Part shown: positions 1-64,000 of the stretch, piece by piece
Position numbering within the stretch: position 1 is the first letter of the stretch
Layout of the letters: each line of letters opens with the position of its first letter
Assembly: GCF_002019735.1 (NCBI RefSeq)
Contig: NZ_KV917378.1
Span: forward strand, 4,180,869 to 4,244,868
Source: Salipaludibacillus agaradhaerens
GTDB lineage: Bacteria; Bacillota; Bacilli; Bacillales; Salisediminibacteriaceae
DNA: 64,000 nucleotides
Reading direction: 5' to 3'
Translations under genes and position numbers: made by a program
The notes under the pieces: model-generated
What the model saw: only the letters and a program-made list of their open reading frames with translations
Database searches by the model: none
What the model was told of the DNA's origin: nothing

Positions 1-2319
1 TTACGATTTGATATTGAGGACGAATTAGTTAGCGGGGCTGTTATTAGTGAAGATGAAGCGACTCTTTCACGTGTCGTCCAGTTTGAAAATGTAGACTTGG
101 ACACAATGGTAAATGCAGAGGTAGATATGTATGTCCCAGCAGCTAACTACTGCAATACACAAAAATTCCGGTTAGATTTTAACTTAGACTCATTAACGGT
201 TGTGGATGACGATCAGCCTGAGGAAGAAGAGTCAAGTAATGATCATGACTTAGAAGTAGGCGACTATACAGTAGATTTTAATGTTCTAAAAGATGGAACA
301 ACTGATGTTTCTGTGATGGATGGTTACACAGAGAAACCCGCCGTTGTTAGTGTAACTAACTCTGGAATATATGTTGAATTAACGTTAACAAGCAGCGATT
401 GGATAACGTTGTTTCAGACAAAACAAGATGGGGAGTTTATCGATGCTGACGTCGTATCTGAAGATGCAGCCGCTAATACAAGAGTAGTGAAATTTCCTGT
501 AACTGACTTAGAGGCGTCTTTAGATGCCTATACACATGTCGTCATTCCAATGTTAAATTATGATAATTATTATACGGTTCAACTATCTTTTGATAAAGAT
601 AGTTTGACATCTATAGATGAGGCACCAGAGGAACCTACAACACCTGAGATTATTCCGCCAGAGATTGTAACTGGAGAGAATGGAAAGCTTTCACTTGCTA
701 TTCGCGATAGGCGGAATTTTACCTATGACGAAGGTAACAACACCTATCACATTGTCCACAGTGCCGTCTCATCATTTGAACTGAGCTTGGATATTTTAGC
801 ATCACTAGATTCTAATAGTTATATCTCTTTTTCAATCGGAAACGATGTAACCGCTATTTTCTCTATTGATAACGTATTATCGGAATTTAATAATGAAGAA
901 CAAGTTATCTTCGGATTTGAGAAAATAGTAGATAGCAACTTAAATGAGGAAGCCGTTAGTAATTTATATGACTTTTCTGTTAGAGCTGGCGACCGAGAAA
1001 TGACAGAATTCGCTGATGGTGTCACCTTAACATTTGCAGTAGACACTAATAAGGTGGCGAAATGGAACGACTTATATGTTGTCTATGTGAATGATAAAGG
1101 TGAAAAAGAAGATATGATTGAGCCATTATCAGTTGATTCATCCGGTTCTACTGTTACGGCAAATGTCACCCATTTCAGTACGTACGGTGTGTTTGAATTA
1201 TCCAATGAAGAAGATGGAGAGAACACACCACCTTCAAATGGGTTAGATGATGGCACATATATGATTGATTTTACTGTATTAAAAAATAATACAAATGACG
1301 TATCAGTTATGGATCAATATACAGATAAACCTGCTTCGCTTATTGTAGAAAATGGTGAGCAAGCAATTGAACTGACTCTCAACCACAGTAACTGGATTGA
1401 AACTTTTCAAGTGAATGAAAACGGGACTTATGTAGATGCGGAAGTTATAGACATAGATACAAACAATGATAAACGGACAGTTAGGTTTGATGTTGATGAT
1501 TTATCACAAGCGACATCGGCATACACCCACATAGTTATACCAGATATTAACTATGATAATGATTATGAAGTGCAAATCGCTTTTGACTTATCAAGTATCA
1601 CTGACAGTGACGGGAATGTGGTCACACCGACTAATCCATCACCAGTCATTCCTACACCAGTGACTCCTTCCACTCCTAATGGTCCAAATCAGGGTGTGAC
1701 TATAGAAGAAGGACTATCAGACGGTGAGTATACAATTGATTTCACTGTATTAAAAAATAATACAAATGACGTGTCAGTCATGGATGATTACACGCTTAAA
1801 CCTGCAAGATTATCAGTTGAAGACGGAGACACCTATGTCACGGTTACCTTAACACACAGTGATTGGGTTAAAGTATTCCAAACAAGCCAAAACGGGACTT
1901 TCACTGATGCACAAGTTGTAGGTGTTGATGAAGCAGCTAATACACGTGATGTTAGATTCCTAGTTTCTGACTTAAATGAGTTACTAGATGCTTATACAGA
2001 AGTTTATTTTGAAGAACCGATTTTATATGATGGTAAGTATGTCGTTCAATTTTCATTTGATGTAGACAGTATTACCCCTCTAGGTACAGGCGGACTAGGA
2101 AATGGCGAAACGTCAACTGAACGTCTTTCATTCAATCCTAGTGGCAACACAGAGGATGGTTTGACATTTAATCGAAACCCTAACGATAACGGAACTGCCT
2201 CGGACGGCCAGGAGCCTAATTCAAAAACGTCTGATCCAGCCTTAATCGGATTACTCATCGCATTGATAGCAGGATCTGGTTTTTGGTTAATTCGTAAATA
2301 TCGTCTCGGAACGCTGTAA
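1..2319 (+). CDS. NEAT-domain haem-binding surface protein, 5' partial
   Basis: The frame is already open at base 1, so the start lies outside the window; 772 codons are visible. It is an Isd-type cell-wall haem or haemoprotein receptor. A truncated NEAT repeat ends near base 200, and three complete repeats lie at about 240-610, 1240-1620 and 1710-2075. Each complete repeat has the SVMDxY lip segment and a C-terminal YxxxY (YDNYY, YDNDY, YDGKY), the tyrosine pair that contacts haem iron in IsdA and IsdC. The truncated repeat reads YCNTQ at that site and lacks the second Tyr. A beta-rich region at about 660-1200, ending HFSTYGVFEL, resembles S-layer-type modules. The C terminus has NSKTS, a hydrophobic helix and an RKYR tail, which fits a sortase B sorting signal and the srtB gene downstream. 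Confidence 0.93.
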   Translation, partial: LRFDIEDELVSGAVISEDEATLSRVVQFENVDLDTMVNAEVDMYVPAANYCNTQKFRLDFNLDSLTVVDDDQPEEEESSNDHDLEVGDYTVDFNVLKDGTTDVSVMDGYTEKPAVVSVTNSGIYVELTLTSSDWITLFQTKQDGEFIDADVVSEDAAANTRVVKFPVTDLEASLDAYTHVVIPMLNYDNYYTVQLSFDKDSLTSIDEAPEEPTTPEIIPPEIVTGENGKLSLAIRDRRNFTYDEGNNTYHIVHSAVSSFELSLDILASLDSNSYISFSIGNDVTAIFSIDNVLSEFNNEEQVIFGFEKIVDSNLNEEAVSNLYDFSVRAGDREMTEFADGVTLTFAVDTNKVAKWNDLYVVYVNDKGEKEDMIEPLSVDSSGSTVTANVTHFSTYGVFELSNEEDGENTPPSNGLDDGTYMIDFTVLKNNTNDVSVMDQYTDKPASLIVENGEQAIELTLNHSNWIETFQVNENGTYVDAEVIDIDTNNDKRTVRFDVDDLSQATSAYTHIVIPDINYDNDYEVQIAFDLSSITDSDGNVVTPTNPSPVIPTPVTPSTPNGPNQGVTIEEGLSDGEYTIDFTVLKNNTNDVSVMDDYTLKPARLSVEDGDTYVTVTLTHSDWVKVFQTSQNGTFTDAQVVGVDEAANTRDVRFLVSDLNELLDAYTEVYFEEPILYDGKYVVQFSFDVDSITPLGTGGLGNGETSTERLSFNPSGNTEDGLTFNRNPNDNGTASDGQEPNSKTSDPALIGLLIALIAGSGFWLIRKYRLGTL

Positions 2320-2449
2320 TGAATATAAGGTCATGTGGGTCTCCGTGTTGTGCCTCTTCACATGATAAAAGCAAACATCGCAGCGGATGAGACAGAATCT
2401 GATTATAAGTGAGATTTTCTAACGAGAGATAACTCATCTCTTATTAAAC

Positions 2450-2492
2450 AAGTCTTGATATGCATCATAAGCGTATCAAGGCTTCCTTTCTA
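2450..2492 (+). terminator. Rho-independent terminator after the NEAT gene
   Basis: An 11-bp stem (2450-2460 with 2474-2484, one G-T pair) is followed by a T-rich tract. It separates the NEAT gene from the importer genes. Confidence 0.6.
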
Positions 2493-2493
2493 T

Positions 2494-2630
2494 TTTTCAC
2501 AGATAACCGTCCGTAAAACACCTGCGTCAAAATAGAAGAGAGAGATAACGGACGCTCATGTCCTGGTTCACGCAACAACCACTCAGTTGGAGAAGAACGA
2601 AAACGCCCACTGATTGAAGATTTGTTTAAT
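2494..2630 (+). repeat. Dispersed two-hairpin repeat, copy A
   Basis: Carries the family blocks ACAGATAACCGTCCGTAAAAC, GATAACGGACGCT, a degenerate second hairpin and CCCACTGATTGAAG. The 3' arm of the inner first hairpin (TCTATTTAGGCGGG in other copies) is deleted. It lies in the 355-bp gap between the NEAT and SBP genes. Confidence 0.9.
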
Positions 2631-2674
2631 CAGGACTGAGACTGATTGGCTCAAGAAGAGAGGAGAGAAGTAAT

Positions 2675-3568
2675 ATGTTTAAAGGTATATGGCATTTTTT
2701 TTCATGTGGTTTATTTCTCCTTTTAATTGGGTGCTCAAGTAGTGAGCAAACTGTTATGGAAAATGAGCAACTGGAGAAAAATGATTCTCAGGAAGAAGAT
2801 ATTCGCATTGTGGCCACTACGGTAGCTACTACTGAAATATTTGATGCACTGGAAATAGATCTTGTTGGTATTCCAACTAGCTATAAGGATCTCCCGGAAC
2901 GCTATGAAGGACTTCAAGAGGTTGGTAACCCGATGAATCCTGATATGGAATTAATCAAGTCATTACAACCTACAGATGTGATTTCAGTTACCACCTTACA
3001 GACAGATCTTGAAGAAACATTTGATGCTGTTGATCTTAATGCGACCTATTTAAATTTACAAAGCTTAAGTAACATGCTTGACGAAATTGAGATGTTAGGA
3101 GAGAAATTTGATCGCGAGGAGCAAGCAGAGGCTCTTGTTTCTTCAATTGAAGAAAGACTTACTTTAATTGAAACAGAGGTAGAGGATGAGGAATCGCCTT
3201 CAGTTCTCATATTATTAGGTGTTCCAGGAAGCTATTTAGTGGCGACAGAACACTCTTATATTGGGGACTTAGTCAAACGGGCCGGTGGTGAGAATATCGT
3301 GTCAGGAGAAGAAGTTGAGTATTTGGCTTCTAACACTGAATACTTACAACAAGCTAATCCCGATGTGATTTTAAGAGCTGCCCATGGGATGCCTGAAGAA
3401 GTCGTAGACATGTTTAATGAAGAATTTCAAACAAATGATATTTGGAAGCACTTTAACGCTGTTCAAAATGAGCGAGTGTACGATTTAGAAGAATTATTGT
3501 TTCCTACAACAGGTAATTTAGCTGTGGAGGAAGCGATGAATGAGTTAGTAGAAATGCTTTATCCTTAA
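2675..3568 (+). CDS. isdE: Haem ABC transporter substrate-binding lipoprotein (IsdE-like)
   Basis: A 297-residue class III periplasmic-binding-type lipoprotein that would take haem from cell-wall NEAT proteins and deliver it to the adjacent permease. A hydrophobic signal ends in the lipobox LIGC with Cys20 as the lipidated residue. The VGNPMNPD segment (Met87) and the AAHGMPEE segment (His237) match the positions of the Met and His haem ligands of IsdE, so haem is the likely substrate. The RBS GAGGAGAG precedes the ATG. The gene starts a plus-strand run with permease, ATPase and sortase. It is probably transcribed with the NEAT gene by read-through or from a promoter in the gap; I see no clear Fur box directly upstream. 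Confidence 0.88.
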   Translation: MFKGIWHFFSCGLFLLLIGCSSSEQTVMENEQLEKNDSQEEDIRIVATTVATTEIFDALEIDLVGIPTSYKDLPERYEGLQEVGNPMNPDMELIKSLQPTDVISVTTLQTDLEETFDAVDLNATYLNLQSLSNMLDEIEMLGEKFDREEQAEALVSSIEERLTLIETEVEDEESPSVLILLGVPGSYLVATEHSYIGDLVKRAGGENIVSGEEVEYLASNTEYLQQANPDVILRAAHGMPEEVVDMFNEEFQTNDIWKHFNAVQNERVYDLEELLFPTTGNLAVEEAMNELVEMLYP

Positions 3569-3598
3569 AACATTATTATTAATTAGGAAGGTTTCGTC

Positions 3599-4585
3599 AT
3601 GACAAAGAGATTATTAAGTTTTGTAGTTGTCTGTGTTCTCTTGTTTAGTGTTGTATGTTATTCGGTAATGACTGGCAGTATTCAAGTGAGTATGGGTGAC
3701 CTTGTACGTGGTCTGATAAGCGGTACAGATGAAGAGGTCCAAGTGATAAAAGACCTCAGAATACCGCGCATTATCATTGCGGCTTTTGCTGGGGCAGCAT
3801 TAGCAGTTTCAGGTGTTCTTTTACAAGCTGTATTACGAAACCCTTTAGCAGAAGCAGGGATTATTGGGATATCCTCAGGAGCGGGATTTACTTCAATATT
3901 ATTAGTCAGTCTCTTTCCTGCTCTGTATTTTTGGTCTCCTCTTTTTGCTTTTATTGGTGGAGCACTTGCATGTTTTCTTGTATACAGTTTTTCTTGGCGT
4001 TCCGGGTTTAGTCCGGTAAAAATGATTTTAGTAGGTGTTGCTCTCAATGCTGTATTTAGTGGATTAAGTGATACATTCAATTATCGTGGTAGTTATACAG
4101 TGACAAGCATTAGCCCAACGACAACATCTACCTTGGCAATGAAAACATGGACAGACGTTGAGATTATTGTTGTATTTGGTTCTATCGGATTACTAATTTC
4201 ATTCTTTTTGTATTCTTCTTGTAATCTCCTCGTTTTGCAAGAAAAAACAGTAAAAAATTTAGGTGTATCAGTAGCTCGATCTCGTTTACTTGTTTCGGCT
4301 ATTGCCGTTCTTCTCGCAGCGGTTTCCACCGCAGTTGCTGGATTAATTGCCTTTATCGGACTTCTTATCCCTCATATTGCGAGACAATTAGTTGGATCTG
4401 ATCATAAATGTCTTCTACCGTTTTCAGCATTAGCTGGAGCCTTTTTACTTGTGTTGGCTGATACGTTAGGTCGCCTTATTATTGCGCCAAATGAGATTCC
4501 AGCATCAATCATTATGTCGATCATAGGTGGGCCATTTCTCATATTTATGTTGAGAAGGAGTGAAAAAAAACATGGAAGTCTGTAA
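3599..4585 (+). CDS. isdF: FecCD-family haem/iron ABC permease (IsdF-like)
   Basis: A 328-residue polytopic permease of the BtuC/FecCD family. It begins with a hydrophobic helix and carries family hallmarks: an RIPRIIIAAFAGAALAVSG segment near residues 50-70, a QAVLRNPLAEAGIIG segment at about 80-95, and AGLIAFIGLLIPHIAR late in the protein. It forms the membrane channel between the lipoprotein upstream (30-bp gap) and the ATPase downstream, whose start overlaps its 3' end. A good RBS (TAGGAAGG) precedes the ATG. Substrate specificity is inferred from the NEAT, IsdE-like and sortase neighbours; the permease alone cannot distinguish haem from siderophore. Confidence 0.9.
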   Translation: MTKRLLSFVVVCVLLFSVVCYSVMTGSIQVSMGDLVRGLISGTDEEVQVIKDLRIPRIIIAAFAGAALAVSGVLLQAVLRNPLAEAGIIGISSGAGFTSILLVSLFPALYFWSPLFAFIGGALACFLVYSFSWRSGFSPVKMILVGVALNAVFSGLSDTFNYRGSYTVTSISPTTTSTLAMKTWTDVEIIVVFGSIGLLISFFLYSSCNLLVLQEKTVKNLGVSVARSRLLVSAIAVLLAAVSTAVAGLIAFIGLLIPHIARQLVGSDHKCLLPFSALAGAFLLVLADTLGRLIIAPNEIPASIIMSIIGGPFLIFMLRRSEKKHGSL

Positions 4586-5357
4586 TATTAAATTCTCCTA
4601 TGGAAATAAAATTCAGCATTTAAACAATGTAACAGCTTCTATTCCTTCTGGAGAAATTACGACAATTATTGGACCTAATGGCTCTGGAAAATCAACATTA
4701 TTACAAATGATGTCTAAAAATTTAGTGCCCGATAGCGGTGATGTCATTGTTGATGGAAAAAAAGTCATGGACTACTCGCCGAAAGCTTTGGCGAAACGTC
4801 TAGCTGTTGTCCATCAGCAAAACAGTGCACCAGTAGATATGACGGTTGAAAAACTCGTGAGTTACGGTCGTATTCCATATAGACAATTATTTAAAAATAC
4901 GTTAGAAGAAGACCGTGATGCAATTGATTGGGCGCTTTCCTGCACACACTTGTCTGAGAAACGGCAAGCTAAAATCCATCACTTATCGGGGGGAGAACGA
5001 CAAAGAGTTTGGATTGCCATGTCGCTTGCGCAGAAAACGCCTATTCTTTTTTTAGATGAGCCCACAACCTATTTGGATATGTACCATCAATTTGAAATAC
5101 TCGATCTTATTGAACAGCTTAATCTCACGTATAAAACGACGATCGTTATGGTCTTGCATGATTTAAATCAAGCAATTCGCTATAGCAGTCATTTGCTTAT
5201 TATGAAGCAGGGCGAACTTTTAAAAGAGGGTGCGCCGGAAGATGTTATAAGTGAGAAAATGATTAAGGATATTTATGGTGTAGATGTTCTAATTAAAAAA
5301 AATAATGAGAGTGGTTTATACATGGTGCCTATCGGAATAAAAAATAGAGACAACTAG
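4572..5357 (+). CDS. Haem/iron ABC transporter ATP-binding protein
   Basis: FepC/FhuC-type ATPase with Walker [10 protein letters not shown], signature LSGGERQR, Walker B ILFLDEPT and the switch His in VLHDLNQ. I chose ATG 4572 (MEVCNIKFSYG) because AAGGAG at 4555-4560 is correctly spaced; an in-frame GTG at 4560 would sit on that RBS. The start overlaps the permease 3' end by 14 bp, so translation is probably coupled. It energises the importer formed with the preceding two genes. Confidence 0.9.
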   Translation: MEVCNIKFSYGNKIQHLNNVTASIPSGEITTIIGPNGSGKSTLLQMMSKNLVPDSGDVIVDGKKVMDYSPKALAKRLAVVHQQNSAPVDMTVEKLVSYGRIPYRQLFKNTLEEDRDAIDWALSCTHLSEKRQAKIHHLSGGERQRVWIAMSLAQKTPILFLDEPTTYLDMYHQFEILDLIEQLNLTYKTTIVMVLHDLNQAIRYSSHLLIMKQGELLKEGAPEDVISEKMIKDIYGVDVLIKKNNESGLYMVPIGIKNRDN

Positions 5358-5388
5358 CATTGACCCATAAGATAAAGGGGAGGCTTCA

Positions 5389-6150
5389 ATGAAAGAGAAA
5401 AAAGAGACAAAACAAGGAAGACGGTATGTACAGCGGCTTATGACGTTAGTATGTGTCACTGTCTTAGGTGTGTCGGCTTTTCAATTAGTATCGATTCTGT
5501 TAGATTATCGAGAAAATGGTCAAGTCATGAGCGATATCCAATTAATTTACGAGGATCAACAGATATCAATGACAGAAAGTAGTGACAATCGTGAGGCGTT
5601 TGATTCGTTACTAGCTATTAATGATGATATTGTAGGTTGGATAACGATGGACGGTACGAAAATAGACTATCCCATTTTACAAGCAGAGGACAATGATTAT
5701 TACCTTGACCGTAATTACCTTCATGACCAAACGAGAGCTGGAAGTATCTTTATGGACTATCGAAATGATATAACTGGAACTGATAAAAATACGATTTTAT
5801 ATGGACATCGTATGAGGGATGGCTCCATGTTTGGACAGTTAGACGAATTTCTTGACCAGGATTTTGTTAGTGAGCATAATCGCTTCTACTATGATACGTT
5901 GTACGATAGCTATGAAGTAGAGATATTCTCTGCATATATAACGACAACGGACTTTTACTATATTGAAACAGAATTTAGTGACCTAGATGAATATAATAGT
6001 TTTCTTAATGAATTAAAGGCTAAATCAGACATCCACACAGGTGTTGAGGTGACTAAACATGATCATATTATAACGCTTTCCACGTGTGATTATCGATTAA
6101 ATCGCGACACAGGTCGTCTAGTTGTTCATGGGAAAATTGTGAATTCCTAA
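5389..6150 (+). CDS. srtB: Class B sortase
   Basis: A 253-residue membrane transpeptidase that anchors surface proteins to peptidoglycan. One N-terminal transmembrane helix (about residues 17-38) is followed by the sortase fold with catalytic His140 (ILYGHRM), Cys233 in the class B signature TLSTC, and Arg243 (TGRLVVHG). Class B enzymes recognise N-x-x-T-x motifs and usually sit in haem loci. The probable substrate is the NEAT protein at the left edge, which ends NSKTS plus a hydrophobic helix and basic tail. RBS AAAGGGGAGG lies directly before the ATG. It is the last gene of the plus-strand run. Confidence 0.93.
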   Translation: MKEKKETKQGRRYVQRLMTLVCVTVLGVSAFQLVSILLDYRENGQVMSDIQLIYEDQQISMTESSDNREAFDSLLAINDDIVGWITMDGTKIDYPILQAEDNDYYLDRNYLHDQTRAGSIFMDYRNDITGTDKNTILYGHRMRDGSMFGQLDEFLDQDFVSEHNRFYYDTLYDSYEVEIFSAYITTTDFYYIETEFSDLDEYNSFLNELKAKSDIHTGVEVTKHDHIITLSTCDYRLNRDTGRLVVHGKIVNS

Positions 6151-6298
6151 ATTGTGAGGGGAATTGAAGTTCAAAGATTATTCAATCTCTCATTCTATGC
6201 AATCTAAAAAAGAGGATCTCCCATTTTATTCGTTTACAGTCACACACAGGAGCAGGGACGTGGTCATGAATAAATTTTTTATTTAAAGTTTATAAAAC

Positions 6299-6335
6299 AT
6301 CCGAACGGATTCAAAAGATTCCCGTTCGGATTTTC
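6299..6335 (+). terminator. Terminator between convergent haem operons
   Basis: A perfect 10-bp stem, ATCCGAACGG (6299-6308) with 6322-6331, followed by TTTTCT. It lies between the convergent srtB and isdG genes and may serve both strands. The rest of the 6151-6456 gap shows nothing else. Confidence 0.75.
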
Positions 6336-6456
6336 TATAAGTAAACGTTTGTCATAGTCTCTGTCTTTCAATTGGGGGAGCAACAGCGATACTAATAGGC
6401 TTAGATGGATGGTAAAGTCGACATAAAGATAAATAAAACGTGGCATTAGCGCTCAA

Positions 6457-6798
6457 TTAGTTAGCTTGTTCAGTTGTATTATCGACTGCTGTCAAGGGTT
6501 TTCGTGTCACTTTTACGTCATGATATGAAATGTGATTATCAAGGATATAGTCGGGGACTTCTCGTTTTGAGTGAGATTCTTTAAAAGCATCGCTAGTGGT
6601 CCAGTTTTTAAAATGGTCCTTTGACTCCCAACGTGTCATGATGGCCACTTCATCATAATCGTGCGTGTTTTCTGTTAGTAAGACTTCTAAGCCGAGGAAA
6701 CCTTCCATAAATTCTACTTTACCTACTTTATTAAAGCGCTCAATCAGTTTGTGTCCATCCCCTTTTTTAATTTTTGATGTGTTTGTCACAATAATCAT
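6457..6798 (-). CDS. isdG: Haem-degrading monooxygenase (IsdG family)
   Basis: A 113-residue ABM-fold monooxygenase that cleaves cytoplasmic haem to release iron. The IsdG catalytic triad is present as Asn6 (VTNTSK), Trp66 (KNWTT) and His76 (ESHSKRE), one residue offset from S. aureus IsdG numbering (7/67/77). The start is the ATG at 6798 because GGAGG precedes it; the in-frame ATG at 6813 would itself contain that RBS. It is the last gene of the minus-strand operon, 22 bp after the ATPase, so import and breakdown of haem are co-expressed under the Fur-box promoter near 9636. Confidence 0.92.
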
Positions 6799-6820
6799 TT
6801 TACATTCCTCCATGTTTAAA

Positions 6821-7609
6821 TTATTTTATTGCCCTTCGCTTGATGGGGATAATAGTTGGAAACTCTTCTTTGAAACTAACCCTTGCATCAATGTTATAGA
6901 CCTTTTTTAAAAAATGTGAATTAAGAAGTGTTTTAGGGGGTCCCTCATCACTAATCGTACCGTCTTTCATCGCAATTAAGTGGTCACAATAGGCAGCTGC
7001 CTGTTGCAACTCATGGAGCACCATGACGACGGTGATCTGATAAGTACGATTAATCTCTTCTAACATCTCCATGACGTCTAATTGGTGAGCGATATCTAAA
7101 TAAGTTGTAGGTTCATCTAACAATAAGATATGTGTTTTTTGAGCTAGAGCTAAAGCAATACGTACTTTTTGTTGTTCACCTCCTGATAAAGTATGGAATA
7201 GACGCTGAGCATGGGAACGTGTCCCGGTGACAGACATGGCCCAATTGATTACTTCGTTGTCCTCTTCATTAAGTGTGGTTTGAAACCATTTTTTGTACGG
7301 TGAACGACCGAAAGCAATTAGTTCTTTTACTGTAAGGTTTGGAACCGACTGTTTTATTTGAGGCATCATCGCTAATAGACGTGCAAATTCTTTTGTATTT
7401 AGATTTGTTGAAGGCTGTGAATCAATGGTCACATGACCTTGATCCTGTATGAGCAGTTTGGCAATAATTTTAAGTAGCGTTGATTTTCCCGAGCCGTTAG
7501 GTCCGACTATGCCCGTCATTTTACCGCTTGGGATGGAAGTTTGTAACTTGTTAAGTTGAAAGCTGCCGATGGAGAGTGAAAGATTTTCTGTTTCAATAGC
7601 ATTGTCCAT
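6821..7609 (-). CDS. Haem/iron ABC transporter ATP-binding protein (second system)
   Basis: A 262-residue FepC-type ATPase: Walker [10 protein letters not shown], signature LSGGEQQK, Walker B LLLDEPTT, switch VLHELQQ. It starts immediately after the permease stop (TGA then ATG) and uses a GGAGG inside the permease 3' end, so the two are translationally coupled. It is a paralogue of the plus-strand ATPase, with the same gene order but its own partners. Haem is the inferred substrate because isdG follows. Confidence 0.9.
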
Positions 7610-8605
7610 TCATGTTAGCCTCCGTTTTTTCAATAAATATAAAAAGAATGGGGCACCAAGTGCTGCAAGTAAAATACCTACAGGAAGTTCAATAGGATCA
7701 AACCAAGAACGAGCGATTGTATCAGCAAAAACAACTAGAATTGCGCCTCCACATGCAGATAGTGGGAGTAAGTAACGATAATCTTCGCCAATCAATAGTC
7801 TGACAGCATGGGGGACGACGAGACCAACAAAGCCAATTAATCCTGCTACACTGACAGCAGCACCCGCTAAAAAAGCAGCCAATGAAATAAGTAAAAACCG
7901 CTGTAATTCTACTTTTTGGCCTAGTAGTTTAGCAGAATCATCACCAAGTTGCAGTATATTCGCCGGTTTTATGGCAAATAGTGATAACACTAATCCTACA
8001 ACAGCATAAGGGGCCATAAATTCTAAATGATACCAACTACGTCCATTTAAGCCACCAGACAACCAAGGAATAACTGATTGAACGCGATCACTATATATGA
8101 CCATGAGACCATTTTGGCCGGCGCCTATGAGAGCATTAATCGCAACTCCAGCTAAGATGATTTTTAGTGGAGAAGCGCCTTTGTCCCAAGCAAGGGTATA
8201 GATAAGCATTGATGTGATAAACGCACCGATAAATGCAGTAAGCGGTAATAAATAACTGAATTGAGGGAGAGCAAGCATCGTAATAGTTGCAACAAATCCT
8301 CCGCCCGCTGTTACGCCAATAATGCCAGGATCAGCTAATGGGTTGCGCATAACGCCTTGCAGTAAAGCGCCTGCTACAGCTAAACATGCCCCAACTAAAA
8401 AACCAATAAGTATTCTTGGAAGTCTAATATCCATAATAATGGTTTGATTAATAGGGTCACCAGCGCCGTTTATGGCAAGCCATATATCATTATGGGAAAT
8501 CGAGACCCCACCGGAGATGAGAGCAAATAATGAGACTAATAGAAAAAGTGGCAAGATGGCAACAAGAGCTATCACTCGTCGTTTGGATCGTTTTTCAATA
8601 CTCAT
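7610..8605 (-). CDS. FecCD-family haem/iron ABC permease (second system)
   Basis: A 331-residue BtuC/FecCD-type permease with multiple membrane helices. Family motifs are RLPRILIGFLVGACLAVAGA near residues 60-80, LQGVMRNPLADPGIIGV, and VAGLIGFVGLVVPHAVR near residue 250. Its ATG overlaps the stop of the upstream binding-protein gene by 4 bp (ATGA), so the operon is tightly coupled. It is paralogous to the permease at 3599-4585. Confidence 0.9.
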   Translation of the reverse strand: MSIEKRSKRRVIALVAILPLFLLVSLFALISGGVSISHNDIWLAINGAGDPINQTIIMDIRLPRILIGFLVGACLAVAGALLQGVMRNPLADPGIIGVTAGGGFVATITMLALPQFSYLLPLTAFIGAFITSMLIYTLAWDKGASPLKIILAGVAINALIGAGQNGLMVIYSDRVQSVIPWLSGGLNGRSWYHLEFMAPYAVVGLVLSLFAIKPANILQLGDDSAKLLGQKVELQRFLLISLAAFLAGAAVSVAGLIGFVGLVVPHAVRLLIGEDYRYLLPLSACGGAILVVFADTIARSWFDPIELPVGILLAALGAPFFLYLLKKRRLT

Positions 8606-9555
8606 GAGTCATCAGACGCTGATTCAAATAGGGTAACGAGTAAATCGAGCGCTTCCGTAACACGTGTACCTGGGTTAGTACCGAAAAGGTCAGATGGCAA
8701 AAGCTCTATATGGTTGTTTTTTACAGCATTGATCTCGCTCCAAGCAGCATTTTGTTCCATTTCCTTTAAAAATCCATCTTTCACTTCATCAGAGTTACCA
8801 TGACTCATGATTAAGATGTAATCAGGATTCGCTTCTACCACACGTTCAGTATTGATTTGTGCATATTGAGGATAGGCTTCCAATCGGTCAAAATCACTAG
8901 CAATGTTATTAGCTCCAGCAATGTCAAGAAGATCGCCGCTCAGTGAATTTGGTAAAGCAGCCATGTATGTACCAGGAGCACCATATACAAGTAAGACGTT
9001 GACACTTTCATTATGAGTGACGCTCTGAATCTCTGATACCTTATGTGTAATGGTTTCAACTATTTGTGCTGCTTCGTCCTCTTTTTGAAGCATCTGGCCA
9101 AATAAAAGTACTTGTTCTCTAATATCGTCTACTGATTGAGCATCAGTTAAAACAATTTGAGCACCTAATCCTTGTATAGTTGGAACGTCTTTGGCGTTCA
9201 TTTGCGTATGGCCAAGAACCACATCTGGTTGCACATACGTCAATTTCTCTAAGTCAATTTCATGCGTAGAACCAATTTGTTCCACCTCTTCTGCTTCTTC
9301 AATCACTAAGTCAAAGGAAGTAGTTGGTCTGCCTACTAAGCTTCCACCGAGGGCATAAATAATATCCATATCGCCATTACTCAACGCTGCAATACGTTCA
9401 GGTGCTTGTTGAAAAGTAATCGTTTGCTCAGCAAAATCATCAATTGAATATAAACCTTCAGAGGATGCTGGTGTTACATTATTAGCAGCGGACTCACTAC
9501 AGGCTGTTAACAGAGCTATTAGTGTGATGAGTGGTAAGATTACACGTGATATCAT
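8602..9555 (-). CDS. Haem/iron ABC transporter substrate-binding lipoprotein (second system)
   Basis: A 317-residue lipoprotein. The signal peptide ends LLTAC with Cys19 as lipidation site, followed by a Ser/Ala/Asn linker and a class III binding-protein fold. An IMSHGNSDEV segment occupies the place of the AAHGMPEE haem-ligand segment in IsdE-like proteins, so haem is likely but a siderophore is possible. It is the first gene of the four-gene minus operon (SBP, permease, ATPase, isdG). The promoter TTGACA-17-TATTAT at 9641-9613 is overlapped by two Fur boxes, so expression should rise under iron limitation. Confidence 0.88.
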   Translation of the reverse strand: MISRVILPLITLIALLTACSESAANNVTPASSEGLYSIDDFAEQTITFQQAPERIAALSNGDMDIIYALGGSLVGRPTTSFDLVIEEAEEVEQIGSTHEIDLEKLTYVQPDVVLGHTQMNAKDVPTIQGLGAQIVLTDAQSVDDIREQVLLFGQMLQKEDEAAQIVETITHKVSEIQSVTHNESVNVLLVYGAPGTYMAALPNSLSGDLLDIAGANNIASDFDRLEAYPQYAQINTERVVEANPDYILIMSHGNSDEVKDGFLKEMEQNAAWSEINAVKNNHIELLPSDLFGTNPGTRVTEALDLLVTLFESASDDS

Positions 9556-9585
9556 AGCAAATCTCTCCTAATCCCTTATCTAGAT

Positions 9586-9604
9586 GATAATGAAAATCAT
9601 TATC
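9586..9604 (-). promoter_or_regulatory. Fur box 1
   Basis: A 19-bp palindrome differing at one position from the canonical GATAATGATAATCATTATC. It lies over the predicted transcription start of the minus-strand haem operon. Confidence 0.93.
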
Positions 9605-9612
9605 ATAGTTAA

Positions 9613-9641
9613 ATAATAATGAGAATCATTATCAATGTCAA
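9613..9641 (-). promoter_or_regulatory. Sigma-A promoter of the haem operon with Fur box 2
   Basis: On the minus strand, TTGACA (9641-9636), a 17-bp spacer and TATTAT (9618-9613). A second Fur box, AATAATGAGAATCATTATC (9615-9633), covers the spacer and -10 region. Tandem Fur sites over -10 and the start predict tight repression by iron-loaded Fur. Confidence 0.9.
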
Positions 9642-9994
9642 GATAATAATTATTAGTTAAGAAGATAGCTAGATTAAGGTAATAAAAAGCAGTAGAAGCA
9701 TGTAAATGCAGGTTTTATGTAAGGAGTATGACCAGTGGCCATCATTCATTCCCTTATTTAACATGTTTAGCATTGTAAAAACAATTAAATTGTGAGTAAG
9801 GATTCTATAGTAGAGAAGTTAAAACTACGGTGGAGACTACTATTACTATATATGGCGTCCTTAACATGTTGGTTAATATAGATATTTTAAAAAGGTCTAT
9901 AGTAATTCCTTAGGGAACAAAGTGTTGTGGTTTAATGTTTAAATGATAATGCTCAACGTCGATCAAAAATATCGGGAAAATTTAGAATTTAGTG
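9642..9994. other. Gene-free stretch between Fur promoter and leader promoter
   Basis: AT-rich with no convincing gene. A 16-codon ORF starting at ATG 9729 has its AAGGAG only one base from the start, so it is not supported. Confidence 0.5.
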
Positions 9995-10023
9995 TTTACT
10001 TTTTCAAATATTAGCGTTATGAT
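9995..10023 (+). promoter_or_regulatory. Sigma-A promoter for the leader/attenuator
   Basis: TTTACT (9995-10000), 17-bp spacer, TATGAT (10018-10023). Transcription would start near 10030, about 35 bp before the leader ORF. Confidence 0.75.
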
Positions 10024-10064
10024 TATAACTATATTTACCAACATTACCAAAGGAGGCGAATCAC

Positions 10065-10166
10065 ATGATGACAATTAGTTTGCAATGTACTCAGTTAGAT
10101 GTTAACTCATATATGTCTCATCATCGGTCTGCCTTTGGTAGAGAGCCTTCTTGTTTATTGAGATAA
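10065..10166 (+). CDS. 33-codon leader peptide with attenuator pairing segment
   Basis: ATGATG with RBS AAAGGAGGCG encodes a 33-residue peptide starting MMTISLQCTQLDVN and ending GREPSCLLR. It resembles no protein I recognise. Codons 20-24 contain 10123-10134, a perfect 12-bp complement of the 5' arm of the terminator at 10202-10232. That is the arrangement of a translation-dependent attenuator: a ribosome over this segment permits the terminator, while early stalling frees it to form an antiterminator. No enzyme, transporter or rRNA methylase gene follows; the next gene is the yrzI-like ORF at 10419, after another terminator. Confidence 0.65.
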   Translation: MMTISLQCTQLDVNSYMSHHRSAFGREPSCLLR

Positions 10167-10201
10167 AGGTTCTTATCTATCTTATATAAAGCACATTAAT
10201 T

Positions 10202-10236
10202 AGGCAGACCGATCAATACTATCGGTCTGTCTTTTA
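10202..10236 (+). terminator. Attenuator terminator
   Basis: A 12-bp stem, AGGCAGACCGAT (10202-10213) with 10221-10232, a 7-nt loop and a TTTT tail. The 5' arm also pairs perfectly with 10123-10134 inside the leader ORF. Confidence 0.85.
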
Positions 10237-10315
10237 TTAGTTAGGAAATGTCACAGCTTTTCTAACTACATTAACAACTGGGTAGTGCTTTTAAAAAGCT
10301 CTTCCAATTGCTAAA

Positions 10316-10347
10316 AAAGAGACCAACATGTCGTGGTCTCTTTTTTT
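10316..10347 (+). terminator. Second terminator before the yrzI-like gene
   Basis: AAGAGACCA pairs with TGGTCTCTT and is followed by a long T run. Read-through of the attenuator would meet this hairpin next. Confidence 0.8.
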
Positions 10348-10418
10348 ATTTCAAAGTATCTAATTGAGTTTAAAGGGGGTGATAAGTATTAAATATGCTT
10401 AGAGGGAGGTGATAAATC

Positions 10419-10568
10419 ATGCTTTTTCATATTCTTTATTTTACAATTACTATTAAGCGAAGACGTTATACAAACAAAGAAACAGAACGCGAGCAGAGGA
10501 TAAATGAATGTCTTGAAAGGAAGCGACGCTTCGAAGACAAGTATTATGAATTTTTTAGAAATATGTAA
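10419..10568 (+). CDS. yrzI: YrzI-family small protein
   Basis: A 49-residue protein with RBS GGGAGGTG before ATG 10419. The N terminus MLFHILYFTITIKRRRY matches the Bacillus small YrzI family (hydrophobic start, TITIK, basic turn), and the rest is a charged helix (TNKETEREQRINECLERKRR). The function is unknown. In B. subtilis the yrzI mRNA carries additional tiny ORFs and is a substrate of the ribosome-associated RNase Rae1; a tiny ORF follows here too at 10607. Confidence 0.72.
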   Translation: MLFHILYFTITIKRRRYTNKETEREQRINECLERKRRFEDKYYEFFRNM

Positions 10569-10606
10569 TCAACTAAATCTTTTATTAAATGAGAGGAGGA
10601 AAAAAG

Positions 10607-10678
10607 ATGAAAAGAAGAGCCTGTCAGTTAACCTGTGTGTACGCTGTATTTTTGCCAAAGGGGAAAGGGTTTGTTTAG
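10607..10678 (+). CDS. Tiny ORF (23 aa) downstream of the yrzI-like gene
   Basis: A very strong RBS (GAGGAGG, 7 nt before ATG) opens a 23-codon ORF starting MKRRACQLTCVYAVF. The RBS quality and position after the yrzI-like gene suggest it is translated. A Rae1-type regulatory ORF is an inference from the B. subtilis yrzI operon. I cannot assign a function. Confidence 0.5.
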   Translation: MKRRACQLTCVYAVFLPKGKGFV

Positions 10679-11333
10679 CAACCTAACTTTAAAGCAATTC
10701 TTAATCATTCAACAATGGAAACTCGTTGACTAAGAGCTAGGCAAAAAAACAAGAGCTTCATTTAACGACCGAAAGTGCCAGTTTTAAGGATAGATTAAAT
10801 GTTTCAAGTGGAAACTTAACTTCTAGAATTATTGACGATGACATGCGACAGCTAAAATAAAATTGGCCCCGGTTTAGTGTTTTTACTGGACCGCGGGCGT
10901 TTTTTAATTACTTTAAAATTAACAGCCTGAATTCTCATATCCACCTCATTTCAATTTAAATGGCTACCATTAATCCTTTAATCTTAATGGTGAGGTACGT
11001 CTCTTTTATAGTGATAATCAAAGGAGATAAACTCAAGGATGACTGTGGAATAATGATAGATAATAAAAGGTAGTTATAACAGAGATATGCTAAAAACGCC
11101 ATAACTCACTTATTAACAAAATTATTATAAAATATTTACAAAGTTAATAATAGGTTAATATGCCACCTAATTCGCCTATTTACTGTTAAACTTTCTTTGG
11201 AAGAATAGTATTCTTGTCTATCCAAAAACAGGCTTGAGCGTTTATATTATTTGAACTTTTAAAGAGTAAATGTCTTTGTGAGGTTAGTTTATAAGTACAG
11301 AGGACAATGTAAAGTGACTAGTTAAAAAGCAAG
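10679..11333. other. Gene-free stretch
   Basis: Contains the terminator at 10863-10905 and a palindrome ACCATTAA/TTAATGGT at about 10974-10999. I see no plausible gene. Confidence 0.5.
10863..10905 (+). terminator. Terminator-like hairpin
   Basis: An imperfect GC-rich stem (GGCCCCGGTTTAGT with ACTGGACCGCGGGC) followed by six Ts. It probably ends the yrzI-like transcript. Confidence 0.6.
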
Positions 11334-11360
11334 TTGAACTTTTAATTTGTTTGTTATAAT
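11334..11360 (+). promoter_or_regulatory. Promoter for the HAD gene
   Basis: TTGAAC (11334-11339) and TATAAT (11355-11360) with a short 15-bp spacer. The start near 11367 excludes translation from 11347. Confidence 0.55.
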
Positions 11361-11394
11361 CTTCCTATGTAAAGGAACAAGGAGGATGAATAAT

Positions 11395-12225
11395 GTGATA
11401 GAAAAGAGAGTATACATATTTGATCTTGATGGCACGTTGTACGAAGGTTCTGATCATTTCGATTTTTATGCAGATAGACTGTTAGCAGACGTCACCGAAG
11501 AATTTAAAGAAGCTTTTCAACAAGATTACATTAATATGAAAGATGGTCGGCATAATGTGATGATCGGTAAAGCATATGATGTGATAAGAGATATTGTCAT
11601 AACCGTTGATCCCATGACACTCCAAGCAATTGAAGCAAAAACATGGGAAGGTAAAGTTAGACCAGATATGTTGTCTTACTATGGGGACTCACCTCTCACC
11701 TTTGACTTTAAAAATATAGTGGCTATAGGTGATGGTTGGTGGTTGCCATTTGCTTGTGCAAAACATTATGGGGTGAAAGATTGCTACCCTCATTATTTGG
11801 AAACAAAGGCGTATATGGTGAGTGATTCCTTTAACCTACAGAAAATTTTTGGCCTGAAAACATTTCTAAAAGAATTGAAACAAAATCATCCTCTTGTTCT
11901 TATGACGAACAGTGATAAAGAAGATGTGCTTAGATTACTAAATGAATTAGACTTAAAAGGTATATTTGATCATATTATTTCATCTGCGAAAAAACCAACG
12001 TTAACGAGCCAGTTGTTTGAAGCATTAAAAAAGCAATATGAGCTTCCTTTTCAACAACTTGTATCTGTAGGGGATAATTTTATAAATGAGATTGCTCCGG
12101 CATTGATGCTTGACATGAAAGCAGTCTACATTTCCAGTCACCCGCATCAGACTTCTCATGCTAATTTATGGCATGTACAGCAAATAAGTGAATGGATCAA
12201 TTCAGATTGGGAAATATATAAATGA
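11395..12225 (+). CDS. HAD-family hydrolase
   Basis: A haloacid dehalogenase-type phosphatase of unknown substrate. Motif I FDLDGTLYEG holds the nucleophile and acid Asp at the N terminus, motif II is LMTNSD, motif III Lys is in SSAKKPT, and motif IV is VSVGDNFINE. I chose GTG 11395 because GGAGG at 11381-11385 is 9 nt upstream. ATG 11386 is possible with the weaker AAAGGA. Upstream starts precede the predicted transcript. It is monocistronic and convergent with ald. Confidence 0.85.
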   Translation: MIEKRVYIFDLDGTLYEGSDHFDFYADRLLADVTEEFKEAFQQDYINMKDGRHNVMIGKAYDVIRDIVITVDPMTLQAIEAKTWEGKVRPDMLSYYGDSPLTFDFKNIVAIGDGWWLPFACAKHYGVKDCYPHYLETKAYMVSDSFNLQKIFGLKTFLKELKQNHPLVLMTNSDKEDVLRLLNELDLKGIFDHIISSAKKPTLTSQLFEALKKQYELPFQQLVSVGDNFINEIAPALMLDMKAVYISSHPHQTSHANLWHVQQISEWINSDWEIYK

Positions 12226-12259
12226 CATAAGTAAGATACTTAATCCCATAAAAAGAACC

Positions 12260-12380
12260 TTTTTATCCCAGACACCTCGTCCGTAAAGCTCCCTACTCAA
12301 CAAAATAGATGGAAAGCGGTAAATCTATTGAGGCGGGAGCTAACGGCGGCTAATGTCCTGATTAAAGGTTCGTTGTATAA
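12260..12380 (+). repeat. Dispersed repeat, copy B (single-hairpin form)
   Basis: Has the first hairpin (CGTCCGTAAAG, AAAATAGA, AAATCTATTGAGGCGGGAG), TAATGTCCTGATT and the tail AAAGGTTCGTTGTATAA. The second hairpin is missing. A 10-bp perfect hairpin (12373-12382 with 12395-12404) overlaps its end and may help terminate the convergent genes. Confidence 0.88.
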
Positions 12381-12433
12381 GGTTTTTCTAAAAGCCTTAT
12401 ACAAAGGTTCAAAAAAACAAAACAAGATACTAA

Positions 12434-13552
12434 TTACATATTAAGGGCTTCTTCAACCGGTATATATGGATAGTTTAGATCTCGGGCAACAGCTTCATAA
12501 GTGACAAAGCCACTTGCGGTATTAACGCCTTTTACTAGAGCAGGGTTACTTTTAAGAGCGTGAGGTAGACCATAATTAGCAATTTGTAAAGCATAGGGAA
12601 CTGTCACATTAGTTAGCCCAATGGTGGATGTGCGCGGAACGGCGCCAGGCATATTAGCAACAGCATAATGAACCACATCGTACTTTGTATAAGTAGGAGA
12701 GTCATGTGTGGTTATTTTATCGACTGTTTCAACAATCCCACCTTGGTCAATAGCGACATCAACTATCACTGATCCTGGCTTCATTTCTTTCACCATATCC
12801 TCAGTCACTAACTTCGGTGCTTTAGCACCTGGAATTAGAACAGCTCCAATAACAAGATCGGATTCTTTCACGGCTTCTGCAATCGTTAACGGGTTACTCA
12901 TGAGAGTATTAATTTCAGTTCCAAAAATATCATCTAATTGTCGAAGTCTTTCGGGGCTTAAGTCCATAATAGTGACATCAGCACCAAGTCCCATTGCTAT
13001 TTTTGCTGCATTCGTTCCAACTACTCCCCCGCCAATGACAGTGACTTTACCTCGCTTAACCCCAGGTATACCTGATAGTAAAACGCCGCTTCCTCCTTTT
13101 GGTTTTTCAAGAAATTGCGCACCAATTTGGGAAGCCATTCGACCAGCAACTTCACTCATTGGAGTAAGTAGCGGTAATGTTCTGTTTATTTCGACGGTTT
13201 CATAGGCAACAGCTGTCACCTTTTTTTCTGTAAGAGCGTTTGCTAAAGGAGGGACAGCAGCTAAATGTAAATATGTAAAAAGGATAAGTCCTTCTCTAAA
13301 ATACTCGTATTCAGATGTCAATGGTTCTTTCACTTTCATAATCATATCGGAGTGAGCCCATAAAAGTGAAGGGTCATCGTATATTTTTGCTCCGGCAGCG
13401 AGGTAATCATCATCTGTAAATCCACTTCCTATACCTGCTGTTGTCTCAATCATGACTGAATGGCCCGCTTGGTTAAGAGTTAAAACCCCTGCTGGTGTGA
13501 GAGCCACACGATTTTCGTTATTTTTAATCTCTTTAGGTACCCCAATTTTCAT
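12434..13552 (-). CDS. ald: Alanine dehydrogenase
   Basis: A 372-residue NAD-dependent enzyme interconverting L-alanine and pyruvate plus ammonia. The start [18 protein letters not shown] is the family signature. Substrate-binding Lys75 (KVKEP) and catalytic His96 (YLHLA) sit at the canonical positions. The Rossmann motif VIGGGVVG and the late [11 protein letters not shown] block are intact, and the length is normal. RBS GGAGAG lies upstream. It is monocistronic on the minus strand; in bacilli it supports alanine use, anaerobic growth and sporulation. Confidence 0.96.
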
Positions 13553-13828
13553 ACGATCACTCTCCTCAAATTTAAGATATGATTTAGAAATGTTGGTTTA
13601 ACGCCTGTTTTTTTAAGACAGAATGTTTTTGTTCATTGTCTTTTGGTTAAAGTAATGGCGCAATAAGAAGTTTAAATCAAACCTATTGTAACGAAGTTCC
13701 TTACATTCTGCCACCTTTTTCAAGATAATTTCACACCTAATACAATTTTAAGATCATATATATAGTGATTCTATCAAGGGTTAGTGTCATTTTGAGAAGA
13801 CATTAGTCTGAGGGAGGTTTTGAATAAA
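13553..13828. other. ald upstream region
   Basis: AT-rich and without a plausible gene. It should hold the ald promoter, but I cannot pick one confidently. Confidence 0.4.
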
Positions 13829-13855
13829 AAATCAGAAACTCAAAAGAGCTTCTGA
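13824..13855 (-). terminator. Minus-strand terminator downstream of the KTSC gene
   Basis: On the minus strand, TCAGAAGCTC and GAGTTTCTGA form a stem with a TTTT loop and are followed by TTTTTTATTC. It lies beyond repeat copy C, so the KTSC transcript probably includes the repeat. Confidence 0.6.
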
Positions 13856-14027
13856 AAAGTTATCGTTTTTTAGAGACTAACTACGACTTGTGATTCGTTT
13901 AAGTATTATGGCGAGTGCTAAACGGAGGTGTACAAGCTACTAAGGAAGAATTGTATATTTTTGGATTATCAGATGCTTGATAGGCGAATCAATCATCATT
14001 CACTAGTCTGGTCTTCTTTTAAAGCGC

Positions 14028-14184
14028 TTTATCACAGATAATCGTCCGTAAAACGCCACCTCATCTAGAGCAGAGATAAATCTATTTAGGTGGGAGATAA
14101 AGGACGCTCGTGTCCTAATTCATTCAACTACCAATCAGTGGGGGAGGAACGAAAATACCCACTGATTGAAGGGGCGTTTTATCC
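14028..14184 (+). repeat. Dispersed repeat, copy C (full length)
   Basis: Full two-hairpin form: TTTATCACAGATAATCGTCC start, AAATCTATTTAGGTGGGAG, then CAATCAGTGGG pairing with CCCACTGATTG. It ends GGCGTTTTATCC, 20 bp past the stop of the minus-strand KTSC gene. Confidence 0.93.
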
Positions 14185-14205
14185 ATAACGAACACAATTA
14201 CTTAG

Positions 14206-14421
14206 TTAATTTGTAATTGTCCGAGCTGGATACCTGTCTTCAATTCTTCCATGGAAGAATTCCTGCATATCATTAGATGACATTAAGCCAACGTAATCAA
14301 TTTGATCGACTTCGTAAAAGATTAAATAACGCTCATCTTCCAATCGGACGTGAAGTTGTTTCTCTAACTCATCATACCCGATAGAACGAAAGTACCCTTG
14401 AGGAAATTCAGTAAATTCCAT
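14206..14421 (-). CDS. KTSC-domain small protein
   Basis: A 71-residue protein matching the KTSC domain: early FRSIGYDELEKQLHVRL, central YEVDQIDYVGLMSS, and C-terminal FFHGRIEDRYP. The family Lys-Thr-Ser-Cys positions are only partly kept (no Cys here). KTSC proteins are small and poorly characterised; related domains occur beside RNA or nucleic-acid enzymes. RBS AAAGGTG precedes the ATG. It stands alone. Confidence 0.8.
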   Translation of the reverse strand: MEFTEFPQGYFRSIGYDELEKQLHVRLEDERYLIFYEVDQIDYVGLMSSNDMQEFFHGRIEDRYPARTITN

Positions 14422-14943
14422 CTTAAATCACCTTTCTTTATAAAAAATCGTATTGTGCATGGAGGAGGGGTTAATGGACCATGAATATATTATGGAGACG
14501 TTGTATGTAGCTTACCCGTAATGAGATAGAACCAAACGATAAGATTTCCAGTAAGACCATGAGAAGTTGAAAATGTAGAGATTTTTTCTCATCGGAAGGT
14601 TTAGTACTAAGTAGCGTTAAGATGATAACAAAGACAATTTTTCTTTTTAAGGGAATAAGCGATGATCTAAACAATAACTAATAGGTAGTCTATATGTCGA
14701 ATATACAACCTAATATTAGACAAAAATCATGAAAAGACCTGATTTTTCGTGCTGGAATAACGAAAATGGTAAAAAAAACTTGCGTCTAAAGACTCAAAAA
14801 GCATAAAATGAAACAAAAGACGTGTAATCAAGCCATTATCAGGGAAGAAGTGTTTTAGGATTTATCTATTTCCCTGACGAAAAATCAATTTAAACATGAC
14901 TATCGTTTTAGTTTTATGGTATTTATCACTCAGGAGGGGGAAA

Positions 14944-16731
14944 ATGAGTAAACAGCTAAATAAAAAGAAGGTGCCTTCTATCAGTCAAAAATGGCTAGCA
15001 TTATTTAATAAAGAAGAGGAAGACCAATGTATAGAGAAAGATGAGGATATTTTACCTTATTGTTTAAAGCAAGCAATTGAAGAAGTCGCTTTAATTGTTC
15101 TTACAGATTTCAGTGGACGAATTGTATATATGAGTGACGAGTTATTGACAAAACTAGACTATCTATGGCGTGACGTGGATGGAAATCACTATATTAATCT
15201 TATTGATACTGCCTCAATGGAAGAAAATGTCAGAAAAAGCCTCCATGACGTGTTGCATGATGGTAAGAAAAGAACTATAGAGACGGTTCATCGAAAGAAA
15301 GACGGGACATCGGTTATTTTTGATACGACGTTCTTACCTCTTCCACAAAGTAAGCCTTCTCATGATCAACTTTTTTTAATATTACATCAAGATACGACAT
15401 TGTTGAATAAAGCAGAAGAATTGATAAATGATTTAGTTACTTTAGATTTGGCCACAGGATTGAGAAATCGTAAGCAATTTGATCAAGACTTAGCTAATTA
15501 TGTTAGAGAAACTGAAAATTCTAGGAAACAAATAGCAATCCTTTTCTTGGATCTAGACCGTTTTAAGTTTTATAATGATACGCTTGGCCATGTAACAGGG
15601 GACAAACTGATTGAAGCTATTTCTAAAGAGTTGAAGCTTTTTGAGAATAATGACGTCTCCGTTTACCGTTATGATGGGGATGAATTCACCGTTTTAATTA
15701 ATGAATCTAACATAGGCGATAGTGGTATGGAGCTTGCTAAAGCCATTTTAAATAGGTTTTTAAAACCCTTTGTTGTTAAGGGGAATGAATTATTTATCAC
15801 AGCCTCAATTGGGATCGCTCGGTGTCCAGAAACAGGAACGACCGCTAGCCAATTAGTGCAGCAAGCTGAGGCTGCCATGCATTATGCGAAAGAGCGAGGG
15901 AAAGGTGACTATCAACTTTATTTTCCATCTTTAAAAACGCATCATACTGAGAAGCTGCTCATAGAAACACGACTTCGGGAAGCATTGGGAAGTAATTCAT
16001 TTACTCTTTCTTATCAGCCTCAGATCGACCTTAAAAGTAAACAAGTAGTAGGGGTTGAAGCACTCATACGATGGGAAGATAACGTGTTAGGTAAGGTATC
16101 ACCAGTAGAGTTTATCCCCGTTGCTGAAGAGACAGGTCTTATCGTCCAAATAGGAGATTGGGTCTTGCAAGAGGCATGTCATCAGGCAAAGATTTGGTAT
16201 GATCAAGGGTTTCATCTCCGAATAGGTGTAAATATTTCTCCCATTCAGTTTCAAAGGCCTGATTTCGTTGAAAAGGTCAATGGGGTATTGCAAGAAACGG
16301 ATCTCCCTCCCAAATATTTAGACTTAGAGATAACGGAAAATGACCTTCTTTATAATCGTGACGAATGCTATAAAACGCTTAAGCGTTTAAAAGAGTCAGG
16401 TATAAAAATCTCGATCGATGATTTTGGAACTGGATATAGTTCTCTAAGCTATTTAAGACGTTTTCCTATTGACACTTTAAAGATTGATAAATCATTTATT
16501 AAAGAAGTGATTCAAAATATAAATGACCAGGCTATTGTCACGTCCATCATCCAATTGGCACATAATATGAATATGCGTGTCATTGCCGAGGGCGTGGAAA
16601 CGTCAGACATGGTAGCTTTTTTAAATGATAGAGAGTGTGATGAAATGCAAGGCTTTTTATATAGTATGCCCCTTAAGAAAGAGGATGTTATACCGTTTAT
16701 AAATAACACAGAACCTCAGAAGGTGCTTTAA
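14944..16731 (+). CDS. PAS-GGDEF-EAL cyclic-di-GMP protein
   Basis: A 595-residue cytoplasmic signalling protein with no membrane helix from the chosen start. A PAS sensor (about residues 45-160) is followed by a GGDEF domain whose active-site loop reads YDGDEF instead of GGDEF. The EAL domain is complete: EALIRW, NISPIQFQ, EITEND, DDFGTGYSSL, KIDKSFI and AEGVET. I infer mainly c-di-GMP phosphodiesterase activity, with the GGDEF domain possibly a GTP sensor. ATG 14944 is preferred because CAGGAGGGGG precedes it; the upstream in-frame ATG 14896 has no RBS. Confidence 0.92.
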   Translation: MSKQLNKKKVPSISQKWLALFNKEEEDQCIEKDEDILPYCLKQAIEEVALIVLTDFSGRIVYMSDELLTKLDYLWRDVDGNHYINLIDTASMEENVRKSLHDVLHDGKKRTIETVHRKKDGTSVIFDTTFLPLPQSKPSHDQLFLILHQDTTLLNKAEELINDLVTLDLATGLRNRKQFDQDLANYVRETENSRKQIAILFLDLDRFKFYNDTLGHVTGDKLIEAISKELKLFENNDVSVYRYDGDEFTVLINESNIGDSGMELAKAILNRFLKPFVVKGNELFITASIGIARCPETGTTASQLVQQAEAAMHYAKERGKGDYQLYFPSLKTHHTEKLLIETRLREALGSNSFTLSYQPQIDLKSKQVVGVEALIRWEDNVLGKVSPVEFIPVAEETGLIVQIGDWVLQEACHQAKIWYDQGFHLRIGVNISPIQFQRPDFVEKVNGVLQETDLPPKYLDLEITENDLLYNRDECYKTLKRLKESGIKISIDDFGTGYSSLSYLRRFPIDTLKIDKSFIKEVIQNINDQAIVTSIIQLAHNMNMRVIAEGVETSDMVAFLNDRECDEMQGFLYSMPLKKEDVIPFINNTEPQKVL

Positions 16732-16829
16732 TTATAATGGCAAACTAAGTTGAAGGGAAGGTAGGCGTTTTTTGAGGCCAGCTTCCTAAGGATTATAAAG
16801 TTGACATGACGATAAAAGACCTGTACAAG

Positions 16830-16854
16830 AACTCGCCTAAACGGTGAGTTTTTA
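16830..16854 (+). terminator. Terminator after the GGDEF-EAL gene
   Basis: AACTCGCC (16830-16837) pairs with GGTGAGTT (16843-16850) with one G-T pair, followed by Ts. Confidence 0.7.
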
Positions 16855-16979
16855 GTTTTGAGCTTTAAAAATGAAACCAAGCCAGATTATTTTACAAATA
16901 GACGATTTTAAAAAAGGTTTTTCGTTGAGATAAATAGAATTATTCTTTACACTAAAGGAAGCTTAAACTAAGGAGACAA

Positions 16980-17137
16980 TTTATCACAGATAACCGTCCG
17001 AAAAAACGCCCGCATCAAAATAGAGCTGAGATAAATCTATCTAGGCGGTAGATAACGATGTCCTGGTTGTCTCAACTGCCAATCAGTGGGAGAAGTACGA
17101 CGACCATTCCCACTCACACTGATTGAAGGTTTTTCTA
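16980..17137 (+). repeat. Dispersed repeat, copy D (full length)
   Basis: TTATCACAGATAACCGTCCG start, AAAATAGA/AAATCTAT arms, CCAATCAGTGGGAGAAG, CACTGATTGAAGG end. The GGACGCTAATG segment is shortened to GATG. It lies between the GGDEF-EAL gene and bdbC. Confidence 0.92.
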
Positions 17138-17257
17138 TGGTAAAGGCCAGATTCGTACTATTGGGAAGCGCCTTTAATCTTTTGCAAAAAAGCGATTTTT
17201 TGGATACATTAATTATTAAGAAATGAAAGAACTATTAAACGAAAAGAGGGACTAAAG

Positions 17258-17689
17258 TTGACTGCTGCAAAAAAGGTTGAGTATCTACTTTTAGGAGCTT
17301 GGGGAATGGCTTTAATCGCGACACTAGGCTCTTTATATTTTTCTGAAATTCAGCGATACGTAGCATGTGAATTATGCTGGGTACAACGTATATTTATGTA
17401 TCCGTTAGTTGTTACGCTCGGTATTGCAGCTGTCAAAAAAGATGCTAAGCAAGCGTATTATACGTTGCCATTGACAGTGATTGGAATGGGGGTTTCTTTA
17501 TATCATTATTCTGTACAAAAGCTATCCTTTTTAGCTGAGGCAGGGGAAGCATGTGGTTATATCCCATGTAATTATGAATACATCAATGTTTTTGGCTTTA
17601 TCACAATTCCATTTCTTGCTTTAACAGCTTTTACTATTATTTCTATCCTCATGATTATGACGATTAAAACTACAAGGAGTGACAAATAA
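17258..17689 (+). CDS. bdbC: Disulfide bond formation protein BdbC (DsbB family)
   Basis: A 143-residue quinone-reducing membrane protein with four helices that reoxidises an extracytoplasmic thiol oxidase. Two Cys pairs are present: Cys37-Cys40 (CELC) in the first outer loop and Cys99/Cys104 (CGYIPC) in the second. The start is a TTG with AGAGGG upstream. The stop is directly followed by the ATG of the thioredoxin-like gene, so the two are co-translated partners. A BdbD-type protein is absent; the thioredoxin-like protein takes its place in the operon. Confidence 0.92.
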   Translation: MTAAKKVEYLLLGAWGMALIATLGSLYFSEIQRYVACELCWVQRIFMYPLVVTLGIAAVKKDAKQAYYTLPLTVIGMGVSLYHYSVQKLSFLAEAGEACGYIPCNYEYINVFGFITIPFLALTAFTIISILMIMTIKTTRSDK

Positions 17690-18163
17690 ATGAAAAAACT
17701 CATTATTTTTGGGAGTATTATTGTGGTGTTATTTGGTGCTATCGGTTTTCTAACGCATTATCAAAACACCCAGACAGCTCAAGGCAACCCGTTTGGAAAG
17801 AAGACTCTTCATAATGAAACAGTTGAGCAATTGGATGATCCTCTGTATCAAAATATTATTCTCCCAGATGAATTAGAGGACAAGCTTGCTAATGGCGAAG
17901 ATGCGACTATTTATTTTTATAGTGGGCGATGTGAATACTGTAATTTAGCTACGCCAATACTCGTCCCTAAGGCAGAAGAAATGGGTGTAGACTTACAATT
18001 ATTTAACCTGTTAGAATTCGAAGAAGGTAGGAATGACTATAATATTCGAGCGACACCTATGGTTGTTCATTATGAAAATGGAGAGGAAGTAGCCCGGGTA
18101 GAAGGTAAGCTAGAGGCAGAGGGCTATGAACGTTTCTTTGAAGAAGTTGTTTTAACAGATTAA
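17690..18163 (+). CDS. Membrane-anchored thioredoxin-like protein
   Basis: A 157-residue protein with one N-terminal membrane anchor (residues 3-22) and an extracytoplasmic thioredoxin fold: FYSGRCEYC with Cys81/Cys84, then ATPMVVHY holding the cis-Pro. It is probably the thiol oxidase or carrier served by BdbC, whose gene ends on the previous base. CEYC is unlike the CPxC of BdbD, so its redox role is inferred from the operon. Confidence 0.82.
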   Translation: MKKLIIFGSIIVVLFGAIGFLTHYQNTQTAQGNPFGKKTLHNETVEQLDDPLYQNIILPDELEDKLANGEDATIYFYSGRCEYCNLATPILVPKAEEMGVDLQLFNLLEFEEGRNDYNIRATPMVVHYENGEEVARVEGKLEAEGYERFFEEVVLTD

Positions 18164-18218
18164 ACAGTGTCTTATTTAGGAATACTAAAGGTAAGTACTA
18201 ACTAGCAAGGAGGAGCCT

Positions 18219-18482
18219 ATGGAGAAATTGTTAAAGTGGATTGGTTTAGCTATATTTCTTGGCTGGACGGTAGCTATCTTAGCTAATTTTAGTGTATATC
18301 AGCATTCAACAAGGGATACTGCTGGTTTAAATCCAATGGTAGAAGGTATTTTGTTTATGGCAATGATGCTTGGCGTTTACATTATTATTTGGAAATCGTT
18401 TGAGAAGAATCGCCAAGTAGCGTCAATACAATTAGTTGTCTTAGGCTGTATTTCATTAGGGATAGCTGTATTATTGTTGTGA
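18219..18482 (+). CDS. Small membrane protein of unknown function
   Basis: An 87-residue protein with three hydrophobic segments (about 5-24, 42-60, 68-87) and little soluble sequence. RBS AAGGAGGAG precedes the ATG by a good distance. It lies 55 bp after the thioredoxin-like gene and is probably the third gene of that operon. I do not recognise the family. Confidence 0.7.
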   Translation: MEKLLKWIGLAIFLGWTVAILANFSVYQHSTRDTAGLNPMVEGILFMAMMLGVYIIIWKSFEKNRQVASIQLVVLGCISLGIAVLLL

Positions 18483-18742
18483 GAGTTACTGGTATAAAAA
18501 AATCAGTTTAATACCTCTTTCTCAAATAATATTATATTAGATAATCATTTCCTTTGTAAAAAATCATTTGATGAATACGAAAATTGATTTTTCAATAGAC
18601 GAGCGAACAATGATTAAATGTGTCTATCCAAATGTTCGTGTTTAAAAGGGCTGCAATAAAGGAACGGTCAGCGAAGTCTGAAGCTCTTAATAATGATGTA
18701 ACAGGGTTTTAGTGCCCTATTTAGCTAAAGAGGGAAGTGTCG

Positions 18743-18916
18743 ATGGATTTTCTTCGAGGACACGGAACAATAAACATATTTTGTACTCTCTCAGAAAAGA
18801 GTAAGGATTTATGCGAGAACACAGCCATTATCTTTGACGCCTCATCGCGAGAGAATCAGCAGGAGGTTAAGAGGAAGTCATTGAATGATATTTTCATAGA
18901 AGTCAAATCACCATAG
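18743..18916 (+). CDS. Possible 57-residue hypothetical protein
   Basis: An ORF from ATG 18743 to TAG 18916, starting MDFLRGHGTINIFC, with a weak RBS (GAGGGAAGTG). Its stop codon lies inside the stem of a strong terminator, which suggests a small monocistronic gene or RNA. No family is recognised, and it could be a decayed fragment. Confidence 0.3.
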   Translation: MDFLRGHGTINIFCTLSEKSKDLCENTAIIFDASSRENQQEVKRKSLNDIFIEVKSP

Positions 18917-18944
18917 TCTCTTTTTTAGGGACTATGGTTTTTAT
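18910..18944 (+). terminator. Strong terminator
   Basis: ACCATAGTC (18910-18918) pairs perfectly with GACTATGGT (18930-18938), followed by TTTTTATT. Confidence 0.8.
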
Positions 18945-19127
18945 TAACTGAATGAATATCATCATTCAAAAAAAGATATCAACGCATTCGAATAATGATC
19001 GTGACCTTCATTTCAGACGGACACTCTCTGGAGGGGGTGTCTTCAGCTAACTTTTGCTCGGTAAATCTAAGTAAAAGTGGATTTTCAGGCTGCGTTTCAG
19101 TTTCATCTTCGCATATTAAATCAAACG

Positions 19128-19215
19128 AATCTTCAATCAGTGGGTGTTGTCGTCGTGCTTCTCCCCCTGATTGGCAGTTAAGTCAATCAGGACATTAGCG
19201 TCCTTATCTCCCTTC
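19128..19215 (-). repeat. Dispersed repeat, copy E (minus orientation, truncated)
   Basis: On the minus strand: GGGAGATAAGGACGCTAATG, TCCTGATT, CCAATCAGGGGGAGAAG, CCCACTGATTGAAG. Most of the first hairpin is missing. It lies downstream of the minus-strand tetR gene. Confidence 0.88.
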
Positions 19216-19290
19216 TCATTATGAAATCAATTCAACTCCCTATTTAGCATATAGATATAATTTTTTCCAATTGGAGACCTTTTGCTTTAC

Positions 19291-19878
19291 TTAAGTGTTC
19301 CTTAAATAGTGACAATAGAAATCTGATTGTATGTGCCATTGGTGCAAAAATTTTTCTTTATTACGGTCTAATGAATAATGCATACCAAATGCATCAAGTG
19401 TAATGACAATGCTTTCTGCAATGTTTGTTAATGCCGCATGTGATATTGGCTCTATTGAACGGATATAATCACTGAAGATGTTGATTAGATGTTGCTTTAG
19501 TTTATCTATCCGAACCTTATAATCAGGATTGGTCAATGCAAAATTAAAGTAATGAAACATAGCGATGAAAGTCTCCTCTTTTTCCACTGAAAGTTGAAGG
19601 GTTAATTCACCTAACATATGAAAGAATTCCTCTAATGTTTCAAATTCAAAATTGGATAAGGTGTGTGCTGTTTCTGAAGTAATGCTTTCAAAAAGATCAA
19701 TTAATATGTCATCTAGGGAACGAAAGTGATGAAATAAATTGCTTTTGCTAATGCCAGCTTCGTCTGCTATTTTTTTGGCACTTAAACCAGACATACCTTC
19801 TTGTGCAAGGATAGTAGTGGTGGCAATACGTATACGTTTTTTCGTTTCTATACCTTTTTTTCTTCTTAAGTCGTCCAT
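19291..19878 (-). CDS. TetR-family repressor
   Basis: A 195-residue regulator. The N-terminal HTH (RIATTTILAQEGMSGLSAKK, then GISKSNLFHHFRS) is typical of TetR/AcrR. The C-terminal ligand domain is not specific. It is divergent from a membrane-protein gene, and the 112-bp gap holds a 21-bp inverted repeat (19903-19952) over both -35 boxes. The natural inference is an autoregulated repressor controlling the membrane protein and acetyltransferase genes. Confidence 0.9.
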   Translation of the reverse strand: MDDLRRKKGIETKKRIRIATTTILAQEGMSGLSAKKIADEAGISKSNLFHHFRSLDDILIDLFESITSETAHTLSNFEFETLEEFFHMLGELTLQLSVEKEETFIAMFHYFNFALTNPDYKVRIDKLKQHLINIFSDYIRSIEPISHAALTNIAESIVITLDAFGMHYSLDRNKEKFLHQWHIQSDFYCHYLRNT

Positions 19879-19894
19879 TTATATCACCCATTAT

Positions 19895-19960
19895 AATATA
19901 TCACTAACTGTCCGATCGGTCAAAATTAATATTGACCGATCGGACGGTTAGTAATATGAT
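19895..19960. promoter_or_regulatory. Divergent promoters and TetR operator
   Basis: Arm 19903-19923 is the reverse complement of 19932-19952 at 20 of 21 positions, with an 8-bp centre; each arm contains the palindrome CCGATCGG. Plus promoter: TTGACC (19932-19937), 17 bp, TATGAT (19955-19960). Minus promoter: TTGACC (19923-19918), 17 bp, TATATT (19900-19895). Both -35 boxes lie in the operator. Confidence 0.9.
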
Positions 19961-19990
19961 GGTATTACATAAAATAAGGGAGGAATTGCG

Positions 19991-20557
19991 ATGAATGAGG
20001 GAAAAGTAAATATACCTAAATTTTTTCATGAATTGTTTGGTACAGAGCAGAAAAAAAGTGACTTAGCTATTGTTATTTTCTTCACAGTACTTTCAGGAAT
20101 AATTGTCAGTGTGGTGACAAAAGATTTTTTAATGGCGCTTACATGGTATCAAAACATTGTATTACTTCTTTTATACATTGATATAGCAGGAGGTGTCATA
20201 GCCAATTTTACGTTTGGGACAGATACCTATTATCAAACAAGGCCATTGGGTAGATGGGTGTTTATCGCAATTCATATACAACCAGTGCTCTGTGCATGGG
20301 TACTTGGAGGCTCAATGGCACTAGCATTCAGTGTCTGGGGTTACACAATAGCATCTGCTATCGCTATAAATTTGTTAAGGACAATGTCATTTCAAAAAGC
20401 ACTGGCAGGGGCTTTATTGACTTTAGGGCTAATAGGCATATTCCTTATAAGTGAGAGGATTGAAAATATTCTTTTAATTATTTACATGATGTTTATGATT
20501 AAAGTAATTTATAGTTTTGCCGTGGCTCATCATAGTGAGAAGGCCCTACATGGTTAA
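19991..20557 (+). CDS. Polytopic membrane protein under TetR control
   Basis: A 188-residue protein with a short N-terminal cytoplasmic segment and about six hydrophobic helices between residues 24 and 180. RBS GGGAGGAATT precedes the ATG. I do not recognise a family. Its position behind a TetR operator suggests a role in responding to or exporting a small molecule, but the sequence shows no transporter motif. Confidence 0.75.
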   Translation: MNEGKVNIPKFFHELFGTEQKKSDLAIVIFFTVLSGIIVSVVTKDFLMALTWYQNIVLLLLYIDIAGGVIANFTFGTDTYYQTRPLGRWVFIAIHIQPVLCAWVLGGSMALAFSVWGYTIASAIAINLLRTMSFQKALAGALLTLGLIGIFLISERIENILLIIYMMFMIKVIYSFAVAHHSEKALHG

Positions 20558-21167
20558 AATTAGCAGGCATAATTTTAAAGCGTCTAGTACATTATTAGGA
20601 ACAGCCTTTTCAAATGACCCTTTATTCACCTATTTATTTGCAAGTCATTCAAAAGCAGATATCACTAAGTTTTTTCATTTCGTTTTAACATATCAGCAAA
20701 TAAAGGAACAGTTAATCATAGGTAAAAAAGAAAATGATCTTTTGCAAGGCTTAGCATGCGTTGAAAAACCACAAGCGACAAAAACTATTAAGTCAGTTTT
20801 AATACAAATAAAGTTATTTTTGCTTATCTTGCAATTGACTTTTCAGGTAAAGTGGAGGGCATTCAAAAAAATCAATTACTATATGAAAATGATAAGTGCC
20901 CGACGTCCAACAGAGCGGCATCATTATTTAGTTTGTATTGGAGTGAATCATAAAGAACAAGGAAAAGGGGTAGGAAAGTGTCTACTTGATGCCATTCATG
21001 AGATAGTTGATCATGATCCTTTAACAACAGGGATTGCACTTGATACAGAGAATGAAGATAATATCGCCTTTTATAGATCGTTCGGCTATCAATTGATAAG
21101 TGAGGATAGACTGGGCGAAATAATGATCTATACAATGTTCAGAAGTAAAAAGAGTGTTAACAAGTAG
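20550..21167 (+). CDS. GNAT-family N-acetyltransferase
   Basis: A 205-residue protein with an acetyl-CoA-binding core near the C terminus: EQGKGVGKCLLDAIHE (motif A, a variant of Q/RxxGxG/A) followed by ALDTENEDNIAFYRSFGYQ. ATG 20550 has GAGAAGG upstream and overlaps the membrane-protein stop by 8 bp, so translation is coupled. It is probably a detoxifying acetyltransferase in the TetR-controlled operon; the substrate is unknown. Confidence 0.82.
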   Translation: MVKISRHNFKASSTLLGTAFSNDPLFTYLFASHSKADITKFFHFVLTYQQIKEQLIIGKKENDLLQGLACVEKPQATKTIKSVLIQIKLFLLILQLTFQVKWRAFKKINYYMKMISARRPTERHHYLVCIGVNHKEQGKGVGKCLLDAIHEIVDHDPLTTGIALDTENEDNIAFYRSFGYQLISEDRLGEIMIYTMFRSKKSVNK

Positions 21168-21169
21168 CC

Positions 21170-21221
21170 TTTTATCACAGATAACGGAGGTTAACGTCCT
21201 GATTGAAGGTTCGTTTTATAA
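21170..21221 (+). repeat. Dispersed repeat, copy F (minimal deletion derivative)
   Basis: Only the ends remain: TTTTATCACAGATAACGG joined to TTAACGTCCTGATTGAAGG and TTCGTTTTATAA. Both hairpins are internally deleted. It lies 5 bp after the GNAT stop codon. The rest of the gap to 21608 holds no supported gene. Confidence 0.85.
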
Positions 21222-21608
21222 ATCAATCGTCTAATGTTACATTATTTAATTTATCTTGTATCGACTTTGACACCTGTCACTCAAAAGTCATTCAAGCCCT
21301 ATTTTTTTCACTTACTAAAAACATTAAGCCTAAGAAATGTTATCAAAAAACACTTGTTTATACTGATAAAAGTGATCTAAACAGGATGAGTCAGAACGAA
21401 GACTCCAAGTTAATTCATGACCATTTTTGTAGAGATATAAATGTGCTATTTTAACACTAAATCTGGTCTTGGAGTAAAGAGGTCCAACCGAGAACATTCC
21501 AAAGTTATCTTTAACAGTGGTACTTCTTTTTGATTGACATTTTAGTATGACATGCTTATAGTTAAAAAAGTTAATTGTTTAATTTCTTAATAATTTATGA
21601 GGTGTTTT

Positions 21609-22064
21609 ATGAATCATTTAAATGACGTGTTTGATGAAATTGAAAAATATCTTGTGGATATTAATTTGAGACTTAATTATGAATTCAATTCAGAGTTTGC
21701 AAACAAACAAATGTCAAAGAACCAACAGCTAATACTTTATTTAATTGGTGTCAATGGCATTAATCATGTCAAAGACTTAGCTTATTACATGAATTTGTCT
21801 GCTAGTGCCATCAGCCAAATGATAACAAAAATGGAGCAGATGCATTTAGTAACAAGAGAAATTGATACAACTAATAGGCGGAGTACTATACTTAAATTAG
21901 GAAGTGAAGGTGAAGCACTACTCGAAGAACTTCAAGATAAACGTAGAAAGATAGCGGCTAAATATTTAACGAAAATGGATGAAAATCATTTAGTAAATAT
22001 TAGGGATGCTCTGAAACATGTAAATGACATTATATATAAAGCACAGGAGGAGGATTCCAAATGA
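21609..22064 (+). CDS. MarR-family regulator
   Basis: A 151-residue winged-helix regulator: VKDLAYYMNLSASAISQMIT is the recognition-helix region and TREIDTTNRRSTILKL the wing. ATG 21609 is preferred because GAGGTG lies just upstream; the ATG at 21597 overlaps that RBS. Its 3' end overlaps the start of the RND exporter gene by 4 bp (ATGA), so it is the co-transcribed local regulator of that pump. Confidence 0.9.
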   Translation: MNHLNDVFDEIEKYLVDINLRLNYEFNSEFANKQMSKNQQLILYLIGVNGINHVKDLAYYMNLSASAISQMITKMEQMHLVTREIDTTNRRSTILKLGSEGEALLEELQDKRRKIAAKYLTKMDENHLVNIRDALKHVNDIIYKAQEEDSK

Positions 22065-25000
22065 GACATTTAACCGGCTTTTCAATAAAAAGGCCAGTTT
22101 TTACATTGGTCACAATGACACTCTTTATAATACTTGGATTTGTTTCTTTAACCAATATCCCGTTAAAGCTTATACCCGATATTGATGCACCTATGGCAGC
22201 AGTTGTGACAAGCTATAATGATGCTAGCCCCGAGGAAGTAGTTGATAGAGTTACAAAGCCTATGGAGGACAGTCTATCAACTATTTCAGGATTAAATAAT
22301 ATTAGCAGTATCTCCATGGAGGGTTCCTCCATGACTATTCTAGAATTCTCATGGACAACCTCCATAGATGATGTAGAGAACGATATTATAAGCAGGATGA
22401 ACCAAACAGCCCTACCATCGGGAGCAGGGGAGCCACAATTTCTAAAATTTGACCCCTCGCAGTTTCCAATCATTCAGCTTTCTTTATCAGCTGGTACCGA
22501 AGATGCAGACTTAAATAGCCTTGTTCAGGAGCTCGAATCTGATTTGCTTCGAATTGAAGGCGTTGCAACAATTGACCTTTTAGGAGATGCAATTGATGAG
22601 ATTGCCATTACTCTTGATCAAAATGAACTGGAGGCCTATGGGCTTGATCACACCGACGTGATTCAAGTTCTTCAAACACACAATGTTACTGCGCCAGGAG
22701 GTGTCGTAACAGATGGTGATACAGATATTTCAACCCGTGTTTTATTTGAGTTAGGTAGCGTTGAAGATGTAGAAAATATTGTTCTAACGGTTGATACTGA
22801 ATCAGGAGATGATATTACCCTCGCTGATGTAGCAAATGTAGAAATAGCACCAGAACCCATTGATGTCATTACGCAAACGAATCAGGAAGATGCTATTTTA
22901 GTTAGCGTTCAGCAGCAGGCTGATGCTAATACGTCTCAAGTATCTCGAGACTTTAGAGACGGATTAGATGAGCTACTAGAAGAGGAGCAATATAGCGATA
23001 TTGATTCAGATATTTTGTTTGATCAAGGCAATTATGTGGATAGGGCTATATCAAGTGTAGGGATAGCACTTCTTGGCGGAGGAATCATTGCTATGCTTGT
23101 ACTATTCGCCTTTTTAAGAAGTTTTAAAACACCTTTGTTAATCGGTATCGCTATACCGTTTTCTGTCATTGTCACTTTTGTGTTGTTATATTTCTCTAAC
23201 TTCTCATTAAATATTATGACGCTGGGTGGCTTGGCCCTTGGAATCGGGATGTTGGTCGATAATTCTATCGTTGTTATTGAAAATATTTATCGACATTTAG
23301 CTATGAAAAAAGAACCAAAGCAAGCTGCTTATGAAGGAACTAAGGAAGTAGCTACAGCTATTACAGCTTCCACATTAACGACTATTTCTGTCTTTTTACC
23401 AGTGGTATTTATTTCTGGAATTGTCGGAAATCTATTTAGAGAATTTGCTCTGACCGTCTCCTTCAGTTTAGTAGCATCACTCTTCGTAGCTTTAACTATC
23501 GTGCCGATGCTTGCTAGTCGCTGGCTTAAAGCACCAACAGAAGCAGTTGAAGAAAAAAGAAGGGATTCCCGATTTATCGGATTTTTTGATAGCTCAACAA
23601 GATGGGCACTTAAGAATAGATTGATTGTTTTCTTAATAACATTTGTTCTTTTAATTGCCGGTGTCTTTGGAGTATCAAGAGTAGGAACAGAGTTTATGCC
23701 TGCTACCGACGAAAGCTTTTTTCAAATCGAAGTGGAGAATGAAGCAGGTACAACGTTAGAGGTTACCTATGAAGATGTTCAAGAGATTGAGTCGATATTA
23801 GATGATTATGCAGAAATAGAACATTACACTGCAATAACGGGTTCCTCTGGTAGTGGTATGCAAATGGGCGGAGGAAGTACCGCACATGAAGCAGTTATTT
23901 ATGTCACCCTTGTTCCGATAGCCGATCGAGATACGTCCGCGATGGCATTTATTGATACTATTCGTAGAGATGTTGAACGAGCAGCTCCTGATGCTGATAT
24001 TTCAATGCAAGTCGAGGATTCACTAGGAACGGATCCGAATACCTTCACGTTTGATATTAGTGATTCTAATCCAGAACGCCTGGAAGAAGTAGCTCATGAT
24101 TTGTTAGAAGAATTCAATGAAATGAATGAATTCACAGACGTCACAAACTCACTTGAAGAAACGATACCGGAATTGCAATTAACGATTGATGATGAAGCGG
24201 CTAGAGAAGCAGGACTAACACCAGCTGCAATTGCCGAAGCTGTTAACGAAAAAACGGGGGGCGTCTTTGCGACTCAAGTGGTGACGGCTGAAAATGATAT
24301 TTATGAAGTGCACGTACGTTATGATGATGAATATATTGATAGTTCTGAGGCATTGGAAGAGTTACTTATCCGTAATAATGAGGGTGAGTATATAGCTTTA
24401 AGTGATTTAGCTGACTTTGATGAAGGAACGAGTCCTGAAACGATAAACCGTGCAAATCAGGAACAGGCAGTTCAATTTTCTCTTACGTTCGGTGCGGATT
24501 ATAACTTAGGAGAAATAAATGAATTAGTTGTTGAAACCATAGATGATTATGAAATGCCTGATGAAACAACGATTAGTTATACAGGTGATCAGCAGTTACT
24601 TGAGGATGCCTTAAGTGATTTAACACTTGCCTTAATTTTAGCGATTGTGTTTGTTTATCTCGTATTAGCTGCCCAATTTGAATCTCTTAGATACCCATTT
24701 GTTATCATGTTTACTGTTCCATTAGTCATCATTGGGGTAGCGATTGGTTTAACAGTAACATTAACACCTATTAGTGTGACAGCATTTATCGGTCTCATTG
24801 TGCTCGTAGGGATTGTTGTTAACAATGCGATCGTTCTCGTTGATTATATCAATCAACGAAAAGAAGCTGGATATCGCAGCTATGAAGCCATTATTGAAGG
24901 AGTTAAAGATCGGGCAAGACCAATATTAATGACGGCCTTAACGACTATCTTAGGTTTAGTGCCACTGGCTTTAGGAATCGGTGAAGGGACAGAAATTCAG

Positions 25001-25486
25001 CAGCCGATGGCCATTACAGTGATTAGTGGCATGATCAGTTCAACATTTTTAACGCTTATATTGATTCCTGTCATATATAGTCTGTTTGATAAGGACACAC
25101 GATTTATTAATAGAAAATATATGATGCCTGACGGTCAACGCATTCCTGCCTATTTGTTGGAAGATAAATACACAGACGAGCAGGGGCGTGCAAGACAACA
25201 TTACGAATTACCTTCTAATGGATCAGAAAATCTATCAGAACCACAGCTTTCCGAATTTTATAAAGAAGCTGATGAAAGTCCGTTTAATGAGTATGACCTA
25301 GAAGTAGTAGAGAGTGAGAAGCTTGAGGACTCACATAAAGGTGATTCTGAGGTGGAAGAAGTTGAGCCATCTGGCACCCATGGACCAGTAAAAAACGAGG
25401 ACAATATTTCTGAAATGAGTAAGGAGGATCTATTGCACGCTTTGGAAGAGATAATAGAAAAAAATAAAAACAACCGCGATAAATAA
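22061..25486 (+). CDS. RND-family efflux transporter (SwrC/AcrB type)
   Basis: A 1141-residue inner-membrane RND pump. It has the N-terminal helix (FSIKRPVFTLVTMTLFI), large extracytoplasmic loops after helices 1 and 7, GIGMLVDNSIVVIENIYR in helix 4, and the matching GIVVNNAIVLVDYIN in the second half. B. subtilis SwrC (YerP), a surfactin and antimicrobial exporter, is the nearest type I know. After the last helix (about residue 1015) comes an acidic tail of roughly 120 residues with many Glu, Ser and Asp, longer than usual. It is co-transcribed with marR. Confidence 0.93.
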   Translation: MRHLTGFSIKRPVFTLVTMTLFIILGFVSLTNIPLKLIPDIDAPMAAVVTSYNDASPEEVVDRVTKPMEDSLSTISGLNNISSISMEGSSMTILEFSWTTSIDDVENDIISRMNQTALPSGAGEPQFLKFDPSQFPIIQLSLSAGTEDADLNSLVQELESDLLRIEGVATIDLLGDAIDEIAITLDQNELEAYGLDHTDVIQVLQTHNVTAPGGVVTDGDTDISTRVLFELGSVEDVENIVLTVDTESGDDITLADVANVEIAPEPIDVITQTNQEDAILVSVQQQADANTSQVSRDFRDGLDELLEEEQYSDIDSDILFDQGNYVDRAISSVGIALLGGGIIAMLVLFAFLRSFKTPLLIGIAIPFSVIVTFVLLYFSNFSLNIMTLGGLALGIGMLVDNSIVVIENIYRHLAMKKEPKQAAYEGTKEVATAITASTLTTISVFLPVVFISGIVGNLFREFALTVSFSLVASLFVALTIVPMLASRWLKAPTEAVEEKRRDSRFIGFFDSSTRWALKNRLIVFLITFVLLIAGVFGVSRVGTEFMPATDESFFQIEVENEAGTTLEVTYEDVQEIESILDDYAEIEHYTAITGSSGSGMQMGGGSTAHEAVIYVTLVPIADRDTSAMAFIDTIRRDVERAAPDADISMQVEDSLGTDPNTFTFDISDSNPERLEEVAHDLLEEFNEMNEFTDVTNSLEETIPELQLTIDDEAAREAGLTPAAIAEAVNEKTGGVFATQVVTAENDIYEVHVRYDDEYIDSSEALEELLIRNNEGEYIALSDLADFDEGTSPETINRANQEQAVQFSLTFGADYNLGEINELVVETIDDYEMPDETTISYTGDQQLLEDALSDLTLALILAIVFVYLVLAAQFESLRYPFVIMFTVPLVIIGVAIGLTVTLTPISVTAFIGLIVLVGIVVNNAIVLVDYINQRKEAGYRSYEAIIEGVKDRARPILMTALTTILGLVPLALGIGEGTEIQQPMAITVISGMISSTFLTLILIPVIYSLFDKDTRFINRKYMMPDGQRIPAYLLEDKYTDEQGRARQHYELPSNGSENLSEPQLSEFYKEADESPFNEYDLEVVESEKLEDSHKGDSEVEEVEPSGTHGPVKNEDNISEMSKEDLLHALEEIIEKNKNNRDK

Positions 25487-25503
25487 TGATGATGCTTTGT
25501 GAG

Positions 25504-25535
25504 AAAGAGGGAGGAAAACCTTCCTCTTTTTTTAT
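25504..25535 (+). terminator. Terminator after the RND gene
   Basis: An 11-bp stem (25504-25514 with 25519-25529), AAAA loop, then a run of Ts. Confidence 0.85.
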
Positions 25536-25673
25536 GATCAAAAGGATGTTCAAAACAGGGGAAATACCCTTTTATCGGTAAATTCCGTGTAAAATAAGTA
25601 ATTTAAGGCGTTTGTCCAACCAAAATTCATCCTTCTCAATACACTATTATGAAGATGTTGAGGAGGTGAGCAC

Positions 25674-25910
25674 GTGAGTCAGATGCAATATTATTTTGAT
25701 ATATGTAACAGGTACAAAGGTAGGCATGTGCATATAACAGACTTGTGCGGTAGAAAATATTACGGAAAAATTGTTCATGTGGACCAACATCATGTCTATT
25801 TGCAACCGACAAGTGATTTTGGAGGGTATGGATACGGTTTTTATACCATTCCGATAGCACTAGCAGCAATTGGCGGATTCGCTTTAGGAGCAGCATTTTT
25901 CTGGATTTAA
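25674..25910 (+). CDS. Small Sm-like protein with hydrophobic tail
   Basis: A 78-residue protein started by GTG with GAGGAGG upstream (an ATG at 25683 is a second option). The N-terminal half, GRHVHITDLCGRKYYGKIVH then VYLQP, has the spacing of an Sm/LSm-like beta barrel. A Gly/Tyr-rich linker (FGGYGYGF) leads to a hydrophobic C-terminal helix. Short proteins of this layout are common in bacilli and uncharacterised. It appears monocistronic. Confidence 0.7.
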   Translation: MSQMQYYFDICNRYKGRHVHITDLCGRKYYGKIVHVDQHHVYLQPTSDFGGYGYGFYTIPIALAAIGGFALGAAFFWI

Positions 25911-26071
25911 CTGGAATGAGGAGCAGAGCCTTGCGGCGAAAACCAACTTCATGTCGAATGAAGTTGGTTTTCTTGTTCTAAAAAAACTTTTCATTTACTA
26001 GCACATAGTGATAAACTATAGTAGTTACAAAATGGCTAAATAGAGCCTTATCCGTAAAAGGGGAATGGATA

Positions 26072-26698
26072 ATGAAGAAGAGTAATCTCTTTGCTTTTAT
26101 AGGGTGTGTTTTCCTTATCCTTGCAGCTTGTAATGATAATGAGAAAGGATCGACAGAGAAAATAGATGAATCTGATGATCTTAGTACTCTTGTTTCTACG
26201 AATAAGAAATTGACTGAACAACTGGAAGATGAACGGCAGAAAATAGAAGAATTAGAAGAAGAAAATAGGCGCTTAAAGAACGACATTTTAACATATAAAC
26301 AGCAAGCGATTGAAACAGAAGAGCAGCATGAAGACGAACTGGCATTGCGAGTGGAAATAGAGGAGAAATTGTTAGACATCTTTGAATACATGCATGAAAG
26401 AAATCATGATGATTTACAAACGATGCTTGCTTCAAATGTGACCATTGATCATGAATTAGAAGCTTTAAATATAATGGAACACGATAGTGGCATAGATAGG
26501 ACGATGCACTACTTACAATTTGACCCTGTTCCTTACATAGCCCAGAGGGGTTTTTCATTAGTGGATGACACACATTATACGAGTGATTATGCTATGTATA
26601 CATTAACCGACGATGGTTTCCAGTATGACGGTGGGGTTGAAGTTGTATTTTCATTTGAAGAGGAATGGAAACTTTCCTCCATACGATATGTACAATAA
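26072..26698 (+). CDS. Lipoprotein with coiled coil
   Basis: A 208-residue lipoprotein. The signal ends LILAAC (Cys20); a long charged coiled coil follows at about residues 45-105, and then an alpha/beta domain of about 100 residues resembling an NTF2-like fold. Strongly acidic, as expected for an alkaliphile surface protein. Function unknown. Monocistronic with its own terminator. Confidence 0.8.
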   Translation: MKKSNLFAFIGCVFLILAACNDNEKGSTEKIDESDDLSTLVSTNKKLTEQLEDERQKIEELEEENRRLKNDILTYKQQAIETEEQHEDELALRVEIEEKLLDIFEYMHERNHDDLQTMLASNVTIDHELEALNIMEHDSGIDRTMHYLQFDPVPYIAQRGFSLVDDTHYTSDYAMYTLTDDGFQYDGGVEVVFSFEEEWKLSSIRYVQ

Positions 26699-26711
26699 TA
26701 AGAAGTAAGGA

Positions 26712-26744
26712 AAAGGCTGGTTTAATTTTAAACCAGCTTTTTAT
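26712..26744 (+). terminator. Terminator after the coiled-coil lipoprotein
   Basis: GCTGGTTTA pairs with TAAACCAGC around ATTT, followed by TTTTTA. Confidence 0.8.
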
Positions 26745-27057
26745 GTGGTTAACACGATATAAAAATCTATCGCAGTGTGGGCTTTTTCCTTCATAAATGG
26801 AGACATCATCTTTCATTGGGACAAACTTTAAATTTTAATAGTTATAGAAAGATGTTCACCAGATAAACTCATTTGTCTCTAGAGGACACTGAGCAATAGG
26901 AAAATAAGATTTCATGAATTTGTCATAGAGATGATACGGAATTGTAACTAATTAACGCGTCACAACGCGTGATTCTTATTTATAATAAAGATAAGATGTG
27001 AGTCAGTACTATCATTTGTGAAAAGATGCACATTATGACATCCAGGTGGTGAGTTCA

Positions 27058-27663
27058 ATGGTTAAGACAGGTAATGCAACGATGACAACGGAAGAGATAA
27101 TACTCGAAACGGCGATTGATCTCATGGAAAAAAAGGGGTTTAAAGCAGTTACAACGAAGGAAATTGCTGCTGAATCTGGATTCAGTGAAATGACACTGTT
27201 TAGACATTTTGGTACAAAGCAAGCTCTCTTGGAGAGAGCAGTAGAAACACACTCTTATTTAATTGATATGAAAGCTATACTATATGATCATGTTAGCTAT
27301 AATTTGAAGGAAGATTTAAAGAGAGTAAGCGAAACCTATCATAAATATAATCAATACAATTATAAAATTGTGCTTCTTTCCTATCAAGAAAGACACACGC
27401 ATCCTTTTATTGGCGAACAAATATCAGAAAATCCTAAAAGGCTTAAAATGTATTTAGTAGATTATTTTAAAGAAATGCAAAAGCAAGGAAAGATGGTAGA
27501 CTGTAATGTGGAGGCTCAAGCGATGAATTTTTTGTGGATGAATTTAGGTTTCTTTATTGCCCGCCATCTTGGTGGACAAAAAGTCTCGCATATGCCCTTG
27601 GAATCTTTTATAGAAGAAAGTGTTACGTTATTCGTGCGAGGACTAGAAGTACGAGAACCTTAA
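27058..27663 (+). CDS. TetR-family regulator
   Basis: A 201-residue regulator with a classic HTH (LETAIDLMEKKGFKAVTTKE, ESGFSEMTLFRHFGTK) and a helical ligand domain. ATG 27058 is chosen because GGTGGTGAG lies 5 nt upstream; the GTG codons at 27046 and 27049 form part of that RBS. It has no adjacent target gene, so it may act elsewhere. Confidence 0.87.
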   Translation: MVKTGNATMTTEEIILETAIDLMEKKGFKAVTTKEIAAESGFSEMTLFRHFGTKQALLERAVETHSYLIDMKAILYDHVSYNLKEDLKRVSETYHKYNQYNYKIVLLSYQERHTHPFIGEQISENPKRLKMYLVDYFKEMQKQGKMVDCNVEAQAMNFLWMNLGFFIARHLGGQKVSHMPLESFIEESVTLFVRGLEVREP

Positions 27664-27706
27664 TTAAAATAAAAGTGATAAAGGTAGATGAAATGACTAG
27701 TGTTAA

Positions 27707-27741
27707 ACGAGACAAGAATGTTTACCTGTCTCGTTTTTTGC
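27707..27741 (+). terminator. Terminator after tetR
   Basis: ACGAGACA (27707-27714) pairs with TGTCTCGT (27727-27734), then TTTTT. Confidence 0.8.
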
Positions 27742-27829
27742 GTGAAGAAACTATTGCTGAATTATGCGAAGGACTTAAGATAAAAATTCCCGTCTGTTAT
27801 TGAGCGTTATAGATAATTTAGTGACGTGA

Positions 27830-28546
27830 TTAAATTGTACATTCCTCAAAGGGGCAATGACTACAACGCAAATGAGCTTGTAAGAAAGGCAAATCGTGAA
27901 TTGTAATATATTTTGTATTTACAGAGATGATTTTTTGTTTAATAAGTCTTTTTAAAATTCTATTAATACTTTCTCTTGTGGCTCCTACATAGTTAGCTAG
28001 TTCCTGATTCGTTATTTTACGATTAATAAGAATCCCTTGAGAGACTGGTTGGCCATATTCATTAGATAGCCTCACTAAAATAGAAAAAACAGCGCCTTGC
28101 TTTCCGCAGAAAACAAGGTCTCTAAATTGAGCCATCATGACTTGGTTTTCTTTGGAGAGCCATTTCATAAATGCTACCGCCAATTCTTCATGAGCTATGA
28201 GAAGACGCTCTAATTGGTTACAAGTAAAACGTAACAGCAAAGCTCCTTGGGTTACCTCTGCATTATATTGATATTTTAATGAATTAAATATGCTCAGTTC
28301 CCCAAGAAGATCATACTGTTTTTTCTTTTGTAGGAAAAAAACTTTTCCTTCTGCAGATGTTTTAGTAAGTCTTACTTGACCTTCTAAAATAAAATAAATA
28401 TGTTTAGGAACCTCGCCTTCATAAAAGATGATACTCTCTTTGTTCGCAGAAACTTCTGTTCCTTCTTTAACTAACAGTTCCTGCATTGATTCAGGGATCA
28501 AATCATAGAATGACAGGCGGTCCAGTTTTTTATCGGCGATAGGCAT
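27830..28546 (-). CDS. fnr: Fnr, oxygen-sensing Crp/Fnr-family regulator
   Basis: A 238-residue regulator, the same length as B. subtilis Fnr. It has an N-terminal cyclic-nucleotide-like beta roll, a dimer helix with FRDL (Asp143), an HTH (ELANYVGATRESINRILKRL), and a C-terminal CSHCPFEEC, i.e. Cys-x2-Cys-x4-Cys. In B. subtilis Fnr the [4Fe-4S] cluster is held by three C-terminal Cys plus an Asp in the dimer helix; both features are seen here. It should activate anaerobic genes when oxygen is absent. It is monocistronic, and the RBS AGGGG precedes the ATG. Confidence 0.93.
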   Translation of the reverse strand: MPIADKKLDRLSFYDLIPESMQELLVKEGTEVSANKESIIFYEGEVPKHIYFILEGQVRLTKTSAEGKVFFLQKKKQYDLLGELSIFNSLKYQYNAEVTQGALLLRFTCNQLERLLIAHEELAVAFMKWLSKENQVMMAQFRDLVFCGKQGAVFSILVRLSNEYGQPVSQGILINRKITNQELANYVGATRESINRILKRLIKQKIISVNTKYITIHDLPFLQAHLRCSHCPFEECTI

Positions 28547-28774
28547 AGGTTCTTCACCCCTCTAATAGTTGTTACCTCTTAGATGTTAATAAACAGGTCA
28601 TATGCTTATCCTATCACATAGAAAATAAGGCATAACGGTTAAATAAAGAATATTTTATTACATTTTCATATGGTTAGTAACTGAAGTCTTAGTGTGATAT
28701 ATAGCAGACTAATTGAAGTCTTGCAATTTATGACATTTAAGAAGAAAATAGAGAGGGAAAGGATGTGATGTGAT

Positions 28775-29440
28775 TTGCGATTACTAATTAGTGGATTTGA
28801 GCCATTTGGTAGCATGACCCGAAATCCCACTAGTGATTTAGTTAACTGGGTATCTAAACGGGGCTTTGGACAACATGTGACATTAGAGACATTAGTACTG
28901 CCGGTCGTTTACAAAGAATGCGACGTACAATTGATAAAGAAAGTAGAGGATTATCACCCAGACTTTGTAATTTGTTTAGGTGTAGCAGTAGGTAGATCAG
29001 CTATAAACCTTGAAAGAATTGCAATCAATCTTCAGGATTCTGCGGGAGAAGGTAGTATAGGAGATAATAGCGGAGATCGTCCTGTTAATAGAGTCATAGT
29101 TGAAGGTGGTCCTGATGGTATTTTTGCTACTCTTCCATTAGGGCGCCTATATCAAGCCTTGAAAAAGCAGTCTATTCCAGCTTATATCTCTAATAGCGCA
29201 GGAACCTACATATGTAACACTACCTTATATTCCCTCTTATATCATATTAAATTGAAGGAAATGAACATACAGGCAGGCTTTATCCATGTACCAGCTACCC
29301 CTGACATGGCAGTGAATAATCCAGCCTTATCAACGATGGCAATTGAAACACAACAAAAGGCGTTAAGTGTGATTATTAATACATTAATGAACGAGTATAT
29401 CTTTGATGATAACGATAAGGTAAAAGGTGATTGCATATGA
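28775..29440 (+). CDS. pcp: Pyrrolidone-carboxylate peptidase
   Basis: A 221-residue cysteine peptidase that removes N-terminal pyroglutamate. The start motif LLISGFEPFG is the family signature. The catalytic triad is Glu80 (NLERIAIN), Cys147 (GTYICN) and His171 (FIHVPATP). The start is TTG, with a stop codon just upstream in frame and AAAGGATGTG as RBS. Its 3' end overlaps the GIY-YIG gene by 4 bp. Confidence 0.94.
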   Translation: MRLLISGFEPFGSMTRNPTSDLVNWVSKRGFGQHVTLETLVLPVVYKECDVQLIKKVEDYHPDFVICLGVAVGRSAINLERIAINLQDSAGEGSIGDNSGDRPVNRVIVEGGPDGIFATLPLGRLYQALKKQSIPAYISNSAGTYICNTTLYSLLYHIKLKEMNIQAGFIHVPATPDMAVNNPALSTMAIETQQKALSVIINTLMNEYIFDDNDKVKGDCI

Positions 29441-29856
29441 CGATTGGAATGATAGATGATAACCATCAATTATATGTCCTAAATTTGAAACTTAGTCACA
29501 ACACGCACATCCTTATAGGGAAAAGGGAAGTCTACTTTTCAGAAGGATTTTACGTCTATATTGGAAGTGGAATAAGAAATATCCGGAAACGTGTTGAAAG
29601 GCATTATAAAGTGGAAAAAAGAAAGCATTGGCACATAGATTATATTAGAGAATACGCCGAATGGCTAAATGCTTGTACCTTTCCTCTGGGTGATGGAGAG
29701 TGTGCTCTGAAAAAGTTGGTACAAAAGGCAACAGGTGGGACGGTGGAAGTGAAAAAAATAGGGTCATCTGATTGTGGATGTGACAGTCACTTTTTAAAAG
29801 TGACATCGCCCTTTCAACCTTGTCTCCTCAGCGCGCAGCCCTTTACAAACTCTTAA
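29437..29856 (+). CDS. DUF123/GIY-YIG nuclease-like protein
   Basis: A 139-residue protein of the DUF123 type: YVYIGSG corresponds to GIY-YIG, followed by RKRVERHYKVEKRKHWHIDY, ECALKKLV and GSSDCGCDSHF near the end, all hallmarks of the family. Members occur alone or fused to endonuclease III. Nuclease activity is not established for all of them. ATG 29437 has AAAGGTGA upstream and overlaps the pcp stop by 4 bp, so the genes are coupled. Confidence 0.85.
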   Translation: MTIGMIDDNHQLYVLNLKLSHNTHILIGKREVYFSEGFYVYIGSGIRNIRKRVERHYKVEKRKHWHIDYIREYAEWLNACTFPLGDGECALKKLVQKATGGTVEVKKIGSSDCGCDSHFLKVTSPFQPCLLSAQPFTNS

Positions 29857-29945
29857 TGTTAAAATACAGCCAGTCTTCTTTTGAAGTGTGGATAAACATG
29901 CTAATATATAAGTGGAATCTTATATAATGAGTAGGAGGCAACATG

Positions 29946-30365
29946 ATGACGAAGCCAATTATTTATTTTTTGTGTACAGGTAATTCTTGCAGAAGTCAAA
30001 TGGCGGAAGCTTGGGGGAATCATTATTTGGGTGATAAATGGGATGTTTATTCAGCTGGTATTGAAGCACATGGTGTAAATCCGAAAGCTATTCAAGCAAT
30101 GGATGAAGTAGGGATTGATATTTCTAATCAGACCTCAGATATTATTGATCAAGGCTTACTTGAAAAAGCAGATTTAGTTGTGACTTTATGTGGACATGCC
30201 AATGATGTTTGTCCAGCAACACCTAAAAATAAAGATCGTGTCCATTGGGGCTTTGATGACCCAGCTAAAGCCGAAGGAACTGAGGACGAAAAGTGGTATG
30301 TTTTCCAAACTGTAAGAGATGAGATAGGAGACAGAATTAAAAAATTTAAAGAGACAGGGAAATAA
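29946..30365 (+). CDS. arsC: Arsenate reductase (thioredoxin-coupled)
   Basis: A 139-residue low-molecular-weight phosphatase-fold enzyme reducing arsenate to arsenite. From the second ATG the P-loop Cys10 (CTGNSCRS) and the redox pair Cys82/Cys89 (LCGHANDVC) have exactly the B. subtilis ArsC numbering. RBS GTAGGAGG serves either ATG (29943 or 29946). No arsR, arsB or acr3 is nearby, so it is an orphan; the exporter must be elsewhere. Confidence 0.94.
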
Positions 30366-30386
30366 TGACGGGTTATCATTATAAGT

Positions 30387-30425
30387 AAAAGGCTCAGTCC
30401 ATAGTTCTAGGACGAGCCTTTTTTA
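30387..30425 (+). terminator. Terminator after arsC
   Basis: AAGGCTCAGTCC pairs with GGACGAGCCTT (one mismatch), followed by a T run. Confidence 0.85.
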
Positions 30426-30444
30426 GTGATATTTCAGCACAAGA

Positions 30445-30543
30445 AAACGATTCATAAAACGCCCGTCTCAAAATAGAGTAGAGATAAATCTATTTAGGCG
30501 GGAGAGAAGGAACTCTAATGTCCTGAATAAAGGTACGTTTTAT
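30445..30543 (+). repeat. Dispersed repeat, copy G (single-hairpin form)
   Basis: ATAAAACGCCCGTCTCAAAA, TAGATAGAG-like core, AAATCTATTTAGGCGGGAG, TAATGTCCTGAATAAAGG, ACGTTTTATT. The second hairpin is absent. It lies between convergent arsC and the pterin dehydratase gene. Confidence 0.9.
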
Positions 30544-30563
30544 TACACAGTTGAATATGAGTG

Positions 30564-30854
30564 TTAAGTATACCGTAAGTATGTTCGGTCGTATGCGTGA
30601 GCTGCTTCAAAATCTTTCTGAGTTAAACCACCTTTGTCAAGAGTGCTTAACTTAATTGTTACAGTCGTGTGATTAATAATCATGTAAGGGTGGTGCTGAC
30701 GGTCTTCAGCCAAATCAGCTATTTCATTAATAAATTGCATTGCTTTCGGAAAAGTTGGCAGGTTGTACTGTTTTTTTATCCAAGTTTCATCTTCAAGTTC
30801 CCACTTTTGAGAATCTCTTAAACTCGCTTGAATCTCTTCATGTGATAAAACCAC
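30564..30854 (-). CDS. Pterin-4a-carbinolamine dehydratase
   Basis: A 96-residue PCD/DCoH-family enzyme that dehydrates 4a-hydroxytetrahydrobiopterin. The signature EDRQHHPYMIINHTTVTIKL holds the conserved His pair, followed by TLDKGGLTQKDFEAA. Length is normal. RBS GGGAGGCGA precedes the ATG. No aromatic amino acid hydroxylase is adjacent. Confidence 0.92.
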   Translation of the reverse strand: MVLSHEEIQASLRDSQKWELEDETWIKKQYNLPTFPKAMQFINEIADLAEDRQHHPYMIINHTTVTIKLSTLDKGGLTQKDFEAAHAYDRTYLRYT

Positions 30855-31120
30855 AACTCATCGCCTCCCATTTCAATTATATATTGCCATCATATCAAAT
30901 CTCCTATTTCAATAAAAGGCAAACAAAAGTTTTATTGGCTATCTAGAGAGCTAAAAAGAAAAGATATGTAAAAATATATGAAAACCAAAAAAAGATTTAA
31001 ATTTAAGAAATTGTGACGATATAATGACTAACTAGTTCTAAAGACTGTGTTTTTTTCCTTTGCTTTTGTATATTATAGTGAAATATATATCGTTAGGAAA
31101 GGATTTTCGTAACATGATAT

Positions 31121-31278
31121 CGTTTATCCCACACTTAAGGCAGTAAAATCCCCGCCTGAAAACTAAAGAATATCGAAAAGTTAAGGTGGGGGATAAACTG
31201 TCCCTAAAGTTCCGATAAGTTAAACTAACAATCAGTGGGGGGGAAGGAAAACTCCCACTGATTGAAGCTTAGCTTTTG
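31121..31278 (+). repeat. Dispersed repeat, copy H (variant subfamily)
   Basis: Begins CGTTTATCCCACACTTAAGG and contains CCCCGCCTGAAAACTAAAG, AAGGTGGGGGATAAACTGTC and CCGATAAGTTAAACTAAC, then the family second hairpin AATCAGTGGGG with CCCACTGATTGAAG. It shares the right part with copy N (minus). It is upstream of the EAL gene. Confidence 0.85.
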
Positions 31279-31465
31279 ATAGATTGACGGCCATAAGGGT
31301 GGGGTTTTCCTATGCGTGATTTGAATTTCGTTTAGTGAAAGTAATGATAGCTATCAATTTAGCATGAACGTCTATACCTTATAAAGGAATTGCTGAGTTT
31401 AGTTTTAAAGAATAGGTATGGCAAGATAAAGTAGTGTGAATTACTCCAGAAAGTAGGTGTTTAAC

Positions 31466-32503
31466 GTGGAAGCAGAAAGTGTTTATCGAGGGGAAATTCC
31501 ATTAGTGAATAAAGGGAGATTATTACTCCAAATAGAGGATGAGATGATAGCTCGCCAATTGAAAGCACGATTGGTGGTAGTAGGTGTAGAGCTTGTATTG
31601 GATGGCATCTGGTTACAAATTAAATATTCCTCATGGGTTCAACTTCAACGGTGTATTGGGCTAGTACAGATGATTTTAACCGATAAACAAATGGAAGTAT
31701 ATGAGGGTAGTTTGTTAGGAGAAGTGAGGTCAGACGATTATCGAAAAGTAACACTTCCACTTAGCCAGCTTTCTCTTATTATTGAGAATCCATCGTTTGT
31801 CAAAATAATTCAAGAAAAACTATTTCAATCTTATATGCAGCCAATCATCTCATCGAAAGAGCGAATCATTACCGGTTATGAATTTCTTTTACGGCCAAAC
31901 AGTAAGGTCTATCCTTTTGTACCAACAGATCTTTTCATGTTTGCCCAGCATGCTGGTTTACAGAATATGTTAGATAGCCAATCGAGAATTAATGCTATAA
32001 GAACAGGGGCACAAATGTTATCAGAGGGAATGAAGTATTTCATTAACTTTTTACCATCTTCCATTAATGATCCTATCCAGTGTTTAAAAAGCACATTTAA
32101 GGCCGTAGAAGATTACCGTGTGAATCCATCGGACTTAGTTTTTGAAGTGGTAGAAACAGAAAAGATTTTTGACATTAACCATCTTAGAAATATCTTTCAA
32201 TTTTATAGGCAGGAAGGCGTTAAAGTAGCATTAGATGATGTGGGAGCAGGGTATTCTACTTATGAAATATTAAAGCAATTAGTACCTGATTATGTCAAGA
32301 TTGATCCAACACTTATTCATAAGTGCCATTTAAGTGAGAGGAAAATGAATGATATTAAATACTTGCGAAATATTTCACAGCAATTAGGTATCATTTTACT
32401 AGCTGAAGGTGTGGAATCAGCCGAGGAATTTGCAGCTGTGGAGCCATTTGTAGATTTAGTACAGGGTTTTTACTTCGGCAAGCCAATTAGAAATCCAGCT
32501 TAA
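31466..32503 (+). CDS. EAL-domain cyclic-di-GMP protein
   Basis: A protein of about 345 residues with an N-terminal domain of about 115 residues that I cannot name. The EAL domain follows: EFLLRP (EFL variant), NFLPSSI, EVVETE, DDVGAGYS, KIDPTL and AEGVES. The Glu, Asn, Glu, Asp-Asp, Lys and Glu residues for metal and c-di-GMP binding are all present, so phosphodiesterase activity is plausible. GTG 31466 is preferred, with AAGTAGGTG upstream; GTG 31457 overlaps that RBS. Confidence 0.85.
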   Translation: MEAESVYRGEIPLVNKGRLLLQIEDEMIARQLKARLVVVGVELVLDGIWLQIKYSSWVQLQRCIGLVQMILTDKQMEVYEGSLLGEVRSDDYRKVTLPLSQLSLIIENPSFVKIIQEKLFQSYMQPIISSKERIITGYEFLLRPNSKVYPFVPTDLFMFAQHAGLQNMLDSQSRINAIRTGAQMLSEGMKYFINFLPSSINDPIQCLKSTFKAVEDYRVNPSDLVFEVVETEKIFDINHLRNIFQFYRQEGVKVALDDVGAGYSTYEILKQLVPDYVKIDPTLIHKCHLSERKMNDIKYLRNISQQLGIILLAEGVESAEEFAAVEPFVDLVQGFYFGKPIRNPA

Positions 32504-32598
32504 TTAAGGTTTGTCTGTATTGATAGTACTCCTTTGTTACTCGGGAATTAACACTAAACAATTACCTTCGTAATGATGACCTCAGAGCAAACCTTAAT
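32503..32598. repeat. Small segment bounded by 11-bp inverted repeats
   Basis: ATTAAGGTTTG (32503-32513) and CAAACCTTAAT (32588-32598) are perfect inverted repeats around 74 bp. The left arm begins at the last base of the EAL stop codon. It could be a long-range stem or a tiny mobile remnant. Confidence 0.4.
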
Positions 32599-32731
32599 GT
32601 CAGCATATTTTCTAGTATACATATTACATAAACTGAAAAAAGCATCTTATAGTCTAATTGAAAAAAAGGCTGTGTTCGCGTTTATAAATAAGAAACTGTT
32701 TTATTAAATGAGATGATAATTATTCCTCTGT

Positions 32732-33427
32732 TTACAAGTTCATTGTTGGGGTAATGTAAGCCATATTCCCCGTAACTAACAGTAACCCCAGAATGATTAA
32801 AATCGCCCCACTTAGGATGGATATGACATGGATATGTTTTTGTAAAAATTTCAAAACAGTAAGACTTGCACTTCCTGCAACACCAATTATAATAAACGGG
32901 ATACCGAGGCCAAGACCATACACACTTAAAAGACCTCCCCCTTGCCAAATGGTTTCTGAGTCAGCAGCCATAATTAAAATAGAACTGAGCATTGGACCAA
33001 TACATGGTGTCCATCCGAAACCGAACGCCATGCCCATTAAGGCAACACTAACAAGCCCACCTTTTTTCTGAAAGGCTTTATGAAACCGAACTTCCTTATT
33101 GAACAATTGAAATTTGAGTAGGCCTAGTAAATGTAAGCCAAATAAAATGACGATGAATCCAAAAAAACGAGATAGAAAGTCAGAAAAGGCAGGTGTAAAT
33201 AAATTTCCTGCTGCTGTTGCACCCATTCCTATTAACAGCAAAGGGATAATTAACCCTACTACAAAGGCTAATGTCCGAGGAACGATTTTAAATCGTGTTG
33301 CTTTTGTACCGTGTAAATCAGTAAGTGATATTCCTGTGATTACGGCAATATAGCTAGGAATAAGGGGAAGGATGCAAGCTGAAGCGAATGATAAAAAGCC
33401 CGCTGAAAAAGCTAGCCAGATAGTCAT
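32732..33427 (-). CDS. ccdA: CcdA-type thiol-disulfide membrane protein
   Basis: A 231-residue protein with about six helices that passes electrons across the membrane to extracytoplasmic thiols, used for cytochrome c maturation or sporulation. The family Cys residues appear in the first helix (SFASACILPLIPSY) and in GWTPCIGPMLSS near the middle. Its start overlaps the stop of the upstream redoxin gene by 4 bp, so the two form a redox pair. Confidence 0.9.
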   Translation of the reverse strand: MTIWLAFSAGFLSFASACILPLIPSYIAVITGISLTDLHGTKATRFKIVPRTLAFVVGLIIPLLLIGMGATAAGNLFTPAFSDFLSRFFGFIVILFGLHLLGLLKFQLFNKEVRFHKAFQKKGGLVSVALMGMAFGFGWTPCIGPMLSSILIMAADSETIWQGGGLLSVYGLGLGIPFIIIGVAGSASLTVLKFLQKHIHVISILSGAILIILGLLLVTGNMAYITPTMNL

Positions 33428-33960
33428 TGGTTATCTGGATCACTTTCATGATGATAGGATTCATACGCTTCTTCATACCTTTGCCCTAGCTCTTCGCTTG
33501 TAGCGATAATATATGGATGAGTTCCTAATTCGTTCCCCTTTTCATCGAAAAAAACATAAGTTGGAGAGACAGAAACGTTGTAATAATTAGCTAAATCACG
33601 CTTCGGGTCAACTCCCCACAGATGAGTCGCTTTATATTCATTCTCAAACTTATCAAGGATTTCCCTTTCTTTGCCGAAAAACACGATCGTAATGACCTCA
33701 ATGTCACTCTGACTGGCGATGAATTCTTGAATAAATGGCATTGAGTAGCTGCAACATTCACATGGCACAGCAACAAACTGCAAGATCGTTTTTTTCTGTC
33801 CAATATAATTTTCTAAATTAATCGGTTCTTCACCATTAATTCTATTTACGGTTGTAACATTTTCAGAACTGTCATTGAAAAAAAATGAATAAGCAGTATA
33901 CCCCATACCTGCTAAAATAAAAATAATTAAAATAACGCCTATTTTGTTCAATCTTCTCAA
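33424..33960 (-). CDS. Membrane-anchored redoxin (AhpC/TSA or ResA-like)
   Basis: A 178-residue protein with an N-terminal anchor (residues 7-26) and a thioredoxin-fold domain. The active site reads VPCECCSYS: Cys67-Glu-Cys69-Cys70, so Cys67 and Cys70 form the CxxC with an extra Cys between them. A late SVSPTYVFF supplies the cis-Pro, and LWGVDPKRDLANYYNV is redoxin-like. It is the natural electron acceptor of the CcdA protein encoded downstream with a 4-bp overlap. Confidence 0.82.
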   Translation of the reverse strand: MRRLNKIGVILIIFILAGMGYTAYSFFFNDSSENVTTVNRINGEEPINLENYIGQKKTILQFVAVPCECCSYSMPFIQEFIASQSDIEVITIVFFGKEREILDKFENEYKATHLWGVDPKRDLANYYNVSVSPTYVFFDEKGNELGTHPYIIATSEELGQRYEEAYESYHHESDPDNQ

Positions 33961-34063
33961 CTCCCCAATTTGAGCTACACGTCATGTTTAAAGATAGCAG
34001 TAAAAGCTTACATTTTATATAATAAAGATAGTTTTATCTTATATGATAGAGGGGAAGAGGAGA

Positions 34064-34501
34064 ATGCTTAAAATCGTCAATTTCATGACAATTACCATTA
34101 TCGTCACAGTATTAATAGTTGGTTGTAGGTCGACAGCTTCATCTGATGTAACAGTAACCTTTTTACAAGACGGGGACACTTTTGAAACAGGGGAATTTCA
34201 TACTTTCGAAGTAAGGTTAATGGATGAAACTGGGGAGCCTATCGAAGTTGATAATGTACAGATACATATTAATATGGAAAGGATGAATCATCCAATGACA
34301 GGGACGATGAGAATGGATGATGATGGAACTTATTCTGTAGAATTACCTCTTGCAATGGAAGGAGAGTGGTATGTGGATGTGACCACTTTGTTAGAGGATG
34401 AAGAAAGCATTGAAAGATTTTATATTCATGCTGAAGGGGAAATGGCTGAAGATTATATGAGAGGGTTTGATGCGGATAAAGGAGAAGTGCCTAATCATTA
34501 G
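34064..34501 (+). CDS. YtkA-like lipoprotein
   Basis: About 145 residues. A signal peptide ends LIVGC (lipidated Cys), followed by a single beta-sandwich domain of the YtkA/FixH type (VTFLQDGDTFETGEFHTFEV, then MTGTMRMDDDGTYSVELPL, EGEWYVDV). ATG 34064 is chosen for GAGGGGAAGAGGAG upstream. Such domains occur near copper and cytochrome-oxidase genes; the role here is unknown. It is probably co-transcribed with the quinone reductase gene 12 bp downstream. Confidence 0.8.
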   Translation: MLKIVNFMTITIIVTVLIVGCRSTASSDVTVTFLQDGDTFETGEFHTFEVRLMDETGEPIEVDNVQIHINMERMNHPMTGTMRMDDDGTYSVELPLAMEGEWYVDVTTLLEDEESIERFYIHAEGEMAEDYMRGFDADKGEVPNH

Positions 34502-34513
34502 AGGGGGGTTAAA

Positions 34514-35098
34514 ATGAATTATTTTATTATCTTCATGCATCCTTCTGAAGATAGCTTCAATGGAGCGATTTTACGAGAAGTAACTAGTCAATTGGAACAT
34601 GAAAATCACGATGTAAACGTGTTGAAATTAAGTAATGATTGGTTCAACCCGTATTTGTCAAAGGAAGAATATGAAGCTAGTTTACAGGGAGTTTATCCTC
34701 CAATTATTGCTCAGGAACACGATAATATCCGCCAAGCAGACAGGCTCATTTTTATATTTCCTCTTTGGTGGGGAGGGTTTCCATCTATTGGTAAAGGCTA
34801 TATAGATCGGGTATTTTCATATGGTTTTGCTTATGAATTGGATGGTGAAGAGCCTATTCCACTGTTAAAAGATAAAAAAGCTTCACTCATTTTTACTACT
34901 GGGACGCCAGAGAGAGACTTTAAAACTTCTGGTTTATATGAGAATACTGTAGAGTTAATAAATAAAAGTATTTTTCAATTTTGTGGGATAACGTTAGATG
35001 GTGTTTTACATTTTGGAGATGTGATTCAAGTCTCTGAGGAAACGCGCCAAAAAATGCTACAAGCAACTCGTGAGTTTACTAATAAACTATCCAGTTGA
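34514..35098 (+). CDS. NAD(P)H quinone oxidoreductase, flavodoxin fold
   Basis: A 194-residue flavoprotein of the NQO/YwrO/MdaB group. It has FIIFMHPSEDSFNGAILRE for the FMN phosphate loop, FPLWWGGFPSIGKGYIDRVF as the conserved middle motif, and FTTGTPERDF. It would reduce quinones by two electrons to limit oxidative stress. RBS GAGGGGGG is immediately upstream. Confidence 0.9.
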   Translation: MNYFIIFMHPSEDSFNGAILREVTSQLEHENHDVNVLKLSNDWFNPYLSKEEYEASLQGVYPPIIAQEHDNIRQADRLIFIFPLWWGGFPSIGKGYIDRVFSYGFAYELDGEEPIPLLKDKKASLIFTTGTPERDFKTSGLYENTVELINKSIFQFCGITLDGVLHFGDVIQVSEETRQKMLQATREFTNKLSS

Positions 35099-35403
35099 TA
35101 CTTCATAAAAGTATGTTTTGCAATGGAAGCTGATCGTTGTGATAGCAATGCTAAAACAAGCATAGACGTAATATTGGTAGGAGTGTGCTTTTACTAGGAA
35201 ACATTTGGGACGCTGAAGGTTTAGTAATTACAATGTACCAGGTTGGCATAAAAGATAAATCACGGCTAAAGATGCATCTAACTAAACCAACTAACGTGTG
35301 GCACGGCCAATTTCCTAAACATATGCACAATTATACGCCCTTTTCATATTATGAAGTGTGTCAGCTTGACATGAGACGTTAAATTAAGGAAAGGGGTTTA
35401 AAC

Positions 35404-35841
35404 ATGGCGTGCAATTGTAACCAAAATGCTTCACATCCACACTATGTCCCTCATCACCAACAGATGGCAGGACATAGTGCGCACCCGATGCAACAGCCTC
35501 AAGGAATGATGCCGATGCAAGACCAGACGATGTACGGTTATCCGATGCACCAACAACCTCATTATCCATCTGCTGTAGCAGGACAACAGGGACATGGGGG
35601 CTACGATCCAAGTGCACTATATCAAACGCCTACAACTATGCAAATGCAGCAACCTATGCAGCAGATGGGGCAATATCCACAGCAAATGAATTGGCAGGAT
35701 ATGCAAGCTTATGGAGGGTATCCATCTCATCCAGGACAGCAGCAAATGATGAGTCAACCTCAATACATGCCTCAACACGGTCATGGTGTCATGCCTGCTA
35801 CAGGTTACGTTCCTGAGGAACACGATGATGATTTTGAGTAA
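35404..35841 (+). CDS. Met/Gln/His/Pro/Tyr-rich protein, possible spore coat protein
   Basis: A 145-residue low-complexity protein starting MACNCNQNASHPHYVPHHQQ. It has repeated QPMQQM, YPMHQQPHYP and GGYPSHPGQQQ stretches and ends with an acidic EEHDDDFE. RBS AAGGAAAGGGG lies upstream. The composition and short Cys-containing N terminus resemble spore coat or exosporium proteins such as CotD-like ones, but there is no domain to prove this. A strong terminator follows 18 bp after the stop. Confidence 0.75.
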   Translation: MACNCNQNASHPHYVPHHQQMAGHSAHPMQQPQGMMPMQDQTMYGYPMHQQPHYPSAVAGQQGHGGYDPSALYQTPTTMQMQQPMQQMGQYPQQMNWQDMQAYGGYPSHPGQQQMMSQPQYMPQHGHGVMPATGYVPEEHDDDFE

Positions 35842-35859
35842 TCATACTGGGTAAGAAAG

Positions 35860-35888
35860 AAGGCATCGACTGAGTCGATGCCTTTTCA
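35860..35888 (+). terminator. Terminator
   Basis: AAGGCATCGAC (35860-35870) pairs perfectly with GTCGATGCCTT (35874-35884), followed by TTC. It also serves as the convergent boundary to the minus-strand lipoprotein gene. Confidence 0.8.
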
Positions 35889-35933
35889 TCGGCTTTAGCA
35901 AAGTTAACGTAAAGGCCGATACAATTAATCACA

Positions 35934-36704
35934 CTATTCAAGATTGACGAGAATAGAGAATGGGAAGCGCCACTCTGGTATTTCAATTGTTGTTCTTTCC
36001 ACAGAGAAACGAGCTGGTAGCGAGATTGGTTGAGCAAATTCTAATTTTACATAGGAAGAGCCACTTCCAGATTCAATTGTTGAGAATAATGGGTAAATTG
36101 ATTCGTTATCCTGTACCCGACTGAATAAATAAGATAGATCTTGTTCTTGATGATCGGGATGTTTATCAATTAAATTAAACTCTATTACACGATCTTCTAG
36201 TTTTAAATCTTCTATGACGAGGTCACCGGTGACGATACGATCCACATGAGGCTCTCTAACATTAAATGGATAACCTTCTTCAAAAAGTCGTGGAATAACA
36301 TAAACAGGTATTTGTAACATAACCTTATCCCTCTCTTTCATGACTGCAGGGGATAAGCGAAGGGTGAATCCTAATTCATGATCATTGAGAGGTTCGTCAT
36401 CAAGACTATTTTCGCTCATTTTCACGTCCTCCACTTTATAAGCGATCTCTTCATTATCTAAAATGTACTTTGGCCATTGAAGTTGATAGTCCTCACTGTT
36501 TATAGTACTATCATCAACATGCTCTAATTTGAAGGAAATTTCTGTAAAATTATCTTTATTTTGAGAAGAATGAAATGCCATTTTAACAGGCATTTTTTCG
36601 ATCGATGTAATCTCTGGTAACGGTGTAGTATTATTCAAACGTTCTGTTGTACAGCCGGTAGTTGTTAGCACTAATAGTAGTGATAGTATCAAAAATTGTT
36701 TCAT
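35934..36704 (-). CDS. Lipoprotein of unknown function
   Basis: A 256-residue lipoprotein with signal LLLVLTTTGC (Cys18) and a beta-rich mature domain without a motif I recognise. RBS AAAGAGGG precedes the ATG. Monocistronic. Confidence 0.8.
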   Translation of the reverse strand: MKQFLILSLLLVLTTTGCTTERLNNTTPLPEITSIEKMPVKMAFHSSQNKDNFTEISFKLEHVDDSTINSEDYQLQWPKYILDNEEIAYKVEDVKMSENSLDDEPLNDHELGFTLRLSPAVMKERDKVMLQIPVYVIPRLFEEGYPFNVREPHVDRIVTGDLVIEDLKLEDRVIEFNLIDKHPDHQEQDLSYLFSRVQDNESIYPLFSTIESGSGSSYVKLEFAQPISLPARFSVERTTIEIPEWRFPFSILVNLE

Positions 36705-37090
36705 TTATGAACCCTCTTTTAAACCATCTAATATATGGAGATTTAGTTGGCAGTATCGTTGATTATTTTAACACAATTGAATTTATATAACTATTGTACT
36801 AGAAATATCATATGATAAGAAATGGGATGGAGAGATAATTCGCTAAATAACAAAAAAATTATATAAAAGTCATAGACTAAAGCTTATTGAGAGAGAGAAA
36901 AGTATTGATTAGACTAAGGAATGAGGAGCATAGTAAAGAGTTAGTCGGTGGGTGCAGCACTTAAGATCTGAATGCAGTAAGTAAAGGAAGGTATGCCAAG
37001 GATAAAAACAAAGACTGTCTGCAGATGCAAACAGCCTAAATGAACGTTCTGTCGAAGACCTTAATAAAAGTTTATGATCTTCGACTCTTT
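36705..37090. other. Gene-free stretch
   Basis: AT-rich. An inverted repeat GTCGAAGA/TCTTCGAC (37051-37058 with 37078-37085) just downstream of kamA may act as its terminator, but no good T tract follows on the minus strand. Confidence 0.4.
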
Positions 37091-38260
37091 TCAGGTTAGC
37101 GCTTCTTCTTCTTTTTCGGCTATTTTTTCATTAGCCCCTTTAAATTCATCCCATTTTTTTTCAGGTGCATCCCAGTACATATCGTTACCTGGTAAATCAT
37201 CAAACCATGAGGCATTTTCAGGGCAGTCAAGCACCATGAATTTACCATAATTTCCATCTCGTGATTGATGATACTTTAAATAAGCTTTTCCATCTTCAAT
37301 GGCCAATATTTCAATTTTACCTGATGTGTGACTCATAGATAAGCGTACTCGTTTACCTAAGCCAGAGGTATTCGCTTTAGCTTCTTCAACAATATCATAA
37401 GCTTCTTTCAGTGAAAGGACAAAATCATTATTCCCTGCTACAGGTCTGTTTATGAAGAAGTAATAAGGTGTGACACCCGCCCATGATAACTTATCAAGAA
37501 GTTCGCCGAGCACTTTTGGATCATCATTAATTCCTCGTAATACGGGCGTTTGATTGACTACAATTGCGCCTGCATTGTGGAGCGCTTCAAATCCTTTTTT
37601 AGCTTCAGGTGTAATTTCTACTGGATGATTGATGTGGGCCATAACATAAATACGCTGCTCAGGTGTAGAGAATTCTGAAATTAAATTGAGTAAATCTTCA
37701 TCTTCATATATACGCATGGGGTTAAAAACAGGCATCTTTGAACCTAGTCGAATAATTTTAACATGTGGAATCTCTCTCAATTGTTCAATGATACGACGAA
37801 GCTTTCGAGTAGCAAGGATGAGTGAATCCCCACCTGTAAGAAGGACGTTTGTAATCTCAGGATGTTCTTTAATATAATCAATTCCAGGTTGAACATCAGC
37901 CATAGCTTCTTTAATATCATTTCTAAATAAGCGCTTTCTAAAACAGTAACGACAATAAGCACCACATACTTCGGAAACGATTAACAACGCAGTTTGTTCA
38001 TATTTGTGCTGACAACCAGGTACGACGTAGTTTTTATCTTCATCTGAAGCGTCCCATCTCCCATATTCTTCTAGTTCACCTTCGTTGGGGATAACGAGTT
38101 TTCTAATAGGATCTTCCGGGTCTCCCCAATCAATTAAACTCAAGTAATAGTCATTGACTCGAAACACGAATTTTTCTGTAATTTGTTTCAGTTTCTGTTT
38201 TTCTTCATCTGAGAGATGGGGGACTTTTTCAATATTCATAATGTATTTTGGTTGGGCCAT
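37091..38260 (-). CDS. kamA: Lysine 2,3-aminomutase
   Basis: A 389-residue radical-SAM, PLP-dependent enzyme converting L-lysine to beta-lysine. The cluster motif is CGAYCRYCFRKRLF (Cys-x3-Cys-x2-Cys), followed by TNVLLTGGDSLIL and a late KIIRLGSKMPV. The PLP Lys lies in the C-terminal half. ATG 38260 is chosen because GAGGAGGAG is 7 nt upstream; the ORF extends further 5' without an RBS. In B. subtilis kamA (yodO) belongs to a sporulation cluster with an acetyltransferase and a class III aminotransferase. Here an aminotransferase gene is divergent and no acetyltransferase is adjacent. Confidence 0.95.
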   Translation of the reverse strand: MAQPKYIMNIEKVPHLSDEEKQKLKQITEKFVFRVNDYYLSLIDWGDPEDPIRKLVIPNEGELEEYGRWDASDEDKNYVVPGCQHKYEQTALLIVSEVCGAYCRYCFRKRLFRNDIKEAMADVQPGIDYIKEHPEITNVLLTGGDSLILATRKLRRIIEQLREIPHVKIIRLGSKMPVFNPMRIYEDEDLLNLISEFSTPEQRIYVMAHINHPVEITPEAKKGFEALHNAGAIVVNQTPVLRGINDDPKVLGELLDKLSWAGVTPYYFFINRPVAGNNDFVLSLKEAYDIVEEAKANTSGLGKRVRLSMSHTSGKIEILAIEDGKAYLKYHQSRDGNYGKFMVLDCPENASWFDDLPGNDMYWDAPEKKWDEFKGANEKIAEKEEEALT

Positions 38261-38324
38261 AAATATCTCCTCCTCGTCTAGTCTTACTTCATTTAAACAT
38301 AGATGTTTAAAAACGGTCAAAAAC

Positions 38325-38368
38325 GGAGGAAATGATTAATTAATATGAATAAATGAAGGATTTCCTCC
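38325..38368. promoter_or_regulatory. Hairpin with T tracts on both strands in the kamA leader region
   Basis: GGAGGAAAT (38325-38333) pairs with ATTTCCTCC (38360-38368). On the minus strand a GTTTTTGACCGTTTTT tract follows, and on plus ATTTTTC. For kamA this could be an attenuator in the leader; a second palindrome, TTTAAACAT/ATGTTTAAA, follows at about 38291-38310. Confidence 0.4.
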
Positions 38369-38519
38369 ATTTTTCTAAACTTCTGTAAGCTATCATCATG
38401 TAGACAAAAATCAACGCATCTATTTTTACGCTATCCCTTCACAAACAAGCTTATTTAACATAAAATGAAATAAATATTTCATAAAAATGAAGTGAAGAAG
38501 GAAGGCGGATGTAACTATC

Positions 38520-39917
38520 ATGGTGATGAAGAAACTCAAATCTTCTCTCGATTGTTATGGATTAGAAACGGAGCGTTCACTTAACTATATGAAAGAAGCA
38601 AAAAAGCATTTACCCGGAGGAGTAGCAGCAAATATTAAGCATTTCGAACCCTATCCTATAGTGATGAAAGAGGGACGTGGCGCTTGGCTAAAGGATGTTG
38701 ATAACCATTGGTACGTCGATTATCTAATGGGATATGGCGCACTTGCTTTAGGCCACGCTCACGCAAAAATAAGGCATGCGATAGCAGATCAAATTTTCTG
38801 TGACGGTACATGCTTGTTTGGTACACCACATCAACTTGAAGTTGAATTTGCAAAAGCGATAAAAAGACATTACCCATCCATTCAAAAATTGCGTTATACG
38901 AACTCTGGAACTGAAGCAACTCAGTTAGCAATTCGTCTTGCCCAAGTTTTTACAGGGAAAAGGAAGGTAGCTAAATGTGAAGGGCATTACCATGGTGGAT
39001 ATAAAGAGATGCTTTACAGTATTAACCCGTCATTAGACGAAGCAGGCGAAATAGAGCTTCCATTACCAGTTCCTGAATCAGCAGATGTTAAAGTAGATGG
39101 TAATGAACCTTATATTTTGCCATTCAATCATATTGAAGGTATCGAACATCTTATCATGACTCATCACAGTGATTTAGCGGCAGTTATTATTGAACCTATA
39201 CAAGCTGGGTATATAATGGCTGATCAAACTTATATAGATCGGTTACGCCAGTTAACTCTTACGTATGGGATTGTTCTAATATTTGATGAAGTAAAAACAG
39301 GTTTTCGCTCAGCTTTAGGAGGAGCACAAGAGAAATATGAGATTGAGCCTGACTTAACAACTCTTGGAAAAGTAATTGGAGGGGGGTTTCCAATTGGGCT
39401 TGTTGGTGGAAGGAAGGAGATTCTTGATGTGAGTTCACCTTCTAGGGGAGCTGATGTATTTGAAGCTGGGGAGGAAGGATCGGGGTCAGCAAAAGATATT
39501 CTGTTTCATAGTGGCACATACAATGGCCATCCTACTATTCTAGCAGCTGGACTTGCAACTATAAAGGAAATGGAACAAGCATATGCTAAAGTGCTAGATA
39601 TCACCACTAGTTTACGAGAGGGTATTGAAACACTCGCTAAAAGTGTAGGACTTCCTGTGACAACATATGGTGCTGGTTCTATATTTAATGTAATATGGAA
39701 GAAGGGTTGTAAGTTAAAACACTACCGTGATCTTCAAAAGACGAACACGAAAATGAGAAAAGAGTTGGATTTCGCTTTGCTTCAAGCTGGTGTTTACACA
39801 AAGCCTCTCAATCGTTATAGTATATCAGCAGCCCATGGAAAAGAGGAACTAGACTTTACATTAAAAGCTTATGAAAAAGCGTTCCATCAGTTAAAAGGAG
39901 GAGCGAGATTCTCCTAA
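38520..39917 (+). CDS. Class III PLP aminotransferase (GSA-aminotransferase-like)
   Basis: A 465-residue fold-type I enzyme with the glutamate-1-semialdehyde mutase layout: HLPGGVAANIKHFEPYP, DYLMGYGALALGHAHAKI, NSGTEATQLAIRLAQVFTGK, the cofactor Asp in LIFDEVKTGFR, and the Schiff-base Lys in TLGKVIGGGFPIG. It is not hemL, because no tetrapyrrole genes are near and the GSA-specific context is lacking. Beta-amino-acid aminotransferases belong to this branch, and kamA is divergent next door, so beta-lysine or another beta-amino acid is a reasonable inferred substrate. The RpiR regulator starts 13 bp downstream. Confidence 0.85.
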   Translation: MVMKKLKSSLDCYGLETERSLNYMKEAKKHLPGGVAANIKHFEPYPIVMKEGRGAWLKDVDNHWYVDYLMGYGALALGHAHAKIRHAIADQIFCDGTCLFGTPHQLEVEFAKAIKRHYPSIQKLRYTNSGTEATQLAIRLAQVFTGKRKVAKCEGHYHGGYKEMLYSINPSLDEAGEIELPLPVPESADVKVDGNEPYILPFNHIEGIEHLIMTHHSDLAAVIIEPIQAGYIMADQTYIDRLRQLTLTYGIVLIFDEVKTGFRSALGGAQEKYEIEPDLTTLGKVIGGGFPIGLVGGRKEILDVSSPSRGADVFEAGEEGSGSAKDILFHSGTYNGHPTILAAGLATIKEMEQAYAKVLDITTSLREGIETLAKSVGLPVTTYGAGSIFNVIWKKGCKLKHYRDLQKTNTKMRKELDFALLQAGVYTKPLNRYSISAAHGKEELDFTLKAYEKAFHQLKGGARFS

Positions 39918-39930
39918 AGGAGGGAGAACG

Positions 39931-40785
39931 TTGCTTGAAAGTGATGTATATCGTCGTATGATCCAGACACGAGAAAAAATGAGCAAATCACACAAAAAAA
40001 TAGCTAATTATTTAATTGAACATCACGAGACAGCGCCTTTTTTAACAGCGTCCAAGCTTGCTAAAAACGTGCAAGTAGGGGAGGCAACCGTTATTCGTTT
40101 TGCCTTTTTTCTTAATTATAAAGGTTACCCTGACTTACAGCGACATTTACAAGAAGCTTTGCAAAGGAAAATGACGTCCGCTGAAGTTCTAGCTAGAACC
40201 ACTGATGAAAATGATACAACAGAGAATGTGGTCACTGAAGTATTGTCAGATGACATCCAAAATCTAAAAGAAACGTTGAATCAAGTGGATCCAGCAATTT
40301 TTGAAAAAATCGTTTATGAGCTTATTGAAGCAAAAAGAATTTACATTATTGCCTATCGCAGTGCGGCTAGTGTGGGTGGATTTTTAGAATTTTATTTAGA
40401 TCTAGTCCTGCAAAATACAGAAATGATCCGTCAAGCTGATGGTGTGTCAGAGCATTTGCTTGATTTAACTGAAGAAGATTTAGTTATCGGTCTCGGCTTT
40501 TCCAGATATACGAAACGGACTGTTGAAGTTCTGAAGTACGCGAAACAAAGAAGTGCGAAAACGGTGGTTATAACAGACCATTTATTAAGCCCATTAGTAC
40601 CATATGCTGATCACAAAATGATAGCTGCTACTGAAATTAACTCTTTCATCGATTCTTTTTCAGCACCTATGAGTGTGATTAGTGCTTTAATCACTGCTCT
40701 GACAAGAACCGAACATAAGAAAGTGGAGAAAAGATTACAAGAACTAGAAGGTCTTTGGGAAACATTTGATGTCTTTTATGATTAA
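39931..40785 (+). CDS. MurR/RpiR-family regulator
   Basis: A 284-residue regulator with an N-terminal HTH_6 domain (KIANYLIEHHETAPFLTASK, VGEATVIRFAFFLNYKGYPDL) and a C-terminal SIS domain (residues about 125-260) that usually binds a phosphosugar. The start is TTG with the strong RBS AAAGGAGGGAG. Immediately after the aminotransferase gene, so it probably controls this cluster. Its ligand is unknown; an amino-acid or sugar derivative is possible. Confidence 0.88.
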   Translation: MLESDVYRRMIQTREKMSKSHKKIANYLIEHHETAPFLTASKLAKNVQVGEATVIRFAFFLNYKGYPDLQRHLQEALQRKMTSAEVLARTTDENDTTENVVTEVLSDDIQNLKETLNQVDPAIFEKIVYELIEAKRIYIIAYRSAASVGGFLEFYLDLVLQNTEMIRQADGVSEHLLDLTEEDLVIGLGFSRYTKRTVEVLKYAKQRSAKTVVITDHLLSPLVPYADHKMIAATEINSFIDSFSAPMSVISALITALTRTEHKKVEKRLQELEGLWETFDVFYD

Positions 40786-40938
40786 ATAATGAGGTTAGTT
40801 AATTCAGCTTTCGTCAAAAGAGATAGGCATTACTTTCTGGAGAGCAAGTGTCGGGGGAACAGAGAAATACCTTTTTCACATCTCTATTATGTGTTTAAAC
40901 CACTAAGGGGATTTTTAAAAGAGTTTGATTAAATAGAT

Positions 40939-40972
40939 AAACAGGGGTGCCCACATGGGGACCCCTGTTTAG
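40939..40972. terminator. Bidirectional terminator
   Basis: AAACAGGGGT (40939-40948) pairs perfectly with ACCCCTGTTT (40961-40970), and an internal GCCC/GGGG adds to the stem. It lies between convergent rpiR-type and TRAP genes, with Ts or As on both sides. Confidence 0.85.
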
Positions 40973-40981
40973 TTCAAGATA

Positions 40982-42961
40982 TTATAAAGCTGTTGTTTGT
41001 GTGTTTTGCGTGTCTACCTTTTTCTTACGCATGTATTGTAACATCGCTATAAGAACAAATAAGAGTAAACCGCCACCCTCAATATATAAATTCTCAGGGT
41101 AAATGAGCATGAGACCTGAAAGCAGAAGTAATGGTCGTTCATACCATTTAAACGAATATATGAAGTAATTCATCATAGTAGCACTCACTGCCGCCATTCC
41201 AAGCACTGCCGTAATGACTAACAAGATAACAGTTAATATATCCGCATCTTGCAAAAGTAAAGCCGGATTGTATACAAAGACATATGGAATAATAAATCCG
41301 GCTATGGCAAGCTTAAAAGCAGTGACACCAGCTTTCATTGGATTGGCTTTGGCGATACCCGAGCCAGCGTAAGCTGCTAGACAAACAGGTGGTGTGATGT
41401 CCGCCACAATACCGAAATAAAAGACAAAGAAATGAGCTGCGACTTCAGGTACCCCAAACGAAATCAATGCCGGAGCTGCCATTGAAGCTGTTACAACGTA
41501 GTTAGCTGTTGTCGGTAGCCCCATTCCAAGAAGAATACACGCTATCATCGTGAAGAACATTAACAAGAATAAGTTATCTCCAGCTAGAGAGAGCAAGCCG
41601 CCAGCGATTTTACCACCTAAACCTGTGAACACCACAACACCGACGATAATTCCAGCAGTGGCACACGCGGCGATGACAGGGAGGGCGACTCTCGCCCCCT
41701 GTTCAAGAGCATCAAGAACATCAGAGATACCCATACGTGTGTTTTTACGGAAGAAGCTCACAAAGAAAGCAGCCCCAATGCCCCAGAGGGCTGCATATGT
41801 CGGTGTGAAACCTAAAACAAGCATAGTCACGATCGTGACGAGAGGAGCAAGCAAATAAATCTGCTTTAAAAGCCCTGTCATAGACGGTAGTTCGCTTTTC
41901 GGTAGTCCATGAATACCATGACGTTTCGCTTCAAAATGTGTTCCCATAAAAACACTTGTGAAGTAAAGTAATGCAGGAATGATACCGATAATAACTATAT
42001 CACTGTATGAGACACTGCTAACATAATCGGCCATAATAAATGCAGCAGCGCCCATAATTGGTGGCATAATCTGACCACCTGTAGATGCAGAAGCTTCGGC
42101 TGCTGCGGCAAATTCCGGTCTAAATTTTGCCCGTTTCATCATCGGGATTGTGAATGAGCCTGATGCGACCGTGTTGGCAACAGAGCTACCTGTTACGGTT
42201 CCTTGCAGTGCTGAAGCAGCTACAGCAGCTTTCGCCGTACCACCCGTAAATCGACCTGTGGCACCGAAAGCTAAATCATTGAAATATTGTCCAACCCCTG
42301 TTTTGGTTAACATGACACCGAAAAATAAAAAGAGATAGATATAGGTGGCAGAAATTTGAATCGGTGTACCGAAAATTGCTTCAGATGTATAAAATAATCG
42401 TCTTGTAAGGCCTTCCCAGTTAAAACCGCCATGTCCAAAGTAAGGTATGTTCGTGCCGTACAGCCCATAAAGAATCCCTAAACTAGCAATTACAATGATC
42501 GGTAAACCAACCGCACGGCGTGTGGCTTCCAATAACAATACAATACCGATGGACGCTACGATGATATCGGTAGTAGAAAACCCTACTATTCTAGCAGCGC
42601 CCGTAATCCAGTCATAACGAAGGACAATATAATAGACGGACGACATACTTAGAAATGCTAATACAACGTCATACCAAGGCACACCGACTTTTTTCATGCC
42701 TGTACGTCTAAATGGGTATAGCAGATAAATAAGCCCTAAAGCTGTCCCGAGATGAACAGCTCCTTGAATTTGATACACGAGCGGCCCACCAGTTTGTGGG
42801 AATGCCCGCCATAAATGAAAGATGGTTAAAGAAATAGCGATAAAAGAAATAACCCAAGCCCATTTACCAGGGTTTTGCCGATAAGAGGCTTCTTTATCAT
42901 ATTTGGCCAGCATTTCTTGCTGTTGTTGTTCTGTTAATATGTCTTTATGTGTTTCAACCAT
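40982..42961 (-). CDS. TRAP transporter fused permease (TAXI type)
   Basis: A 659-residue membrane protein with the small four-helix and large twelve-helix TRAP subunits fused. The large part has the TRAP signatures GVGQYFNDLAFGATGRFTGG, GSVANTVASGSFTIPMMKRA and GGQIMPPIMGAAAFIMADY, plus MGLPTTANYVV and DITPPVCLAAYAGSGIAKA. It drives Na+ or H+ coupled uptake of a carboxylate-type solute delivered by the TAXI receptor encoded upstream at 43183-44202. RBS AGGTGATC precedes the ATG. Confidence 0.92.
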   Translation of the reverse strand: MVETHKDILTEQQQQEMLAKYDKEASYRQNPGKWAWVISFIAISLTIFHLWRAFPQTGGPLVYQIQGAVHLGTALGLIYLLYPFRRTGMKKVGVPWYDVVLAFLSMSSVYYIVLRYDWITGAARIVGFSTTDIIVASIGIVLLLEATRRAVGLPIIVIASLGILYGLYGTNIPYFGHGGFNWEGLTRRLFYTSEAIFGTPIQISATYIYLFLFFGVMLTKTGVGQYFNDLAFGATGRFTGGTAKAAVAASALQGTVTGSSVANTVASGSFTIPMMKRAKFRPEFAAAAEASASTGGQIMPPIMGAAAFIMADYVSSVSYSDIVIIGIIPALLYFTSVFMGTHFEAKRHGIHGLPKSELPSMTGLLKQIYLLAPLVTIVTMLVLGFTPTYAALWGIGAAFFVSFFRKNTRMGISDVLDALEQGARVALPVIAACATAGIIVGVVVFTGLGGKIAGGLLSLAGDNLFLLMFFTMIACILLGMGLPTTANYVVTASMAAPALISFGVPEVAAHFFVFYFGIVADITPPVCLAAYAGSGIAKANPMKAGVTAFKLAIAGFIIPYVFVYNPALLLQDADILTVILLVITAVLGMAAVSATMMNYFIYSFKWYERPLLLLSGLMLIYPENLYIEGGGLLLFVLIAMLQYMRKKKVDTQNTQTTAL

Positions 42962-43125
42962 ACGATCACCTCACCTATAATTATATGAAAATAACGTTAT
43001 ATGAAAGATCGACGAAAATGGAGGAGCTTGATGTTCCAGCGCTTTCGTCGATGTTCTGCGAATGGAAGCAGAACGGTAGAAAAAATCTAACTTGCAAACT
43101 TGTCTGTGAAAGAGGCAAAGAAAAG

Positions 43126-43163
43126 AAGGGGCAGGACACGATCTTAAAGAGGTCCGCCCCTTA
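43126..43163 (-). terminator. Terminator between TAXI receptor and permease genes
   Basis: AAGGGGCAGGAC (43126-43137) pairs with GTCCGCCCCTT (43152-43162); on the minus strand CTTCTTTTCTTT follows. Partial termination would give more receptor than permease. Confidence 0.75.
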
Positions 43164-43182
43164 ATCAGTTAGTAACATTATT

Positions 43183-44202
43183 TTACTGGGTGATGCCTTC
43201 TTCTTCAAAATAACGCTCAGTACCTGGGTGTAAAGGGAGCCCTTCAGAACCATTGAGCGCATTCTCTTTTGTTAAGTGGTTTCCTTGAGAGTGAGAAATG
43301 TCACCACTATTTTCAAAAAGAGCCTTTGTGATTTCATAACCTAAATCTTCATCGATTGAATCTAAAGACCCAACAAGTACGGCATAAGCGGTAATTGCTT
43401 GAATATCCTCTTCTAGGAAATCGTAGGAATCACTAGGAATTGTGAAAGCTTCATAACCACTGTTTTCCTCAATGTATGAAATGCCTTCATCACTTAGCGG
43501 GATAAGCTTCACATCACGTTGAAGAGCAATCTCTTCAATACTTCCGTCAGGTAAGCCTAATAGACCGAAAGAAGCATCTAGACTGCCGTCTTGAATACGA
43601 CCAGCTGCATCACCGAATCCCTCTTCATAAGCTTCATAATCCCCATCTTCTAAACCATACGCTTCTAAAATTAATTTAGCAGCTGCTTGAGTACCGCTTC
43701 CTGGTGGTCCAATAGCAACAGAAGCTCCCTCAAGATCAGCAATGGATTCAATACCAGAACCTTCAGTTGTCACAATTTGCATAACTTCAGGGTAAATGTG
43801 CCCCATAAATCCGAAATTATCAACTGCAACCCCTTCAAACTCACCATCTCCAGTTAAGGCGTCAAGGGCAGGAAGATGAACTGTCATACCGAGATCCATT
43901 TCGCCTTGAAAAATACTCACAATGTTATCGACAGAAGCACCAGATGAAACAGCGCTTAAATCAAATCCGTCTACATCAATATTGTTATTAATAACAGTGG
44001 CCATTTCTTGACCTAACGGATAGTAAGTACCACCAGTACTCCCTGTTCCTAATTGAAGGCCGCCAACATCAGTATCTGTTCCAGCGTTATTAGTGTCATT
44101 TTCTTCAGTATTATCATTGTTTTCATCTGCATTTCCACAAGCAGCTAACACGAGTGTACCAGTTAATAAAATGGCAAACATTGAAGTGAACTTTTTCTTC
44201 AA
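43183..44202 (-). CDS. TAXI-family TRAP solute receptor
   Basis: A 339-residue lipoprotein with lipobox LVLAAC and a long Asn/Asp/Glu linker. The TAXI domain has GTGSTGGTYYPLGQEMA, SSGASVDNI, and SVAIGPPGSGTQAAAKLILE. It captures the substrate for the fused TRAP permease. TAXI receptors often take glutamate, 2-oxoglutarate or similar acids; the actual ligand is unknown. It sits close to kamA and the aminotransferase, so amino-acid-derived acids are plausible. Confidence 0.92.
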   Translation of the reverse strand: MKKKFTSMFAILLTGTLVLAACGNADENNDNTEENDTNNAGTDTDVGGLQLGTGSTGGTYYPLGQEMATVINNNIDVDGFDLSAVSSGASVDNIVSIFQGEMDLGMTVHLPALDALTGDGEFEGVAVDNFGFMGHIYPEVMQIVTTEGSGIESIADLEGASVAIGPPGSGTQAAAKLILEAYGLEDGDYEAYEEGFGDAAGRIQDGSLDASFGLLGLPDGSIEEIALQRDVKLIPLSDEGISYIEENSGYEAFTIPSDSYDFLEEDIQAITAYAVLVGSLDSIDEDLGYEITKALFENSGDISHSQGNHLTKENALNGSEGLPLHPGTERYFEEEGITQ

Positions 44203-44486
44203 CGTACATTCCCCCTTAAAATTAAATTTCTAAACATACCAGAAACCGTATAAAAAGTTGCTGATAGTCTATTTTATTTAACCAAAATTATTTGAGAATG
44301 TCAAAAGGTATCTTAATTAAGCTATTATATGTGTAAAAATATGTAGCTGAAACCTGTAGTATCAAAGGTTTATAAGATATCAGAAAAGAAAGAAAAGTCG
44401 TCTATTATTATTGTAAGAAGATTTTACATAATGACTATTAAACTGGAATGTATAATTATGTAATAGCCTGATTAAAGGGTATAAGG

Positions 44487-45854
44487 CTAGTTTTGATTTT
44501 GATTAACATCAATAAATGACATCTGCTCCCACTTACGTGTCTTCCAACGCCTTAGCATTAATAGACCTCTTAGCCATTCATCACAAATCATGGCTATCCA
44601 AACACCGATTAAGCCAAAGCCGAGCCATATACCTGCTGTGTAAGAAATAGTAACAGCTATTCCCCACATAGATAAAATACCTATAATTACTGGGAATTTC
44701 ACATCCCCAGCAGCTCTTAAAGAATTAATAATGATTAAATTAAAAGCTCTTCCTGGCTCAAGAAAAATTGTCAGAACGAGCAACAAACTGCCCAATTGAA
44801 TTATGTCGGTATTACTGGTGAAAATACTTAAAAGCGGATGGCTAAAAACTGCAAACAGAATGGCTGCAAAAGTAGACACACTGATACCTATCCATAAGCT
44901 TCTTAAGCCTCGACGATAGGCTTCTTCATGTTTTCTTTCACCTATTAAATAGCCAACTAATATTTGTGTACCCTGCCCGATCGCCACAGAAAAGAGGAAG
45001 GCAAACATCATGATATTTAATGTGTATACTCTCGTTGTTAAAGCGCTAGTTCCCATAGAAGCAATAAAATACGTTATCACCATTTGAGAGGTATTATAAG
45101 AAAGCTGTTCACCTGCTGAAGGGATGCCAATCTTAAGGAGATCTTTAACTTCTTTCTTGGGAAATTTTTGGATAACAAAAGCCCATGGTAATTCTCCTCT
45201 AACTCTTTTAAACAGCATAATAAATAGGATAATTGTCCCTAAAATTCGGCTAAATGCTGTACTAATAGCAACCCCAGTGGCGCCTAGTTCTGGGGCACCT
45301 AATACGCCAAAAATAAATAGATAATTTCCTAATACATTAAGAATATTCATTCCAATCGTGACGTACATGGCATCTTTCGTAAAACCGTGACTTTTAATGA
45401 TTGCGGATAGTGTCATAATGAGTGCTTGAATGAAAGAAAAGCCTCCGACAATTCGTAAATACATGGTGGCTGTGCCCATTAATTCTTCGGGAAGGTTCAT
45501 AATTGCAAGGATCGGTTTACCAAATAGAATCAGTACGATACTTAATACTAAACCGAACAATATATTGATCCAAATGGAAACAACAGCAATTTGGGAAGCA
45601 GCTTTATTTTTATTAGCACCAAGATTTTGAGCAATTAAAATTGTTGTTCCAGTGGCGACAAAGCCGAACATCACAATAACGACACTGAATATTTGATTAG
45701 AGACGCCAACGGCTGCTACAGAATTATCATCATATTGACTTAACATCAGTGTATCAGCATTGCCCATAAGCATATGTAAGAGAATCTCGATAAATATTGG
45801 CCATGTTAACGCAAACAATGTTAGTTTACTGCGGCGATTAGGTTTATTTTGCAT
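44487..45854 (-). CDS. MATE-family efflux transporter
   Basis: A 455-residue polytopic exporter with about twelve helices in two related halves, typical of NorM/DinF-type Na+ or H+ multidrug antiporters: FALTWPIFIEILLHMLMG at the N terminus and VGYLIGERKHEEAYR in the second half. RBS AGAAGGTG precedes the ATG. Monocistronic; a dispersed repeat lies upstream. Confidence 0.92.
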   Translation of the reverse strand: MQNKPNRRSKLTLFALTWPIFIEILLHMLMGNADTLMLSQYDDNSVAAVGVSNQIFSVVIVMFGFVATGTTILIAQNLGANKNKAASQIAVVSIWINILFGLVLSIVLILFGKPILAIMNLPEELMGTATMYLRIVGGFSFIQALIMTLSAIIKSHGFTKDAMYVTIGMNILNVLGNYLFIFGVLGAPELGATGVAISTAFSRILGTIILFIMLFKRVRGELPWAFVIQKFPKKEVKDLLKIGIPSAGEQLSYNTSQMVITYFIASMGTSALTTRVYTLNIMMFAFLFSVAIGQGTQILVGYLIGERKHEEAYRRGLRSLWIGISVSTFAAILFAVFSHPLLSIFTSNTDIIQLGSLLLVLTIFLEPGRAFNLIIINSLRAAGDVKFPVIIGILSMWGIAVTISYTAGIWLGFGLIGVWIAMICDEWLRGLLMLRRWKTRKWEQMSFIDVNQNQN

Positions 45855-45935
45855 AAGTGGTCACCTTCTTTTACTTAAGTTAATCGGTAAGGGGGAGTTA
45901 GAAGATAATATCCTTATAAAGTCTTAGGTTTAAAG

Positions 45936-46070
45936 TTTTAACATAGATAACCGTCCGTAAAACGACTGCCTCTTTTGGGGAGATAACAGGCGCTTATGTG
46001 CTGATTTTTTCAACGACCAATCAGTAGGAGAAGGACGAAAACGCTCACTGATTCAAGGTTCGTTTTATAA
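45936..46070 (+). repeat. Dispersed repeat, copy I (first hairpin deleted internally)
   Basis: ACATAGATAACCGTCCGTAA, a shortened core (CTGCCTCTTTTGGGGAGATA), ACCAATCAGTAGGAGAAGG, CTCACTGATTCAAGG and TTCGTTTTATAA. It lies between the divergent MATE and AraC-type genes. Confidence 0.9.
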
Positions 46071-46252
46071 AACATATGACTTTTATAAAGAAGTTTATCC
46101 GCTATGTTTTTTTATGTGTGTCAAAAGTACCTGGATTGAAACGACTACTGGTATGATAGGGTGAGTTTAATCATAAAAGAGTTTATAATGAAAATGAAGT
46201 TCAAAAAACGAATTGTATTGTACAAAAACGACTTTTTAAGAAGGTGCTTATA

Positions 46253-47125
46253 ATGGATGCCATATCAACTATAATCCCGCCATTGCCTATTTTTATCAAA
46301 AGTGGTCAAGGAATCTTACATAAAGGGGAGAAGCATGTTGCAAGAACCTTTCATGTATTTGATTTATTGTTTATAACAAAAGGAACATTATATATGAAAG
46401 AAAACGGAATAGATGTGACTTTAAAACGAGGAGATTATGTCATTTTAGCGCCACATTATAGACATGAAGGGAGTAAATTATGTGAGGAAAGAACGGAGTT
46501 TTTTTGGATACATTTTAATTTCTCTTCTTATTATCAGCTCGTCCCTTCAATTAAGAAAGATTGGTCCAATATAATTAAAAGAAAAGGGACGTACACGGAA
46601 TCAGATTTGTATGAAATTCATTTACCGAGGCTGGGGCATTTTCATCATACTGATAAAGCGATCGAAATCTTTTCTAATCTTATTAAGATAGAAGGAGTTA
46701 ACCTTCCTGAAGAGCGAATGAAACAACAATCTGTCTTATTTAACATCATTATTTTCATTCAAAAAAATGCTTTAGAAGTCCCTACAAGCACTGAAAATGT
46801 AGCACGCCAATGCATGAATTATATTCAAAAGCATTATAGAGATCCTGATTTTAATGTCAAGAGAATGGCGCAATTATTATTGTATCATCCTGATTACTTA
46901 ACGCGAGCGTTGAAGAAAACCATTGGCTTAACACCCATTCAATACTTAAACCAGTGCCGAATCTCAAAAGCAAAAGAATTATTAATGAAGGAAAATAACG
47001 ATTTAAAGACGATTGCTTCTGAATTAGGTTTTGTGGATTCGGCTTATTTCTCACGGGTTTTTAAGAGTAAGGAAGGCATTTCACCAGGACAATATAGACG
47101 GATAACGTTTACTCAGCAATGGTAA
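46253..47125 (+). CDS. AraC-family regulator
   Basis: About 290 residues. An N-terminal cupin sensor (KRGDYVILAPHYRHEG) is followed by two C-terminal HTHs (NVKRMAQLLLYHPDYLTRAL and LKTIASELGFVDSAYFSRVF, then KEGISPGQYRR). ATG 46253 is chosen because AAGAAGGTG lies 6 nt upstream. The sensor suggests a sugar-type ligand. No sugar operon is adjacent. Confidence 0.9.
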   Translation: MDAISTIIPPLPIFIKSGQGILHKGEKHVARTFHVFDLLFITKGTLYMKENGIDVTLKRGDYVILAPHYRHEGSKLCEERTEFFWIHFNFSSYYQLVPSIKKDWSNIIKRKGTYTESDLYEIHLPRLGHFHHTDKAIEIFSNLIKIEGVNLPEERMKQQSVLFNIIIFIQKNALEVPTSTENVARQCMNYIQKHYRDPDFNVKRMAQLLLYHPDYLTRALKKTIGLTPIQYLNQCRISKAKELLMKENNDLKTIASELGFVDSAYFSRVFKSKEGISPGQYRRITFTQQW

Positions 47126-47329
47126 GGGAGCACGCTAAAATAACTTAATGTGCAAACGTGTACTATCACTCATTTACTTTTGTGTTAGTAGACGGTTATA
47201 CTGCTACATACTGGTATAATCAAACCTTAATAGGATTAATCAGATTTTTTATATGGAACAGACAATGTTTTTTAACGTAAAAAAAAGTAAAGAGTTTTCA
47301 TTTTTAATGCAGATTGTGGAGGAAGTGGA

Positions 47330-47583
47330 GAAGAAATATTGATAATATTGACACGTTAACCGAGCAAGAAAATAATGAGACATTAGCTGGTCAGGGAGAA
47401 CCTGAGAAACCTGATTAATTAACGATGTGATTAATAATGAAGACTCTCAATTAGACGAACATCCCAGAAATAACAGAAAGATCTACAGGTACGGGTGGCT
47501 CAACCGTTAGAGAGTTAGAGTTAACTTACCTGGCAAAAATTGAAGGGAAATATTGTTCTTTTGATTTGAGAGCGCTAAAATAG
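47330..47583 (+). pseudogene. Decayed coding remnant with frame changes
   Basis: Codon-like text crosses three frame segments: an acidic stretch ending QGEPEKPD and TAA at 47418; NNEDSQLDEHP (47433-47465); then, after one extra A at 47466, EITERSTGTGGSTVRELELT continuing to TAG 47583. The outer segments share a frame. I cannot name the protein. No other gene is seen in 47126-47666. Confidence 0.35.
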
Positions 47584-47666
47584 TATTATTACGTCGTTTT
47601 TTCTTAATTATATATTCTAAATAAAGGGCTTTCATTCAGAGTAGTAGTATAAAGAGAGTTCTCTTC

Positions 47667-47820
47667 TTTATCACAGATAACCGTCCATAAACCTCCCGGC
47701 TCAAAATAGAGAGGAGAGCTAAATCTATATAGGTGGGAGATACGCTAATGTCCGGATCACTCAACTACTAATCAGTGGGAGAAGAACGAATACTCCCACT
47801 GATTGAAGGTTCGTTTTATA
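47667..47820 (+). repeat. Dispersed repeat, copy J (full length)
   Basis: TTTATCACAGATAACCGTCC start, AAAATAGAGAGGAG, AAATCTATATAGGTGGGAG, TAATCAGTGGGAGAAGAACG, CTCCCACTGATTGAAGG, TTCGTTTTATA end. It ends 19 bp before the LacI-type start codon, so it probably lies in the 5' leader or promoter of that gene. Confidence 0.95.
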
Positions 47821-47839
47821 AATGAAGGGATGATTAAAA

Positions 47840-48880
47840 ATGTCTGTAACAATTAAAGATGTGGCGAAAGTTGCAAATGTTGCACCTTCCACAGTTTCAA
47901 GAGTAATAGCGAATAGCCCTCGCATTAGTGAACGGACTAAAGAAAAAGTCCGGCAGGCAATGAAGGAGCTAGACTACCACCCAAATTATAATGCTCGAAA
48001 TCTAGCGAATAAGAGTACGAAAACAATTGGTCTTATTATGCCAAATTCCGTGACCAAAACTTTCCAGAATCCATTTTTTCCAGAGGTTATTCGCGGAATT
48101 AGTACAAAAGCCCATCAGTTGGATTATGGGCTATATTTGTCTACAGGTCAATCTGACGAAGAGATTTTTGAAGAGGTTCAAGATATGGTGCTAGGTAGAC
48201 GAGTTGATGGCATTATTTTACTATACTCGAAAGTTAATGATAAATTAATGAGTTATTTGTATCATGAGAAGTTTCCTTTCACTGTGATTGGTCGGCCATA
48301 TGATCAGGAGAAGCTTGATGTAACCTATGTTAATAATGATAATTTTAAGGCCGCTAAAACAGTTACTGAGTATTTATTACTTCTTGGACATGAACGCATT
48401 GCTTTTATTGGAGGAAATCTAGAAACAGTAGTTACTTTAGATCATATGGAAGGCTATAAAAAGGCATTAATGAATGCCGGTATTGGTGTTAAAGACGATT
48501 ACGTTGTATTTCACGAGGAACTCCAAGAAGGAGGACAAGAAGCAGTCATTGATCTAATGAGTTTGTCTGACCGACCAACAGCTCTAATTGTGGCGGATGA
48601 CATTATGACGTTTGGAGTTATGAGGATGTTGAGTGAAATGGATGTTAAAGTTCCTGAGGACATCTCTATTATTAGTTTTAATAATGTGCTGATATCAGAG
48701 CTATCTTCACCACCAATGACGACAGTTGATATCAATATTTATAGTCTCGGTTTTGAGGCCGCTAATTGTTTAATCGACCAAATTAATCATCCTGATATTA
48801 AAACGAAGCAGGTGATTATCCCTCATAAATTGATTAAAAGACAGACGTGCCAAAAAATAAGTAATAGGTCTTTTAATTAA
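47840..48880 (+). CDS. LacI-family regulator
   Basis: A 346-residue repressor with the N-terminal HTH TIKDVAKVANVAPSTVSRVI, the hinge YHPNYNARNLANKSTKTIGL, and a sugar-binding domain ending SVPS-like ISIISFNNV. It resembles the MalR group (maltose regulators), but no maltose genes are present here. RBS GAAGGGATG precedes the ATG. Repeat copy J forms most of the region just upstream. Confidence 0.9.
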   Translation: MSVTIKDVAKVANVAPSTVSRVIANSPRISERTKEKVRQAMKELDYHPNYNARNLANKSTKTIGLIMPNSVTKTFQNPFFPEVIRGISTKAHQLDYGLYLSTGQSDEEIFEEVQDMVLGRRVDGIILLYSKVNDKLMSYLYHEKFPFTVIGRPYDQEKLDVTYVNNDNFKAAKTVTEYLLLLGHERIAFIGGNLETVVTLDHMEGYKKALMNAGIGVKDDYVVFHEELQEGGQEAVIDLMSLSDRPTALIVADDIMTFGVMRMLSEMDVKVPEDISIISFNNVLISELSSPPMTTVDINIYSLGFEAANCLIDQINHPDIKTKQVIIPHKLIKRQTCQKISNRSFN

Positions 48881-49073
48881 AAGCAGGGAATAAACGACCA
48901 TATAAACTGCAATCAGTACAACCACATGGTATAATTTTGTTTAGGTTAAAAATGGGTTACTTTCCCTACTCACATTGATTAGTTACCACTTAACTGAAAA
49001 TATGAAAGTTTTAATGATTAGGATATGAAGTAGCAATATGATTACTTGTAAATTTAGAAATGAGGGAAGGTTA

Positions 49074-50174
49074 GTGTTACAGTCGCGCTTTTTTAAATTT
49101 TTAGCAGCTACCTTGTTAATTTTTTTGATTGTACTTGTAGGTAGCCATATTACGTTTATCTTTAGACCGTTAGTCGTGTTTTTCCAAACGCTTTTTATTC
49201 CATTTTTAATAGCAGGTGTGTTATTTTATTTGCTAAGACCAATTGTGAATTTGTTACATAGTTATAAGGTACCCCGTACTGTTGCTATCTTATTAATTTA
49301 TATCATATTGATTGCGCTTATTACATTACTGGTCTTTTTAGTTGGGCCTGTCCTGCAACGTCAAGTGATGAACCTTGTGAACAATGCACCTATGCTGTTT
49401 GATGAATTACGACGGCTATTTATACAAATTGAAGACAATGATTGGCTGGCTCGTTTTCAGGAAACTGAAAACTTCTCATTGGAAGAAGTAGTGACAAATT
49501 TTACAAACTATATGTACGAAGCTTTTGATTTTATTGCCACGAATGTAGCTGGTTTTATTGGGCTAGTAACAAATGTTATACTCGTGTTGATTATCATTCC
49601 GTTTGTATTGTTCTATTTATTGAAAGATGGGAATAAGGGACCTAAGCAAATGCTTCGCCTTTTACCTGAAAAGCAGCAGGAAGAAGGCCTTAAAGTATTA
49701 AGAGACATGGATGATAAATTAGCATCGTACATTCAGGGGCAAGTCATTGTCAGCGTTTGTGTTGGTGTTCTTATGTATATTGCGTTTCTTATTATCGGCA
49801 TTGACTACTCATTAATTCTTGCACTTGTGGCTATGTTTACAAATATCGTTCCTTTTATTGGGCCCTGGATTGGAACGATCCCTGCGGTTATAGTAGCATT
49901 GATTGACTCACCAATTATGGTTTTATGGGTTGTGCTTGCAATCGTCATTGTGCAGCAAATTGAGAGTAATTTAATCTCTCCTCAGGTGATGGGAAGAAAG
50001 CTAGCTGTTCACCCATTAACCATTATTATTTTAATTTTAGTGGGTGGAAGGTTTGCAGGTTTTTTTGGATTAATACTTGCAGTACCTTTGTATGCCATTA
50101 CGAAAGTGGTTATTTCCCATTTCTATCGACTTATCCAATTAAGAAAAAGTAATGATAATGATTTGAACATTTAA
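49074..50174 (+). CDS. AI-2E family (YtvI/PerM-like) membrane transporter
   Basis: About 366 residues with seven or more helices. It has the family arrangement FIPFLIAGVLFYLLRPIVN at the N terminus and ALVAMFTNIVPFIGPWIGTI, QQIESNLISPQVMGRKL and HPLTIIILILVGG in the C-terminal half. The GTG at 49074 has GAGGGAAGG upstream and fits the family start; ATG 49038 has no RBS. Members export diverse solutes or Na+; the substrate is unknown. Confidence 0.85.
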   Translation: MLQSRFFKFLAATLLIFLIVLVGSHITFIFRPLVVFFQTLFIPFLIAGVLFYLLRPIVNLLHSYKVPRTVAILLIYIILIALITLLVFLVGPVLQRQVMNLVNNAPMLFDELRRLFIQIEDNDWLARFQETENFSLEEVVTNFTNYMYEAFDFIATNVAGFIGLVTNVILVLIIIPFVLFYLLKDGNKGPKQMLRLLPEKQQEEGLKVLRDMDDKLASYIQGQVIVSVCVGVLMYIAFLIIGIDYSLILALVAMFTNIVPFIGPWIGTIPAVIVALIDSPIMVLWVVLAIVIVQQIESNLISPQVMGRKLAVHPLTIIILILVGGRFAGFFGLILAVPLYAITKVVISHFYRLIQLRKSNDNDLNI

Positions 50175-50241
50175 AGAAGTAGTCAAGAACAACTTATAGG
50201 TGGAACATTTGAAGGGTCAATTTATAATATGGGGTGATAGG

Positions 50242-50616
50242 ATGAGCACGCATGAAAAAGATGGTATCAAACAAATTGATAAAGAATCGCTTAAAGACCT
50301 TTTATCAAAGGGAGATCCTAAGCAAATTGTGTTAGATGTAAGAGAACCTGACGAATACGTATCTGGTCATATACCTGGTGTGCCTCTTATACCAATGCAT
50401 AGTATTCCTAATTTGCTTGATGGTTTTGATAAGAATAAAGAATATGTATTCGTTTGTAGAAGTGGCAACCGTTCACAAAATGTGTCCCTATTCATGAAAG
50501 AACAAGGGTTTAATAATGTCATGAATTACGATGGTGGCATGCTCGCTTGGGATGGCGACACGAATGAGGGTGAGGAGACTTATATTAAATCTCCTGAAGA
50601 TTTGAAGAAACTTTAA
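50242..50616 (+). CDS. Rhodanese-domain protein
   Basis: About 124 residues, one rhodanese domain: VLDVREPDEYVSGHIPGV, active-site loop CRSGNRS with the catalytic Cys, and YDGGMLAW. It would carry sulfane sulfur. ATG 50242 is preferred, with GGGGTGATAGG directly upstream. It is 68 bp after the transporter and may be co-transcribed. Confidence 0.92.
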   Translation: MSTHEKDGIKQIDKESLKDLLSKGDPKQIVLDVREPDEYVSGHIPGVPLIPMHSIPNLLDGFDKNKEYVFVCRSGNRSQNVSLFMKEQGFNNVMNYDGGMLAWDGDTNEGEETYIKSPEDLKKL

Positions 50617-50640
50617 ACGATAGTTATATAGACCTAATTT

Positions 50641-50670
50641 CCTTCTGCTGTAGTGGCAGAAGGTTTTATT
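50641..50670 (+). terminator. Terminator after the rhodanese gene
   Basis: CCTTCTGC (50641-50648) pairs with GCAGAAGG (50656-50663), followed by TTTTATTTTT. Confidence 0.8.
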
Positions 50671-50753
50671 TTTGTCAATAAAGGCTATAGCACAGACTAA
50701 ACAGTTATTATCAACTGACGATGTAGTGTCAGATCACTAAAGGAGGATAAAGG

Positions 50754-50897
50754 ATGATTTGGACAATTGTTGGGATAATTATTATAATGTGGTTATTAGG
50801 ATTCAGTTTTGAAATCGGTGGAGGACTCATCCATCTATTACTTGTCATTGCCTTAGTCGTAGCAATAATCAACTTAATTACAGGCAGACGTGCTTAA
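50754..50897 (+). CDS. lmo0937-family small membrane protein
   Basis: A 47-residue protein with RBS AAAGGAGG before ATG 50754. Two hydrophobic helices flank FEIGGGLIHLLL, and the end is LITGRRA, matching the small lmo0937-type membrane proteins found in bacilli and Listeria. Function is unknown; relatives are often stress-induced. The YtxH-like gene follows 130 bp later. Confidence 0.8.
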   Translation: MIWTIVGIIIIMWLLGFSFEIGGGLIHLLLVIALVVAIINLITGRRA

Positions 50898-51028
50898 CAT
50901 GAACAGAAAAATGAAGATAGAAAAATAAAAAAGAATAGAAAATGATAGACAATGTCACCATTCATATAAGACAATAAAATTAGTTTGCTATGTCAGAGTC
51001 ACTAAATTAAAGGAGGAGATTGTCTATA

Positions 51029-51298
51029 ATGGCTAATAAGTGGCTTACCTCTACTTTACTTGCCACAGCAGTGGCAGCTGGAAGTTACTATCTAGGAAAA
51101 GAAGAAAACAGGGAAAAGCTCATGCATGAATTCAATCGATTAAAAGCGAAATTAAAAGGTGAGAGTAAGGAAGATTATGAGCCATATTTGGAGGAGAAGA
51201 TTGGTCACTCAGATCCAAATGATATTGAAGATAATTCAATGGTCGATGAAGGTGCTGTTTTCTCTGTCAATTATTACAATGAAAAGCATAAAAAGTAG
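51029..51298 (+). CDS. YtxH-like small protein
   Basis: An 89-residue protein with an N-terminal hydrophobic helix (residues 5-20) ending SYYLGKEENREKLMHEF, followed by a charged tail. RBS AAAGGAGGAG lies 9 nt before ATG 51029. It resembles YtxH/general-stress type membrane-anchored proteins, but the match is loose. A terminator follows. Confidence 0.65.
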   Translation: MANKWLTSTLLATAVAAGSYYLGKEENREKLMHEFNRLKAKLKGESKEDYEPYLEEKIGHSDPNDIEDNSMVDEGAVFSVNYYNEKHKK

Positions 51299-51306
51299 TA
51301 AGTGAT

Positions 51307-51341
51307 GGAGCTCTGTATCTTTTACGGAGCTTCCTTTTTTG
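51307..51341 (+). terminator. Terminator after the YtxH-like gene
   Basis: GGAGCTCTGTA pairs with TACGGAGCTTCC with one bulged T, followed by TTTTTT. Confidence 0.75.
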
Positions 51342-51615
51342 TTGCTCTATATACACGCAAATCACTGTTTCAGAGAAAGACTTTCTCATCAGTACGTTTA
51401 CACACATAGACAATGAATGATTTTGATTGTTTCTCTTAAAATGCTTTCTTAATTACGGTGCTCACTATATAATATAGATATTTTTGGAAGTTGAAGCGTC
51501 GTCGTCTGAATGTCTACTTTTGTGCGGAGTTTCTTTGCAAATTAGCTAAGACAAGTTCTTGGGAAAATATCGTCTGAAGGGGAGATAACAGCATCAGGCT
51601 CTTTTACAGAGAAAA

Positions 51616-51780
51616 TTTATCACAGATAACCGTCCATAAAACGTGAACCTTAAATTAAAATAGAAGGTAACAGATAAATCTATTTAGGCTGGAGATAACG
51701 GACGCTAAAATCCTGATTCACTCAATTACCTATCAGTGGGAGAAGGAGAAAAACGCACACTGATGAAGGTTCGTTTTATA
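51616..51780 (+). repeat. Dispersed repeat, copy K (full length, diverged hairpin 2)
   Basis: TTTATCACAGATAACCGTCC, AAATCTATTTAGGCTGGAG, ATAACGGACGCTAAAATCC, CTATCAGTGGGAGAAGGAG, CACACTGATGAAGG, TTCGTTTTATA. It ends 84 bp before the likely yitT-type start. Confidence 0.93.
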
Positions 51781-51863
51781 TTAAGAAATTAATTCATATG
51801 GCTAATGTGGGTCATAATAAAAGAATAAAGTCTGTAAAACAGATAAAAAAGGAGGCATTACTA

Positions 51864-52709
51864 GTGCCCCAGCGAATAGACATATTAGAAGAATTAAAAA
51901 TTCTCTTAATTGCAGCAACAGGTGGCTTAATTTTAGCCATGGGCCTTAATCTTTTCTTAATTCCTGCTAACGTTTTTGCTAGTGGGTTTACAGGTCTTTC
52001 TCAAATTATAGCTGAATTAATTCCTCTCTCTCCGGGATTGGTACTATTTATTTTAAACATTCCAGTTGCCGTAATAGGCTGGTTTAAAGTTGGAAAAAAG
52101 TTTACTTTATACAGTTTTGTGAATGTGGCCTTTACAACATTATTTCTTGAACTAATTCCTGAATATGGATTCTCGGCGGATATCATTTTGAACTCTGTTT
52201 TCGGTGGGGTATTTACAGGTATAGGAGCAGGCATTGTGTTAAAATGGGGGGCTTCTACTGGAGGGGTCGATATATTGGCGCTCCTGGCAGCTAAGAAGAG
52301 TGATCGTCCTCTAGGTGTTTACTTTTTCCTTATGAATGCGCTTATTGTAATGGCTTCTGGGTTATTATTTGGTATGGAGAAAGCGATGTACACCCTACTT
52401 ACACTGTATGTCACTTCGAGGATTATCGATACTATTCACACGAGACATGTTAAATTGACTGCAATGGTAGTAACGAGTCAACCAGATGCCCTACAAGAAG
52501 CATTTTATAAAAAGGTTACACGGGGTGTTACGAGGGTTCCAGCTAAAGGAGGTTATTCTAAACAAGAAAAAGAGATGTTGTTGATCGTCATAACGAGATA
52601 TGAGCTATATTTACTTAGACAGGTGATTGAGCAAACAGATCCTCATGCTTTTACGAATATTGTTCAAACAACAGGTGTATTTGGTATGTTCCGTAAAGAG
52701 GATGATTAA
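51864..52709 (+). CDS. YitT-family membrane protein (DUF161 plus DUF2179)
   Basis: About 281 residues: five or six helices (about residues 10-190), including NIPVAVIGWFKVGKKF and GGVFTGIGAGIVLKWGASTGG, then a soluble C-terminal DUF2179 domain (RGVTRVPAKGGYSKQEKEML). The start is the GTG at 51864, with AAAAGGAGG 9 nt upstream; ATG 51798 has no RBS. Function is unproven. Confidence 0.87.
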   Translation: MPQRIDILEELKILLIAATGGLILAMGLNLFLIPANVFASGFTGLSQIIAELIPLSPGLVLFILNIPVAVIGWFKVGKKFTLYSFVNVAFTTLFLELIPEYGFSADIILNSVFGGVFTGIGAGIVLKWGASTGGVDILALLAAKKSDRPLGVYFFLMNALIVMASGLLFGMEKAMYTLLTLYVTSRIIDTIHTRHVKLTAMVVTSQPDALQEAFYKKVTRGVTRVPAKGGYSKQEKEMLLIVITRYELYLLRQVIEQTDPHAFTNIVQTTGVFGMFRKEDD

Positions 52710-52773
52710 GTTTGTAACATTTATTCTAATGTACCGTCTAACCTAGTAGTAACCTTTAGGAGGGGAAGGAGCC

Positions 52774-53295
52774 ATGAAAGAAAGAAGCTGGGTACTCTTC
52801 CCGTTGTTTCTGTTAATGACTGCTAGTGTTATGGCAGCATGCGGACAGGGGGGGAATGACGGAACGAATTCGGAGAAATCACAGCAATCTGAAGAAAATA
52901 TAGAGTCAGGAGGCAATGATGTGATTGAATATGAAGGACTTTCCTATAAAACAGAGGCGGAAGAGGTCAATGATCAATTAGTAGTAAGATTAAAATTAGA
53001 AAACATCACTGAAGACGAAAAAACAGTTACTTTCCCTTCTGGACATCAATTCGATGTCATTATTAAGGACGAATCTGGCTCCAAATTATATGATTTTGCT
53101 GAAGGCATGATGTTTACTCAAGCTCTTATTGCCGAGGAAATAAGTCCTGGCGAGGAGCTCGTTTTTGAAGTGGAATGGGATAAGTCAGAGGCTGATTTTT
53201 CTTCACTTACGATTGAAACTAAGCTTAATATTTATGAAATTGATAATGAAGAAGTGGAAAATACCCCTTTTAAACTCACTTTCAAAAAGGAATAA
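52774..53295 (+). CDS. Lipoprotein with BsuPI domain
   Basis: A 173-residue lipoprotein with signal ending SVMAAC and a Gly/Asn/Ser/Glu linker. The BsuPI beta-sandwich has TVTFPSGHQFDVIIKDESG, LYDFAEGMMFTQAL and SPGEELVFEVEWD. The fold is that of the intracellular proteinase inhibitor of Bacillus, here on the surface. RBS AGGAGGGGAAGG precedes the ATG. Confidence 0.88.
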   Translation: MKERSWVLFPLFLLMTASVMAACGQGGNDGTNSEKSQQSEENIESGGNDVIEYEGLSYKTEAEEVNDQLVVRLKLENITEDEKTVTFPSGHQFDVIIKDESGSKLYDFAEGMMFTQALIAEEISPGEELVFEVEWDKSEADFSSLTIETKLNIYEIDNEEVENTPFKLTFKKE

Positions 53296-53308
53296 AGAAA
53301 CATACACT

Positions 53309-53347
53309 AATGAGACGAGGAGCATGCGACTCCTCGTCTCATTTTTA
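53309..53347 (+). terminator. Terminator after the BsuPI lipoprotein
   Basis: A 14-bp perfect stem, AATGAGACGAGGAG (53309-53322) with 53330-53343, then TTTTATT. Repeat copy L starts in its T tract. Confidence 0.9.
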
Positions 53348-53505
53348 TTACCGATAACCATTCGTAAAACTTTTAGCTCAAAATAGAGAGGAGAGCTAAC
53401 TCTATTAAGGCGGGAGATAACAGCTGGGCCGCTAATATCCTGATTCACGCCCCTTCAATCAGTAGGAGAAGAACGAAACCGCTACTGATTGAAGGGGTGC
53501 TTTTA
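53344..53505 (+). repeat. Dispersed repeat, copy L (full length)
   Basis: ACCGATAACCATTCGTAAAAC, AAAATAGAGAGGAG, CTATTAAGGCGGGAGATAAC, GCTAATATCCTGATTCACG, CAATCAGTAGGAG with GCTACTGATTG. The stem pair that is G-C in the consensus is A-T here. It lies between convergent lipoprotein and helicase genes. Confidence 0.93.
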
Positions 53506-53558
53506 ATGAGCCCTTCCCCTGTTAAATAAAAGAGGTTTAATGCTAGTTTAAAAGGTGA

Positions 53559-56330
53559 TTATGTTAAAGAAAATAACTCGGTTAACTCTTCATTAGTCAG
53601 TTGCCATATTGGTAATGGTCTTCCATCTAATACTGCTTGTTGGAGCTTTTTTTTCTCATTAATGAGTGCTTCAATTCGTTCTTCAATTGTTCCTTTAGTT
53701 ATGATCGTATGAATAGTAACGGTATGGGTCTGTCCAATTCTATGGACTCTATCAGTCGCTTGTGCTTCAACGGCTGGATTCCACCAGCGATCATAATGCA
53801 TAACCTCTGTTGCTTCAGTTAAATTTAAACCAAATCCCCCTGCTCTTAAGGAAATAACCATGAAGGGCAATGAGCCATTCGTTTGAAATGTTTCAATCAT
53901 ACGGTGTCTGTTATCAGATGAAAGGGCGCCATGAAAAAATGGGATATCTAATTGCCACGTTGATTTAGCATATGCTTGAAAAAGCTCACCTATAAAACGG
54001 TATTGTGTAAATATAAGGCCTCGTTTGTTACCACTCATCCACTGTTCTAACAATTCAACCGCTTTATCCCATTTATAAGAGCGCTCTTTTTCGTACATTT
54101 TTTGAAATCTGTCTTTTACAAGCTGGCCAGGATGATTACAAATTTGTTTTAACTTAGTCATCGTTTTGAAAATCATCGCACGCTGAGTGTTCTCAGGTAA
54201 AGCTAGCGAGTTTTCTTTCCAATCATCCAGTACAGCTTTGTAAAGGGTTATCTGCTCTGGGGTAAGCTGAACAGAATAAGTGTGTGCGACTTTTTCAGGA
54301 AGTTGCCATGTGGACGAGAATTGCTCCTTTGTCCGTCTTAAAATAAATGGGCGAATAAGCATGCGAAGCTTCTCTAAACGATCTTCTTTATCATGGTTAT
54401 TAGCTGAGTAAATAAATTGTTTATAAAATGTCGTCTCATCTTTAAGTAATCCAGGAACTAATATATCCATTAAACTCCATATGTCGCTCGGATGATTCTC
54501 AACTGGTGTACCTGTTAAGGCAATGACATGCTGCGCGCGAAGTGATTTAACGATACGTCTCTGCTTTGTACGACTGTTCTTTAGCATTTGTGCCTCATCA
54601 AAGATACAAGCTTCCCAAGAATGACCCGTCATTAACGTTCTATCTCTTACTGCTACAGCATAGGAACAAACGACAACGTGTGAAGAAGCGATAATATGGG
54701 TGAATGTGTCCTCTCTTTTCATTGGGGAGCCACTATGGACATAAACATTTAAATGATTTGCGAACGTCTTCAGTTCTTTTTCCCAATGATGGATTAAACT
54801 AGATGGACACAAAATCAGAAAGGGAGAGGTACCTCTCGTATCAGATGACTGCGAAAATATCGTGTCTAAGTATGAGATAACTTGAATTGTTTTTCCTAAG
54901 CCCATGTCATCCGCAAGGCAGCACCCTAACTGAAGCTCTCTCATATTAAGCAGCCAATCAACCCCTGTTTGTTGGTATGGTTTTAATAGTGTTAACCATT
55001 TTTTTGAGATGAGATGATGTAGGGTCTCTTTTTGTTTAGCCATTGTTTTTTTCGTCTTTTCGGTTAACTTCCAAGTAATGAATGAATTAGCTAGTTCGTC
55101 ATCTTTTTCAGATAAAGGGGCATTAAAAACATGCCTTATAGCATCTGTAAATGAAAACTCGGTATTCGCATTTGTGTGATCAATATAGTTGAGCAAATGA
55201 TTTGCCACGTCTGCATTCCATAATACCCATTGATGATTGATATATAGAAGTTGACGCTGTTCGGCAACAAGTTGTCTAAACGTCTCCTCTTCTAACGTGA
55301 CATCTCCAAGAATTAGTTCCCACGAAACATGACTTTTTATCCAAGGTGTATATCGTTCTTGTTCAGTATCACTTATGGCAGTGGACACGAATGCCGTAGC
55401 TTGTGGTGTGACTCTTTTTATCAATTTGTCAGGTATCAAAACGGAAATACCGTTCTCCTCTAACTTTTTAATATCTTCTAATAAAAATAAACTGACTTTT
55501 TCGTGTGAGATAGAAAAATAATGTGTTCGCGTATCACTTAAAGAAAGAGGGTAGAGAATATCCAGTTTTTTTTTCTTCATTTCCCCTTTCAGCCAAGGGA
55601 CAGGGTTTTGACGTAAAGAATGGGTACCCTCTGTGATATCAGTTAGCGTACTGTGGAGACCTGAATTCCACTCCTTAATGTACCAAATGAGTTTCCAATC
55701 TCCTTTAGGAAAAGGAGGCGGTTCTAAGGCAAGTTGTAATTGAAAGGGTTCTGGTGTCGTACCGTTCCAGTAGCTCATACACATAGGGTATAGCGGTTCA
55801 GCTATAGGTGCTACTATTGTTGCATCACCTAGGGCGTTCAACCAACTTTGAATATGGCTCTCGTTAGAAAGATGCATTGTTAATGTTTTACGATAGAGCG
55901 TTAATTCTTCCTTGAAATGATGTGAATGAGAGACATACACTTGTAGCCAATCATGTAAGGTGGATTTAAAGTTCATGTTCATGGTCTCACTAAATTTAGC
56001 ATGGTGCCTTAAAAATGCGTTAATTTTCGTAGCTTTTTCGTCAGTAAACCACCACGTCCCTTCTTTAGTTGGATAGACGGATAAAGGAGAGATAGTGTTG
56101 ACAAGATCTTTCATTAATAAAATGAAATGCGTAAATACTTCATCTAATTGAAAGGGGAGATCAGCTTCTTCAATCTCTGCTATGACATGCAAAGAATCGG
56201 CCGGTATCCAAATGGCTTCGCTCAAGACAGATTTAGTTGAGTAAGATGAAGGCACAGGAACAAGATCTAATGAGACGCCATAATAAGTTGCTGGTTGTGA
56301 AAAAAACAGTTGTTGTTTTATGCGAAGCAT
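53559..56330 (-). CDS. SNF2-family helicase-like ATPase
   Basis: About 923 residues, a Swi2/Snf2 DNA-dependent translocase. The N-terminal part is an SNF2-associated region. The ATPase core has DDMGLGKT (Walker A-like), DEAQ (Walker B), LTGTPVEN, then SLRAGGFGLNL and DRVHRIGQT. ATG 56330 has TGGAGGA upstream; a TTG at 56465 with AAGGAG would add 45 residues and overlap the upstream gene. B. subtilis YwqA is the nearest type I know. Its usual partner carries a SWIM zinc finger; the partner here does not show one. Confidence 0.9.
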   Translation of the reverse strand: MLRIKQQLFFSQPATYYGVSLDLVPVPSSYSTKSVLSEAIWIPADSLHVIAEIEEADLPFQLDEVFTHFILLMKDLVNTISPLSVYPTKEGTWWFTDEKATKINAFLRHHAKFSETMNMNFKSTLHDWLQVYVSHSHHFKEELTLYRKTLTMHLSNESHIQSWLNALGDATIVAPIAEPLYPMCMSYWNGTTPEPFQLQLALEPPPFPKGDWKLIWYIKEWNSGLHSTLTDITEGTHSLRQNPVPWLKGEMKKKKLDILYPLSLSDTRTHYFSISHEKVSLFLLEDIKKLEENGISVLIPDKLIKRVTPQATAFVSTAISDTEQERYTPWIKSHVSWELILGDVTLEEETFRQLVAEQRQLLYINHQWVLWNADVANHLLNYIDHTNANTEFSFTDAIRHVFNAPLSEKDDELANSFITWKLTEKTKKTMAKQKETLHHLISKKWLTLLKPYQQTGVDWLLNMRELQLGCCLADDMGLGKTIQVISYLDTIFSQSSDTRGTSPFLILCPSSLIHHWEKELKTFANHLNVYVHSGSPMKREDTFTHIIASSHVVVCSYAVAVRDRTLMTGHSWEACIFDEAQMLKNSRTKQRRIVKSLRAQHVIALTGTPVENHPSDIWSLMDILVPGLLKDETTFYKQFIYSANNHDKEDRLEKLRMLIRPFILRRTKEQFSSTWQLPEKVAHTYSVQLTPEQITLYKAVLDDWKENSLALPENTQRAMIFKTMTKLKQICNHPGQLVKDRFQKMYEKERSYKWDKAVELLEQWMSGNKRGLIFTQYRFIGELFQAYAKSTWQLDIPFFHGALSSDNRHRMIETFQTNGSLPFMVISLRAGGFGLNLTEATEVMHYDRWWNPAVEAQATDRVHRIGQTHTVTIHTIITKGTIEERIEALINEKKKLQQAVLDGRPLPIWQLTNEELTELFSLT

Positions 56331-56442
56331 GGAAGGTTTTCCTCCACGAGTTTCTAATTTGGCAGGAGGGGGAAAACATAAAATTAAAAGGCCCTTAATA
56401 GATTGTGTCTCAAGGCAAGGAACACATGTAAGAATACTCTGT

Positions 56443-57405
56443 TTAACGAGTGAAGGTATCAGCAAGTGATGTCAACTCCTTGTAAAAAGCAGTGTAGTGC
56501 TTATATTTTTTAAATAGAAAGGTCATAAATAACATAAACTGTTCCTGCTTTTCGAGCTTTAGCGCATGATGATACAGTTCGCTTAATAAGATTATGGCAA
56601 GTTTATAATTGGAAGAAGTTTTTTTTTCAATGAGCTGTTCGATCCAGTGAAAATAATAAGGAAAGATGAGTTCAGTCTCTTCTTCGGCAATGATGTTCAC
56701 CACTTGTTTTTCTTCCAAACTCATTGGGAAGATCTCTTCGTGAGAATGTTTCCATATGGTTAAAGCTATTTCGAACTCTTTATGAAAGCCAAGAATCTTG
56801 AATAGTGTCCGACGAGTTGGCGGATGATGTTGCTGTTGAACCAAGTCTTTAATGACATAATTTTTTAAAAAAAGTTGTGTTTGAAAGGTAGATAGTTGAT
56901 TAAAATAACTTTTATATTTTGTGAAGTGAGGTCTTGTTAGCCATATATTGGCCCAAGCTTCAATACTTTCAACGCTTTCTTCTATCTTATTTAGGTTTGT
57001 GTAAGGATTGATAATAGAAGAAAAAAAAAGTTGGCATTCTTGAATCACAGAAGTATATTGGTTACCATTTATAACATTAATTAAGAGGTCGTGATTAAAT
57101 TGTTCAAAAAATAATTGTAGCATGTTTTCTGTTTCTTTTTTTCTAAACGAATAGAATCCTTGTTTAACGAGACAGTTTCTCAATTCAATAAAGCTATTGA
57201 GGATGATTAAGAAACAGTGTTCATCATTTGTCCAAGTAGAAGGAGATAGTTGTTTAGAATATCGACCGAGAAAATTTTCCATCCTCTCAAGAAACTCAAA
57301 TTGAATGTGAGGGTCAGCGACCCATCGCTCACTAAAATCGTTGATATAGGTTTTAATCGTTTCATCTTCTGGGAACGATGAAATCGTAAAATGTGGGCGA
57401 CTCAT
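56443..57405 (-). CDS. Helical protein partner of the SNF2 ATPase
   Basis: A 320-residue protein rich in leucine and amphipathic helices, starting at ATG 57405 with AAGGTGAT upstream. The position just before the SNF2 gene, 112 bp from its likely ATG or overlapping an alternative TTG, matches YwqB, the SWIM-domain partner of YwqA. I see no CxCx(n)CxH zinc motif, so the SWIM finger has been lost or the protein has diverged. It probably serves the same complex. Confidence 0.72.
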   Translation of the reverse strand: MSRPHFTISSFPEDETIKTYINDFSERWVADPHIQFEFLERMENFLGRYSKQLSPSTWTNDEHCFLIILNSFIELRNCLVKQGFYSFRKKETENMLQLFFEQFNHDLLINVINGNQYTSVIQECQLFFSSIINPYTNLNKIEESVESIEAWANIWLTRPHFTKYKSYFNQLSTFQTQLFLKNYVIKDLVQQQHHPPTRRTLFKILGFHKEFEIALTIWKHSHEEIFPMSLEEKQVVNIIAEEETELIFPYYFHWIEQLIEKKTSSNYKLAIILLSELYHHALKLEKQEQFMLFMTFLFKKYKHYTAFYKELTSLADTFTR

Positions 57406-57573
57406 AGTTATCACCTTCTTCATGCGATAGATGCTTCTATTGTACAAGGTTAAGTATAGGGGAACAAATATTATTTAAAAATAAATGTCTTTTTTTCATG
57501 TCTGATCATAAAATAGTTATTACACAAACAGGAAAGAGAATGACAACTAAGAAGAATTGAAAGGAGCAATTAT

Positions 57574-58182
57574 ATGAGTCAATCATTGTTCCGCGCTCAC
57601 TTTAAAGATATTGAAATGGCATTACCACGCCCAGTACTCAAAACATTTATCCATAAATTACTAGCCTCTAACTATCGTTTAACGTGGCGACATGATCAGG
57701 ATGGCATTGAGCTTGTTATCCATGCCAACGATGAGGAAATTCATATTCCTATGCTGTTAGAAAATGAAAAAAAGACGATTGTGAATGTGAAAGAATTAGA
57801 GGTTACCACTGAAGAGTTGGCCTTAACTTTGGAAGATTTAATGACGGACTGTGAAGGTAGTGGCATCGTCAGAACATCTGGTGCTGGTATGCATTGCGTA
57901 AGTTACTACGACCATGGCAAAATTGTCTCAGTTTTGAGAACAGAGGGAGGTGCGGACATGAGTTCATCAGGTTCTCTTAAATCCAAACACAAACACAGAG
58001 GTGTTGACCCTTCTGTTGAACAATTTGTTGTAAACGGTGAAATTGATTATTATTTAATGGAATTAAAAGAAGCCATTGATAAAGGAGACAGGCAGAGTGT
58101 AAATAGGTTAAAACACTTATTAGCAGACCTTGTTAAAAGTAAAAATAACATAAAGAATAGGATTCAAAGTTCATTATACTAG
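57574..58182 (+). CDS. Conserved protein of unknown function
   Basis: A 202-residue cytoplasmic protein with mixed alpha/beta N-terminal half (RLTWRHDQDGIELVIHANDE, ADMSSSGSLKSKHKHRG) and a helical C terminus (residues 155-195). RBS GAAAGGAGC precedes the ATG. I do not recognise the family. Monocistronic. Confidence 0.72.
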   Translation: MSQSLFRAHFKDIEMALPRPVLKTFIHKLLASNYRLTWRHDQDGIELVIHANDEEIHIPMLLENEKKTIVNVKELEVTTEELALTLEDLMTDCEGSGIVRTSGAGMHCVSYYDHGKIVSVLRTEGGADMSSSGSLKSKHKHRGVDPSVEQFVVNGEIDYYLMELKEAIDKGDRQSVNRLKHLLADLVKSKNNIKNRIQSSLY

Positions 58183-58341
58183 CTGTCTGTTGACTGCTGG
58201 TTTTTTCATTTGCACGAGACAGATAATAAGCGTGTGAGAATAAAAACTATAAGAAATCACTCATGGAGAAGGTTTGAGCTTTTAAAGTCGTTAGTAAACA
58301 TGTTAAAATAAATTCACTTACATAATAGAGGAGGTATCATG

Positions 58342-58611
58342 ATGGCTATAGAAGTTAGAGGTGAACCGACACCTAATCCAAATGCAATGAAGTTTACAGC
58401 AAACCAAGTGCTTTTTGAAGGTACTGGAAGTGCTTCATTTAAAAAAGGTGATGAGCCAGACCACGCGTTAGCAAAAGAGCTATTAGCTTTAGAGGGAGTA
58501 GACAATATTTTTGGTTTTCAGGACTTTGTGACTGTTAACAAAGAGGTAGATGCAGATTGGGATTCCTTACTACCTAAAGTTGAAGCCGTTTTTACAAGCG
58601 TATATGAGTGA
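58342..58611 (+). CDS. NifU-N/Nfu-N-type scaffold domain protein
   Basis: An 89-residue protein matching the Nfu N-terminal domain: RGEPTPNPNAMKF is the signature, followed by GVDNIFGFQDFVTVNK. It lacks the C-terminal NifU CxxC, so it does not itself hold a cluster by that motif. RBS GAGGAGG precedes two adjacent ATGs (58339, 58342). Role in iron-sulfur biogenesis is inferred from the family. Confidence 0.85.
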   Translation: MAIEVRGEPTPNPNAMKFTANQVLFEGTGSASFKKGDEPDHALAKELLALEGVDNIFGFQDFVTVNKEVDADWDSLLPKVEAVFTSVYE

Positions 58612-58617
58612 TTATCC

Positions 58618-58650
58618 AGCCGGTTCTTTAGAAACCGGCTGTTTTACTTT
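58618..58650 (+). terminator. Terminator after the Nfu-N gene
   Basis: AGCCGGTT (58618-58625) pairs with AACCGGCT (58633-58640), followed by GTTTTACTTTT. Confidence 0.8.
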
Positions 58651-58686
58651 TAGATAACATTATCGATGATAGTGGGAAGAGTAAAA

Positions 58687-59151
58687 TTATTCGGGGCGTG
58701 TCAGTGTGCGACCGTATCTTTTTGAAACGATATCATAGAAGCCTAAAGAGTTGTACAATTTTTTAGTCGCTACGTTATTAACACCTGTCTCTAACTCAAT
58801 CCCATTAAATTCTTTCTGTTCTGCCCAATAAAGCACGTTTAATAATAATTTTCTAGCAATGCCTTGTCTTCTGTATGCTTTCTTAACATACAGATCATTT
58901 AGCCAAATATAAGCACCGCCTTTATCTAACCCGATACCACTGTTTAAAAAAGCAGCGCCTACAAAGAGATGATCACGTTCAGCAACAAAAAATTCTGCTC
59001 CTGAATCTGTGTTTAAAGCGGTGGAGATAGTGTTGGCTAAAGCGTTTTTTTCGACGTTAGCACTGAGGCTTTCCATCTGCTCACTCATCAACGTTGTGAG
59101 GCCATTAATGATTATTTTATCAGCGGGTTTTTCCACTTTATAAACTCTCAT
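58687..59151 (-). CDS. GNAT-family N-acetyltransferase
   Basis: A 154-residue acetyltransferase. Motif A is YVKKAYRRQGIARKLLLNVL with the Q/RxxGxA loop, followed by GVNNVATKKLYNSLGFYDI. RBS AAAGGAGGAG precedes the ATG. Substrate unknown; monocistronic. Confidence 0.9.
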   Translation of the reverse strand: MRVYKVEKPADKIIINGLTTLMSEQMESLSANVEKNALANTISTALNTDSGAEFFVAERDHLFVGAAFLNSGIGLDKGGAYIWLNDLYVKKAYRRQGIARKLLLNVLYWAEQKEFNGIELETGVNNVATKKLYNSLGFYDIVSKRYGRTLTRPE

Positions 59152-59195
59152 GCTCGTTCTCCTCCTTTAATCTCGTGATTCAAAGTTGGTGGAGC

Positions 59196-59353
59196 TTTTA
59201 TCAGATAAGCGTCCGTAAAAACCCGTCTCAAAATAGAGAGGAGTGCTAACTCTATTTAGGCGGTAGATAACGGACGCTAATGTCCTGATTAACTCAACTA
59301 CCAATCAGTAGGGAGAAGAACGAAAATTCCCACTGATTGAAGGTTCGTTTTAT
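59196..59353 (+). repeat. Dispersed repeat, copy M (full length)
   Basis: TTTTATCAGATAAGCGTCCG, AAAATAGAGAGGAG, CTCTATTTAGGCGGTAGATA, ACGGACGCTAATGTCCTG, CCAATCAGTAGGGAGAAG, TTCCCACTGATTGAAGG, TTCGTTTTAT. It lies between two minus-strand genes, against their direction. Confidence 0.95.
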
Positions 59354-59381
59354 TAGAGTCAGTGTCTTAAGACAACAGGTG

Positions 59382-60200
59382 TCATTTCGTTTGAAAGTTA
59401 AAAAAATCTTCAAGAAAAACAGCTATTCCGTCCTTCTCGTTCGTGTCTGTCTGATAGTTAGACACTCCTTTCAATTCATCAATTGCATTGTCCATTGCTA
59501 CCCCGTACCCAGCATATTCAAGCATTTCTAAATCATTATCTTCATCCCCAAATGCAATGATTTGCTGTTGGGGAATTTGATAATGTTCAGCAATTTTTTG
59601 TAGTCCAATGGCTTTATTTAATCCTGACTTTACAATTTCTATAACGTTCCAAGGAGCACCCCATGAACGTTGTTCAATGACTTCAGCATGGGCATCAGAT
59701 AATAAATCTCTTAACTCACTGTGATGGTGATCCTCAGGATGAATTAATAAAGAAGTAGGATCTTTAGTTAATAATCGATGAAGATTTCCATAGTCTGAAG
59801 GCGATTGATTTAGTGTGAAAGCATCAGCAAAACCCTTATTTAAGTATCTTAGGTAGTAATCGTCTATCACTTCTACCATAATATTTTTTACACGGAAAGT
59901 TTCACATGTTTCTATAATTGTTTTAGCAACTTCTTTCTCAAGAGGTGTATGAATGGTATGAAATGTCTCGGGAGCTATAGGATGATGGATGAAGGCACCG
60001 TTGAAATTGACTATTGGACTGTCTAATGCTAGTTGTTGATAATAATCTTTACTCGCTCTGTAGGGCCGTCCTGTAGCAATGACGACTTTATGACCAGCTT
60101 CTCTCGCTTTAAAAAGTGCAGCTCGATTTCGCGCTGAGATTGTTTTATTATCGGTCAGTAAAGTGCCGTCAAGATCAACGGCGATTAAGTGGGAATCCAT
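59382..60200 (-). CDS. Cof-type HAD hydrolase (YkrA-like)
   Basis: A 272-residue type IIB HAD phosphatase. Motif I is AVDLDGTLLTDN, motif II VIATGRPY, Lys in VKSGLNKAIGL, and motif IV FGDEDNDLEML. A large cap lies between motifs II and III. The substrate is unknown; relatives dephosphorylate sugar phosphates or FMN. RBS AGGAGGC precedes the ATG. Confidence 0.93.
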   Translation of the reverse strand: MDSHLIAVDLDGTLLTDNKTISARNRAALFKAREAGHKVVIATGRPYRASKDYYQQLALDSPIVNFNGAFIHHPIAPETFHTIHTPLEKEVAKTIIETCETFRVKNIMVEVIDDYYLRYLNKGFADAFTLNQSPSDYGNLHRLLTKDPTSLLIHPEDHHHSELRDLLSDAHAEVIEQRSWGAPWNVIEIVKSGLNKAIGLQKIAEHYQIPQQQIIAFGDEDNDLEMLEYAGYGVAMDNAIDELKGVSNYQTDTNEKDGIAVFLEDFFNFQTK

Positions 60201-60393
60201 ATGTGCCTCCTGTCATTAATGGTAAAAATTGTTTTAATGTCATTTCCATCTTGTGTACAACGCATTTTCCATTATAATCATGTTATAAATATACTATAAC
60301 ATGCTTCAGGTATGTTAAAATATGTGTGTGCGATTTTTTGGAGCATTATTAAAAATAGTTTTTAATTGAAGGCTAATGATAGGGGATAGAAAA

Positions 60394-61308
60394 ATGGAAC
60401 AATTCTTTTCGACGTTCTCTGCACGGACTATATGGACACCAGAACTTATTGTCATTTTGCTAGGCGTAAGTTTAATTTATTGGTTGCTTATCACTAAATT
60501 TAGAGATATTTTCCCTCACTCAAAACCGGTATCTTCACGGAGGATTTTATATTTTCATTTAGGGTTACTAGCCATTTATTTAGGTTTCGGGGGCCCTTTA
60601 TATGTGTTAGGCCATATCATGCTTAGTATGCATATGTTGTCCATGGCAATAGTCTATCTCATTGCCCCGCCGTTGTTATTGCTTGGTATTCCTTCATGGT
60701 TTTTTAGATATTTTACACGTTTTAACGTGGTGCGGGGATTTTTTAAAATTTTCGGTTACCCGATATTAGGTCTTATACTTTTCAATGCCGTCTTTTCATT
60801 CTATCATATGCCATTTACATTCGATTTTTTGATGACGAACGAAGGATGGCATAATGTGTATCAGAATGGTATGTTGCTAACAGCTATCCTCATGTGGTGG
60901 CACATTATTCCACGAATTGAAACAAACTATAACTTATCGGAACTAAAGCGGATTGGTTATATGTTTGCAAGTGGGGTATTATTTACACCTGCATGTGCCT
61001 TAATTATTTTTTCAGGCACAGCGTTGTACGCGACGTATACAGATGCATCAGCTTGGGCAGTAGCTATGAGTTATTGTCTCCCTCCTGGAGCGACGATTCC
61101 ATTCGAAGTTTTTTCAGGAGAACAATCATTAACATTATTAAGTCCTTATCACGATCAACAGTTTGGCGGAGCGATGATGAAAGTGATTCAGGAATTAACG
61201 TATGGTGTGGCGATTGGTTCTACGTTTAAAACTTGGATGAAACGTGACCGAGAAATGACGCCGAAAATAGAGATAAAAGAATATGACATGTATCAAGGCC
61301 AAGGTTAA
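60394..61308 (+). CDS. ctaG: Cytochrome c oxidase assembly factor CtaG
   Basis: About 304 residues with seven helices of the CtaG_caa3 type. Key segments are HLGLLAIYLGFGGPLYVLGH, HMLSMAIVYLIAPPLLLLGI and NAVFSFYHMPFTFDFLM, with a conserved His in MWWHIIPRIETNY. ATG 60394 is chosen for GATAGGGGATAG upstream. It is needed for Cu-A insertion in caa3 oxidase. The Sco gene follows 17 bp downstream, in the same operon. Confidence 0.92.
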   Translation: MEQFFSTFSARTIWTPELIVILLGVSLIYWLLITKFRDIFPHSKPVSSRRILYFHLGLLAIYLGFGGPLYVLGHIMLSMHMLSMAIVYLIAPPLLLLGIPSWFFRYFTRFNVVRGFFKIFGYPILGLILFNAVFSFYHMPFTFDFLMTNEGWHNVYQNGMLLTAILMWWHIIPRIETNYNLSELKRIGYMFASGVLFTPACALIIFSGTALYATYTDASAWAVAMSYCLPPGATIPFEVFSGEQSLTLLSPYHDQQFGGAMMKVIQELTYGVAIGSTFKTWMKRDREMTPKIEIKEYDMYQGQG

Positions 61309-61325
61309 TTGGAAAGAGGGATCAC

Positions 61326-61952
61326 ATGAAAAAACATTTACTTTTTGGAGGGCTTATCACGGTCATCCTATTGATAAGCGGATGTAGTTTTTTATATGAA
61401 GATACGTCAGAGTCTTCACAAAGTGAGGCTGTTATAGATGTTAGCACAGCTGAAGAAGCCTGGGAAATCACAGACTTTGTGGCTGTTAACCAAGACGGTG
61501 AAGACGTCACGAATGAGTCATTAGAGGGAGAGTGGTGGTTAACGAAAACTATCTTTACGCGCTGTCCCACTGTCTGCATGGTGATGACTCCCAATATGGC
61601 TGAACTGCAACAAACGCTTGAAGAAGAGGAGATTAATGTGAGGGTTGTATCATTCACTGTTGACCCTGAATTTGATACACCAGAGCGCTTAAAAGATTAC
61701 GGTGAGGCGTATGGGGCAAACTTCGAAACATGGGATTTTCTAACGGGATATACCTTTGAAGATATTACTACGCTAACATTAGATTCTTTAAAAGCACAAC
61801 TACAAAAGTTACCGGAGCAGAATGACATTATGCATCCAACGAGATTTTATCTTGTCAATCCAGATGGGCAGATCGTTAGGATGTACAGCGGGGAAAGTAG
61901 TTTTGATCTTGATGTGACAGTAGATGATATAAAATCAGTCGTAAATCAATAA
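61326..61952 (+). CDS. Sco-family copper chaperone lipoprotein
   Basis: A 208-residue lipoprotein with signal LLISGC (Cys20) and the Sco thioredoxin fold. The copper ligands are Cys80 and Cys84 (TRCPTVC) and His170 (IMHPTRFYLV). The usual Pro after the second Cys is Met here. It delivers Cu to Cu-A of cytochrome oxidase and works with CtaG, encoded just upstream. RBS AAAGAGGGATC precedes the ATG. Confidence 0.9.
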   Translation: MKKHLLFGGLITVILLISGCSFLYEDTSESSQSEAVIDVSTAEEAWEITDFVAVNQDGEDVTNESLEGEWWLTKTIFTRCPTVCMVMTPNMAELQQTLEEEEINVRVVSFTVDPEFDTPERLKDYGEAYGANFETWDFLTGYTFEDITTLTLDSLKAQLQKLPEQNDIMHPTRFYLVNPDGQIVRMYSGESSFDLDVTVDDIKSVVNQ

Positions 61953-61983
61953 GCAGTTGTCCTAGCGGACAACTGCTTTTTTA
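61951..61983 (+). terminator. Strong terminator after sco
   Basis: AAGCAGTTGTCC (61951-61962) pairs perfectly with 61967-61978, followed by a T run. Confidence 0.92.
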
Positions 61984-62120
61984 AGAGGACTTTCTCTTTG
62001 CATAATATAACTTTAAGGAACATTAAATCTAGCTAACATTCGTGACAAAAAAGACAAGTAAAATCCTGATGGGCCGAGCTTGTGATTAATAAAACCTCGT
62101 TTTCGTTCCTTTTTTATAAA

Positions 62121-62202
62121 GCTAAACTAACAATCAGTGGGGGTTGAAGGAGACCCTCACTGATTGTTAGTTTAACTTATCGGACTTTAGAGTGGGATAA
62201 AC
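62121..62202 (-). repeat. Dispersed repeat, copy N (variant subfamily, minus)
   Basis: On the minus strand: GTTTATCCCACTCTAAAGTC, CCGATAAGTTAAACTAAC, AATCAGTGAGGG with CCCCCACTGATTGTTAG, then TTTAGC. It shares these blocks with copy H but lacks its inner segment. Confidence 0.82.
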
Positions 62203-62229
62203 CTGTTCGCCTCTTTACTTTTTTAGATT

Positions 62230-62458
62230 AAGAAGTCGTGTCAATAATTGTGTCATTAGCGAAAGTGAAATAGACGGATATTTTTCGGTTAGATGCAGAA
62301 GAGCGCTCATTTTGGGAATATAGGGGAAAATTTTCCGATTATCCAAAGTAAAACGTCCCATTTTTCAGATTTTCCGAGTCATTAGCGGAATCTCTCCGCC
62401 TATTTAAGCTATTGTCATGGCTAATTAACCATTTAAAAGAATATATTCCGTCTATTTC
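62230..62458. other. Gene-free stretch with short degenerate motifs
   Basis: Related pieces recur: GTCATTAGCGAAAGTGAAAT and GTCATTAGCGGAATCTCTCC, TCCGCCTATTT and TCCGTCTATTT. They look like decayed noncoding repeats distinct from the two-hairpin family. No gene is supported. Confidence 0.4.
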
Positions 62459-62638
62459 TCAGATCGGCTTCTTAATCTGATCCCAAAACTGTGTGAAGGA
62501 ATCCTCATGATCCGAGAGGTCGGAACTAAGGGTAGGCTGGTCCAGGTCATCTCTGAACAATCGGCCTACCACCTGCTGAACTTCTTTAGTTATATGAGGA
62601 GCTGGACAAGCATTCCTTAATGGGTATTGTCGTCGCAT
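62459..62638 (-). CDS. Possible 59-residue hypothetical ORF
   Basis: An ORF from ATG 62638 to TGA 62459, starting MRRQYPLRNACPAPH and with DDLDQPTLSSDLSDHEDS in the middle. It has higher GC and a protein-like composition but no RBS, so it may be a gene remnant. No family recognised. Confidence 0.3.
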   Translation of the reverse strand: MRRQYPLRNACPAPHITKEVQQVVGRLFRDDLDQPTLSSDLSDHEDSFTQFWDQIKKPI

Positions 62639-62843
62639 TAGTATAATTGTAAATTAACGAAGCCACCTTTGATTGGGTATTTATTTAAATACTAAGAAGT
62701 TTGGTTCTGAGATTTCATTTTATGGAACACTAGTGTTTATTTTTGATTGTAAAAATATTGCGGTTACTATTATTATTAAAGATAATAGATTAAAGTGTTA
62801 TTTTAGTTAGTGTCATGTTTGTATTGGCAAAGAGGAGTGGTCA

Positions 62844-64000
62844 ATGGTGTATACGTTAAGGGAACCGATAAAAATTAGTGAAGCAATTGAAAGAGTTATG
62901 AGCTTCTCAAAGGAAGGTGGAGAGGAGTGGGTCGATCTAGCAGAAGCAGAAGGAAGGTACCTTGCTAGAAATGTGACTGCTGATCATCCTGTTCCACCTT
63001 TTGATCGATCACCGCTCGATGGTTTTGCTGTCAGAAGTGCAGACACAAAATTAGCATCTACTGACAACCCAGTTTTCCTTAAAGTAGTAGAAACGGTAGG
63101 AGCAGGTCATGTATCTACTGAGACGTTACGTCCAGGTGAAGCGGTAAGGGTCATGACAGGCACTATTATGCCTGAAAATTGTGATGCAGTTGTCATGTTT
63201 GAATTAGCGGAAGAGATTGAGGAAAATGAGTTAGAATGGATTAAAATTACACGACCGTTTAAAGCAGGTGACTATGTTTCTAAACAGGGTGAAGAAACGA
63301 AAGAAGGAGATATTGTCATAAACAAAGGAGCGTGTATTACACCAGGTGTCATTGCGGTGTTGGCCACGTTTGGTTATGATAAGGTACCGGTAACAAAGCG
63401 TCCAGTCATTGGTATTTACGCAACAGGTACTGAACTTCTTGATGTAAGTGAACCATTACAGCCTGGAAAAATAAGAAATAGCAATGCATACATGGTCATA
63501 TCCCAAATTCGACAAGCAGGGGGAGAGCCTGTATATTTTGGCAAATTAAAAGACGACTTTAATCTCTGCTATCAAGCAGTGGAAGAGGCGTTAGACAAAG
63601 TGGATGCTTTGATTACAACAGGTGGGGTCTCTGTAGGTGATTTTGATTTCCTTCCTGAAATTTATAAAAAACTAGGAGCTCAGCTTTTATTCAACAAGAT
63701 TGCTATGCGTCCAGGAAGTGTCACAACAGTTGCAGAAAAACAAGGGAAATTACTATTTGGATTGTCTGGAAACCCTTCAGCCTGCTTTGTAGGATTTGAA
63801 TTATATGCTAGACCATGGATAAGAAAATGGCTCCGTTCACCAAAGCCATATTTACAAACGGTCAAGGGACGGTTAACGGTTGATTTCCCGAAGGCTAACC
63901 CATTTACCCGATTTATCCGCAGTAAAGTTGCCTTCGAAAAAGGACGCGTGATTGCAGAACCAATCGGTATGGATAAATCACAAGTTGTCACGTCTCTCGC
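62844..64000 (+). CDS. moeA: Molybdopterin molybdenumtransferase MoeA, 3' partial
   Basis: Open from ATG 62844 to the window edge (385 codons; the family is about 420-430). RBS AGAGGAGTGG precedes the ATG. Domain signatures are PVPPFDRSPLDGFAVRS, RVMTGTIMPENCDAVV, IGIYATGTELLDV, TTGGVSVGDFDF and MRPGSVT, followed by LFGLSGNPSACFVGF. It inserts molybdate into molybdopterin-AMP to finish molybdenum cofactor. More mo-genes are likely beyond the edge. Confidence 0.95.
   Translation, partial: MVYTLREPIKISEAIERVMSFSKEGGEEWVDLAEAEGRYLARNVTADHPVPPFDRSPLDGFAVRSADTKLASTDNPVFLKVVETVGAGHVSTETLRPGEAVRVMTGTIMPENCDAVVMFELAEEIEENELEWIKITRPFKAGDYVSKQGEETKEGDIVINKGACITPGVIAVLATFGYDKVPVTKRPVIGIYATGTELLDVSEPLQPGKIRNSNAYMVISQIRQAGGEPVYFGKLKDDFNLCYQAVEEALDKVDALITTGGVSVGDFDFLPEIYKKLGAQLLFNKIAMRPGSVTTVAEKQGKLLFGLSGNPSACFVGFELYARPWIRKWLRSPKPYLQTVKGRLTVDFPKANPFTRFIRSKVAFEKGRVIAEPIGMDKSQVVTSL

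Follow-up and report, generated by a model that had tools for sequence, protein, structure and literature searches.

A probable ribosome-controlled transcription attenuator conserved upstream of the yrzI small-peptide operon in Bacillaceae

The stretch of DNA analysed here (the window; 64,000 nucleotides of Salipaludibacillus agaradhaerens contig NZ_KV917378.1) carries a short open reading frame (ORF) with a strong Shine–Dalgarno (SD) sequence (AAAGGAGG), followed by two intrinsic terminators (T1 and T2), a gene of the YrzI family, an S1025-like mini-ORF and a further terminator that closes the operon (Table 1). An earlier note, made from the letters of this DNA, had described the 33-codon ORF with its SD, T1, the second terminator and a yrzI-like ORF, all of which are present in the sequence; the pairing that locks the SD region to the leader (SD:leader), the mini-ORF at 10607–10678, the terminator at 10864–10899 and the unit's conservation as a whole were absent from that description. 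The product of the YrzI-family ORF passes the curated cut-off of PF09501 (40.1 bits against 23; E = 4e-10) but falls short of that of NCBIfam TIGR02413 (38.9 bits against 47.05); its AlphaFold prediction, made with 30 relatives, is uninformative (two helices, mean pLDDT 69, pTM 0.38). There is no resistance gene downstream of the leader, the YrzI gene and the mini-ORF being found there instead, and a comparison with Rfam at gathering score gave zero family matches in the window and in ten yrzI loci.

Table 1. Positions of the elements of the leader–yrzI unit in the window.
Feature	Position	Strand	Basis or remark
Promoter-like TTTACT-17-TATGAT	9995–10023	+	Scan; homologous leaders and congeners
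Segment 0, UACCAAAGGAGGC, holding the leader SD	10045–10057	+	MFE fold; pairs with 10131–10140
Leader ORF, 33 codons, MMTISLQCTQLDVNSYMSHHRSAFGREPSCLLR	10065–10166	+	Frame and length same in G006 and G007
Segment 1, antiterminator strand, leader codons 20–24	10123–10134	+	Perfect complement of T1 5′ arm
Hairpin GAGAGCCUU/AAGGUUCUU spanning the leader stop codon	10141–10174	+	Predicted by folding; sequence kept in G006 and G007
T1, intrinsic terminator, AGGCAGACCGAT-CAATACT-ATCGGTCTGTCT	10202–10232	+	
T1 5′ arm (segment 2)	10202–10213	+	
T1 3′ arm (segment 3)	10221–10232	+	
T2, second intrinsic terminator	10314–10345	+	
YrzI-family gene, 49 aa	10419–10568	+	Pfam PF09501
S1025-like mini-ORF, MKRRACQLTCVYAVFLPKGKGFV, own SD	10607–10678	+	Position and C-terminus conserved
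Operon-end terminator	10864–10899	+	

Several smaller features accompany these elements. The interval between T1 and T2 (10238–10310) contains two more conserved hairpins (GTTAGGAAA/TTTTCTAAC and CAACTGG/CCAATTG) that lack a T-run, and directly 5′ of yrzI (10372–10402) there is a second strong SD (AAAGGGGGTGAT) with a very short frame, which has no standard ATG (that is, a GTG or ATT start), ends in ATT AAA TAT GCT TAG and is kept in the congeners G006 and G007, where most of the changes in it are silent. On the other side of the leader, two Fur-box-like palindromes (9584–9640; GATAATGAAAATCATTATC and a near copy) lie directly upstream of a gene for a siderophore-type binding protein (8602–9555, minus strand), after which come permease and ATPase genes (6821–8605).

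Of the substrates of Rae1, a nuclease that associates with the ribosome, the yrzI operon was the first to be characterised. S1025 encodes a 17-residue peptide and is cut by Rae1 between its Glu and Lys codons; the mini-ORF of the B. subtilis-like locus L074 (MFRIELLNHYTMEKDQV) fits this description. B. subtilis-like mini-ORFs read GAG AAG (Glu–Lys), whereas that of the window reads GGG AAA (Gly–Lys), and the C-termini found in relatives are VEKDST, MEKDQV or LPEGKGFV. In the mini-ORFs of loci L192 (G204) and L204 (G125), TGDST and RGDST, respectively, replace EKDST, natural variants that are a potential test of the site preference of Rae1. The genome of the window encodes Rae1 (PF05991; 188 bits).

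The 5′ arm of T1 is an exact 12-nucleotide complement of leader codons 20–24 (duplex of −22.8 kcal mol−1), as the earlier note had claimed. This complement was equalled in 3 of 5,000 dinucleotide shuffles of the ORF, and T1 stands alone among the 22 terminator-like hairpins of the window (both strands) in having an upstream complement of at least 9 nucleotides. In the minimum-free-energy (MFE) fold, the SD region pairs with leader codons 23–26 (10131–10140) and thereby overlaps the antiterminator strand, so that the leader strand has two mutually exclusive partners, the SD region and the 5′ arm of T1. The hairpin across the leader stop codon is predicted to sit within the antiterminator loop, which it makes shorter, and the 5′ arm of T2 is able to pair with the 3′ arm and tail of T1 (about −11 kcal mol−1).

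Leader DNA is present in two of the seven other genomes of the genus (approximately 95% and 86% identity), and in both of these congeners (G006 and G007) the order and spacing of the two terminators, yrzI and the mini-ORF are unchanged, the paired strands being kept with one G–U pair and one mismatch in the leader:T1 duplex of G006. Among 180 yrzI loci of the order, gathered starting from YrzI (PF09501), a strict rule found a leader ORF and one or more terminators 5′ of yrzI at 139, and a non-redundant set of 75 leaders was obtained once near copies were dropped. The remaining loci are in part tandem copies, truncated loci or starts that the rules missed; at three of them (L147, L075 and L080) the leader is present on inspection. 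Three further loci, from three congeners (L038, L039 and L040), encode a different YrzI subtype (ending in ARLIK or ARMIR) that seems to be without this leader and may represent a paralogous group under other control. The B. subtilis-like loci L073, L074 and L079 show the leader ORF, terminators and an MEKDQV-ending mini-ORF in the same order.

The linkage also holds when the search starts from the leader. The main-clade leader pattern (GGAGGTCGA-N60–90-ATTCGACC) has 27 matches in 299 genomes, in which a reversed control pattern has none, and coordinate comparison placed 26 of the 27 up to about 600 nucleotides upstream of yrzI on the same strand (the exception being G174:C3); as the window's own leader is without the main-clade motif, this test covers its relatives. 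A promoter sequence, GTTTACA-17-TATAAT, recurs about 40 nucleotides 5′ of the leader start in 58 of the 75 homologous leaders (8 of 3,750 shuffles). The sigma-A promoter proposed in the earlier note stands as a promoter-like site that is recurrent in homologous leaders, but the match in the window taken alone is at chance level (4 sites in the scan against 3.6 expected). With 26 of 27 motif matches preceding yrzI, we assign the leader to the yrzI operon, which on sequence grounds is a single unit comprising promoter, leader, T1, T2, yrzI and mini-ORF. The comparison with related genomes that the earlier note had recommended thus finds yrzI and the mini-ORF behind the leader in G006, G007 and most yrzI loci; its statement that the leader has no target gene was mistaken (139 of 180 loci, 26 of 27 motif matches), and its suggestion that the leader may control the downstream unit gains support from the unit and its spacing in the two congeners and from the same 139 loci.

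All three candidate pairings bind better with their own than with swapped partners (0 of 5,000 permutations for each), and with one leader per SD type (24 types) the result for SD:leader and leader:T1 was 0 of 10,000 permutations, although these controls leave some relatedness effects in the covariation figures. Against shuffles, the SD:leader duplex is better than 95% (P ≤ 0.05) in 63 of 75 leaders, the duplex between the 3′ arm of T1 and the 5′ arm of T2 in 60 of 66 and the leader:T1 duplex in 42 of 75, the last being the weakest of the three signals (median P = 0.04). The strands themselves differ from clade to clade: the main clade has SD GGAGGTCGAAUA, leader UAUUCGACC and T1 CAGG(U)nGAAUA, the sister clade SD GGAGGCUA, leader UAGCCUCC and T1 GGUUAGA, and the window SD region UACCAAAGGAGGC, leader GGUCUGCCUUUGGUA and T1 AGGCAGACC. 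An RNAalifold consensus of 45 relatives contains the SD:leader helix, the T1 helix and one weak four-pair helix. T1 and T2 resemble each other within a species. Duplication, concerted change or selection for a pairing relay could each account for this resemblance, and within the genus of the window the T1:T2 partners pair no better than swapped ones do (rank 0.58).

Translation passes through the core ATTCGACC in any of three frames (YST in 32 leaders, IRP in 10 and FD/FG in 9), from which it follows that the RNA is kept and the peptide is not; in our reading, this argues for general sensing of ribosome position and disfavours a specific arrest peptide. An amino-acid-specific leader was likewise considered and rejected, given that a run of a single codon was looked for in the leader ORF and none was seen, that the peptide varies and that the core is read in three frames.

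To relate the position of a ribosome to the fold, we scanned the window with masked folding of the RNA as it would stand before the 3′ arm of T1 is made. The antiterminator is allowed with the P-site at codons 1–16, blocked at codons 18–26 and allowed again from approximately codon 28 (codons 28–34), so that fast completion of the leader would have to end in ribosome release and re-locking. Once the full T1 is present, T1 wins at equilibrium in every ribosome state, and the switch must therefore be kinetic, as the decision of attenuators usually is. Without a ribosome, and before the 3′ arm of T1, the antiterminator is still favoured (P = 0.97), which means that the SD lock has to form first for the off state; in these modelled folds, the no-ribosome state is a weak point of the window's copy, and the SD lock is stronger in most relatives. 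Over the 75 leaders, and before the 3′ arm of T1 is made, the antiterminator is expected to have 4.7 pairs when no ribosome is on the leader; the figure is 11.9 for a ribosome at the start codon and 1.2 for one close to the end of the leader. When the start is occupied, 55 of 75 real leaders and 48 of 150 shuffled leaders gain at least 3 pairs, and because the shuffled leaders show it too, the modelled gain is partly generic (that is, any unlocking frees some strand).

On the evidence of the sequence elements, their conservation, their covariation and their linkage to yrzI, we consider the region very probably to be a ribosome-controlled transcription attenuator of the downstream yrzI/S1025-like small-peptide operon, and an attenuator of the bmrB-like kind that the earlier note had proposed appears well supported. 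From this evidence we infer how transcription in this organism, the kinetics, the inducing signal, the handling of T2 and a Rae1 step may fit together. In the absence of a ribosome, the SD region (10045–10057) would pair with 10131–10140, the antiterminator strand would be tied up and T1 would form (off). A ribosome that has initiated and is stalled or slow in approximately the first 16 codons would cover the SD region, and leader segment 10123–10134 would be freed to pair with the 5′ arm of T1 (10202–10213) and block T1 (on). At normal speed, the ribosome would either lie over codons 17–27 during T1 synthesis or leave, with the SD lock re-forming (off). The signal is likely to be general early stalling (for example, through ribosome antibiotics or a shortage of charged tRNA) rather than a specific peptide. 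The freed 3′ arm of T1 may in turn disarm T2, a relay from T1 to T2 that we put forward tentatively and with some doubt. A second layer could follow, as in B. subtilis, in which Rae1 cuts the read-through mRNA inside the S1025 ORF; its operation in this organism is nearly an even bet.

Other readings of the leader deserve consideration. The leader and T1 could mainly make a short stable RNA (a small RNA (sRNA) or dual-function mRNA), with read-through into yrzI incidental, as the earlier note had envisaged in part; RNA from the yrzI–yrhG gap of B. subtilis is indeed catalogued as an sRNA and was found with Hfq (PMC3574147), a possible dual function of the same gap RNA has been remarked on for FZB42 (PMC4634765), and T1 and T2 in series would yield abundant short RNA. 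A simple sRNA, however, would not need exclusive, covarying SD:leader and leader:T1 pairings, 26 of 27 matches to the element are linked to yrzI and its core diverges widely from clade to clade, as a trans-acting seed would not, and we therefore regard a short RNA as a possible by-product but an improbable main role. Leader translation might otherwise serve coupling or mRNA protection, the pairings only locking and unlocking the leader SD while T1 and T2 act as constitutive partial terminators; although SD:leader is the stronger pairing against shuffles, leader:T1 covaries too (0 of 5,000 and 0 of 10,000 permutations) and matches perfectly over 12 nucleotides in the window, which makes this reading very improbable. 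The last option, also raised in the earlier note, is that the leader was left behind when an antibiotic-resistance gene was lost; its resemblance to the anatomy of bmrB/vmlR-type leaders and ribosome inhibitors as the natural signal would speak for this. We reject such an orphan leader, whose chances we judge negligible, on the conservation of the unit, which congeners and other members of the order carry with no resistance gene in it, and on the linkage of the leader motif to yrzI (26 of 27).

The attenuator favoured here has relatives among known leaders. In erm-type leaders, an SD-sequestering strand is freed by a stalled ribosome and it is chiefly the resistance gene's translation that responds, whereas in the window the locked SD would be the leader's own and the output transcription. 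The bmrB leader of bmrCD in B. subtilis (PMC4191407) likewise has a leader ORF read by a sensing ribosome, a terminator and an antiterminator, and induction of bmrCD is lost when bmrB translation is abolished; the bmrB ORF has 53 residues, encloses the terminator and governs an ABC drug exporter, whereas the window, compared by anatomy, has 33 codons, T1 past the ORF, two terminators, a self-locked SD and a small-peptide operon. The vmlR leader of B. subtilis (PMC9226507) shares the series of anti-antiterminator, antiterminator and terminator, and a ribosome stalled on its upstream ORF blocks the anti-antiterminator, as we propose for the window; it differs in its three-codon ORF, its accessible SD and its target, a resistance ABC-F protein, whereas in the window the SD region is one strand of the anti-antiterminator and the ORF is long.

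The B. subtilis yrzI operon (yrzI and S1024–S1026; PMC10632193, PMC11780869) resembles that of the window in having a YrzI-family gene and a downstream mini-ORF, and it is a Rae1 substrate: in a rae1 mutant, S1024–S1026 and yrzI are up together with bmrCD (PMC10632193). The mRNAs of yrzI and bmrCD, both of them Rae1 targets, also rise in B. subtilis when RNase P or RNase Z is depleted and functional tRNA is short, an effect that its authors discuss in terms of mRNA stability and that was not a test of attenuation (PMC10100781). A 301-nucleotide 5′ untranslated region, transcribed at a high level and with no known element in it, precedes yrzI in B. licheniformis (PMC3871023). No published attenuator for yrzI was found in the article texts searched, which were those of open-access papers; the element would be a mechanistic variant of the bmrB/vmlR kind and, as a conserved element, seems undescribed in these texts. 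A still broader scheme, in which a widespread Bacillaceae attenuator family uses the leader SD in a three-way switch, relays from T1 to T2 and has its read-through mRNA removed by Rae1, with yrzI and bmrCD sharing a logic of attenuation plus translation-dependent cleavage, is conceivable but unlikely to hold in full.

In summary, an unnamed RNA switch is probably present across Bacillaceae, in which a leader ribosome that stalls early would let RNA polymerase into the yrzI operon. Such a conserved ribosome-sensing attenuator would mean that, in Firmicutes, attenuation controlled by ribosomes reaches beyond resistance genes to an operon of small peptides. It would directly explain why the yrzI and bmrCD mRNAs rise in concert when tRNA is short, and would also indicate when the operon is meant to be on (that is, during slow early elongation), so that the function of YrzI becomes testable in B. 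subtilis under defined conditions. If this reading of the switch is true, the cell would express the yrzI operon at times of impaired protein synthesis.
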